Positions 1-39,627 of a stretch of 39,627 nt of DNA are shown here, piece by piece. Within the stretch, counting starts at the first letter, position 1, and each line of letters starts with the position of its first letter. A model generated the notes under the pieces. The model searched no databases. It was not told the DNA's origin and was given only the letters and a program-made list of their open reading frames with translations. The translations under genes and the position numbers were made by a program. Origin of the DNA: an uncultured Planctomycetota bacterium (GTDB taxonomy: Bacteria > Planctomycetota > Planctomycetia > Pirellulales > Thermoguttaceae); NCBI GenBank assembly GCA_902770245.1, contig CACXSS010000008.1, positions 1 through 39,627 on the forward strand, given 5' to 3'.

Positions 1-158
1 GTGTAATGAAAAAACTTTGTTTAGTTCGTTTTTTTAGCGTATTCTACGAGAGTTTATCGGCTGCACCTTAGTTCGTTAGCGGGTCGTTGGATACGGCGGC
101 GCCTAAGGGCGCCGCACTCCCCGACCTTCGGCTCGTCTAATTAACGACTTCCAATTAT
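1..158. other. Intergenic segment downstream of leuS with GC hairpin
   Basis: I see no gene here. Positions 96-115 form a perfect hairpin (GCGGCGCC, loop TAAG, GGCGCCGC). It is continuous with a 14-base string (110-123) that recurs in reverse complement at 31142-31155. No U-run follows on the minus strand, so it is not a textbook terminator for leuS, although it lies where one is expected. It may be part of a dispersed GC-rich repeat. Confidence 0.5.
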
Positions 159-2849
<2,691 letters not shown>

Positions 2850-2882
2850 GGTTAGTTAAATAAAATGAAAATGTGGGGAAAC

Positions 2883-2920
2883 AAAAAGCCTGCAACCGTC
2901 GCTTTGACAATCGCAGGCTT
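2883..2920 (-). terminator. Rho-independent terminator after the helicase gene
   Basis: An inverted repeat AAGCCTGC (2886-2893) / GCAGGCTT (2913-2920) is followed, when read on the minus strand, by a U-run (complement of 2883-2887). It lies about 190 bases downstream of the helicase stop and just upstream of leuS. It would end the helicase transcript before leuS. The 19-base loop is long, so the call is moderate. Confidence 0.55.
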
Positions 2921-3107
2921 AGATATAGGCATAACTTCCGTAAAGCCAAACGTTGTCAATTCAACGCGGTTAGTAACAATGGCAGCAGGGGAAGTTCGTT
3001 TTTAGTAATCATTTTAAATATATTCTATTTAGTTTACCTTTTCTGTCAAGAGGGGGAGAAAAGGCAATTCTTGAATGAAACCTGCAGGATAATTATTATC
3101 CGCCGCT

Positions 3108-5699
3108 TTACAGCGCCCGTCGAACGCGGCGGGTTCTCTGACCGTAAACCGGTTTGGGCGGTTCTTCCGCAATCGGTTCGGAATGGGAGTTGTCGGCGTC
3201 GGGTTTGCTGGACGTCGCCGCCGGGGTAGCGAATGCAGCAAAGCCCGGGATCTCGTCTCGTTTGAGCAGTTTGTTGATTCTCATTTCGATTCTCGTCAGC
3301 TCGACGCCCTCTTCTGCTGTTACAAACGTGAACGCGACGCCCTCTTTGCCCATGCGGCCGGTTCTGCCGACCCGGTGAACGTAGTCGTCGCAGAACTGCG
3401 GAATGTCGTAGTTGATAATATGTGACACGCCGGAAATGTCCAGTCCGCGCCCAACGACGTCCGTTGCAACCAGAAGCCGGACTTTGCCGTCGCGGAACTT
3501 CTGAATCGTCTTCATGCGCTTGTCCTGTTCCATGTCGCCGTGCATGCCCAGCGCGTCCGGATACCATTTTTTAACGATTGCCGTGAGCTGTTCCGTTCGT
3601 TTTTTGGTTCGGCAGAAAATAATCGCCTGATGCGGATTTTCGCGCTCTAAAAGCCGTTTGAGCAGTTCGACTTTGCGTTCCGGCGCGACGGAAAAGTACG
3701 ACTGTTCAATTGTCTCAACCGCCAGATTTTTGGGCGAGAAGTCCAGCTTTTCCGGATTGTTCATGTAATGGCGCGCCAGATGATCGACTTCCGGCGGAAT
3801 GGTTGCAGACATGAGCATCGTTTGCCGCGAGTCCGGGCAGCGGCGCAGAATCTTCTCGATGTCCGGGCGGAACCCGATGTCCAACATTCTGTCTGCTTCG
3901 TCCAGAACGACGAATTCCAGCTTGGACAGATCAAGGGCTTTTCGCATAAACAGGTCGATGATTCGACCCGGCGTGCCGACGGCGATATCGACGCCCTCTG
4001 ACAAGAGCGCAGTTTGTTTCGCCAGCGGCGCGCCGCCGTAAAACGCGGCAATCGCCAAGCCGGTGTACTTGCCCAGACGCAGAATTTCGTCTCTGACCTG
4101 AACTGCCAGCTCGCGCGTCGGGACGAGAATCAGGGCGCGAGGCGAGAACATCGTTTCGTCAAATTCCAGCTTTTGCAGAATCGGGAGCGAGAACGCCGCG
4201 GTCTTGCCGGTTCCGGTTTGCGCCTGACCCATCACGTCGCGCCCGGTTCCCGCCAGAGGAATCACGCCCATCTGAATCGGCGTCGGCTCCAAGTAGTCAA
4301 ACTTGTTGAGCGCCCGCATGATCTCCGGCTTTAAGTTGAACTGCGAGAACTTGTTATTCGACCAGTCCTGAGCGCTTTCCGGCTCCGCGTCGTCTGTATA
4401 CTCTTTGAGCGCCGGCGACTCCTTTTCAGATTGCGCCTTGACCGCCATCTTTTTCACAGCTTTCTTTTCCGGCGCAGCCTTTCGCGGCTCGGCGGTCTTC
4501 TGTCCAGACGTTTTTTCTTTGACAGCTTTCTTTCCAGACGCAGCTTCCGCATCAGGAGCGCTTACCTCTTGTTTTGCCTTCTTTTTAGATGGAGCGGGCT
4601 TTGCCTTGTCAGACGCTTCCGGCTTGCTTTCCAATACAGAATCCAACGCCGAGACAGCAGGCATTTCCTTGGAAATTGAGACTTTCGGACTGGCTTTTTT
4701 CCGCTCGACAGGTTCAGAGCTTTCAATCAGGGGCTGATATTTTTGGTATCGCCCCTGACTGACCTGGTTCACGTCGACTAATTCGACAGAGTCTTCATTT
4801 GACGCATCTTCTCTATTTTCGTTCAAAACGGCTTTTTTTTTACCGTTTTGAGCGGTTAAAACGTCCTTTTCCTTTCGAAATGTCGTTTTTTTTTCCGCAG
4901 CGTTTTTATCAGCGGAATCGGTCGAATCGGAATCCGACGCGGGTTTTGGCTCAGCAGGTTCCTGCGGCGCTGTCGTTACGCGAGGGCGTTTTCCCAGACC
5001 GAGTTCCTGTTTAAGCTCTTCGCGGAGTTCTTCCTGAAGCTCCTGACGAAGCTCTTCGAGAAGTTCCTGCTTGATTTTGCGCTTGATTTCCGCCAGAAGA
5101 TTGAACGTGTCGGACGTCGGCTCCGGTTCAACCGCCGTCTTTTTTACCGGCGCGGCTGCCTTGACAGGAGCGGCTTTGACCGGGGCTTTCTTCGCCGGTT
5201 CTTCTTTGTCTTTCCGGTTGTTTTGACGCGCTTTTTGATCTCCAGCCGACTTTTCGTCACGGAGCTTTTCGCTGGCTTTTTTGTCACGTTTGTCGTTGGA
5301 GGCGCGTTCGCTTTCTCGATTGGAATTGCGCTTGCTGCGATTTTTCCCTCGAGACGGGCGATCGGCGACGGTTTGCTGCATGTCTTCGGAATCGAAGTCA
5401 AACAGACTGTCCAGACCGTCGTCTTCGTCCTCGTCGTCGGTCATGTATCCCACCGGGGGCGGGGGAACGTCCGGACGCTTGGCGTCTCGGATAGAAGGAT
5501 TGTATCGCGGAACGGGAGACGGAATCGGGGACTCTTTTGTCGGCTTGGGACGTCGAGTCGTTGTTTTGATAATCGGTTCGTCTTCCTTCAGTTCCGATTT
5601 TTTAGCCGCGCGGTTTTTACGCGCTTCTGCATTGCGAGACTTTGCGTCTTCGCGTTTGGAATCGTTTCCTGAACGATTCTGGTTTTCATTTGGACTCAT
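3108..5699 (-). CDS. DEAD-box ATP-dependent RNA helicase with long charged N-terminal extension
   Basis: RNA remodelling helicase of superfamily 2. The 863 residues split in two. Roughly 1-445 is low-complexity, rich in Lys, Glu, Ala, Pro and Ser. It contains a strongly heptad-like helix of ELLEEL/RQELQEEL type near residues 205-230. From about 450 the core is canonical: Q motif (FxxFxLKPEIMRAL..PTPIQ), motif I AQTGTGKT near 491-498, Ia PTRELA, Ib TPGR, II DEAD, III SAT, IV IIFCRTKK, V ATDVVGRGLDI, VI HRVGRTGR. The C-tail ends in basic residues (RTRRVRRAL). Members such as RhlE, CsdA and DbpA have C-terminal rather than large N-terminal extensions, so I give no symbol. The ATG at 5699 has no Shine-Dalgarno. 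It follows the inositol-phosphate synthase gene by 45 bases and may be co-transcribed with it. Confidence 0.93.
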   Translation of the reverse strand: MSPNENQNRSGNDSKREDAKSRNAEARKNRAAKKSELKEDEPIIKTTTRRPKPTKESPIPSPVPRYNPSIRDAKRPDVPPPPVGYMTDDEDEDDGLDSLFDFDSEDMQQTVADRPSRGKNRSKRNSNRESERASNDKRDKKASEKLRDEKSAGDQKARQNNRKDKEEPAKKAPVKAAPVKAAAPVKKTAVEPEPTSDTFNLLAEIKRKIKQELLEELRQELQEELREELKQELGLGKRPRVTTAPQEPAEPKPASDSDSTDSADKNAAEKKTTFRKEKDVLTAQNGKKKAVLNENREDASNEDSVELVDVNQVSQGRYQKYQPLIESSEPVERKKASPKVSISKEMPAVSALDSVLESKPEASDKAKPAPSKKKAKQEVSAPDAEAASGKKAVKEKTSGQKTAEPRKAAPEKKAVKKMAVKAQSEKESPALKEYTDDAEPESAQDWSNNKFSQFNLKPEIMRALNKFDYLEPTPIQMGVIPLAGTGRDVMGQAQTGTGKTAAFSLPILQKLEFDETMFSPRALILVPTRELAVQVRDEILRLGKYTGLAIAAFYGGAPLAKQTALLSEGVDIAVGTPGRIIDLFMRKALDLSKLEFVVLDEADRMLDIGFRPDIEKILRRCPDSRQTMLMSATIPPEVDHLARHYMNNPEKLDFSPKNLAVETIEQSYFSVAPERKVELLKRLLERENPHQAIIFCRTKKRTEQLTAIVKKWYPDALGMHGDMEQDKRMKTIQKFRDGKVRLLVATDVVGRGLDISGVSHIINYDIPQFCDDYVHRVGRTGRMGKEGVAFTFVTAEEGVELTRIEMRINKLLKRDEIPGFAAFATPAATSSKPDADNSHSEPIAEEPPKPVYGQRTRRVRRAL

Positions 5700-5744
5700 T
5701 TGTAAACAATTTATTTTAGTTGTGAGCGAGAACCGGATTGCAAG

Positions 5745-7007
5745 TTAATTGCCGTTCTGCGCTCCCATAACCCAGTCGTACAGGGCTAAATACTGCCTGG
5801 CGAAATCGTGCGTTGACGCGCCCTGCGGACTCTTGAAAAACGAGGAGAGGAAATCCAGCCGCCCTGTTTGTCCTCTTCGGCGGGCGGTAAGCGCCAAACG
5901 CGATAAATCCAGCACCAACGGAGCCGCTAAAATCGAATCGCAGCCCTCCCACGTAAACTGGAGCGCCATTGGCGTGCCTAAAAATCCCTGGAAATGAATG
6001 TGATCCCAGGCGGTTTTCCAATCTCCTAAACTGTTAATTCTCTCGATAGTTACCAGCGTTTGCGGGCGATATCCCAGGATTTCTCCCAGAAGCCGGTCTT
6101 TGCTGGCGACTTTGGCTGTCTTGTTGGCGGGATCGTCTAAAACGACAGCGTCGAGATTGCCGAAAATATTGTGTCCGACCCAGCTCATGACGTTGAAGTT
6201 CCGGTTGCGGAACATCGGGGCGAGAACGCTTTTCATGAGCGTTTCCCCCGTCTTGCCGTCGAATCCCATGTATGCGGAACCGTACTGTTCGCTCCACAGG
6301 TCTCCCAACGGAACGGGAACGCCGGTGGACGGCGTAAAGTTGATAAACGTCCAGCCATTTTTCATGGCGGCGTATCCGTACAGCGAGCTTGCCGGAAGAG
6401 AGGATTCAGAGGACTGAGAGCATTTTTTATTTAACGCTTTATCCCATAAGGAGTTGAGTTTTTTACTGTCGTCGCCGCTCTTTTCCAGAATGGACTGCAC
6501 AGCCGCGTTGACCGGCTCTGTAGACGAAACGTTGACGACAATCAGGTGAGAAAGCCCGTTTTGCTCGACAAAGGCTTTCATTTGACTTTCAAGACGAGCA
6601 ACGGTCTCCGCAGGCGCGTCTTCCGTTGGAAGATCCATATCCGCCAAAGACGCGATGCATTTCCCGCTGCCGCGAATCGTGCCGGGGACAAGTCGGGAAT
6701 CGATAGCCGCCAGGTCGCGTTTGCAGGACTGAATCAGGTCAGAACGAATGGCAGGATGGATTCCGCCCAAGGTCGCTACGGTGTCGTAAATCGACCCGGT
6801 TCGGATTTCGCATCCGCCGACGAAGAACTCTGACCAGGCGGGGAAAACGGAACTGACGTCCTTGAAATCGTAGTTTTCCGTTACCAGCCCAGTCCCGTCC
6901 GTTTTGCCAGCCTGCAAAGCCGACAAACCCAGTATTGCCGTCGAAGCCACTCCGCCTCGCGCACCGATTAACCAAAGACCTGTTTTCTCCTTATTTTGCT
7001 TTTTCAT
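5745..7007 (-). CDS. ino1: Inositol-3-phosphate synthase
   Basis: NAD-dependent conversion of glucose-6-phosphate to 1L-myo-inositol-3-phosphate, the first step to inositol lipids or inositol solutes. The Rossmann entry WLIGARGGVAST is at residues 12-23. The family signatures GKTGETLMKS (about 245-255) and WVGHNIFGNLD (about 272-282), followed by DDPANK, are all present, as is the C-terminal DSILAAPLVLDL segment. The length of 420 fits the prokaryotic form. A short Ser/Cys-rich insert (KCSQSSESSLPASS) near residue 195 is unusual and probably a surface loop. A likely promoter sits directly upstream (7049-7077). The flanking flgM-like gene upstream and the helicase gene downstream share its strand. 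Confidence 0.92.
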   Translation of the reverse strand: MKKQNKEKTGLWLIGARGGVASTAILGLSALQAGKTDGTGLVTENYDFKDVSSVFPAWSEFFVGGCEIRTGSIYDTVATLGGIHPAIRSDLIQSCKRDLAAIDSRLVPGTIRGSGKCIASLADMDLPTEDAPAETVARLESQMKAFVEQNGLSHLIVVNVSSTEPVNAAVQSILEKSGDDSKKLNSLWDKALNKKCSQSSESSLPASSLYGYAAMKNGWTFINFTPSTGVPVPLGDLWSEQYGSAYMGFDGKTGETLMKSVLAPMFRNRNFNVMSWVGHNIFGNLDAVVLDDPANKTAKVASKDRLLGEILGYRPQTLVTIERINSLGDWKTAWDHIHFQGFLGTPMALQFTWEGCDSILAAPLVLDLSRLALTARRRGQTGRLDFLSSFFKSPQGASTHDFARQYLALYDWVMGAQNGN

Positions 7008-7048
7008 ATCGTCTTGCTCATATAAAATATAAATAATCCTCTTGTCGC

Positions 7049-7077
7049 ATTATACGTCTTAAAATCAAATCCGTAAA
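7049..7077 (-). promoter_or_regulatory. Candidate sigma-70-type promoter of ino1
   Basis: On the minus strand a -35-like TTTACG (complement of 7072-7077) and a perfect -10 TATAAT (complement of 7049-7054) are separated by 17 bases. That predicts a leader of roughly 35 bases before the ino1 ATG at 7007. The -10 and the spacing are good; the -35 matches four of six positions. Confidence 0.45.
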
Positions 7078-7192
7078 GGTATATTAGGCGGGAATCTCAA
7101 AAAAATGTATAAGATTTTTATAAAATATCGTTCAATATAGAATAAGAGACAAAAATAACAGATAATTTTATCTTGCTTGTACACCTAAAATA

Positions 7193-7287
7193 AAACCCGC
7201 GGCGTGGCTTTTGTCAGGGAAAGAGGTTGTCTTACGGAAGCTAAAGGCAACCGGGGAAATTCCGACTAAAGCGTTAGCTGCGGGTTT
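7193..7287. other. Candidate structured RNA or terminator region
   Basis: An 8-bp outer stem AAACCCGC (7193-7200) / GCGGGTTT (7280-7287) encloses smaller hairpins. One is GGTTGTC / GGCAACC, 7 bp with one G-U pair, beginning near 7226. The others are short GG/CC and AGC/GCT stems. On the minus strand the last arm runs into GGTTTTATTTTA, so the element could be a branched terminator or 3' UTR structure of the flgM-like gene. I do not recognise it as a known riboswitch. A plus-strand reading frame of 73 codons (TTG start, 7211) crosses it and is not convincing. Confidence 0.3.
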
Positions 7288-7409
7288 GAAAAAGCTCCTG
7301 CTGAAGATTTTTCGGATGGGTTATGCGCCTAAAACGATAACGGATAAGGGGTTAAGGGTTAACGGAAACGGTAAACAATATGGTTTTGAAGGAATTTTGG
7401 GTATGCGAA

Positions 7410-7733
7410 TTATAAGCCCTGAAGTTCGTTGAGCATGCGGTTTAAGGCAATGTCCAGCTTGGCTTCAGTTTCGTACGTGCCAGCGGCGATTTCAGCGCGA
7501 ATCCGGTTGACCAGATCCATGCGGATGCCTTCGGTGTCGGCGACGCTGGAAGCGGTGGAGATGGCGCTGACGTCGGAAACGTTGTTGTTGACGCCGGAAA
7601 GACGAATGTCGTCTTGAATTGTATTGGCAGCCTTAGTTTCGGAAACCTGGGCGGCGCCGTTGACCGGCTGAGCCGAAGAGGTCTGGTTGATGCGCTGAGT
7701 TCCAAACAGGGGATTCAATCCATTGATTTGCAT
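7410..7733 (-). CDS. flgM: FlgM-like anti-sigma-28 factor
   Basis: Small protein of 107 residues. The C-terminal third (about 70-105: RMDLVNRIRAEIAAGTYETE, then a helix ending LNRMLNEL) has the FlgM pattern of an I-x-x-x-I-x-x-G-x-Y turn followed by an amphipathic helix. In FlgM this region binds and holds the flagellar sigma factor FliA. The N-terminal part is Asn/Ser/Ala-rich and probably disordered, as in FlgM. The start is supported by a Shine-Dalgarno (GCGAGG, about 8 bases before ATG). No flagellar genes are visible nearby, so the link to motility is inference. The call rests on a short motif. Confidence 0.72.
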   Translation of the reverse strand: MQINGLNPLFGTQRINQTSSAQPVNGAAQVSETKAANTIQDDIRLSGVNNNVSDVSAISTASSVADTEGIRMDLVNRIRAEIAAGTYETEAKLDIALNRMLNELQGL

Positions 7734-8206
7734 AATTGTACCTCGCTAAAGCAAAGTTGTTATTGGGGGCGAAGCAGAGAGCGTTAAAAACGCGCTGACT
7801 TCCATGTCTTTTAATTTGAATACTGACGGGAAAACCGACTGTATCAACTAACCGTTATAGCATAAAACCGAATAATTTGGAAGAGCAATTTTGCATCCTG
7901 CAAGGTCTTCCGAAGGAAATCGGTTCGAGCCGATTTTAAAACTCGTAAGTCTTTATTTTCTTTTGAGTTTCGTTTCGCAATTTTTTCAATTGCTTATACC
8001 ATTGATACGTCCCGGGACGGAAAAAGTTCGTCGAAAAAGAAAAATTTTTTATTTTTTTATTTCGAGTTCATTTTTTCGGCGTCCCCTCTTGTAAAAATTG
8101 CTTTTTTAATTTAATATATAATGAGTGAGTTATAATAAGTGAGTCGTTAAGATGACAGCGGCTTTATCATTTTTCATTATTTATTTTTACCCTTTATTCA
8201 ACAACC
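7734..8206. other. Divergent intergenic region, flgM-like / symporter
   Basis: No gene seen. The region is AT-rich, with T-runs between 8040 and 8110, and must carry the promoters of both divergent genes. The clearest element is the tandem repeat at 8117-8144, described separately. The symporter ATG at 8207 has no Shine-Dalgarno. Confidence 0.6.
8117..8144 (+). repeat. Tandem 14-bp repeat, each copy with a TATAAT box
   Basis: TATAATGAGTGAGT (8117-8130) is followed immediately by TATAATAAGTGAGT (8131-8144); 13 of 14 bases are identical. Each copy begins with a perfect -10 hexamer. No good -35 lies 16-18 bases upstream of either. It could be a pair of start sites, an operator with two sites in tandem, or a chance duplication in AT-rich DNA. 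It lies 63 bases upstream of the symporter ATG. Confidence 0.45.
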
Positions 8207-10291
8207 ATGAGCGCATTGTTATCAGCCTTTTCCTTTACCGCGGTAGACGGAGCGGTTTTTGCTCTGTTTATTTTGGCGGTTTTGGTCATTAGTATTGTTA
8301 TGAGTTTTATGGGCAAGAAGAAGGACGGCGCGGAGTCGTACTTCCTTGCTGGACGCGGTTTGCCGTGGTGGCTTATCGGCTTTTCGCTCATCGCAGCGAA
8401 CATCTCAACAGAACAGTTTATCGGCATGTCCGGCAACGCCTCGCAATGCACCGGTTTGGCGATTGCTTCTTACGAATGGATTGCCGCCATTTCTCTGGTT
8501 TTCGTCGCCTTTGTCTTCGTTCCGATGTTCCTTCGCTGCGGGATTTACACGATTCCTCAGTTCCTGGAATACCGTTACAACAAGCTGGCGCGAACGCTTA
8601 TGTCGTTAAGCATGATCGTTATTCTGTGCGCCGTTACGATTGCGGTTGTTATTAACTCCGGAGCTTTGACGATTGACGTTCTGTTCAGCGGAATGAGCGT
8701 TTTTGGAATCAATATTAACATTGTAACAGCCGGCTGGTTTATCGGCATTTTGGCTGCGATTTACGTCTTTACCGGCGGTTTGAAAGCCTGCGCCTGGGCG
8801 GACCTGCTTCAGGGTTCCGGCTTGCTTCTGGGCGGATTCGTCATCATGCTGGTTGCGTTCAACACGTTTGCCAAGAAGGACGTTGCTGAGCTGGGAATCA
8901 CCCCGGATCACACTCGTCCGGCTGTCTATCAGGGCAAAGACCTGACCGAAGGCGTTACAACCGAAACCCAGGTCTGGAAGAAATTCACAACCGTCAACCA
9001 GGACAAACTTCACATGGCTCGTCCGAATAACGACCCGAACATCGTTTGGACGACCCTGCTGCTGGGCATCTGGATTCCCAACCTGTACTACTGGGGACTC
9101 AACCAGTACATTATGCAAAGAACCCTCGGCGCGAAGTCGCTGGCTGAAGGACAAAAGGGCATCGTTTTTGCCGCCGCCATGAAACTGGCGATTCCGTTTA
9201 TTATCGTCTTCCCCGGCATTATCGCATTCAACCTGTACCATCAAGACATGGCAAAACAGGCGGAATCGGACAAGTCCGCCAACGCCGATACGTGGGTTTT
9301 GTTTGAATCCATTAAAGACAAGGCTTCTGAAGAAAAGAGAGTCTTTAAGTTCGATCAGGACTTTGCGAACCTCAATACTCAAAAAGCTGAACAGGTTCTG
9401 GCTTACAACGCAGCTGTCAAGAACGTCAAGGTTGACGACCTGCTGGCTGCTCAAAAAGATTATTTAGACGCCGAAGGCAAAGCGACCCCCGCCGCCTTGT
9501 ACATGGCGAACTCGGAACTGCTGAGTCAGTGCGCCGCTGAAGATTACCCGGCAGACATGGCGCCGATGGCTAAGTACACTCGCCGTCTGCAGGAAAACTT
9601 CGGATTGGTTACGCCCACGTATCCGGTTCAGAAAGAGCTGGTCGGATACAAGTTCGACGCTGCGTTCCCGATGCTGCTCCGCAATTTGAACATTCCCAAC
9701 GGCTTGCGCGGATTCGTTCTGGCGGCGTTGCTGGGCGCGGTTATCAGCTCGCTGGCGTCCATGCTTAACGCGGCTTCTACCATCTTCACGATGGATATTT
9801 ACAAGGAATACATTCACAAGAACGCCTCTGAGGGCGGCCTGGTGTTTATCGGACGCGTTTGCGTCGTGTTGGCAATGATCGCCGGCTGTATGATTAGCCC
9901 GATTCTGTCAGACCCGCGCTTTGGCGGTCTGTTCAAGTTCATTCAGGAATTCCAGGGATTCATCTCGCCCGGCATTCTCGCCATCTTTATTGTCGGTTTG
10001 ACGTTCAATCGAACCCGGGGCGCTTACGGCGTTTTAGGCTTGCTGGCGTCGCCGATTATCTACGGCGCTTTGATGCTGGTCATTCCGGAAGTCAACTTCC
10101 TCAACCGAATGGCGATTACGTTCGTTTCGATTACCGTTTTGCTGTCGATTCTGACGATCGTCATGCCGTCGGCGGAAGCAAGAGCGCTGCCGCACAACGA
10201 CGAGATCGAACTGGTAAACTCCAAGGGCGCCATTGTCGCCGGCGTTCTGGTCTGCATCGCGACCATTTCGCTGTACTACGTGTTCTTCTAA
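8207..10291 (+). CDS. Sodium/solute symporter, SSS family
   Basis: Inner-membrane secondary transporter of the solute:sodium symporter family (SGLT/PutP/PanF type), with the LeuT fold. Of 694 residues, the N-terminal half shows the family signatures SYFLAGRGLPWWLIGFSLIA, ANISTEQFIGMSG and GGLKACAWADLLQG, and about 13-14 hydrophobic helices can be counted. Two long hydrophilic insertions, about 225-280 and 345-500, make it longer than the usual 500-600 residues. The nearest described relatives are SGLT-like sugar transporters, but the substrate cannot be read from the sequence. The start is the first ATG, without a Shine-Dalgarno. It is monocistronic, with a strong terminator just after the stop. 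Confidence 0.9.
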   Translation: MSALLSAFSFTAVDGAVFALFILAVLVISIVMSFMGKKKDGAESYFLAGRGLPWWLIGFSLIAANISTEQFIGMSGNASQCTGLAIASYEWIAAISLVFVAFVFVPMFLRCGIYTIPQFLEYRYNKLARTLMSLSMIVILCAVTIAVVINSGALTIDVLFSGMSVFGININIVTAGWFIGILAAIYVFTGGLKACAWADLLQGSGLLLGGFVIMLVAFNTFAKKDVAELGITPDHTRPAVYQGKDLTEGVTTETQVWKKFTTVNQDKLHMARPNNDPNIVWTTLLLGIWIPNLYYWGLNQYIMQRTLGAKSLAEGQKGIVFAAAMKLAIPFIIVFPGIIAFNLYHQDMAKQAESDKSANADTWVLFESIKDKASEEKRVFKFDQDFANLNTQKAEQVLAYNAAVKNVKVDDLLAAQKDYLDAEGKATPAALYMANSELLSQCAAEDYPADMAPMAKYTRRLQENFGLVTPTYPVQKELVGYKFDAAFPMLLRNLNIPNGLRGFVLAALLGAVISSLASMLNAASTIFTMDIYKEYIHKNASEGGLVFIGRVCVVLAMIAGCMISPILSDPRFGGLFKFIQEFQGFISPGILAIFIVGLTFNRTRGAYGVLGLLASPIIYGALMLVIPEVNFLNRMAITFVSITVLLSILTIVMPSAEARALPHNDEIELVNSKGAIVAGVLVCIATISLYYVFF

Positions 10292-10308
10292 TTTAAGAAA
10301 TGTAACAC

Positions 10309-10346
10309 AACGGCAAGACGGCTTTGCGTCGCCTTGCCGTTTTTTA
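10309..10346 (+). terminator. Rho-independent terminator after the symporter
   Basis: A 9-bp stem AACGGCAAG (10309-10317) / CTTGCCGTT (10333-10341), with additional ACG/CGT pairing inside the loop, ends in a run of six T (10340-10345). It is 18 bases after the symporter stop and separates it from hemB. Confidence 0.9.
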
Positions 10347-10375
10347 TCCCTATTTATAGCTAACGGAACTTCACA

Positions 10376-11353
10376 ATGATTAACATGCGTCGACTGCGGT
10401 TTAATCCCGCGGTTCGTTCTTTAGTTCAGGAATATTCGCTGGATTCCAGCAAAATGATTCTCCCGCTGTTTGTTCGGGAAGGATCGGGAATTAAACTGGA
10501 AATCGGCTCCATGCCGGGTCAGTTCCAAATGTCGCTGGACGTATTCAAAGAGAAAATTCGTCAGCTGTCGGATTTGAATATCGGCGGCGTGATTCTCTTT
10601 GGAATTCCAGACGTCAAAGACGAAGTCGGGTCAGACGCGATGTCCGACAGCGGCATCATTCCCCGCGCTATCGAAGCGGCGAAGTCGGTCAACGATAAAA
10701 TGCTTATCGTTACAGACGTCTGTTTTTGCGAGTACACGTCGCACGGTCATTGCGGCTGTATCGGAGACGTCGGCGGGCGGAAAGAGGTTGACAACGACAA
10801 AACGCTGGACATGATTGCTCGTCAGACGCTGGCGCACGCTCGCGCCGGCGCGGATATGGTTGCCCCGTCCGGCATGATGGACGGCATGATCGGCGCCATG
10901 AGAACCTCGCTGGACGCGTCCGGGTTCGCTCATTTGCCGATTATGTCCTATTCCGCCAAGTACGCCAGCGCGTTTTACGGTCCGTTCCGAGAGGCGGCGG
11001 AATCCGCTCCGCAGTTCGGCGACAGACGCTCTTATCAAATGGACTTCAAAGCCGGAATCGGTCAGGCGATGCGAGAGATTCAGCTCGACATCGACGAAGG
11101 CGCAGACATTGTCATGGTCAAGCCGGCGTTGGCGTATCTGGACGTTATCCGCCTGGCAAAAGAGCGATTTCCCGACCTGCCGCTGGCGGCGTATAACGTT
11201 TCCGGAGAATACTCTATGGTTAAGGCGGCGGCGAAGTTGGGCTGGATTGACGAACGACGAATTGTTGAGGAATCGTTGATCGCTATCGCCCGCGCCGGGG
11301 CGTCAATTGTTATCACGTACTGGGCGGAAGACGTCGCTCGATGGGAGAAATAA
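10376..11353 (+). CDS. hemB: Delta-aminolevulinic acid dehydratase (porphobilinogen synthase)
   Basis: Condenses two 5-aminolevulinate molecules to porphobilinogen in tetrapyrrole synthesis. The full family length of 325 residues is present. The zinc-type Cys cluster DVCFCEYTSHGHCGC is at about 115-129, so this is the zinc-dependent rather than the Mg-only form. The two Schiff-base lysine segments are SYSAKYAS (about 192-199) and VMVKPALAYLD (about 247-257). An ATG at 10385 is an alternative start three codons in. No other heme gene is adjacent. The next gene begins within a few bases and uses a ribosome site inside the end of hemB, so the two are probably translationally linked. Confidence 0.97.
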   Translation: MINMRRLRFNPAVRSLVQEYSLDSSKMILPLFVREGSGIKLEIGSMPGQFQMSLDVFKEKIRQLSDLNIGGVILFGIPDVKDEVGSDAMSDSGIIPRAIEAAKSVNDKMLIVTDVCFCEYTSHGHCGCIGDVGGRKEVDNDKTLDMIARQTLAHARAGADMVAPSGMMDGMIGAMRTSLDASGFAHLPIMSYSAKYASAFYGPFREAAESAPQFGDRRSYQMDFKAGIGQAMREIQLDIDEGADIVMVKPALAYLDVIRLAKERFPDLPLAAYNVSGEYSMVKAAAKLGWIDERRIVEESLIAIARAGASIVITYWAEDVARWEK

Positions 11354-11355
11354 AA

Positions 11356-12747
11356 ATGCCAAAGACTGTTATACTCGTTTCAATCGCTCATTTGCGAGAG
11401 CAGGATTTATCTCGGTTGCCCAACCTGGTCAAAGCGTGTCAAAAAGGACAGACGGTTACTCTCAAGCCGACGTTTCCGTGCGTTACATGCCCGGTTCAGG
11501 CGAACATGACAACCGGCAAACTGCCCAACAAACACGGCATCGTCGGGAACGGGCTGTATTATCGCGACCGCCATTTTCTGGAAATGTGGACGGGCGACAA
11601 CTCCGTTATCGAAACGCATCAGATTTGGGACGTTCTGGAACACAGCCAACAGGAAATCGAGTCCGCCGTCTGGATGCCGCTGCATTCCAAGTTCTGCGAG
11701 GCGGACTACGTCTGCACACCGGCGCCGATTCACAATCCGGACGGGTCGGAAACGCTGTGGTGCTGGTCGCGCCCGGAATCGCTTTACGGTATGCTGCGAG
11801 ACAAGTACGGCGATTTCCCGCTCATGAACTGGTGGGGGCCGATGTCCAACATCGTTTCGGATACGTGGTCGGTGGATTCCGCCATCTATCTTGCTCAAAC
11901 GCAGCGACCATCGTTCTTCTACATCTATCTGCCGCATACTGATTACGAATCCCAGAAGTTCGGACCGGACAGCCCGCAGATGATGGCGTCTCTCGACAAG
12001 TACAACGATTTAATCGGGAAACTTGTCGATGAAATGACCGCCGTTTACGGAGAGGAAAACCTCGTTTGGCTTTTCGCGGGCGAATATTCCATCGTTCCCG
12101 TCGATCATGTAACGTATCCCAACCGGATTTTGCGCGACGCCGGTTTGCTGAAAACGATTTCAGAATCCAGCGTTCCCAACCCGCACGTTCATCACGTTCC
12201 CGGCATGCCACAAAAAGAGCTGACGGGAAAAGAAGAACTCATCGACTTTGCCAACACGCCGGCGTTTGCCGCGGCAGATCATCAGTTTTCGCACGTGTAT
12301 CTGCAAGACCGCAGCCCGGAGAATGTAACAAAAGTCGCTCAGCTGTTTGAGGGGAAAGAAGGGTTTGACGACGTCGTTTACGGCGACCGTCTGACCGATT
12401 TCGGGCTCAATCACGATCGAACCGGCGATCTGGTTTTGGTTTCCGCGCCGAACTCCTGGCAGGCGTATTATTACTGGCTCGACGACGCCAACGCGCCGTC
12501 GTTCGCCCATACGGTTGACATTCACCGCAAACCCGGCTACGACCCGTGCGAGCTGTTTTTCGATCCCGTCATTCGCGGCATTCCAACGGACGCCTCGCTC
12601 ATTAAAGGCTCTCACGGCGCTCCCGCCAGAGAAGACAATCAGAAAACCGTTCTGGCAGCGTCTGAAAATGTTACGTCAGAAACGGAACTCGCCGACGTTG
12701 ACATTTTCGAAATCGTTATGAAAGCCTATGGGTTTGACAGTTACTAA
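11356..12747 (+). CDS. Alkaline phosphatase superfamily protein, type I phosphodiesterase / nucleotide pyrophosphatase-like
   Basis: About 463 residues. The start is set at the ATG at 11356 because GGGAG lies 8-9 bases before it; an in-frame ATG at 11341 would overlap the end of hemB. Near residues 39-54, FPCVTCPVQANMTTG matches the nucleophile-Thr region of the phosphodiesterase family, followed by NKHGIVGNG. The later metal-ligand regions are atypical: LPHTDYESQKFGPDSP has Gln where the common family motif has His, and GEYSI replaces a DHG-type motif. From memory such variants are seen in a bacterial COG1524 subgroup. SHGAP near the C-terminus would supply a further ligand. There is no signal peptide, so it is presumably cytoplasmic. 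The substrate is unknown. Confidence 0.8.
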   Translation: MPKTVILVSIAHLREQDLSRLPNLVKACQKGQTVTLKPTFPCVTCPVQANMTTGKLPNKHGIVGNGLYYRDRHFLEMWTGDNSVIETHQIWDVLEHSQQEIESAVWMPLHSKFCEADYVCTPAPIHNPDGSETLWCWSRPESLYGMLRDKYGDFPLMNWWGPMSNIVSDTWSVDSAIYLAQTQRPSFFYIYLPHTDYESQKFGPDSPQMMASLDKYNDLIGKLVDEMTAVYGEENLVWLFAGEYSIVPVDHVTYPNRILRDAGLLKTISESSVPNPHVHHVPGMPQKELTGKEELIDFANTPAFAAADHQFSHVYLQDRSPENVTKVAQLFEGKEGFDDVVYGDRLTDFGLNHDRTGDLVLVSAPNSWQAYYYWLDDANAPSFAHTVDIHRKPGYDPCELFFDPVIRGIPTDASLIKGSHGAPAREDNQKTVLAASENVTSETELADVDIFEIVMKAYGFDSY

Positions 12748-12757
12748 AGTTATGAAT

Positions 12758-12840
12758 AGCTGGGAGGATTCTGGGAGATTGCTGGGAGGGTTCTGGGAAA
12801 GTTCCCAGAAGCTCCCAGTAGTTCCCAGCAATTTCCAGAG
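12758..12840. repeat. Heptameric CTGGGAG/CTCCCAG inverted repeat array
   Basis: The gap after the phosphodiesterase gene consists of CTGGGAG-type units spaced 7-15 bases apart on the left and CTCCCAG/TTCCCAG units on the right, so the whole segment can fold back on itself. It differs in sequence from the GGGAATA mosaics elsewhere in the window but has the same build. It may act as terminator for the gene upstream. Confidence 0.75.
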
Positions 12841-12848
12841 TTTATCTC

Positions 12849-12877
12849 TTGTAAAGAGTACATTATAGCGCTATAAT
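12849..12877 (+). promoter_or_regulatory. Candidate purE promoter with overlapping palindrome
   Basis: TTGTAA (12849-12854) and TATAAT (12872-12877) are separated by exactly 17 bases. The -10 is embedded in a perfect 14-bp palindrome TTATAGCGCTATAA (12863-12876), a plausible repressor site. A start near 12884 would give purE a leader of about 80 bases. Confidence 0.55.
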
Positions 12878-12892
12878 TAAATCAGAAGTTTG

Positions 12893-12925
12893 AGGACGGC
12901 GAACGGCGTCGGTTGTTCGCGTCCT
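12893..12925 (+). promoter_or_regulatory. Hairpin in the purE leader
   Basis: AGGACGGCGAAC (12893-12904) pairs with GTTCGCGTCCT (12915-12925), leaving one bulged G: an 11-bp GC-rich stem with a 10-base loop, followed by TTTGTAT. It lies between the predicted start of transcription and the purE ATG. It could be an attenuator or mRNA-stabilising stem. It does not match the purine riboswitch core. Confidence 0.45.
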
Positions 12926-12965
12926 TTGTATAAGCAATCACATCCGATTTTCACAACATATTATC

Positions 12966-13475
12966 ATGCCATCAGTATCAATTATAATGGGGTCCAGCAG
13001 CGACTGGTCCAAAATCAAGAATTGCGCTCTGATTCTCAAAGAGTTCGGGGTCGAGTTCGACGTTCGCGTCTTTAGCGCGCACCGCACGCCCAAGGCGCTG
13101 GAAGCGTTTGTCAAGTCCGCGCCGGAACGCGGGGTCAAGGTGATTCTGGCAGCCGCCGGCGGCGCCGCTCATCTGGCGGGCGTTATCGCCTCCATGACAG
13201 TTCTTCCGGTTATCGGCATTCCCGTAGAAACGAACCTCTGCGGCGGGCTGGACTCCATGCTGTCGATGATTCAGATGCCCGGCGACATTCCTGTCGCGAC
13301 CGTTGGCGTCGGTTCCGGCGGGGCGAAAAACGCCGGCATTCTCGCGGTGGAAATTCTGGCTCTGTCCAACCCGGAATTGCTGGAAAAGCTCAATCAGTAC
13401 CGCGTCAAGATTGCTGAAAAAGTCAACGCCATGGACGAGAAGCTCCAGGAGACAATCAAGGAAGAGCTGGGCTAG
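12966..13475 (+). CDS. purE: N5-carboxyaminoimidazole ribonucleotide mutase
   Basis: Rearranges N5-CAIR to CAIR in purine synthesis. The 169 residues fit class I PurE. GSSSDW at 9-14, SAHRTP at 37-42, AAGGAAHLAGV and the GLDSMLSMIQMP segment are all present. The C-terminal helix is slightly extended and charged. The start is ATG 12966 (MPSVSIIMGSSSDW) with no Shine-Dalgarno. No purK is next to it. The stop TAG at 13473-13475 abuts a heptameric repeat. Confidence 0.97.
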   Translation: MPSVSIIMGSSSDWSKIKNCALILKEFGVEFDVRVFSAHRTPKALEAFVKSAPERGVKVILAAAGGAAHLAGVIASMTVLPVIGIPVETNLCGGLDSMLSMIQMPGDIPVATVGVGSGGAKNAGILAVEILALSNPELLEKLNQYRVKIAEKVNAMDEKLQETIKEELG

Positions 13476-13557
13476 AGAGGGAATGGGGAGTAGGGAATAG
13501 GGAGTAGATATTAGAACTAATCAATACTATTCCCTATTCCCTAATGCCTATTCCCTA
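13476..13557. repeat. Heptameric GGGAATA mosaic between convergent genes
   Basis: The left arm has units of type GGGAATG, GGGAGTA and GGGAATA in tandem. The right arm has CTATTCC repeated units; together they form a long imperfect inverted repeat between two converging genes. Read on the minus strand, the right arm contains the TAG stop codon (13555-13557) of the gene that ends there. Confidence 0.85.
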
Positions 13558-15414
13558 TTTCCTTCTTTTCTTTTTGTAGTCCGGTTTCTTTTCTGGGAAC
13601 TGATAATCAAACCCCGGTTCGACCGCATTGGGATCATGCGGCTTGTACTGGAAGTTTTCTTCTTTGGGAACGCGCGGAGCCGGTTTGGCAAAGAGCGTTC
13701 TGACGAAAAAGTAAACGATAATCAACGCCATGAGAAGAAGAATCCCGTTGGAAATGACGTTGCTTCTTTCGGATTGCTGAACTTCGTATTTGAGCGCTTT
13801 CGGGGCAAACAGCAGCGGGGCGAGCTGATAAGCGTGCCCTTTTGCTTCGTCCGCCCGACGATACATCCACGTATTGAACATAAAACAGGGAACGCTCAGG
13901 TCTACGCCAAATCCCGCGCCGTCGCCCGTCTGAACGCCTTCCGGCAATTCCAGAACATTAATAACTATCGGATTGTCGGCAGAGTCGGACGTGAACAAAT
14001 AAATATTGTAATACTGCTCAATTCCGAATCTGGCTCTGACGTCGGGCGCGTCTACCGGGATTGCGACGATTCGCCGCGCGCGGCCGGTAAGCCAGAACAA
14101 ATTTCCCCGCTGAGCGATAGGGTCGTTAAAAAGCGATTCCACTGGATACGACTGTCTTTCGACGGTCATCACGTTGCGAGGATCCCGCATGTTCCATAAT
14201 TCGTCACGCTGGGTAAGCGCCAATTTTTTGATCTCGGCAAACTTTTTCGGATCCAGCGCTCGTTTGACCGCCGACAGTTCCTGATAGAAACATTCCCGGT
14301 TGCGTTCGTTGAGAGTGCAGTCTGCTGGGAACGGGATCTTTCTTCCCGGAGGAATGGGTTTGGAGTCAAGTTCGTCAAACAAACCGTAGTCCATGCCGAG
14401 ATTTCCCAACGGCGTATTGGGATGCCAGGCGATTCGCGTTGCGATAAAGTACGAATGACGAGGTTTGTCCGTTTGGTTGTCCAGCGGTCCATACTTGAGA
14501 AAATAGGCGTCTGCGGAAACCGGATAGGAAACGGAAGCGCCGGTCTTCCACTTTTTGGGAATGACGCTCGTAATAATCAAAACGCGATGTCCGGAATTGA
14601 GTTTGACGGCAACGAAGTAGAGCGAGTCCATTTCAAACCGGGTTTGCAATTCCTGAATGAGCGAGACGGACTCAATCGCTTCCGCCGTCCCTTCCAGATG
14701 ATACAGCGCGCCGCGCTGCTCGGTTCGATTAAACGCGCGCAATTCAAAGGCGATATCCTTTTTCTCCTCGTCCTGAACGTCTTTTCCGTCGAGCATGTCG
14801 GCGGCGGCTTGAGAGGATTTCGTCCACGGCAGAATAAAATCCAGCGGGAATCGTTTGGCAGTAAAGATAAGCTGGGCGGTAAAGTTGTTTTGAGCCGGAT
14901 TCCATGCCTCGCCGTCTTTGAACTGTTCCCATTGAGACTCCGCAACGCCCACCGCATTCCAAAGTTCATTAATTGAATTGACCGCGTTTTTCGGTTCGGA
15001 ATTTGCTTCAGGATCCAAATCCTCCGCCGTTTTGACAACAGGCTCTGTCGGCGTGTTTTCGATTTCCGGCGTAGCAATTTTTTTCTCCTCTTCCGTTTCG
15101 CTCAAGTCTGCAACCTCCGGCAGAGGCTCGGAATTCTCTTGAGTTTCCGGCTGAGCAGGTTCAGCAGGCACAACTTCGGGGGCAACAGGTTCCGTCGGAG
15201 TCGCTTCTGGCTGAGCAGGCGTTTCCGCTGGCTGGACAGGTTCCGCAGGAGATTCTTGCTGAACAGGGGGATTTTCAGCTTCAACCGCAGCCGTTTCCGC
15301 CTCGGGAGCAGGCGATGCCGCATCCTGAGAAAGCGCTGTCGAATTGAAAGCAAATAATATTATTGCAGAAATCGTATAAGCGTAAAACGTTCTGGTAAGA
15401 AAGCGATAGTTCAT
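13555..15414 (-). CDS. Secreted or membrane-anchored protein of unknown function
   Basis: About 619 residues, no family recognised. The start is placed at ATG 15414 because it begins a clear signal peptide (MNYRFLTRTFYAYTISAII...ALSQ); the longer frame needs a TTG at 15498. Residues about 32-150 are a Pro/Glu/Ala/Thr-rich linker. The body follows, with two similar segments (GALYHLEGTAEAI and GNLFWLTGRARRI) that suggest a repeated beta-domain. One membrane helix near 548-572 is followed by a short cytoplasmic tail ending KKKRRK. The topology is therefore periplasmic body with a C-terminal anchor. The stop codon falls in a heptameric repeat. The neighbours give no functional hint. Confidence 0.8.
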   Translation of the reverse strand: MNYRFLTRTFYAYTISAIILFAFNSTALSQDAASPAPEAETAAVEAENPPVQQESPAEPVQPAETPAQPEATPTEPVAPEVVPAEPAQPETQENSEPLPEVADLSETEEEKKIATPEIENTPTEPVVKTAEDLDPEANSEPKNAVNSINELWNAVGVAESQWEQFKDGEAWNPAQNNFTAQLIFTAKRFPLDFILPWTKSSQAAADMLDGKDVQDEEKKDIAFELRAFNRTEQRGALYHLEGTAEAIESVSLIQELQTRFEMDSLYFVAVKLNSGHRVLIITSVIPKKWKTGASVSYPVSADAYFLKYGPLDNQTDKPRHSYFIATRIAWHPNTPLGNLGMDYGLFDELDSKPIPPGRKIPFPADCTLNERNRECFYQELSAVKRALDPKKFAEIKKLALTQRDELWNMRDPRNVMTVERQSYPVESLFNDPIAQRGNLFWLTGRARRIVAIPVDAPDVRARFGIEQYYNIYLFTSDSADNPIVINVLELPEGVQTGDGAGFGVDLSVPCFMFNTWMYRRADEAKGHAYQLAPLLFAPKALKYEVQQSERSNVISNGILLLMALIIVYFFVRTLFAKPAPRVPKEENFQYKPHDPNAVEPGFDYQFPEKKPDYKKKRRK

Positions 15415-15727
15415 ATTATTGGGGGTTGCAGTTAAAGGGATGATGAGGGAAAGGACAATGCAAATCACGGTTGATTTGTCGTTTTTCCTCTGATTCAATT
15501 AATTATTTGGCTGTATTTTATTGAAAAATACATAAAAACTGCTCTGTAATCTCTTTTCGAGAAATCTTTTTTTTGTATAATAAAAAAGGATTGACATGAG
15601 CGTCTAATTATAAAGACGTTTATTAAAATCATTTATTAGTATAGCTGATATTTTGGAATGGATAAACATATCCATTGCTAAAATTTATAAAGACAGATTA
15701 TTTAGTAATATTTTTGCTGTATTTGTT

Positions 15728-16297
15728 ATGAGCAAACGATTTCCTAACGCGTATGTAATTAATGTTATGGCAGACGACCACCCGGGCATTGTCTCGTCGG
15801 TTTCGTCCGTTATTGAATCCTTGTCAGGCAACATCGACGGCTGTTCCCAGACGGTTTTGGGCGGTTATTTTACGCTCATTATGCTTGTCGGACTCCCTGA
15901 AGCCATCGAACCGGACGTTCTTTCTGAAATGATTCATCAGGTTAATCCTGATTTTCAGGTCAGCGTTCGTCAGATGAAGGACAAAAACGTTCCCCCGTCA
16001 ACTCAGGATTCTGACAGCTTTGTCATTACCGTGTTTGGAAAGGATAAACCGTCTATTGTCCGCAAGTTTAGCGCGTACTTGGCGGATCGCGAAATCAATA
16101 TCGTCGACCTTTACGGCGCTCATCGTGGAGAAGACGAGTTTGTTCTGATTGGTCAGGTTGAAGTTCCAACGCACTGGAATTTGGATACGCTTCAGTCAGA
16201 ACTGGCATATATGGGCAAAGAGCTTGGGTTTACAGTCAAACTGCAGCAGCAAAACATCTTTTTGGCAACCAATCAGCTTCGCCTTCCCAAAAATTAA
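15728..16297 (+). CDS. Double-ACT-domain regulator, GcvR-like
   Basis: About 189 residues made of two ACT domains. The first, about 8-75, begins YVINVMADDHPGIVSSV. The second, about 97-170, begins FVITVFGKDKPSIVRKF. This is the layout of GcvR (glycine cleavage repressor) and related amino-acid-sensing proteins. Start ATG 15728 is chosen because it opens directly into the first domain; an upstream TTG at 15653 would add an AT-rich leader peptide with no support. lnt starts 34 bases after the stop on the same strand, so the two are probably one transcript. No glycine cleavage genes are nearby. The regulatory partner is unknown. Confidence 0.85.
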   Translation: MSKRFPNAYVINVMADDHPGIVSSVSSVIESLSGNIDGCSQTVLGGYFTLIMLVGLPEAIEPDVLSEMIHQVNPDFQVSVRQMKDKNVPPSTQDSDSFVITVFGKDKPSIVRKFSAYLADREINIVDLYGAHRGEDEFVLIGQVEVPTHWNLDTLQSELAYMGKELGFTVKLQQQNIFLATNQLRLPKN

Positions 16298-16331
16298 AGA
16301 CATTTGAGGCATCCGTTTCGAGGGTAATACC

Positions 16332-18053
16332 GTGAAATCGTTTTTTTCCCTGCTGATTCCTGCGATCGTTTTGATTCGGCTTGGATTCCCGCCTTTTGGT
16401 TTTGCGCCATTAGCTTTGGTTGGCTGGGCGATCCTGCTTGGTTTTCTTCTGTCAGAACGACAAACGACGTCCAGCGCATTAGGCGGAGCGTGGCTGGCGG
16501 GATTCCTTTGGAATCTTTCCATGACGTTCTATGTTGCCTTTCCGCATTGGGCGACCAGTATCGGCTGGGTTGCGCTGTCGGCGTACATGGCAGTCTATTG
16601 GCTCGTTTGGGCGTGGGGCTGCCGATTGGCTCAGCAAAAGGGAATTCCGATGTGGTTTGCCGCGCCAATTCTTTGGACGGGGTTGGAACTGATTCAGGGA
16701 TATCTGATTTCCGGTTTTCTGTTAAACCAGCAGGCGTTGGCGTTCTATAAAGCTCCTGTTATGCTGCAATTGGCGGAATTCGGCGGCTCGTATGTCGTTA
16801 GTTTTATTCTGATGCTGCTTTCTGCTCTGGTTTATCACGCCTGGAAAAACCGAGTCGAAAACAAAAAGCCGTTTTTGGCTTTGTTCTCAATATTGTTGAT
16901 AGTCGGTCTTACTGCCGGCGCAGGCTTTTTCCTTCTCGAAAAGACAAAAGCCTGTTTGGCGGTCGACGATTCCCAAACAATTAGTAACGAATTCGCGTTG
17001 TTGACAGGAGAAACGGAATCGACGCTTAACCTGGCGTTGATTCAAGGAAACTTGCCTTGTTATGTTGAATATGACCCCAGTATGATCGATCAAACGTTTG
17101 CTCAATATTGCGCTAAAACGTTTGACGCTCTCAATACCCAGCCTCGTCCAGATATTATTGTCTGGCCAGAGGGTATTTTCCGTTATCCTCGTTGGGAAAT
17201 TGGGGATAAAGAACCCGCTCTCAATCCGGAGTTTGAAGGAACGAAAGAACAGTTTTTGGAACAGGTTCGTCAAAATGTCGAAAAATCCCAAAAACAGATC
17301 GGCAATATGGCGAAGAGCTTTGACGCTGGTTTTATTACAGGCGTTGATCGATGCGTCTTGTCAGGCGAAGACGTTCTGCGATACAACAGCGTTGTTGGCG
17401 TCGATTCGTACGGTCGCGACGTTGGTCAGTACGATAAACGGCATTTGGTTTTGTTTGGAGAATACATTCCCTTTGCGGATCAGATTCCGATTCTCAAAGA
17501 GATTACGCCAGTTGGAGGCGGAATGCAGTTTGGAGATCAGATTGTATTGCCATTGACGTTCCAAAAAGGCAATTCTGCCAAGGATTCCGGCTGGACGTTC
17601 CTTCCGAGCGTCTGTTATGAAAATACGTTTCCGTATGTAATTCGCGCTCAGGTTCGTCAATGCCATCAACCTGTTGACGCGCTGCTCAATCTTTCCAACG
17701 ACGGCTGGTTTAAAGGCTGTTTTGAAAATGAACTGCGTTTGGCTCAAAGCGTTTTCCGAGCTATTGAGACAAGAAAAACGCATCTTATCGCTTCCAATGG
17801 CGGCATTTCCGCTTACATTGACCCTTCCGGACGCATTCTCAAGCAAGGTCATCGCGAAACCCCCTCTTTTTGGGGCGGAACGGTAGCAAGCGAGTATATT
17901 GCTGTTTCATTGAAAAAAGACGGTTCCCGAAATATTATTACAAAATACGTCCAATATGGCGACGCTTTTGCTGGCTGTTGCCTGTTTTTATCCCTGACAA
18001 TCCTTTTCAATCCGTTGGTACGACCGTTAAAATCGTCAAAATCGGAAAAATAA
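16332..18053 (+). CDS. lnt: Apolipoprotein N-acyltransferase
   Basis: Adds the third acyl chain to the N-terminal Cys of lipoproteins at the inner membrane. The N-terminal ~200 residues form several membrane helices. The periplasmic nitrilase-type domain follows, with the Glu-Lys-Cys triad visible as E280 (WPEG), K369 (YDKRHLVLFGEY) and C428 (SVCYENTFP). A C-terminal helix precedes a basic tail. The 573 residues fit the family. GTG start with GAGGG about 8 bases upstream. Its presence implies a triacylated lipoprotein pathway and hence a diderm envelope. The nitrilase domain carries a Gln/Asn-rich insert between the Glu and Lys regions. Confidence 0.95.
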   Translation: MKSFFSLLIPAIVLIRLGFPPFGFAPLALVGWAILLGFLLSERQTTSSALGGAWLAGFLWNLSMTFYVAFPHWATSIGWVALSAYMAVYWLVWAWGCRLAQQKGIPMWFAAPILWTGLELIQGYLISGFLLNQQALAFYKAPVMLQLAEFGGSYVVSFILMLLSALVYHAWKNRVENKKPFLALFSILLIVGLTAGAGFFLLEKTKACLAVDDSQTISNEFALLTGETESTLNLALIQGNLPCYVEYDPSMIDQTFAQYCAKTFDALNTQPRPDIIVWPEGIFRYPRWEIGDKEPALNPEFEGTKEQFLEQVRQNVEKSQKQIGNMAKSFDAGFITGVDRCVLSGEDVLRYNSVVGVDSYGRDVGQYDKRHLVLFGEYIPFADQIPILKEITPVGGGMQFGDQIVLPLTFQKGNSAKDSGWTFLPSVCYENTFPYVIRAQVRQCHQPVDALLNLSNDGWFKGCFENELRLAQSVFRAIETRKTHLIASNGGISAYIDPSGRILKQGHRETPSFWGGTVASEYIAVSLKKDGSRNIITKYVQYGDAFAGCCLFLSLTILFNPLVRPLKSSKSEK

Positions 18054-18096
18054 ACAAGGGGAAATAGATAAACTTGAAAAATTTTAGGTTTTTTTC

Positions 18097-18125
18097 TTGA
18101 CATTTCCGGTTTTATCGATTAATAT
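18097..18125 (+). promoter_or_regulatory. Sigma-70-type promoter
   Basis: Perfect -35 TTGACA (18097-18102) and -10 TAATAT (18120-18125) with a 17-base spacer. It faces the coiled-coil protein gene that starts at 18232. The heptameric repeat segment would then form most of that gene's 5' leader. Confidence 0.65.
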
Positions 18126-18133
18126 AGTAGATG

Positions 18134-18228
18134 AATAGTAGGCATTAGGCAATAGACAGTAGGCTGTAGTTTTGCCTCACGCGAAGCGCTAATTGCTAAT
18201 TACTAGTTGCCAATTATTAATTAACCGT
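18134..18228. repeat. Heptameric repeat mosaic
   Basis: Units such as AATAGTA, GGCATTA, GGCAATA and GACAGTA on the left and CTAATTG, CTAATTA, CTAGTTG, CCAATTA on the right have a 7-bp period. A CGCGAAGCG core sits between the arms. The mosaic fills the leader of the next gene. Confidence 0.75.
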
Positions 18229-18231
18229 ATC

Positions 18232-19305
18232 ATGAGCATATTTCATAAGATATTAGTTGCGTTGATATTCCTTACCATTCCGTTCAACTTCTTTTTCGCT
18301 TGTCGAGCGTTAAAGACGCACCAGATTTGGCGTGAAAAAATCATCAAGCTGGAAAAGCAGATCGCTCAGGTGGAAAAGGAATCCTACGAACTGGAACATG
18401 GCGTTATAGACGAAAAAACCGGCGAAGTTACCACAAAAGGGATTCGTCAGCTTGTTTGCGAGCTGGATTCAATTATGTTCCAGCGCGGCCGCGCCTGGTT
18501 TGACGCCACAGCGGAAGTCGACACTGAGACTGGCAAAGTTATTTTGGAAGTTCTCGCTCCCAGTCCTCACAATATCGTTGTCGGTACAATTCTGTATTGC
18601 TTCGATGCGGCTCCTCTGGAAGAAGAAGGACGTTACATCGGCAAGTTTACCGTTACTGAAGCGGATGATACCAAAATTGAGATTATGCCCTGTATGGAAA
18701 TGACTCAATCTGAGTCGAAGGGGCTTCATCCCAATCCTCATTTGACGGATAAATTAAAGAAAGCGTCTGAGGCGTGGAACGTCTATGAAAAAATGCCTCG
18801 AGACGAACACGCCATGTACGCCAAAATGGACGAAGAAAAGATTCGCGAACTCATGCCGGAATCCAGCGCCAATGAATTCGTCAACGATGGTAAAGACGAT
18901 CCGGACAGACCGGGAATGAAATACGAACGTCAATTGCGGGATTATGAACGTATTTTCGACGCTGTTTCGAGCAAATCTGCCAAGCTGGACGATTTAATTG
19001 TTGCTGCAGAATTCGACGCCGCTTACGCCAACAGCGCGCTGGAAGACGCCAAGGGATTGGAAACGGCTCAGGAAAATCTCAAAAAGCAACTGGCTGATCA
19101 GCGGGATACCGTCAGAGCGGAACGCGACGCAATTGCCGCTCACCTGAAAACGTTAAATTCTCGATATCAGCTTTATGTTGATAAAATCCAAAAGGTTCGC
19201 GCTGAAAACGTCAAACTGGCGAAACAGATTGACGCCGCTCAGCGGGAAGCCGCCAAACGAATTTACGCTCGCGCCCGAGCCAACGGCGTTGCCTCTGCGT
19301 TTTAA
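18232..19305 (+). CDS. Coiled-coil protein with N-terminal membrane helix, unknown function
   Basis: 357 residues from ATG 18232 (MSIFHKILVALIFLTIPFNFFFACRAL), which opens with a hydrophobic anchor; a longer frame from 18193 lies in repeat DNA. Residues about 35-60 are a charged coiled coil. A compact middle part (about 75-160) includes the beta-like segment GRAWFDATAEVDTETG and GKFTVTEADD. From about 235 to the end is another long Ala/Glu/Lys/Gln-rich coiled coil. It resembles planctomycete secreted hypothetical proteins in general build, but I do not recognise the family. It is monocistronic: strong promoter upstream, strong terminator downstream. Confidence 0.8.
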   Translation: MSIFHKILVALIFLTIPFNFFFACRALKTHQIWREKIIKLEKQIAQVEKESYELEHGVIDEKTGEVTTKGIRQLVCELDSIMFQRGRAWFDATAEVDTETGKVILEVLAPSPHNIVVGTILYCFDAAPLEEEGRYIGKFTVTEADDTKIEIMPCMEMTQSESKGLHPNPHLTDKLKKASEAWNVYEKMPRDEHAMYAKMDEEKIRELMPESSANEFVNDGKDDPDRPGMKYERQLRDYERIFDAVSSKSAKLDDLIVAAEFDAAYANSALEDAKGLETAQENLKKQLADQRDTVRAERDAIAAHLKTLNSRYQLYVDKIQKVRAENVKLAKQIDAAQREAAKRIYARARANGVASAF

Positions 19306-19358
19306 GATTCAAGGCGCGATCTGAATTTCTGTTTGTTTTCATGAATCAAAAAAAGAAT

Positions 19359-19388
19359 CGGGAAGAGAATCCTCTTCCCGTTTTTTTA
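19359..19388. terminator. Bidirectional rho-independent terminator
   Basis: A perfect 9-bp stem CGGGAAGAG (19359-19367) / CTCTTCCCG (19372-19380) with a 4-base loop AATC is followed by TTTTTTT (19381-19387). It is preceded by a run of seven A (19348-19354), so it can end both the plus-strand gene to its left and the minus-strand permease gene to its right. Confidence 0.93.
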
Positions 19389-19422
19389 TGGCTTTATCGT
19401 TTCCGATTCGAGATTATAACTT

Positions 19423-20340
19423 CTATTCCAGCTTTACTCTCGGGTCAATCAGAGCGTAGGCAATATCGACAATCAGGTTCATTAAGTAGAGCAAAAACGT
19501 GAACAGCATAACCATTCCCATCGCCAGGGTGTAATCTCGCTGAATGGCGGCTTCAATAAAATGAGCGCCCAAACCGGGAATGAAAAAAATCTGCTCTATA
19601 ACCAGCGACCCGGTAATAATGCCGGCAATCGCGGGACCTAAAAAGGAAACTACGGGCATAATCGCCCCGCGCAAGGCGTGTTTGAAAATAACCGTCGTTT
19701 GACTAAGCCCTTTGGATTTCGCGGTTCTAATGTAGTCCTGCGACAAGACGTCCAACATGCCGGTTCGCGTCAGTCGAGCGATATACGCAGCATACGGAGC
19801 GCCCAAACAGAACGCCGGCAAAACCAAATGAATCGGCGTTCCCCAGCTGGCAACCGGGAAAAGAGGGATGATAAAAACAAACAAAATAATTATCAACCCC
19901 GCCAGAACAAAGTCTGGAAGAGCAATTCCAATTGTTGCCAAACTCATTAGAATGAAGTCAGAAGGCGAATTCCTATGCGTTGCAGATACAATTCCTGCCG
20001 TTATTCCCAAAAAGACGGCAAATGACATCGCCAAAAAACCAAGCGTTGCGGAAATGGGCATGCCTTGGCGAATAATATCGTTGACGGTAAAGTCTGAACG
20101 GGTAAAACTGCAGCCGAAATCGCCTCGGCACATATTCCAGAGACTTGTCAGATACTGTTTATACAGCGGCGCGTCCAGATTGTACCGCGCTTTGAGGTTC
20201 GCTTCCACTTGCGGGTCAAGCTGGCGTTCGCGGCTATATGGACCTCCGGGGGCGGCGCGCATTAAAAAGAAACTTACTGTAAAGACCACCCAAAGGGTCA
20301 AAAGCATCCAGCCGACTCGCTTGATAATAAAAGGAAGCAT
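19423..20340 (-). CDS. ABC transporter permease, OppB/DppB type
   Basis: Inner-membrane permease subunit of a peptide/nickel/opine-type ABC importer. 305 residues. The conserved N-terminal segment RVGWMLLTLWVVFTVSFFLMRAAPGGP is seen, then about six membrane helices. The EAA loop DYIRTAKSKGLSQTTVIFKHAL, which contacts the ATPase, is near 205-227, and the C-terminal DPRVKLE ends the protein. The other four parts (binding protein, OppC, OppD, OppF) are not in the window; the gene stands alone between a terminator and a repeat. It could be the last gene of a dispersed system or part of a YejABEF-like set. The substrate is unknown. Confidence 0.93.
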   Translation of the reverse strand: MLPFIIKRVGWMLLTLWVVFTVSFFLMRAAPGGPYSRERQLDPQVEANLKARYNLDAPLYKQYLTSLWNMCRGDFGCSFTRSDFTVNDIIRQGMPISATLGFLAMSFAVFLGITAGIVSATHRNSPSDFILMSLATIGIALPDFVLAGLIIILFVFIIPLFPVASWGTPIHLVLPAFCLGAPYAAYIARLTRTGMLDVLSQDYIRTAKSKGLSQTTVIFKHALRGAIMPVVSFLGPAIAGIITGSLVIEQIFFIPGLGAHFIEAAIQRDYTLAMGMVMLFTFLLYLMNLIVDIAYALIDPRVKLE

Positions 20341-20515
20341 GGGATAATTAGGAATTAGTGATTAGTAATTAGTAATTAGTAATAATATTCGAGTTCCGCT
20401 TTGCGTAATTACTCATTCCGTGGGTTAAAACCCACGGCTACTGATATTGAACCGCTAAAGCGGTTCTAGGGGAACGCGAAGCGTAATTACTCATTACTAA
20501 TTACTAATTTAATAA
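20341..20515. repeat. Heptameric ATTAGTA mosaic interrupted by a double-hairpin element
   Basis: The outer arms are ATTAGTA units (left, 20349-20385) and ATTACTA units (right, 20484-20512). Between them is a 66-bp module with two hairpins (20418-20483). The 15-base string GCGTAATTACTCATT occurs on both sides of the module (20403-20417 and 20481-20495), like a target-site duplication. Confidence 0.85.
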
Positions 20516-20524
20516 ATTCGCCGT

Positions 20525-21577
20525 CTATTTTTTCTTGGCGCCTTTGATTGGAATCTTGATTCGTTGAACAAAATGTTCTGCGTTTTTAGATTCTGTCAGT
20601 TCAGCCGCTTTTTGTCGGGCTTCGGCTTCCTGATCAAAGGGGAAGTCAAACAGCTTTTTCATTTCCGGAGAGAAAACGCCCCAACAGACTTTGCACGGAC
20701 CTTCCAAAAGCGCTTCGATCTTTTTTCGGGTCATTTTTTTCGCGCCGATCTTTTTCATCTTGCGTTTTTTGCTCTTTCGGCGAGGGGCTTCTTCTTCGTC
20801 TGAGTAGAAGTCCGAATCGTCGTCAAACGCGTCCAGAGAATCGTCTGACAAATCGCCTAAATCATCGTCTTCAAAGTCGTCAGACGAATCATCGTAATTG
20901 TCGTCGTCATAGGACTCTTCTTCGTCTTCTTCCGGTTCAAAGTCGTCAGTAAAGTCGTCTTCCAGGTCGAGCTGATCTGGCTCAATAGATTTCTTCTTGA
21001 ACTCTTCTTCCGGTTCTTTTTTTTCTTCTTCAGCCTTACGGCGGCGTTTTTGTTCGACTTTTTCACGAATAGTCGACGTTTTGGGGGCATCCTCGAAATC
21101 CGTCAAAGATTTGGAAATATCTTTGTCGGCTTTAGACGACTTTTTGACGGTTTTCTTTGTTTTGGTTGATTTTTCAGCCGTCTCTTTTGATGCAGGTTTA
21201 ACATCGGCATCCGACTTTTGGGCAGCTTTTTTTACTGTCGTTTTTTTCGGAGACGCTTTTGCTTCTGAGGTTTTTGAAGCGGCGGCTTTGGTTGACGCAG
21301 CTTCTTTAGCAACAGTTTTTTTCACTGTTGTCTTTTTGGTTTTAAGAGTAGATTTCTTTTTTTCTTCGTTATCAGCAGTCATAGATTTTTTCGCAGTTTT
21401 GTTTACGGATTCTTCTGACGAAACGTCTGCTTTTTTAGTCGTCTTTTTTACAGTCGATGTTGCAGCAGACGTCTTCTTTCCGGCTATAGCGGTTTTGGGG
21501 GCGGCTTTGGAGACGTCTGTTTTTTTAGCGGACGTCTTTTTGCTCGAAGCCGCAACTGGTTTGGCCTTCGTACTCAT
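20525..21577 (-). CDS. Lysine-rich histone-like / acidic tripartite protein
   Basis: 350 residues in three parts. Residues 1 to about 160 are Lys/Ala/Ser/Thr-rich with repeated KKTTVKK-like units, resembling bacterial histone H1-like tails. About 195-260 is strongly acidic (Asp/Glu/Ser, with runs such as DDDNYDD). A basic stretch RRKSKKRKMKKIGAKK follows, then a small C-terminal domain of about 70 residues with CKVCWGVF, DFPFDQEAEARQKAAEL and HFVQRIKIP. The start ATG 21577 has an AGAGG Shine-Dalgarno 8-9 bases upstream. A nucleoid- or nucleic-acid-binding role is likely from composition only. CxxC is one pair, so a zinc site is possible but not shown. Confidence 0.8.
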   Translation of the reverse strand: MSTKAKPVAASSKKTSAKKTDVSKAAPKTAIAGKKTSAATSTVKKTTKKADVSSEESVNKTAKKSMTADNEEKKKSTLKTKKTTVKKTVAKEAASTKAAASKTSEAKASPKKTTVKKAAQKSDADVKPASKETAEKSTKTKKTVKKSSKADKDISKSLTDFEDAPKTSTIREKVEQKRRRKAEEEKKEPEEEFKKKSIEPDQLDLEDDFTDDFEPEEDEEESYDDDNYDDSSDDFEDDDLGDLSDDSLDAFDDDSDFYSDEEEAPRRKSKKRKMKKIGAKKMTRKKIEALLEGPCKVCWGVFSPEMKKLFDFPFDQEAEARQKAAELTESKNAEHFVQRIKIPIKGAKKK

Positions 21578-22132
21578 TTAGGATACCTCTGTGAAGCGTC
21601 AAAACGCAATTCAGAACAAAACTGGATTCTGTATAAGAGCAGTTTTCCTGACAATGCGCCAGCGGAATAGCAAAACGCGTTTTTCAAAGAAGTATACGCG
21701 CGGGAAATGCAAACCGCTAACCAAAAATATAACCATTCGACATAACTATTCACATACGTCTGTTGGATTGAGCGCCGAAAAATAAAGTCAAAAAAATGTT
21801 GAACGCTTCAACAGATAAAAACGCTGTGAGGACTTATATCAAATTAATAACCGGATTGGATTATGGCATCGTGAAACAGGCTCTATCGTCCATAAGCCTA
21901 TTCACAACGATTATAACATTTTACAGTATATCTACGTTTTTTTCCAGAGGGAGAGCCTGAATTTTTCTGATTTTTCCCAAAAATTTTTCAATTTTATCCG
22001 GAAAACGTTAAATCGACGTTTCCCAATCGGGTGATTTAGGATATACTCAACGTCGATTTGAACTGCGAGCGCTCCGGACTGCCGGCGGTCTGAGCCGCGA
22101 TTCAGTCTTTCACCCTGAAGATACACTATCAG
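21578..22132. other. Divergent intergenic region, histone-like / yhaM
   Basis: About 555 bases without a credible gene; a 64-codon frame at 21591-21785 has no ribosome site and atypical residues. The region must hold two divergent promoters. The clearest signal is the inverted repeat at 22010-22059, described separately. A short inverted repeat TTATGG...CCATAA lies near 21861-21895. Confidence 0.55.
22010..22059 (+). promoter_or_regulatory. Inverted repeat around a candidate -10 box upstream of the yhaM-like gene
   Basis: AAATCGACGTT (22010-22020) and AACGTCGATTT (22049-22059) are perfect 11-bp inverted repeats. They enclose TATACT (22042-22047), a -10-like hexamer with no clear -35. The arrangement suggests an operator looping over a promoter or a leader RNA stem. 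It lies about 75-120 bases before the ATG at 22133. Confidence 0.4.
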
Positions 22133-23101
22133 ATGCCTGAACATCAATTTATCAAAGACCTTGCTGACAAGACAGAGGTTAGTTCCGTATACCGTATTGC
22201 CAATAAACAGATTCGTCTTAACAGAAACGGAGACTCATATCTTCAAGTTGAGATCTATGACAAAACCGGGACGCTTACCGTTCGGATGTGGAACGCAGGC
22301 GAAAACGTCTATCGCGTCTTTGAAGTCGGCGATTACGTTCAGGTTTTGGGAAAAGCCCAGGTTTTTCAGGGAAATCTTCAGATTATCGCCAAAAAACTGG
22401 TGCATGCGGCAGAAGACGCTTATAATCCGGACGACTACGTCAAACAGGCGGAAATTGACATTACTAAACTTGTCAAACGTCTTAAACAGCTTGTCGAAAC
22501 GATTAAAACCCCGTCGTTGCGAAATTTGGCGGACTGTCTTCTAATTGACAACGAGTTTATGACTCGGTTTTGCGACGCTCCAGCCGGGGTGAAAAACCAT
22601 CACGCCTACAAGGGCGGGCTGCTGGAACATACCCTCTCGGTAATGGAACTGGCGGATAAAACGGCGGCGCTGTACCCGATTTTGAACCGGGATTTGCTTC
22701 TTACTGGAGCGCTGGTTCACGACATCAGCAAAATTGACGAAATCCGCTTTGACGTTGAAATAACCTATTCGGACGAAGGACAGCTGCTGGGGCATCTGGT
22801 TATGGGCGTTGAAAAACTCAATGAGAAGATTGCGGAATCGGAAAGACAATCTGGCGAACCGATGTCGGATTATCTCAAGACGCAGCTCAAACATCTGATT
22901 ATCAGCCATCATGGGGAATACGAGTTCGGTTCTCCCAAACTGCCGATGACCCTTGAGGCGGTTACGCTTCATCATTTGGACTGCATGGACTCCAAAATCG
23001 TCGGATTTGCTCAGCTTATTCAGGAAGACATGAACGACGACTCCAACTGGACGTGTTACGTTCCATCGTTACAGCGTAAAATATTCAAAGGAGAAAAGTA
23101 A
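22133..23101 (+). CDS. yhaM: 3'-5' exoribonuclease of the YhaM family (OB fold + HD domain)
   Basis: 322 residues. Residues about 15-95 are an OB-type nucleic-acid-binding fold (VYRIANKQIRLNRNGDSYLQVEIYDKTGTLTVRMW is split over its first strands). About 150-290 is an HD metal phosphohydrolase domain: H156/H157, H166 in GGLLEHT, H196-D197 in GALVHDISKI, then SHHGEYEFGS and LHHLDCMDSK. This order matches YhaM/CbfA exonucleases that trim RNA or nicked DNA from 3' ends. The start ATG 22133 is the family start region. The stop overlaps the next ATG by one base (TAATG), so the two genes are coupled. Confidence 0.9.
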   Translation: MPEHQFIKDLADKTEVSSVYRIANKQIRLNRNGDSYLQVEIYDKTGTLTVRMWNAGENVYRVFEVGDYVQVLGKAQVFQGNLQIIAKKLVHAAEDAYNPDDYVKQAEIDITKLVKRLKQLVETIKTPSLRNLADCLLIDNEFMTRFCDAPAGVKNHHAYKGGLLEHTLSVMELADKTAALYPILNRDLLLTGALVHDISKIDEIRFDVEITYSDEGQLLGHLVMGVEKLNEKIAESERQSGEPMSDYLKTQLKHLIISHHGEYEFGSPKLPMTLEAVTLHHLDCMDSKIVGFAQLIQEDMNDDSNWTCYVPSLQRKIFKGEK

Positions 23102-25068
23102 TGCTTGCGCTGCTGTTTTTGATTGTCGTCGTATTGACTCAACCGCTGGTTTGCCAAGCGGCTCCGTCATTGTCATACGACGCGGATTTTGTCAAAACGC
23201 TGCGCGAAATGCGTCTTTATCGACTGGGAGAATCTTATCTCGCCGAGAAATTGACCCAGGACGATTTGTCGGACAAGGCAAGCTCCGAGCTGACAAGCGC
23301 GATGGTAGAACTGCTGGGCGAAGAAAGCCTTTGCACGTCTTCCGATAAACAGGGCGACATATCAGACAAAGCGCAGCGCTTTGCAGACGAGTATCTTAAA
23401 ACGCACGGAGACAGCCCGTTCAGAATTCGCGTTTTGCTGGCGTTGGCTATCAACGGCGTCAATGCCGGAGAATTGGGGGCGATGAACGTTCAGCTTCTTC
23501 CAGGCGACGAGCCGACCCGACAGGCGGCGTTAACCCGTCTGCGTCAAACGGACGAGCAAATAAAAGCGCAGTTACAAATTCTCAATACGCCCTCTAACGC
23601 GATCGACCCTAAAACCAATCAAAAAGTTTTTTCTGACGACCTTTGGCAGAGAATCAAAAATCAGACGGCGTTCCTCTCCGCCCGGCGCGCGCTGGCAATG
23701 GCGAAATGCTATCCTGCCGGCAGTCCGGAATATTCAGACTGCGTTGTTCAGGCGAACGCGGAACTCAAGCCCTTGGGGGCGATTCCGTCTACAGACCCTC
23801 TTTGCTGGCAGGCGCGTTTGCTGCGAGTTCGAGCTGAAAGAATGTCGGGCGACGTTCAAGCCGCCCAAAGCGCGTTGGCATTTATGCTTGAACAGCAAAA
23901 GCCGCCCATGGAAATGCTCATGGATTTTCAGGCGGAAAAACTGTACGCGCTCATGTCTGCCAATCGTCCTGCCGCTATCAAGACGCTTTCCGAGCTGGAA
24001 CGCTCTCTGGGAGATTCGTTTTCCAATGCCGATTCGACTGACGATGCCGCGCATTTGGCGGTTCTGGACGCCTATGTAACACTCGAAAAAGAGGCTGCGG
24101 CGCGCGGCGACAAAAACGAGCAAAAAACCTGGCAGAGCAAAGCGTCTCAATGGGCGGAAAAGATGCGTTTATACGACAGTGGCTTTTACGCGCGAAGCGC
24201 TCAGCAGGTTTTGGCGGCGATGGCGGTTAAAAGTCTGGAAGAATCCGAAACCGGAAATGCGGCAAGTTCTCAAGCCCCTTCAACGATTGCCTTGGCAGCG
24301 GAAAATCTCTTTAGAGAAGGACAGCTTCAAAAAGCGATTGACGCCTATCTCAAAGCGGCGGAAAAAGAGCGTTTGTCGTCCTCTGCAAATGAGGAAAACG
24401 TATTCAAGTATCAGTACGTTGCCGCTGCGATTGCTCATAAGCTCGACGACCACGTTCAGGCGGCGGCTCTGTTTCGCCAGGCGGCGATTGACAATCCCAA
24501 CAACCCCAAAGCCGCCCAGGCGTTCAAAACGGCTCTGTTCCATGCGGGAAAGCTGGTTGACGTCAATAAGCCTGAAACCGCTGAACGCTATTCCAATATG
24601 TTGGACGAATTCCTCAAGACGTTCCCGGATTCCCCGGACGTCAATTTGATTCGTCAGCAAAAGCAGCGTCTTTCAGAAGCGCTCAAGGCAATTCCCAAGA
24701 CGCCGGCAGAGCGCCTTTCAGAAGCGCAAACCGCGCTGAAAGAAAACCGCCCGAAAGACGCAGTTGCGCTGTTTACGCCGCTGGCGAAAGAGTTTCCCAA
24801 CGCTCAAGACGTTCAGATCGGGTTTGCAGAAGCTCTGTCGGCGGCAAACGCTGACCAGGACGCGTTAGCTCAATGGCGAAAAGTCGCTCAAAACGTCAAA
24901 CAGTATTCCCCGCAATGGTATCGCGCCAAATACGAAGTGGCATCATTGCTTGTTAAAACAGGACAGAAGGATAAAGCAGCGGAAATGATTCGTTTGCTCA
25001 AACTCCTGCGTCCTGACTTGGGCGGAACCGAATGGTCTGAAAAATTTGAAAAATTACTCACAAATTAA
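23101..25068 (+). CDS. Exported tetratricopeptide-repeat protein
   Basis: 655 residues with a signal peptide (MLALLFLIVVVLTQPLVCQAA) and helical repeats throughout. TPR-like units are clearest near 400-470 (AENLFREGQLQKAIDAYLKAAE, then AAAIAHKLDDHVQAAALFRQAA) and 540-640 (AQTALKENRPKDAVALF). AAGGAG sits 8-11 bases before the ATG, and the ATG overlaps the stop of the upstream exonuclease gene, so expression is coupled. It is presumably a periplasmic scaffold; no partner can be named. The pairing of a cytoplasmic exonuclease with an exported TPR protein may reflect only operon history. Confidence 0.85.
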   Translation: MLALLFLIVVVLTQPLVCQAAPSLSYDADFVKTLREMRLYRLGESYLAEKLTQDDLSDKASSELTSAMVELLGEESLCTSSDKQGDISDKAQRFADEYLKTHGDSPFRIRVLLALAINGVNAGELGAMNVQLLPGDEPTRQAALTRLRQTDEQIKAQLQILNTPSNAIDPKTNQKVFSDDLWQRIKNQTAFLSARRALAMAKCYPAGSPEYSDCVVQANAELKPLGAIPSTDPLCWQARLLRVRAERMSGDVQAAQSALAFMLEQQKPPMEMLMDFQAEKLYALMSANRPAAIKTLSELERSLGDSFSNADSTDDAAHLAVLDAYVTLEKEAAARGDKNEQKTWQSKASQWAEKMRLYDSGFYARSAQQVLAAMAVKSLEESETGNAASSQAPSTIALAAENLFREGQLQKAIDAYLKAAEKERLSSSANEENVFKYQYVAAAIAHKLDDHVQAAALFRQAAIDNPNNPKAAQAFKTALFHAGKLVDVNKPETAERYSNMLDEFLKTFPDSPDVNLIRQQKQRLSEALKAIPKTPAERLSEAQTALKENRPKDAVALFTPLAKEFPNAQDVQIGFAEALSAANADQDALAQWRKVAQNVKQYSPQWYRAKYEVASLLVKTGQKDKAAEMIRLLKLLRPDLGGTEWSEKFEKLLTN

Positions 25069-25132
25069 AAAAAGGGTCAAAATTGCTCTGGATTTATTTG
25101 TTAAAATTCGCTAATATGAGGGCGCATGTTTA

Positions 25133-25200
25133 GGTCGCAGGCAATAGTCATCAGGGATTTTTTAACTCCTTACGCCTGACTCCTTGCTCCTAACTTAAAA
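25133..25200. repeat. Short heptameric mosaic
   Basis: After GGCAATAGTCATCAGG the segment carries ACTCCTT, ACGCCTG, ACTCCTT and GCTCCTA in tandem with 7-bp period, a short version of the pyrimidine-rich arm of the other mosaics. It lies between the TPR and transpeptidase-like genes. Confidence 0.7.
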
Positions 25201-25231
25201 CCAAGCAGCCATTAACCATTCATAAATAACC

Positions 25232-26548
25232 ATGAAAGAAACCTTACGCATATTGTTTTCTGCCGCCTTTCTTTCCACAGTATTTTTGTGTGCGTATAAC
25301 TACGTCAATTCCTCGGCAGACGATCGTCAGAATTCATTATCCGCTTTTTTCGGAGACAGTTCTGAAAAACAGGGCGGCGAATCGGCGCCAGCAGACGACA
25401 GCTTCCAGTTTGGTCCGTCTGATTCGTTTTCGCCCTCGCCTGTTCAGAGCAATCAAAATTCTCAGCCGTCGCCGTTTAACAACGCCGCCGACAGTGCGAG
25501 TCTTCCTCTGCTGCCGCCAGAAAGTCAGCAGGCAGCGCCGTCGGCTCCGTATGGTTTAGCCGCTCCAACGGTTACTGAAAACAATCTGCCGCCAAACGAA
25601 TCTCCGATTATAGAACCGCTTACGCCGGACGTTCCTTCGCCGCCAAACGTTGCTCCGATTGATCCGGTTGCGCCCATTGCTCCGATTGCCCCGGACGGTT
25701 CTGCCGACGTTATACCTGTAACGCAGGACGTAAATCAAAATAATAACCTGCCAAATCAAGTTATGAATCCGCCAGCTCAGGACAGTGAAGACCGCGCTGC
25801 CGTTGCCGCTTTTATTGCAGAGGCCCATCAAAGAATTAACAGAGGAGAAATTCTCCCGACGCTCTTTAAGCTCAGTCAATACTACAATGCGCCGCAGTTC
25901 ACTCCGGAAGAAGCCAAACAGGTTCACTACATGCTCATGCAGTTGGCGGGCGAGGTTATTTATCTTCACCCGGAAAAGTATTTCAATTTGTACACGGTTC
26001 AGCCGGGCGATACAATAACTTCAATTGCCGGTCAGCATCAGGTGCCGTGGCAGTTTATCGCCAAAATCAACGGGATGACGGCTCCGTATCATGTCAATCC
26101 GGGCGAACAGCTTAAAGTTGTACGAGGTCCGTTCAACGCCGAGATTCATTTAGACAGATACGAATTGACGCTTTGGCTGCCGGTTGGAACAGACTCCAGT
26201 CAGTCTCTTTACGCTGGAACGTTCCCTATCGGATTGGGCGGAGACTGTCCCAAATTGCAGGGCGACTATATTGTAGATGAAAAGTTTATCAATCCCGAAT
26301 ACCCGAAATTTTCCCAAAATCCAACGACTTTCGGACCGGGCGATGCCAACAACCCGTACGGCAGCCGACTTTTAGCCCTGACATGCGTTAACGATCAAAA
26401 CCATGTCAAAATTGGAATTCACGGGACGAACAATCCGCAGTACATTCGTCAGTCCGTTCCTTACGGTTTTATTTGTCTCGGAGCGCGTGACATCAACGAT
26501 TTGTACGATATTCTATCCGTTGGATCAAGAATTAAGATTGAGCGCTGA
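25232..26548 (+). CDS. LysM + L,D-transpeptidase (YkuD)-like exported protein with altered catalytic motif
   Basis: 438 residues. An N-terminal membrane segment (MKETLRILFSAAFLSTVFLCAY) precedes a Pro/Ser/Gln/Asn-rich linker to about 180. A helical part with the segment HYMLMQLAGEVIYLHPEKYF follows. A LysM domain is at about 252-298 (YTVQPGDTITSIA, VNPGEQLKV), and a YkuD-fold domain at about 304-437. The usual HxGT..S-x-G-C-I-R motif is present as H397-GTNNP and SVPYGFICLGARD: Phe413 occupies the catalytic Cys position and Cys415 sits two residues later. It either binds peptidoglycan without transpeptidation or uses the shifted Cys. No Shine-Dalgarno; ATG context AACCATG. Peptidoglycan-facing envelope role inferred. 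Confidence 0.85.
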   Translation: MKETLRILFSAAFLSTVFLCAYNYVNSSADDRQNSLSAFFGDSSEKQGGESAPADDSFQFGPSDSFSPSPVQSNQNSQPSPFNNAADSASLPLLPPESQQAAPSAPYGLAAPTVTENNLPPNESPIIEPLTPDVPSPPNVAPIDPVAPIAPIAPDGSADVIPVTQDVNQNNNLPNQVMNPPAQDSEDRAAVAAFIAEAHQRINRGEILPTLFKLSQYYNAPQFTPEEAKQVHYMLMQLAGEVIYLHPEKYFNLYTVQPGDTITSIAGQHQVPWQFIAKINGMTAPYHVNPGEQLKVVRGPFNAEIHLDRYELTLWLPVGTDSSQSLYAGTFPIGLGGDCPKLQGDYIVDEKFINPEYPKFSQNPTTFGPGDANNPYGSRLLALTCVNDQNHVKIGIHGTNNPQYIRQSVPYGFICLGARDINDLYDILSVGSRIKIER

Positions 26549-26549
26549 G

Positions 26550-26664
26550 GGAACAGGGAATGGGGAATAGGGAATAGTAATTCGCCTTTGGCGAATTCAA
26601 AATAAACTCCTCACTCCTCACTCCTCACTCCTCACTCACAACTACTCCCTATTCCCGACCCCCT
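26550..26664. repeat. Heptameric GGGAATA / ACTCCTC mosaic with core hairpin
   Basis: The left arm is GGGAACA, GGGAATG, GGGAATA, GGGAATA. The core hairpin is AATTCGCC-TTT-GGCGAATT (26579-26597). The right arm has CTCCTCA four times in perfect tandem, then CTACTCC, CTATTCC. It ends at the ATG of the epimerase gene, so it forms that gene's entire 5' region. Confidence 0.9.
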
Positions 26665-27615
26665 ATGAAATACCTTGTAACCGGCGGCGCCGGATTTATC
26701 GGTTCTAATTTAACCCATTATTTACTTCAGCAAGGGCAGTCCGTCGTTGTCCTGGACGACCTGTCAACCGGAAAGCCGGACAACCTTGCCGACATTCTCG
26801 ATAAAATTGAATTCGTTCAGGGCGACGTTCGAGACAAAAGCGCCGTTCTACAAGCCATGACAGGTTGTAACGGCGTGTTTCATCTTGCCGCAATGGCGTC
26901 TGTACAAAAAAGCATTGACCGCCCGGAAGACGCTCACGCGATTAACGTCGGCGGAACGCTCAACGTTTTGGAATCCATGAAAGAGCTTGGCGTTCGCCGG
27001 GTTGTTCTGGCTGCGTCCGCTGCTGCGTACGGCAATCAGCCGCAGACGCCCAAGACGGAATCCATGCCGGTCGAGCCGCTGTCGCCCTACGCGGCGGACA
27101 AAATCGCCTGTGAAGCGTACATGCAAGCGTATCATAACAGTTACGGACTGGAAACGGTCTGCTTGCGATACTTCAATATTTTTGGACCTCGTCAAGATCC
27201 CAAAGGCGCATACGCCGCCGTTATTCCCGCTTTTGTCTGTAAACTCATCGCCGGACAGCGTCCTGTCGTTTACGGGGACGGAGAACAGACGCGGGACTTC
27301 TGCTTTGTCGAAAACGTCTGCCGCGCCAACTGGCTGGCAATGAACGTTTCGCCGGAAAAATGTGACGGAAAGCCGATTAATATCGCCTGCGCTGAAGCCG
27401 TGTCGCTAAATGTGATTCTCAAAACGCTCAAAGAACTGTTACATTCCGACATTGAGCCGATTTACGAACCCGAGCGTATCGGAGACGTCAAACATTCGCT
27501 GGCAGACATTTCCAGAGCGAAAGAAGTTCTTGGCTACGAACCGACCGTTCGTTTCGCCAAAGGGCTTGAATTGGCGATTGACTTTTATAAGAGCATTGCA
27601 AATAAGAGGGAGTAG
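26665..27615 (+). CDS. NAD-dependent nucleotide-sugar epimerase/dehydratase
   Basis: Extended short-chain dehydrogenase fold, 316 residues. GGAGFIG at residues 7-13 binds NAD, GDVRD and FHLAA follow, and the catalytic pair is Y142 and K146 (SPYAADK). The upstream Ser/Thr region reads AASAAAYG rather than the common SSSxVYG; LRYFNIFGPRQDP and GDGEQTRDFCFVENV are typical of UDP-glucose or UDP-N-acetylglucosamine 4-epimerases (WbpP/GalE-like). The exact sugar is not decidable. It likely feeds surface glycan or lipopolysaccharide synthesis. The start lies immediately after a repeat with no Shine-Dalgarno. The stop TAG (27613-27615) and the last two codons (AGG GAG) are part of the next heptameric repeat. 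Confidence 0.9.
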   Translation: MKYLVTGGAGFIGSNLTHYLLQQGQSVVVLDDLSTGKPDNLADILDKIEFVQGDVRDKSAVLQAMTGCNGVFHLAAMASVQKSIDRPEDAHAINVGGTLNVLESMKELGVRRVVLAASAAAYGNQPQTPKTESMPVEPLSPYAADKIACEAYMQAYHNSYGLETVCLRYFNIFGPRQDPKGAYAAVIPAFVCKLIAGQRPVVYGDGEQTRDFCFVENVCRANWLAMNVSPEKCDGKPINIACAEAVSLNVILKTLKELLHSDIEPIYEPERIGDVKHSLADISRAKEVLGYEPTVRFAKGLELAIDFYKSIANKRE

Positions 27616-27720
27616 GGAATGGGGAACAGGAAAAAGTAATTCGCCTGCGGCGATTTTTAATACTATTCCCTACGCTCTAAACTACTCCCAACTCCCTATC
27701 CCCTATTCCCAATTTTACTA
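27604..27720. repeat. Heptameric GGGAATA mosaic with core hairpin
   Basis: Units GGGAGTA, GGGAATG, GGGAACA on the left; core hairpin TCGCC-TGC-GGCGA (27641-27653); units around CTATTCC, CTACTCC, CAACTCC, CTATCCC, CTATTCC on the right. The left arm overlaps the 3' end of the epimerase gene and supplies its stop codon. Confidence 0.88.
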
Positions 27721-27724
27721 AATC

Positions 27725-28554
27725 ATGAGTAAAACAAAAACGTTAGATGAATTCGTCGAACAGTTTCGCGTCAAGCCGGGAAAGAACGTCAATTTGAAAA
27801 AGGATTTCGACCCCGGATTTCACGGCGATTATTTCGATAAAAACTCCGCCGCCGACGCGCTCCAGGAAGGGATCGTTCACTTGGCTGAGTGGCAGGAAAA
27901 GCTCTATGCGGAAGGAAAGCGGAGTCTGCTGATTATCTTTCAGGCGATGGACGCCGCCGGGAAGGACTCGACGATTAAACACGTCATGTCTGGGCTCAAC
28001 CCGCAGGGCTGTCAGGTTACCAGCTTCAAATCGCCCTCGGCGCAGGAACTGTCGTACGGATACCTGTGGCGATGCGCCAAAGCCGTCCCGCCCAAAGGAT
28101 TTATCGGGATTTTCAACCGCTCGCACTATGAAGAGGTGCTCATCTACAAGGTGAAGGAGCTGTGGAAGACCCAGGCACATGCGGACCGGCTCAGCGAGAA
28201 GAAGGAGCGGGAATATCCTTTCAACCCCAAACTGGACGAGAGCAGAAAAAACGGTTTCTGGAACGTCTGAAAAACGAGGAGAAAAACTGGAAGTTCTCAA
28301 CGTCCGATCTCAAAGAGCGCGCCTGCTGGGACAAATATCAAGACGCCTTTAACGACATGCTCAGCGCGACCAGTACCGCCGCGGCGCCGTGGTACGTTGT
28401 TCCCGCCGATAAAAAATGGTTTACCCGTCTGGCGGTCGCAGCTACGATTTATCTGACCCTGGAAGACCTCAACCCGCAGTTCCCAGCCGTTTCAGAAATT
28501 CAAAAAGCCGCGTTCGCCGACGCGCGAAAGGCGCTGGAATCCGAAAAAGACTAA
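27725..28554 (+). pseudogene. ppk2: Broken polyphosphate kinase 2
   Basis: PPK2 uses polyphosphate to phosphorylate nucleotides. The first frame (27725-28270) reads normally through Walker A (D76-AAGKDST), IKHVMSGLNPQG and FNRSHYEEVLIYKV. After KELW the usual block (roughly W..RY..IN.FE..L..NGT...KFFLHIS) is missing, replaced by about 30 residues of unrelated charged sequence. The frame then shifts: the conserved C-terminal part resumes as EQKKRFLERL, NWKFS, WDKYQDAFNDM, APWYVVPADKKWFTRL in another frame and ends at 28554. The deletion removes roughly 35 conserved residues, so this is not just one sequencing error. A gene of this kind is about 290-310 codons; here 276. It is probably non-functional. 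Confidence 0.8.
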
Positions 28555-28616
28555 CGCGGAAAACGACAGCGACAAGATAAACAGACGAGAATCATACAGA
28601 AAACCATAACGCATAA

Positions 28617-28642
28617 CCTCAGACGGTTTCAGCCGTCTGAGG
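28617..28642. terminator. Perfect 10-bp hairpin after ppk2
   Basis: CCTCAGACGG (28617-28626), loop TTTCAG, CCGTCTGAGG (28633-28642). It is a strong stem, but only CCTTTTG follows on the plus strand about eight bases later, so termination is plausible rather than certain. Confidence 0.5.
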
Positions 28643-28685
28643 AATCGCCTTTTGAATTATTTGATAGCCAAAAGGTTTTATAAAA

Positions 28686-28919
28686 ATGGAAAGAACATTA
28701 TGGACTATCGTTATTCTCGTTTTATTTTTTATCTTCTCATGTCTTATATTTTCCCGAACGCGTCCATTTCTTAAGAAATATCTTCCTCAATGGTTTGCTG
28801 CAATTCTTTCAATTATAATAAGCATTGTACTGGGCTATTTCATGTCGATGGTTATTTTAATATTTATTTTACTCATTGGCATGCTTATTGGAATAATACC
28901 TCTTGGCGTTCTACTGTAG
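28686..28919 (+). CDS. Small membrane protein, first of a tandem pair
   Basis: 77 residues, almost entirely two hydrophobic helices (about 5-25 and 38-72) joined by a short basic loop, SRTRPFLKKYLPQW. It aligns with the next gene's product: RxxPFxKK, then QW, then AxILSIxIS. Composition is AT-rich (TTA, ATA, ATT codons), unlike the surrounding genes. There is no Shine-Dalgarno before ATG 28686. No family is recognised. The similarity to its neighbour is the best evidence that it is a real gene. Confidence 0.7.
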   Translation: MERTLWTIVILVLFFIFSCLIFSRTRPFLKKYLPQWFAAILSIIISIVLGYFMSMVILIFILLIGMLIGIIPLGVLL

Positions 28920-28961
28920 AACGCTTGTCGAAATCCCTATTGTATTAACAGGAGAACGATA

Positions 28962-29216
28962 ATGAAAGATTATATTGTAATTCTAATCATGTTGTTGGTC
29001 TTGACAGTGCAATCTTTCATTGCGTATTATTTATTTCGGCGAATACATCCCTTTTTTAAAAAATCGTACACTCAATGGAGCGCCAGAATATTATCTATTA
29101 TGATAAGCGTTGCTGCAGTCTTTCTGTTATCAGTTGCAATAATTTTTCTGGTTTTTCTCATTTGTATATTAACAGGCGCGATAACCCTGGACGAACAATC
29201 CTGGCGTTTCAATTAA
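28962..29216 (+). CDS. Small membrane protein, second of a tandem pair
   Basis: 84 residues with the same plan as the preceding gene: an N-terminal helix, a basic loop RRIHPFFKKSYTQW, then ARILSIMIS and a second hydrophobic region ending in a short polar tail. A Shine-Dalgarno AGGAGA lies 8-10 bases upstream of ATG 28962. The two genes are probably a duplication that has diverged. The pair lies between the broken ppk2 and the caspase-FGE gene, in AT-rich DNA that may have been acquired. The function is unknown. Confidence 0.75.
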   Translation: MKDYIVILIMLLVLTVQSFIAYYLFRRIHPFFKKSYTQWSARILSIMISVAAVFLLSVAIIFLVFLICILTGAITLDEQSWRFN

Positions 29217-29299
29217 ACAATCCTTTTACATTTTAATCATTTAACCAGCAGGGACAGCTAGCGGTATTTGTCGATTTCTTTTTTTGTTATTCTTTTTGT

Positions 29300-29365
29300 C
29301 CGTGAGTTTCACCCACGGCTAGAAACATTGAACTGCTACGCAGTTCTAGCGGAACGCTATCGCGT
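29300..29365. repeat. Second copy of the double-hairpin element
   Basis: Aligns with 20418-20483. Hairpin 1 is CCGTGAGT-TTC-ACCCACGG (one mismatch in the stem here). Hairpin 2 is GAACTGC-TAC-GCAGTTC, where the other copy has GAACCGC-TAAA-GCGGTTC, so one base pair changed from C-G to T-A on both sides. The conserved tail TAGnGGAACGC follows in both. Confidence 0.8.
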
Positions 29366-29500
29366 CTGCCATTAAATCTTGCCCCCCCAATTTGAACGCA
29401 CCCATTGCTAATCCCCCTTTTCCCCCTCTTGTATTAACCTTCTGTTTGTGATAAAATCAATATATAATGGTATATTATAACTTATATAGGAGATTGCCAA

Positions 29501-31012
29501 ATGCGTCGTTATATTACTTTATTGTTTTTCGTTTTAGTTGCCTGTTTAGCTCAAACGTCCCAGGCGCGCAAGGTCGCGCTGCTGGTCGGGGTGGATAGTT
29601 ACGTAAGCGTCCCGAGTCTCAAATGCTGCGTTAACGACATGAAAGCTCTTAAAGAAGCGTTGATGAAAATCGGCTTTGAAGAGGACGATATTCGAATCCT
29701 TGTAACCGGCGCCAGCGATTCCAAAGATCTGCCGACGAAAAGAAATATCGAAAAGACGATTTCCCAAATTCTGACGAACGCTCAGCCAACGGATATGGTT
29801 CTTCTGGCTTTCTCAGGACACGGGGCGCAGGACGGCAAAAGCGTTTACTTCTGCCCGCTGGAGGTAGAATTGGAAGATCTGGATGGAACGTACGTTTCGA
29901 TTAACAAGGTTATGGACATTCTCGCCAACAAATGCAGCGCCAAGTTCAAATGGATGGTTGTAGACGCGTGCCGGAGCGACCCAACTCAGGGACCTAAGGG
30001 TATCGGCGGGAAAGGATTGCAGGTTATTCAGACTCCGCCGGCTGGCATCGCTCTTTTCCAGAGCTGCGCCGAAGGGGAACAGAGCTGGGAAGACTACGAC
30101 AGTGGAAAGGGCTTCTTCACGAAAAACTTTGCCGCCGAGGCGCAAAAGGCAATGGACGAAGAAAACTACAAGCTGGCGATTCAAAAATACGACGAAGCAA
30201 TTGCTCTATGTCCAAGATTTGAACACTGGAAACGGGAACGAAAATTAGCGCAAAGATTACTGCATCCAACGCCGCCGACTGTAACTCCGGCTCCAAATAC
30301 TCCAGCTCCTGCACCGGTACGGACGTCAACAGAACCCAACGCGGGCGACCGCAAAGTAGAAACGATTAACGGCGTGGAATTCGCGTTCCGCTGGTGTCCG
30401 GCAGGAACGTTCACGATGGGGTCGCCAACGTCAGAAGAAGACCACAGTAGCGACAAAACGCAGCATAAAGTAACGCTGACCAAAGGCTTCTGGATGATGG
30501 AAACGGAGGTAACGCAAAAGCAGTGGAAAGCGGTTATGGGAGACAATCCGACAAGATATGACATTGGCGGCAATCGCCCAGTAACTCACGTTTCTTGGAA
30601 TGACTGTCAGGAATTTTGCCGAAAAACGGGATTGCAGCTTCCCACGGAAGCGCAGTGGGAGTACGCTTGCCGGGCAGGCAGTACAGGAGCGTATGCCGGG
30701 AATCTTGACGATATGGCGTGGTATGAAAATAATAGCGGTAGTAGAACGCATTCCGTTGGAACGAAGAAGCCCAACGCCTGGGGGTTGTACGACATGCACG
30801 GGAACGTTTATGAGTGGTGCCAGGATTGGTTTGGAAAGTATCCCAGCGGGAGTGTAACGGATCCGACGGGACCTTCTAGTGGCTCGGACCGCGTCGGCCG
30901 CGGCGGCAGCTGGGACGACGACGCCGGGGGCTGCCGGTCGGCGTACCGCAGCTACGGCGAGCCGGGCTACCGGTACTACTACTTGGGGTTCCGTGTCCTC
31001 AGAGGTCAATAA
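29501..31012 (+). CDS. Secreted caspase-like protease fused to an FGE/C-type-lectin-fold domain; likely DGR target
   Basis: 503 residues. Signal peptide 1-22 (MRRYITLLFFVLVACLAQTSQA). A peptidase C14 (caspase/metacaspase) domain spans about 23-210, with VALLVGVDSY, the catalytic His as H107 in AFSGHGA and the catalytic Cys as C157 in VVDACRSDP. A short TPR-like helix pair (EENYKLAIQKYDEAIALCP) follows directly, cutting short the usual caspase C-terminus. A Pro/Thr/Ala linker is at about 255-285. An FGE-sulfatase-type domain covers about 289-503: MGSP, ETEVTQKQW, PTEAQWEYACRAG, GLYDMHGNVYEW, RGGSW, GFRVLRGQ. The Cys pair of true formylglycine-generating enzymes is not seen, so it is a binding fold. 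AGGAG is 9 bases before ATG. The last 40 codons look like a retroelement variable region. Confidence 0.92.
   Translation: MRRYITLLFFVLVACLAQTSQARKVALLVGVDSYVSVPSLKCCVNDMKALKEALMKIGFEEDDIRILVTGASDSKDLPTKRNIEKTISQILTNAQPTDMVLLAFSGHGAQDGKSVYFCPLEVELEDLDGTYVSINKVMDILANKCSAKFKWMVVDACRSDPTQGPKGIGGKGLQVIQTPPAGIALFQSCAEGEQSWEDYDSGKGFFTKNFAAEAQKAMDEENYKLAIQKYDEAIALCPRFEHWKRERKLAQRLLHPTPPTVTPAPNTPAPAPVRTSTEPNAGDRKVETINGVEFAFRWCPAGTFTMGSPTSEEDHSSDKTQHKVTLTKGFWMMETEVTQKQWKAVMGDNPTRYDIGGNRPVTHVSWNDCQEFCRKTGLQLPTEAQWEYACRAGSTGAYAGNLDDMAWYENNSGSRTHSVGTKKPNAWGLYDMHGNVYEWCQDWFGKYPSGSVTDPTGPSSGSDRVGRGGSWDDDAGGCRSAYRSYGEPGYRYYYLGFRVLRGQ
30887..31009 (+). other. Candidate DGR variable region (VR) in the FGE-fold domain
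   Basis: Residues D463-Q503. Codons ending in C dominate: GAC, GGC, TGC, GCC, TAC, AGC. They fall at the surface-loop positions D472-D474, A475, G477, C478, Y482, S484-G486, G489, Y490 and Y492-Y494. All are reachable from AAC by changing only the first two bases, as DGR adenine mutagenesis does. The invariant framework (RGGSW, RSA-R, GFRV) is retained. The upstream part of the gene uses mixed third bases, so composition jumps sharply at the segment edge. No template copy, Avd or reverse transcriptase is in the window. Confidence 0.7.
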
Positions 31013-31372
31013 CCCTAACGAAAAAATTCGCATGAGCGTCACGACCGCAGCCCGCAAGCCCGTAGGCGTCAGCCCGGGCGCAGCGATGGCAAGGTCAGAC
31101 GCGAATCGAATTTTTTCGAAAAAATTGAAAGTGTGACATTTCGGGGAGTGCGGCGGCTTGCCTCCGCCTTGTCCAATGCCTTGCTGTTTCTCCAGAGACG
31201 CAGGCAAGGCGGGCGATACGCCCGCGAACCGGGTTCAACCGTGTGCTTGAGTGGTACAAGCGACCAACGGGAGCGGGTTTAATACGTTTCGCGCGGCAGC
31301 GCGGACTGGGAGCGGCGCCTCGCCGCCCCCCCTCTTGACTTTTCTTCTCTGTGGCGCTATGTTTAAAGGGTT
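31013..31372. other. Intergenic region with inverted repeats downstream of the VR
   Basis: No gene seen in 360 bases. CGAAAAAATTCG (31019-31030) pairs perfectly with CGAATTTTTTCG (31107-31118), and GCGTC/GACGC pairs inside that. AATTTTTTCGAAAAAATT (31109-31126) is a perfect 18-bp palindrome. Further right the DNA is very GC-rich with hairpins: GCCTTGC/GCAAGGC (about 31180-31209), GCGGGCG-ATA-CGCCCGC (about 31210-31226) and GCGGCG-CCT-CGCCGC (about 31313-31327). 31142-31155 repeats the string seen at 110-123. Confidence 0.65.
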
Positions 31373-32551
31373 ATGAAAAGAAAAATTGTATTTCTGTCGG
31401 TACTGTTATCGACGTCGCTGGCAAGCTGTTTGCTGGCGCAGACGTCAACGCATTTGACGGGTCAGATGTTCCAGACGCAGCTGACGGCTCCCATTGCCGG
31501 GACGACGTATAACGAAGCGGTTTCCGGGACGTCGCTGGCGCGGTTTGCTCAGGTGAACTCGCTGGGGTTCTATCTTGACCGCCGCTGCCCATCGGACAAG
31601 ATGTTTTCTCTCGATGCGAATAACATTTGCGTTCGCGAATTCTTTGACAAGGCGGCTGATCAGCTTGGCTGGGGCGTTTCGTATCCTAACGGGCTGGTTT
31701 ACGTTGGACCGAAAGAGTATACTGCGATTTTACGGACGCTGTTTGTTCTCAAGGGCGACGACGCTCGCAAGCTGCCGTCTGACGCGGCGAAAATCTGGGC
31801 GAGACATCAAAATCTTCAATGGGAAGAGGGAACGAATCCCAAAGAACTTTTGGAATCGTTGGCTGACGAGGCGGGGGTTCAGATTTACGGTCTGGATAAA
31901 ATCCCGCACGATATTTGGGGCGCCGGCTGGACGCCGTCGCTGTCGCTGGCAAATCGGGTTCAGTTTATCGTTGGTCAGTTTGGATATACTTTTAAATTTG
32001 ATTCAACCGGTTTGAAAATTGCGCTGATTCCGATTAAAATAGAGAATATTGCGACGGTGCGTTCTTTGCCGGACGGCGGTCAGGCGCAGCAGCGAATCGA
32101 ATCATGGAAGACGGAACTGCCCCGATGTCAGTTTGTCGCCAAAAATGGAAAGGTTTACGTTCGCGGACTGGTTGAAGACCTGGAACGGATTCTTCCCAAC
32201 GGGACGGTTAAGCCGGTTTACGTCGCCCAAACTCAAAGACCAGCGCAGCCCGGAACGAATTATCGCGTCGTATCGAAACAGCCGGCTCCGACCGCCGATT
32301 TGGATAAACAGCGTCTGACCCTGCCAAAGGTCTCCGTTCCCCCGATAATTTTGGCGCAAAAGATTGCTGAACGCCTTGGATTACAGGTGGAAGTCAACGA
32401 GGAACAGCTAAGAGCCGCCGGAATGGCTCTGGAAAAGGTCATTGAATTTGAGATACAAGACGCAACCGTCGACCAGTTTTTTGACGCCCTGAGTCAAAAA
32501 GCCGGCTGTAAAATGACGCGTCAGGGAAACAAGATTATTATAACGCCTTAA
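31373..32551 (+). CDS. Exported protein of unknown function with STN-like C-terminal domain
   Basis: 392 residues. Signal peptide MKRKIVFLSVLLSTSLASCLLA; the SCLLAQ region could also be read as a weak lipobox. Several alpha/beta units recall secretin-type short domains: SLGFYLDRRCPSD with VREFFDKAADQLGWGVSYPNG, LLESLADEAGVQIYG, and ILAQKIAERLGLQVEVNEEQ with TVDQFFDALSQKAGCKM. The last resembles the STN domain of TonB receptors and secretins. There is no membrane barrel. Possibly a periplasmic component working with the DUF58 protein downstream, but only position supports that. The stop TAA is directly followed by a heptameric repeat. Confidence 0.8.
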   Translation: MKRKIVFLSVLLSTSLASCLLAQTSTHLTGQMFQTQLTAPIAGTTYNEAVSGTSLARFAQVNSLGFYLDRRCPSDKMFSLDANNICVREFFDKAADQLGWGVSYPNGLVYVGPKEYTAILRTLFVLKGDDARKLPSDAAKIWARHQNLQWEEGTNPKELLESLADEAGVQIYGLDKIPHDIWGAGWTPSLSLANRVQFIVGQFGYTFKFDSTGLKIALIPIKIENIATVRSLPDGGQAQQRIESWKTELPRCQFVAKNGKVYVRGLVEDLERILPNGTVKPVYVAQTQRPAQPGTNYRVVSKQPAPTADLDKQRLTLPKVSVPPIILAQKIAERLGLQVEVNEEQLRAAGMALEKVIEFEIQDATVDQFFDALSQKAGCKMTRQGNKIIITP

Positions 32552-32647
32552 TAGGGAATGGGGAATAGGGAATGGGGAATAGTTATTCGCCTAAAGGCGA
32601 ATTTAAAAACTACTCCCTACTCCCTATTCCCTACTCCCCAAATCAAC
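32552..32647. repeat. Heptameric GGGAATA mosaic with core hairpin
   Basis: GGGAATG, GGGAATA, GGGAATG, GGGAATA on the left; core hairpin ATTCGCC-TAAA-GGCGAAT (32585-32602); CTACTCC, CTACTCC, CTATTCC, CTACTCC on the right. It runs from the stop of the upstream gene to the start of the DUF58 gene and happens to be open in the latter's frame, which creates a false N-terminal extension. Confidence 0.9.
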
Positions 32648-33556
32648 ATGCCAAACTCCTATTTTTCTCCCGAAACGATAAGCCGAATCGCTCGATTGCA
32701 GGTTCGCGCTCGATATGTGGTGGAAGGGTTCCTTTCCGGTCAGCACAGAAGCCCCTTTTTCGGTTCTTCGGTCGACTTCAAACAGCACCGTCAGTACGTG
32801 CCGGGCGACGACCTGAGAAACCTCGACTGGAAGGTGTTGGCAAAGCAGGACAAATTCTATATCAAGCAATACGAAGCGCAAACGAACCTCAACGCCGCTT
32901 TAATTGTCGACTCGTCCAACAGCATGAACTATCAGGGCGCGAAGTCCGCAATGAACAAGTACGACTACGCCTGCACTGCCGCCGTCAGTCTGGGGCATTT
33001 GCTTCTCCGTCAGTCAGACGCTGTTGGCTGCGCCCGATTCAACGCGGATATCGATTCGCTCATTCCGCAGCATTCCCAGGGCAATCAGCTCGATACGATC
33101 TGCGCCATGCTGGAAGAAGGTCAGCCGATCAAACGCGGCAAGGCGGCGATGTCAGAGCAAGATTCCCAGTTCTGGCCCAAGCCGGTTTTCTCTCGATTGG
33201 CTCAGACGTACTCCCGAAAAGGGATGTTCTTTATCTTTTCAGACCTGTTCGTCAATCGCGACGACCTGTTCGAGGGAATTAAAGCCCTTCGCGCCCGCGG
33301 CAGCGACGTGGTTATATTCCATATTTTAGACGACGACGAGATGGACTTCGAGTTCTCCGGCCCCACTCGATTTGAAGGGCTGGAAATGCCGCAGACGCTG
33401 CGCTGCAATCCGCGAGCGCTCCGCGACGGGTATATAGAAGCGCTCAATGATTATCTCAAAGAAGTTGCCAAAGGCTGCGCCGCGAATCAGGTTCAGTACA
33501 ATTTGGTAAAGACGTCCACTCCGCTGGACGCGGTCCTGGCAAAGGCGTTACAATAA
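32648..33556 (+). CDS. DUF58-family protein
   Basis: 302 residues from ATG 32648 (MPNSYFSPETISRIARLQ); the longer frame from 32558 translates repeat DNA. The family hallmark is seen as GQHRSPFFGSSVDFKQHRQYVPGDDLRNLDWKVLAKQD split over residues about 30-70, followed by a von Willebrand A-like segment with VDSSNSMNY (about 87-95), a degenerate MIDAS DxSxS. DUF58 proteins usually stand beside a MoxR-type AAA ATPase and BatA/B-like vWA proteins. None is in the window, so its partners are elsewhere. There is no signal peptide or membrane helix. The stop is followed by another repeat. Confidence 0.9.
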   Translation: MPNSYFSPETISRIARLQVRARYVVEGFLSGQHRSPFFGSSVDFKQHRQYVPGDDLRNLDWKVLAKQDKFYIKQYEAQTNLNAALIVDSSNSMNYQGAKSAMNKYDYACTAAVSLGHLLLRQSDAVGCARFNADIDSLIPQHSQGNQLDTICAMLEEGQPIKRGKAAMSEQDSQFWPKPVFSRLAQTYSRKGMFFIFSDLFVNRDDLFEGIKALRARGSDVVIFHILDDDEMDFEFSGPTRFEGLEMPQTLRCNPRALRDGYIEALNDYLKEVAKGCAANQVQYNLVKTSTPLDAVLAKALQ

Positions 33557-33645
33557 TTCGGAATTTGGAATGCGGAATGCGGAATTGACGCAACGCGCCT
33601 CAACAATTCCTCACTCCTCACTCCTAATTCCTAACTCAAAACCGC
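33557..33645. repeat. Heptameric mosaic between convergent genes
   Basis: GGAATTT, GGAATGC, GGAATGC, GGAATTG on the left; ATTCCTC, ACTCCTC, ACTCCTA, ATTCCTA on the right; a GACGCAACGCGCC core. It fills the space between the DUF58 gene (plus) and the SDR gene (minus). Confidence 0.85.
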
Positions 33646-33660
33646 TTGAGATTTACCCAA

Positions 33661-34452
33661 TCATAATCTAATTACCGACATTCCGCCGTCGACCATGATA
33701 ACTTGTCCGGGGCTGTAGGCGATGTCGCCGCGGAGCAGCATTGCCGCCGCTTTGCCGACGTCTTCCGGTTCTCCCCAGCGGGGTTGAAGCGTTAGACCTT
33801 CAGCGATGAGTTTGTCATATTTCGCGGTAACGACAGCTGTCATGTCGGAATGAATGATACCCGGGCGAATTTCGTAAACGCCAATTCCCTCCGGAGCGAC
33901 GCGCGCCGCCCAAAGCTGGGTTGCCATGCTTACGCCGGCTTTGGAAATGCAGTATTCTCCCCGGCTGATAGACGCAACTGTCGCGCTGATTGACGAGACG
34001 TTAATCACTGCAGCGGGGAAATCCGGATCCGTTTTCTTCTCTTCCAGCATCCATTTCAGAACAGCTTGCGTGAGGAAAAACGGCCCTTGCAGATTGATTT
34101 TCATGAGCCATTCGTAATTCTCTTCCGTCATTTCCAAAACGTCGGCTCGAACTCTCGCTCCAACGCCGGCGTTGTTGACCAGAGCGTTGATTTTGCCGAA
34201 ATCGCGGCGGACGTTTTCCAGCAGCGCAGCGCGAGCGGAGATGTCCGAAACGTTACACGTATAGTATTCCAGACGAATCTCTTTGCCCGCCTGTTTAGCG
34301 GAGTCGAGAATCTGATTTAACGCGTCCTGACAATCGGCTTTCTGCCGCGTTCCGCAGCAAACGACGTCCCAACCTTCCTTTGCCAGCTGTTTGGAAATCC
34401 CCAAACCAATACCGCGCGCTCCGCCCGTTACGAGGGCAACTTTGTTCGACAT
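33661..34452 (-). CDS. Short-chain dehydrogenase/reductase (3-oxoacyl-ACP reductase-like)
   Basis: 263 residues of classical SDR: TGGARGIG at 9-16 for NAD(P), NNAG at 93-96, and the catalytic triad S153 or S154, Y167 and K171 (GEYCISKAG). The IRPGIIHSDMT segment follows, and the C-terminal GQVIMVDGG motif is present. FabG-like by overall pattern, but no fatty-acid genes are adjacent and this family includes many unrelated dehydrogenases, so the substrate stays open. Start ATG 34452 with a weak AAAGGGA upstream. A long inverted repeat separates it from the gene upstream on the same strand. Confidence 0.9.
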   Translation of the reverse strand: MSNKVALVTGGARGIGLGISKQLAKEGWDVVCCGTRQKADCQDALNQILDSAKQAGKEIRLEYYTCNVSDISARAALLENVRRDFGKINALVNNAGVGARVRADVLEMTEENYEWLMKINLQGPFFLTQAVLKWMLEEKKTDPDFPAAVINVSSISATVASISRGEYCISKAGVSMATQLWAARVAPEGIGVYEIRPGIIHSDMTAVVTAKYDKLIAEGLTLQPRWGEPEDVGKAAAMLLRGDIAYSPGQVIMVDGGMSVIRL

Positions 34453-34503
34453 AATATTTCCCTTTTCTGAAAAAAGATTTTTTGAACAATAATTTAAACA
34501 ACC

Positions 34504-34560
34504 AGAGGTTAGCGGATTGTCGCCCGGAAAAATTCCTGAGTTGATAAACCGCTAACCTCT
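34504..34560 (-). terminator. 12-bp inverted repeat between two minus-strand genes
   Basis: AGAGGTTAGCGG (34504-34515) and CCGCTAACCTCT (34549-34560) are perfectly complementary, with a 33-base loop. On the minus strand GGTTGTTT follows, a weak U-run. It lies 27 bases after the stop of the upstream secreted protein gene and is probably its terminator. Confidence 0.5.
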
Positions 34561-34586
34561 TTGAAGCGTTCGCTAAATGAAAAACG

Positions 34587-36500
34587 TTAGTTTCCAGTTG
34601 CCTGGGAATGAAGCGTTCCGCCAACCGCTGTCATAAACAGGTCAGGCAGCGGCAATCCGGAAGTTGCGTCCACTCGAACAGCGTTGTCCGTGGAATAAAC
34701 TCCCATAACAATCGGGAGATTCGTTGCGGTCATCAATCCCATGATTGCTTCGCTGGGCATGTTTCCAGACATCTGTAATAATCCTGTCGCAAAACCTGAC
34801 ACGAATTCCGGATTGGCATAGAGAAGATAGGACGGATTGTTGGTCATCATATTGGCAACCGCTTTGTTGGAACTGATATTCTTTGTTCCGTCAAATTCAA
34901 CGTACTTTTCCGCGTAGGATTTAGTTGTAACAACGAGGTTTTTCCCCGCAATGCCAATGACGAAGTTGTTGGAATTGTCTTCGCCATTTTTGAGCAGCCA
35001 GAAATCATAGCTTCCGATTTTAATCTTTTCGATAGATTCGGGAATAAGCCCCATAAGCAAGGCAGGGTCTACATTTCCGCCGCCGAGCTGAATCTGTCCG
35101 CCGCCCAAGGGAACCGCGCCATTAGGCAATGCTCCGCCAGGAATGGCTCCCGGAGGAATCTGACCGCCGGGAATAACCTGAATCTTCATGCCCGGCATGG
35201 GGTCGTCTTCGGCTTCTTCCTCATCGTCTCCGAAGAGTTTAAGCTGAGTTGGAATAACGCGCAGTTCGCGATTGTTCATGCCCATATCTTCAATTTGCAT
35301 TTCGGTCTTCTGCATGTTATTCTTCAGCATTTCCATAAGTTGTTTGAGCTGAATCTTAGCCATGGCAGGGTTCTTGAGCGACCAGACCAATGCGCCTCCA
35401 GGAGCGGCGCCTTCTTCCGTCATGAAGAAAGCCCAGGAGTCGCCCAATGAAGACAAATACGGCGTAACAACCATGCCTGCCATTGCAATTTGCATTTTCA
35501 TTTCGTCTGGAAGACCTTCCGCTTGAGACACTGCTTTGAACAATCCGTTAAGATCCGTCTTTCCCGCTACCGCGACAACGGCGTTGCTGGGAATAACGGA
35601 CAAATCTTTATCAGACAATGATTTGTCAATCATAAGACCGGGCAGAGTACTCTTCCAGCCGTCTTTCATGTAGAACGCCATCTTTTGAACAGCGCCTGTA
35701 TTATCCAAACCGGAAGCGGAAACGATTCTATCTAAATGCTCCCCGCCAAGGAACTTTTTCTGGAATTCTGCCATGGCTGGATCGGCGTCTTCTTCAGTCG
35801 CTTTGTTTTCAGCGTTATCATTGATGAATTTTCCAGAAATTTCTGAAAGAGTGGACAGGCGTTCAATGCCAAAATCCTTTTTAACGTCGGTAATCCAAGC
35901 AGGATCGGGAGTTCGAGCGTTGTTTAAAACGGAAGTCAGACCCTTTTGGTTGTTGGCGACTACAAGAACTCTTCCTTTTCCTAAAGCGCCCCAATAGAAT
36001 TCTTCTGCTCCGGAAGTATTAGAAACCTTGAAGAAGGGCATCTTGCCAATATTGATTGCACTGACGCTGATTTCTCCGGAAGCTGCAATTTTCTTCATTT
36101 CAGCTGTCAGTTTTTCGATCAGTTCAGGACCGTTAGCGTCCAAGGCAATCATGCCGGCAAAATTTTCTTTTGTGTCAAGCGAGTAAAAACACGCGCCATT
36201 TTTAAACGCCAAGTTGAAACATTCTTTTGCAAACGGATTGCCGCCATAGTTTTCGACAATAGACGCCTGAATTTTTGCGAGTTCTTCTTTGACTTCCGGT
36301 TTTGCAAGCGCTTGTTCGACCTTGTTGGTTGAAGAAGCGTCAGCAGGAGCGGAGCCTTGCCAGCTGAAGAAAATACCGGGGTTTTCCGGCGCGACCTTGG
36401 TTACCAACGGATTCTCTTTCGGAGGCATTCCCGGTGGAAATGCAAAAGCAACTGACGCAACAAACGCCAGGCACAAACTCAATGCGATTGTTCTTTTCAT
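34587..36500 (-). CDS. Large exported protein of unknown function
   Basis: 637 residues from ATG 36500, which gives a clean signal peptide (MKRTIALSLCLAFVASVAFA); the frame runs 17 codons further upstream to a poorer start. The body has repeated segments of the type FAGMIALDANGPELIEKLTAE and KTDLNGLFKAVSQAEGL. A Pro/Gly/Gln-rich low-complexity insert is at about 455-500 (PGGQIPPGAIPGGALPNG), and a C-terminal part carries NLPIVMGVYSTDNAVRVDATSG. The length, signal and low-complexity insert are typical of planctomycete periplasmic hypothetical proteins. No catalytic motif or anchor is seen. It is monocistronic. Confidence 0.8.
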   Translation of the reverse strand: MKRTIALSLCLAFVASVAFAFPPGMPPKENPLVTKVAPENPGIFFSWQGSAPADASSTNKVEQALAKPEVKEELAKIQASIVENYGGNPFAKECFNLAFKNGACFYSLDTKENFAGMIALDANGPELIEKLTAEMKKIAASGEISVSAINIGKMPFFKVSNTSGAEEFYWGALGKGRVLVVANNQKGLTSVLNNARTPDPAWITDVKKDFGIERLSTLSEISGKFINDNAENKATEEDADPAMAEFQKKFLGGEHLDRIVSASGLDNTGAVQKMAFYMKDGWKSTLPGLMIDKSLSDKDLSVIPSNAVVAVAGKTDLNGLFKAVSQAEGLPDEMKMQIAMAGMVVTPYLSSLGDSWAFFMTEEGAAPGGALVWSLKNPAMAKIQLKQLMEMLKNNMQKTEMQIEDMGMNNRELRVIPTQLKLFGDDEEEAEDDPMPGMKIQVIPGGQIPPGAIPGGALPNGAVPLGGGQIQLGGGNVDPALLMGLIPESIEKIKIGSYDFWLLKNGEDNSNNFVIGIAGKNLVVTTKSYAEKYVEFDGTKNISSNKAVANMMTNNPSYLLYANPEFVSGFATGLLQMSGNMPSEAIMGLMTATNLPIVMGVYSTDNAVRVDATSGLPLPDLFMTAVGGTLHSQATGN

Positions 36501-36685
36501 GATTTCTAAAAGTAAACGGTTAAGGGTTAGCAAGTGGAAAGTCCCAGACAAATCGGCGCTTTTTCTTGCAAATTAAACAAAAGAAACAATTATCCAGAGG
36601 ATAACGTCAACTCATTATATAATATTTATACGAATTTTACAATAAAAAGGTAACGATTTTAGAGCGATTTTTAAAATAAAGATTG

Positions 36686-36706
36686 AAAAAAACGCATTTT
36701 GGCGTT
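36686..36706 (-). terminator. Rho-independent terminator after the RNase Z-like gene
   Basis: On the minus strand AACGC (complement of 36702-36706), loop CAAAAT, GCGTT (complement of 36691-36695) runs into a T-rich tract (complement of 36686-36692). The stem is short, but position and U-run fit. Confidence 0.6.
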
Positions 36707-36728
36707 CCAGATCTCTATTTATCCCTGT

Positions 36729-37565
36729 TTACATAAACAGCTTTAATCTGCCATTTAAACGTCCGGGAAGATATTTATCCACCTGACGTTCAATTTGCTT
36801 TTCGGAATATCGCGTGCTGAAATGCGAAGCGATTACCACTTCATTTTTGAATTGGTCCTTTAACGAAACAAAATCCGCTAAATCGGAATGACCAAATTTG
36901 TGAATGGTTGCCAAAGGATGTTCCAGAGAAATAAACGTCATTTCCGCAATTAAAACCTGAGCTGACAGGAAATCCGGGTGCGATGTCAACACCTCCGGAC
37001 GGCTGTCGCCGGTATACGCAACCAGCGGCGTTTGAACTTCATACGTAATATCCGCCCCAGACAGGCGTAAATCCCGAATCTGTTCTCCCGGCAAGTCCAG
37101 ATATTCCGGTTTGAGCTTTGTTTTAACCTGATAGACGATAAACGACATTGCGTCAATAGAATGTTTTGCCGCAAAGGTTTTAACCAAAACGTTTCGCGAA
37201 ATCGCAATCTCCATACCCGGATCAATCGGAACGAGCGTGCAGGGAAGACGCCCTCTGTCCAGACGCTGCCATTGAAAAAGCAGTTGCTCGGCAGGAACCT
37301 TTGCCTCCGACGGCAAATAAATCGTCGGAGGGGTCATTTTCATCATTCTCCGACGCGTTACATACTGAGGCAGAGCCGCCAAATGATCCATGTGGGAATG
37401 GGACACGATCCAGTTTGGCGTTCCCATAAAAGACCACGGCTGAGCGCCCAGATCGAACCCCAAATGGAACTCCGGAATTCGCCAGTACGTTTGCACCGCT
37501 CCGCGAGAATAGCCTTCTATTGTATAATCGCGGTGTTTGAGAGAGTAATAAGGTAAATCCTGCAT
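36729..37565 (-). CDS. Metallo-beta-lactamase-fold hydrolase, RNase Z-like
   Basis: 278 residues. The zinc motif HSHMDH is at 56-61. Later ligands are visible as KHSIDAMSF, YTGDSRPEV, IAEMTF, KFGHSDLADF and ASHFSTRY, an order like tRNase Z (3' processing of tRNA precursors). The canonical exosite arm (PxKxRN loop) is not seen, so it may be a related phosphodiesterase. There is no signal peptide. It is separated from clpP by a strong terminator, so it is transcribed on its own. Confidence 0.8.
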   Translation of the reverse strand: MQDLPYYSLKHRDYTIEGYSRGAVQTYWRIPEFHLGFDLGAQPWSFMGTPNWIVSHSHMDHLAALPQYVTRRRMMKMTPPTIYLPSEAKVPAEQLLFQWQRLDRGRLPCTLVPIDPGMEIAISRNVLVKTFAAKHSIDAMSFIVYQVKTKLKPEYLDLPGEQIRDLRLSGADITYEVQTPLVAYTGDSRPEVLTSHPDFLSAQVLIAEMTFISLEHPLATIHKFGHSDLADFVSLKDQFKNEVVIASHFSTRYSEKQIERQVDKYLPGRLNGRLKLFM

Positions 37566-37587
37566 CTATACTATTTTTACATATATT

Positions 37588-37624
37588 AAAAAACGCATGG
37601 CGTTGAGATAGTCCGCGCCATGCG
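37588..37624 (-). terminator. Rho-independent terminator after clpP
   Basis: Perfect 9-bp stem CGCATGGCG (37594-37602) / CGCCATGCG (37616-37624). On the minus strand it is followed by six T (complement of 37588-37593). It closes the tig-clpP-clpP transcript. Confidence 0.92.
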
Positions 37625-37650
37625 CTGTGTGTTACTTGACGCTCAAAGCG

Positions 37651-38241
37651 TTACGCGCTGCGCTTTTCTAAAACCTGGTCAATCAATCCGTAGGCGACGG
37701 CTTCTTCCGCCGACATGAAATTGTCGCGATCGGTGTCTTTTTCAATCGTCGCGTAATCGTGCCCGGTGTGCTTGATGAGAATGTTGTTAATCTTCTCCTT
37801 GACCTTGTTGAACTCCTTCATGTGAATGAGGATTTCTTCCGCCGTGCCTTCCATGCCAGCCAAGGGCTGATGAATCATGACGCGGCCGTTGGGCAAAGCA
37901 AAACGCTTTCCCTTTGTTCCAGCGGTAAGCAAAACCGCTCCCATTGAAGCGCACTGACCAATGCAGTACGTGCAGACGTCGCAGGAAATAAACTGCATTG
38001 TGTCGTAAATCGCCAATCCGGCGGAAACGGAACCGCCAGGCGAATTGATGTAAATATGGACGTCTTTTTTGGGGTCTTCCGCCTGCAGATAAAGCAGCTG
38101 GGCGACGATGCTGTTGGCAACTTCGTCGTTGATAGCCGAGCCGAGGAAGATAATGCGGTCTGACAGCAGTCTGCTGTAGATGTCCATCGAGCGTTCTTCG
38201 CGCCCGTTGCGTTCGATTACAAATGGAATCAGATTTGGCAT
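37651..38241 (-). CDS. clpP: ATP-dependent Clp protease proteolytic subunit (second gene of the pair)
   Basis: Serine protease that assembles as heptamer rings with a ClpX/ClpA-type unfoldase. 196 residues. YINSPGGSV, then S99 in [12 protein letters not shown]124 in VMIHQPLAG, and the Asp-bearing EKDTDRDNF segment complete the triad. A strong Shine-Dalgarno (GGAG about 8 bases before ATG 38241) sits in the 15-base gap to the other clpP. The order tig-clpP-clpP with terminator suggests one operon. The pair probably forms a mixed complex. Confidence 0.97.
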
Positions 38242-38256
38242 GCTTTACTCCTTCAA

Positions 38257-38913
38257 TTAATCTTCTTCAGCGGCGTTTTCCTGTTTGGTGAGAATCTTGT
38301 CCACCAAACCGTAGGCTTTCGCCTGTTCAGCTGTCATATAGTTGTCACGATCGGTGTCTTTGGCAATCTGTTCGATGGTCTGACCGGTATGGAAAGCAAG
38401 AATTTCATTGAGCGAATCTCGCGTTTGCTGCAGTTCTCGCGCCTGAATTTCCATGTCGGAAACCTGTCCGCCGATCTGTCCCCACGGCTGGTGAATCATG
38501 ATTTTGGCGTGCGGAAGAGCGTAGCGTTTTCCCTTCGCTCCGCCTGCCAGCAAAACCGCTCCAGCGCTTGCAGCCAAGCCGACGCAGTACGTACAAACCG
38601 GGCAAGCCAAAACCTGCATGGTGTCGTAAATTGCCATCGCAGCTGTAACAGATCCGCCAGGCGAATTGATGTAAAAATGAATGTCCTTCCGGCGGTTCTC
38701 GCTTTGCAGATACAGCAGTTTCATAACCAATTCGTTTGCGTTCCCGTCGTACAGTTCGCCCTGCAGAAAGACAACGCGATTTTCCAGCAGCAAGTCTCCC
38801 AGCGTCATTGTACGCTGACGCTGATAGTCGCGATCCGCCATTGGAGCAAACGCAGAGCGCGGGTCAACCGACCCGGACGCATGAAATGGATTACAGGAAT
38901 AAGGAGTGTTCAT
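38257..38913 (-). CDS. clpP: ATP-dependent Clp protease proteolytic subunit (first gene of the pair)
   Basis: 218 residues from ATG 38913; a TTG three codons upstream is an alternative. Compared with the neighbouring paralogue it has an extra ~20 N-terminal residues ([20 protein letters not shown]) with few hydrophobics. [13 protein letters not shown]116 in [15 protein letters not shown]141 in [13 protein letters not shown] and the DTDRDNY segment show a complete active site. The Gly-rich QIGGQ after the His and the different N-terminus distinguish the two, as expected for distinct rings in one barrel. No Shine-Dalgarno is seen. Confidence 0.96.
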
Positions 38914-38953
38914 TATCAGCAAAAAAATGAGTGGTTAGTTGTCAATAGCATAT

Positions 38954-38987
38954 AAATGGTAAGGAGCAAAATGCGTCCTTACCATTT
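38954..38987 (-). promoter_or_regulatory. 12-bp hairpin between tig and clpP
   Basis: AAATGGTAAGGA (38954-38965) / TCCTTACCATTT (38976-38987) is a perfect stem; the loop GCAAAATGCG adds internal pairs (GCA/TGC). No U-run follows on the minus strand. It may be a processing or attenuation point that sets the ratio of trigger factor to ClpP, or an insertion of a small palindromic repeat. Confidence 0.5.
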
Positions 38988-39042
38988 AATACTTTACACT
39001 TTTCACTAAATTATACGAACCAGAGTCAAAGCTGTTCAAAAA

Positions 39043-39627
39043 TTATTCGGCTTTTTCTTCAGCCGGGGCTTCTTCAGCTTTTTCTTCTGTTTCTTCCTGC
39101 TTTTCGCCGCCAGCGGTGTAGTTAATGGCGGAGGTTGACATCGAGCCAGGCAGTTCGTACGGAACTTCGACGAATTCAGCCGCCGCAGAAATCATGTCGA
39201 TAACCTTGTTTTCGACAATCTGATTTCGCAGAGCGTCTTCCTGACCGGCGTTTTCGATCTGGAGACGAACGCGGCGCGGAGACGTTCCCATCTGAATGGC
39301 GATTGTTTCGATTTCCTTGTCGATGTCGTCTTCGGAGGCTTCGATGTTTTCCTGTTCAGCAATCTTTTCCAGAATGAAGTGTTCGCGAAGCAGCTTGGCG
39401 GTTTCTTCTTTGGCGTTTTGACGCAGTTGGTTTTGAACGAGCTGAATCACTTCAGCGTTGAGACCAGAGCGCTGCATTTCCAGAGCTTTGCGGTACATTT
39501 CGCGTTCCGTCTGATTTTCCAGCAGCTTGGCGGGCAGATCCCAGTTGGCGTCTTTGAGCAGCTGAGAAGTGATGCCTTCGCGTTTGCTCTGATTTTGAGC
39601 GTACGTGAGCTGATTTTTCAGACTGTC
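39043..39627 (-). CDS. tig: Trigger factor, C-terminal part (runs off the window)
   Basis: Ribosome-associated chaperone and peptidyl-prolyl isomerase. The frame is open to the window edge; 194 codons before TAA (39043-39045) are visible, with no internal start chosen because coding continues past 39627. The visible part is the helical C-terminal domain: LLKDANWDLPAKLLENQTERE, QNQLRQNAKEETAKLLREHFILEKIAEQENIEASEDDI, and QMGTSPRRVRLQIE, split over its helices. A Glu/Ala-rich tail closes it. The ribosome-binding and isomerase domains must lie outside. Next to two clpP genes, as in many bacteria. Confidence 0.95.
   Translation of the reverse strand, partial: DSLKNQLTYAQNQSKREGITSQLLKDANWDLPAKLLENQTEREMYRKALEMQRSGLNAEVIQLVQNQLRQNAKEETAKLLREHFILEKIAEQENIEASEDDIDKEIETIAIQMGTSPRRVRLQIENAGQEDALRNQIVENKVIDMISAAAEFVEVPYELPGSMSTSAINYTAGGEKQEETEEKAEEAPAEEKAE

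What the first reader, a model, noticed from the sequence alone, without database searches (positions are those of the whole stretch)
20418..29365. 66-bp double-hairpin element present twice with a compensated base pair
Copies at 20418-20483 and 29300-29365 align throughout. In hairpin 2 a C-G pair in one copy is T-A in the other, both arms changed, so pairing is preserved. The loops and linker vary. That is the pattern expected if the structure is functional in RNA or as single-stranded DNA.
Basis: seen in the sequence. Interest (0 to 1): 0.55.

Follow-up and report, generated by a model that had tools for sequence, protein, structure and literature searches.

The report
Dispersed double-hairpin mobile DNA repeat
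The two matching hairpin pairs are copies of a short, probably mobile DNA repeat scattered tens to hundreds of times through gut Planctomycetota genomes, and one close relative carries a small single-strand-DNA transposase gene sitting inside an array of the same repeat, which makes that enzyme family its likely driver.

Summary
In detail: a two-hairpin unit lies at 20418-20483 and 29300-29365, with a compensated C-G/T-A pair in hairpin 2. The unit is a dispersed repeat: 81 pattern matches in this genome and 138, 229 and 35 in three congeners, none for the reversed pattern. The conserved part is H1, CTAnnnAYATT, H2, TAGnGGAA. Copies are mostly extragenic, lie in both orientations, and are present or absent at orthologous sites. 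In one congener a 153-aa Y1 (HUH) transposase gene sits between arrays of this unit. Homologous Y1 genes, including one on a Persicobacter plasmid (Bacteroidota), have double hairpins of other sequence beside them. By motif the enzyme matches TnpA-Y1 subclass 1.2, listed as having no REP in the 2018 classification (PMC6006769). My reading: a REP-like, non-autonomous single-strand-DNA element of that enzyme group. Against it: the window's own genome has no close partner gene, the tree does not make the group a clade, and within this family broken stem pairs (30) outnumber compensated ones (14). Mobility was inferred, not tested.

The parts
20418..20437 (+). copy 1, hairpin 1 (H1): 8-bp stem, 4-base loop
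   Evidence: sequence, fold, alignment A2
20438..20448 (+). copy 1, linker CTACTGATATT (consensus CTAnnnAYATT; reverse strand reads GTAG at the foot of H1)
20449..20466 (+). copy 1, hairpin 2 (H2): 7-bp stem, 4-base loop
20467..20483 (+). copy 1, 3' tail: TAGGGGAA (conserved part) and a small CGCGAAGCG palindrome, variable among copies
20353..20378 (.). left arm of the inverted heptamer array that brackets copy 1
20484..20509 (.). right arm of the inverted heptamer array that brackets copy 1
20403..20417 (.). 15-bp direct repeat GCGTAATTACTCATT, left of copy 1 (second copy 20481-20495); not shown to be a target duplication, since it is part of the local repeat mosaic
29265..29275 (+). TATTTGTCGAT, the conserved motif that in composite copies follows the long upstream hairpin H0; H0 itself is not seen here
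   Evidence: sequence; 41 of 111 copies carry the motif
29300..29318 (+). copy 2, H1 with an uncompensated G-to-A at 29305
29319..29329 (+). copy 2, linker CTAGAAACATT
29330..29346 (+). copy 2, H2 with the T-A variant pair
29347..29365 (+). copy 2, 3' tail TAGCGGAA and a small ACGCTATCGCGT palindrome
26619..26663 (.). spacer without the element, where congener G058 carries one at the orthologous place

Best explanation
The unit is a REP-like, non-autonomous mobile element made of two different hairpins in fixed order and orientation (a double-hairpin REP). Shown: it is a high-copy, mostly extragenic dispersed repeat; it is present or absent at orthologous sites between congeners; arrays of it flank one Y1 (HUH) transposase gene in a congener; and homologous Y1 genes in other genera have double hairpins of different sequence beside them. 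Inferred: the Y1 enzyme binds the folded single strand (H1, the unpaired CTAnnnAYATT linker and H2), cuts and rejoins it beside the hairpins, and so spreads copies, as established for IS200/IS605 transposases and proposed for TnpA-REP. Copies in the window's genome would be products of a partner enzyme that is now absent, not assembled, or replaced by the related L011-type enzyme.
For: Copy number 81/138/229/35 in four congeners, reversed-pattern control 0 in each. 4 of 120 copies lie inside an ORF of 100 aa or more, by my own simple ORF calling. Copy-1 site: element in 2 of 4 congeners (G000, G058), absent in G057 and G059, which hold other repeats there. A second polymorphic site at window 26619-26663. 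Y1 gene in L114/L133 (153 aa, PF01797 92.7 bits): two full and one truncated reversed copies on its left, four forward copies on its right; one copy of this gene in that genome, other Y1 matches there are 42% and 39% identical. L134 (59% identical Y1): three copies left, one right, all forward. Over 35 Y1 loci, oriented double hairpins number 31 in 27.2 kb within 400 bp of the gene and 2 in 68.2 kb beyond; 15 of 35 loci have at least one, 5 of 35 on both sides. Persicobacter plasmid Y1 has inverted double hairpins on both sides, the right one recurring at 21 places in 4 Persicobacter records. Genomes with a covariance-model hit for the unit carry a Y1 homologue more often: 21 of 24 versus 28 of 95 (Fisher p 2.6e-7; without the genus 18 of 20 versus 28 of 95, p 5.9e-7).
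Against: No close partner gene in the window's own genome (best 40-43% identical), nor in two of the three congeners (39% in G057, no match in G059), although these have 35-138 copies; the assemblies are fragmented. 20 of 35 Y1 loci showed no double hairpin by my detector, and Bernardetia shows only the linker and a single short hairpin. The near/far control is not matched for coding content. The Fisher test ignores kinship. Orientation of flanking copies differs (inverted in L133, direct in L134). In the tree the enzymes with the subclass 1.2 motif are not one clade: the IS200 controls join beside L111 and L133 (89/91 and 96/90, long-branch warning). No transposition or clean single-step empty site was seen; flanks at both polymorphic sites differ by more than the element.
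Confidence: 0.7

Rival explanations
1. A structured RNA element (for example a 3' UTR or regulatory RNA) spread by duplication; the hairpins act in RNA.
For: Stable hairpins; 98.2% of 509 stem cells paired in 34 distinct rows with both-side changes above all 500 shuffles; copies are extragenic.
Against: No strand preference relative to genes (23 same, 33 opposite, 15 convergent, 14 divergent); equal + and - wobble changes (13 and 11); arrays around a transposase gene; no Rfam match at either copy up to E 1.
Confidence: 0.08
2. Transcription terminators or mRNA stabilisers, amplified because useful to the host.
For: A terminator-like match on the - strand at copy 2 (29346-29330; one found, 0.2 expected).
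Against: None at copy 1; no run of T conserved after either hairpin; 14 of 85 classified copies lie between divergent genes, where a terminator has no role.
Confidence: 0.05
3. Decayed ends of IS200/IS605 insertion sequences: the hairpins are left and right ends of vanished elements, without a REP-like life of their own.
For: The partner scores as IS200/IS605 family transposase (NF033573, 72.9 bits, cut-off 55) and not as REP-associated transposase (NF047646, 27 bits, cut-off 80).
Against: Copies outnumber the gene by about 229 to 1 in G058; the core is uniform and arrays repeat every ~73 bp; 3 of 4 congeners have the repeats without the gene.
Confidence: 0.12

Closest known systems
REP elements and REPtrons of TnpA-REP/RAYT (class 2 TnpA-Y1, e.g. 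subclasses 2.2 and 2.5)
   Same: High-copy extragenic hairpins; one Y1 gene flanked by its own hairpin type; several hairpin families in one genome, each with its own Y1 gene.
   Different: Two different hairpins in fixed order, not one; GTAG foot in only part of the copies; partner enzyme has Y-x3-Q-x2-HH, not Y-x3-NP, and fails the NCBIfam REP-transposase cut-off.
TnpA-Y1 subclass 1.2 (Quentin et al. 2018, PMC6006769; sections 6, 12 and part 1 of 15 read)
   Same: DHVH, WQ and YIHNQKEHH motifs, 153 aa, one copy of the gene.
   Different: That paper's Table 1 lists no REP for subclass 1.2 and a distribution of Cyanobacteria and Bacteroidetes; here double hairpins are beside such genes in Planctomycetota and one Bacteroidota plasmid.
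IS200/IS605 ends (IS608, ISDra2)
   Same: Class 1 Y1 enzyme and single-strand hairpins; nearest solved structures are transposases, 2xm3 E 3.3e-6 and ISHp608 2a6m E 0.0015.
   Different: No multi-copy gene-bearing element found; hairpins are 11 nt apart without cargo.
REPINs / BIMEs
   Same: Arrays and composites: in some copies an inverted second double hairpin and a long central hairpin H0 form a REPIN-like unit.
   Different: The basic unit here is two direct, unlike hairpins; the central long hairpin has no counterpart that I know of (recalled).
Class 3 TnpA-Y1 of Planctomycetes (PMC6006769)
   Same: Phylum; atypical hairpins in high copy.
   Different: That class has NHVH and YV..EQ motifs and a CnGA foot; the partner here has DHVH and Y-x3-Q-x2-HH.

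Membership tests
REP / REPtron (class 2 RAYT) | many extragenic palindromic copies per genome | tested here: met
   81 matches in own genome, control 0; 116 of 120 copies outside ORFs of 100 aa or more
REP / REPtron (class 2 RAYT) | one Y1 gene flanked by cognate repeats | tested here: met
   in congener G058 (L114/L133); not found in the window's own genome
REP / REPtron (class 2 RAYT) | GT[AG]G directly 5' of the hairpin foot | tested here: inconclusive
   reverse strand of H1 reads nTAG; GTAG in at least 30 of 117 copies among the linkers listed
REP / REPtron (class 2 RAYT) | partner Y1 enzyme with Y-x3-NP / REP-transposase profile | tested here: not met
   Y motif YIHNQKEHH; NF047646 27 bits, cut-off 80; class 2 rows form a separate clade, 100/100
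TnpA-Y1 subclass 1.2 | DH[IV]H, WQ and Y---Q--HH motifs | tested here: met
   partner L133: DHVH, WQ, YIHNQKEHH; among 35 loci 33 have Y-x3-Q-x2-HH, 29 DH[IV]H and 25 WQ as printed
TnpA-Y1 subclass 1.2 | a clade apart from IS200 (1.1) | tested here: inconclusive
   1.2-motif rows need 2 changes on the tree; IS200 controls join beside L111 and L133, with a long-branch warning
TnpA-Y1 subclass 1.2 | specific ~30-aa C-terminal domain | not tested
   no profile of that domain was at hand
IS200/IS605 insertion sequence | IS200-type transposase | tested here: met
   NF033573 72.9 bits, cut-off 55; PF01797 92.7 bits
IS200/IS605 insertion sequence | near-identical gene-bearing copies in the genome | tested here: not met
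   one match at 100% in G058, the other two 42% and 39%
IS200/IS605 insertion sequence | strand-specific excision as single-stranded circle | not testable with these tools
   needs biochemistry
Rfam RNA families | match above a family's gathering score | tested here: not met
   14 matches up to E 1 in 8 sources, none at or above gathering, none at the two copies

The most novel reading that the evidence does not exclude
The unit is a complete minimal transposon: H1 and H2 are the left-end and right-end hairpins of an IS200-type element with nothing between them but an 11-nt linker, excised and inserted by a class 1 Y1 enzyme acting in trans as a ~60-nt single-stranded DNA. This would make it among the smallest transposable units known, would explain why two unlike hairpins always travel together in one orientation and why head-to-tail arrays with a ~73-bp period form, and would give subclass 1.2 TnpA-Y1 enzymes, listed as having no REP, their substrate.
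Probability: 0.25. Interest if true: 0.75.

Novelty: new variant of a known kind. Interest (0 to 1): 0.5.

Why it matters
Subclass 1.2 of the Y1 transposase family was described in 2018 without a substrate. Gene-flanking double hairpins in two phyla supply a concrete, testable one, and a natural series of enzyme and hairpin pairs whose stems differ completely, useful for learning how HUH enzymes read folded single strands. It also explains much of the repeat-rich spacer DNA of rumen Planctomycetota, in which several Y1/hairpin families sit side by side.

Tried and rejected
Compensation as main proof: rejected. A looser collection (135 copies, 105 distinct rows, which also drew in poorly aligned and other-family rows) gave 40 both-side, 21 one-side and 119 broken cells, against shuffles of 6.6 (largest 14) and 175.7 (smallest 165); the stricter set used in the report required recognisable arms and so leans towards paired copies.

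RNA and terminator readings were tested and ranked low. Target-site duplication: the 15-bp direct repeat around copy 1 was considered and left open, since the same short palindrome plus heptamers recurs in the mosaic around other copies. Insertion-site preference: T at -1 in 76% of 67 copies without and 95% of 40 with the H0 motif, a lead only. Long upstream hairpin H0: 11 of 109 copies by a strict rule, its 3' motif in 41 of 111; it is a module often but not always present. Viral contigs: 0 matches to a fixed pattern. Cyanobacterial plasmid Y1 (L195, Kovacikia) lacks the 1.2 motif and has no double hairpin, so the cyanobacterial part of subclass 1.2 is untested. Phage hits were 26-31% identical IS200-type genes. 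Copy 2 orthologous site: synteny ends before it. For the second polymorphic site, the G057 and G059 loci held showed no copy, but I did not verify that they span the site.
Full report
What is there. Both fold better than shuffles as single strands. The core pattern is unique to these two places in the window.

A genome-wide repeat. Each copy used as a query gives 40 matches in the window's genome, the cap of the tool. An uncapped pattern count (up to 2 mismatches) gives 81 in the own genome and 138, 229 and 35 in three congeners, with 0 for the reversed pattern in each. A scan of genome contigs with a strict pattern found 62 stretches, all in three Thermoguttaceae MAGs from goat and buffalo gut (RGIG2232, RGIG3287, RGIG7588; records very near the window's genome may be left out there), and a scan of viral contigs found none. 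The window therefore comes from a Planctomycetota relative of these.

Anatomy. In 117 copies (78 distinct cores) the layout is H1 (8-bp stem), an 11-nt linker CTAnnnAYATT, and H2 (7-bp stem). The border is sharp at the 5' foot of H1, and TAGnGGAA follows H2. A third palindrome and other modules vary. Of 111 copies, 41 have a conserved motif upstream, TATTTGTCGAT or TGTTTGACGAT, which in full composites follows a long hairpin H0, sometimes with an inverted second double hairpin beyond it. Copy 2 keeps that motif (29265-29275) without a visible H0; copy 1 sits in inverted heptamer arrays.

Compensation. On 34 distinct rows (33 of this family in the own genome and one cousin), 98.2% of 509 stem cells are paired; 13 cells changed on both sides, 2 on one side, 9 are unpaired. 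Compensation exceeds shuffles, but broken pairs are twice as many, as expected of a repeat whose older copies decay.

Where copies lie. With simple ORF calling, 3 of 34 copies in the own genome and 1 of 86 in the MAG loci lie inside an ORF of 100 aa or more. In tandem gene contexts 23 point with the genes and 33 against; 15 lie between convergent and 14 between divergent genes. Changes that keep a wobble on the + strand (13) and on the - strand (11) are balanced. Nothing points to a sense RNA. One terminator-like match lies at copy 2 on the - strand, none at copy 1.

Presence and absence. Between the two genes around copy 1, the element is in the window's genome and G058 but not in G057, which holds an unrelated palindromic insert, nor in G059, which holds heptamer repeats. 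G058 has a copy at the place orthologous to window 26619-26663, where the window has none. These are turnover, but neither site is a clean single-step empty site.

A transposase inside the repeat. The own genome has nine Y1_Tnp matches, none in the window; six have the class 2 motif Y-x3-NP, and those viewed have hairpins of other sequence beside them. In congener RGIG3287 (G002/G058) a 153-aa Y1 gene (L114:1489-1950) has two full and one truncated reversed copies of the window's unit on its left and four forward copies on its right. It is the only copy of that gene there. A 59% identical Y1 in another genus (L134) has three copies of a near-identical unit on the left and one on the right, all forward. 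The own genome's nearest relative (L011/L157, ~40% identical) has cousin double hairpins (CCGGAGG..., CCGTAGACT...) and H0 on its 3' side; its relatives L112 and L117 have them on both sides.

How general. In 35 Y1 loci (30, L111, L112, L117 and two Bacteroidota plasmid loci), a detector for H1, a CT[AG]/TT[AG]-led linker and H2 found 31 sites in 27.2 kb within 400 bp of the gene and 2 in 68.2 kb further out; 15 of 35 loci have one, 5 on both sides, 20 none. Some of the 20 show single hairpins. The far control includes coding DNA, so the ratio overstates specificity. In Persicobacter (Bacteroidota) H2', TAG, H1' stands left and H1, CTA, H2 right of the gene, though the right H2 stem is only 5 bp and escaped the detector; the right-hand unit recurs at 21 places in 4 Persicobacter records. 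In Bernardetia only the linker CTACAAATATT and a single short hairpin were seen.

What enzyme. The partner is an IS200-type Y1 enzyme by profile (NF033573 72.9 bits over a cut-off of 55; NF047646, REP-associated, 27 bits under a cut-off of 80), with DHVH, WQ and YIHNQKEHH. In Quentin et al. 2018 (PMC6006769; outline, passages and sections 6, 12 and part 1 of 15 seen) this motif set is subclass 1.2, with Table 1 giving REP as 'no'. On a 58-row tree class 2 is separate (100/100) and the IS200 controls form a clade (99/98), but the 1.2-motif rows are not one clade: the IS200 controls join next to L111 and L133, with a long-branch warning. The assignment is therefore by motif.

Mechanism. Shown: dispersed repeat, site polymorphism, arrays at a Y1 gene, cognate double hairpins at homologous genes. 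Inferred from established work on IS608/ISDra2 and TnpA-REP (PMC8266576, introduction and first part of the discussion read): the enzyme binds the folded strand, uses unpaired bases next to the foot as a guide, cuts and rejoins. The conserved unpaired CTA and ATT of the linker are the natural candidates for a guide. The boldest reading is that H1 and H2 are the two ends of a cargo-free IS200-type element.

Literature. Searches for REP, RAYT, REPIN, TnpA-REP, REPtron, TnpA-Y1, Planctomycetes and Bacteroidetes (open-licence PMC papers only) listed no paper that, by title or abstract start, describes double-hairpin REPs of subclass 1.2. GTAG repeats in the PVC superphylum are known (PMC3733652, abstract and passages seen). 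The work of Bertels and Rainey on RAYT groups is known to me partly from recall.

Noticed in passing
window 20353-20378 and 20484-20509; many loci: Tandem heptamers (TAATTAC, GCAACTC, TTAGGAG, AGTGGTT types), often in inverted pairs, fill spacers around the copies; they recall cyanobacterial heptamer repeats (recalled).
   Followed up: partly
L020, L021, L038, L089 and others, upstream of H1: A long hairpin H0 (17-25 pairs) with different arms in each of 11 copies found by a strict rule, flanked by conserved ATCG.../...CGAT.
   Followed up: partly
G057 ortholog of the copy-1 spacer (L165): A different ~200-bp insert bounded by an inverted repeat with CGACGG/CCGTCG palindromes.
   Followed up: no
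L012-L017, L113, L116, L118-L122, L124, L125, L129, L131: Class 2 Y1 genes (Y-x3-NP), several with their own hairpin families nearby, some of which abut H2 of the window's unit in mosaics.
   Followed up: partly
window 29501-31012: Caspase-like plus FGE-sulfatase domain protein with 51, 75, 60 and 36 matches in the four congeners, a large paralogous family just downstream of copy 2.
   Followed up: no
L194 and L201 (Bernardetia plasmid): The linker CTACAAATATT recurs beside Y1 genes in Bacteroidota next to a single short hairpin, without H1.
   Followed up: partly
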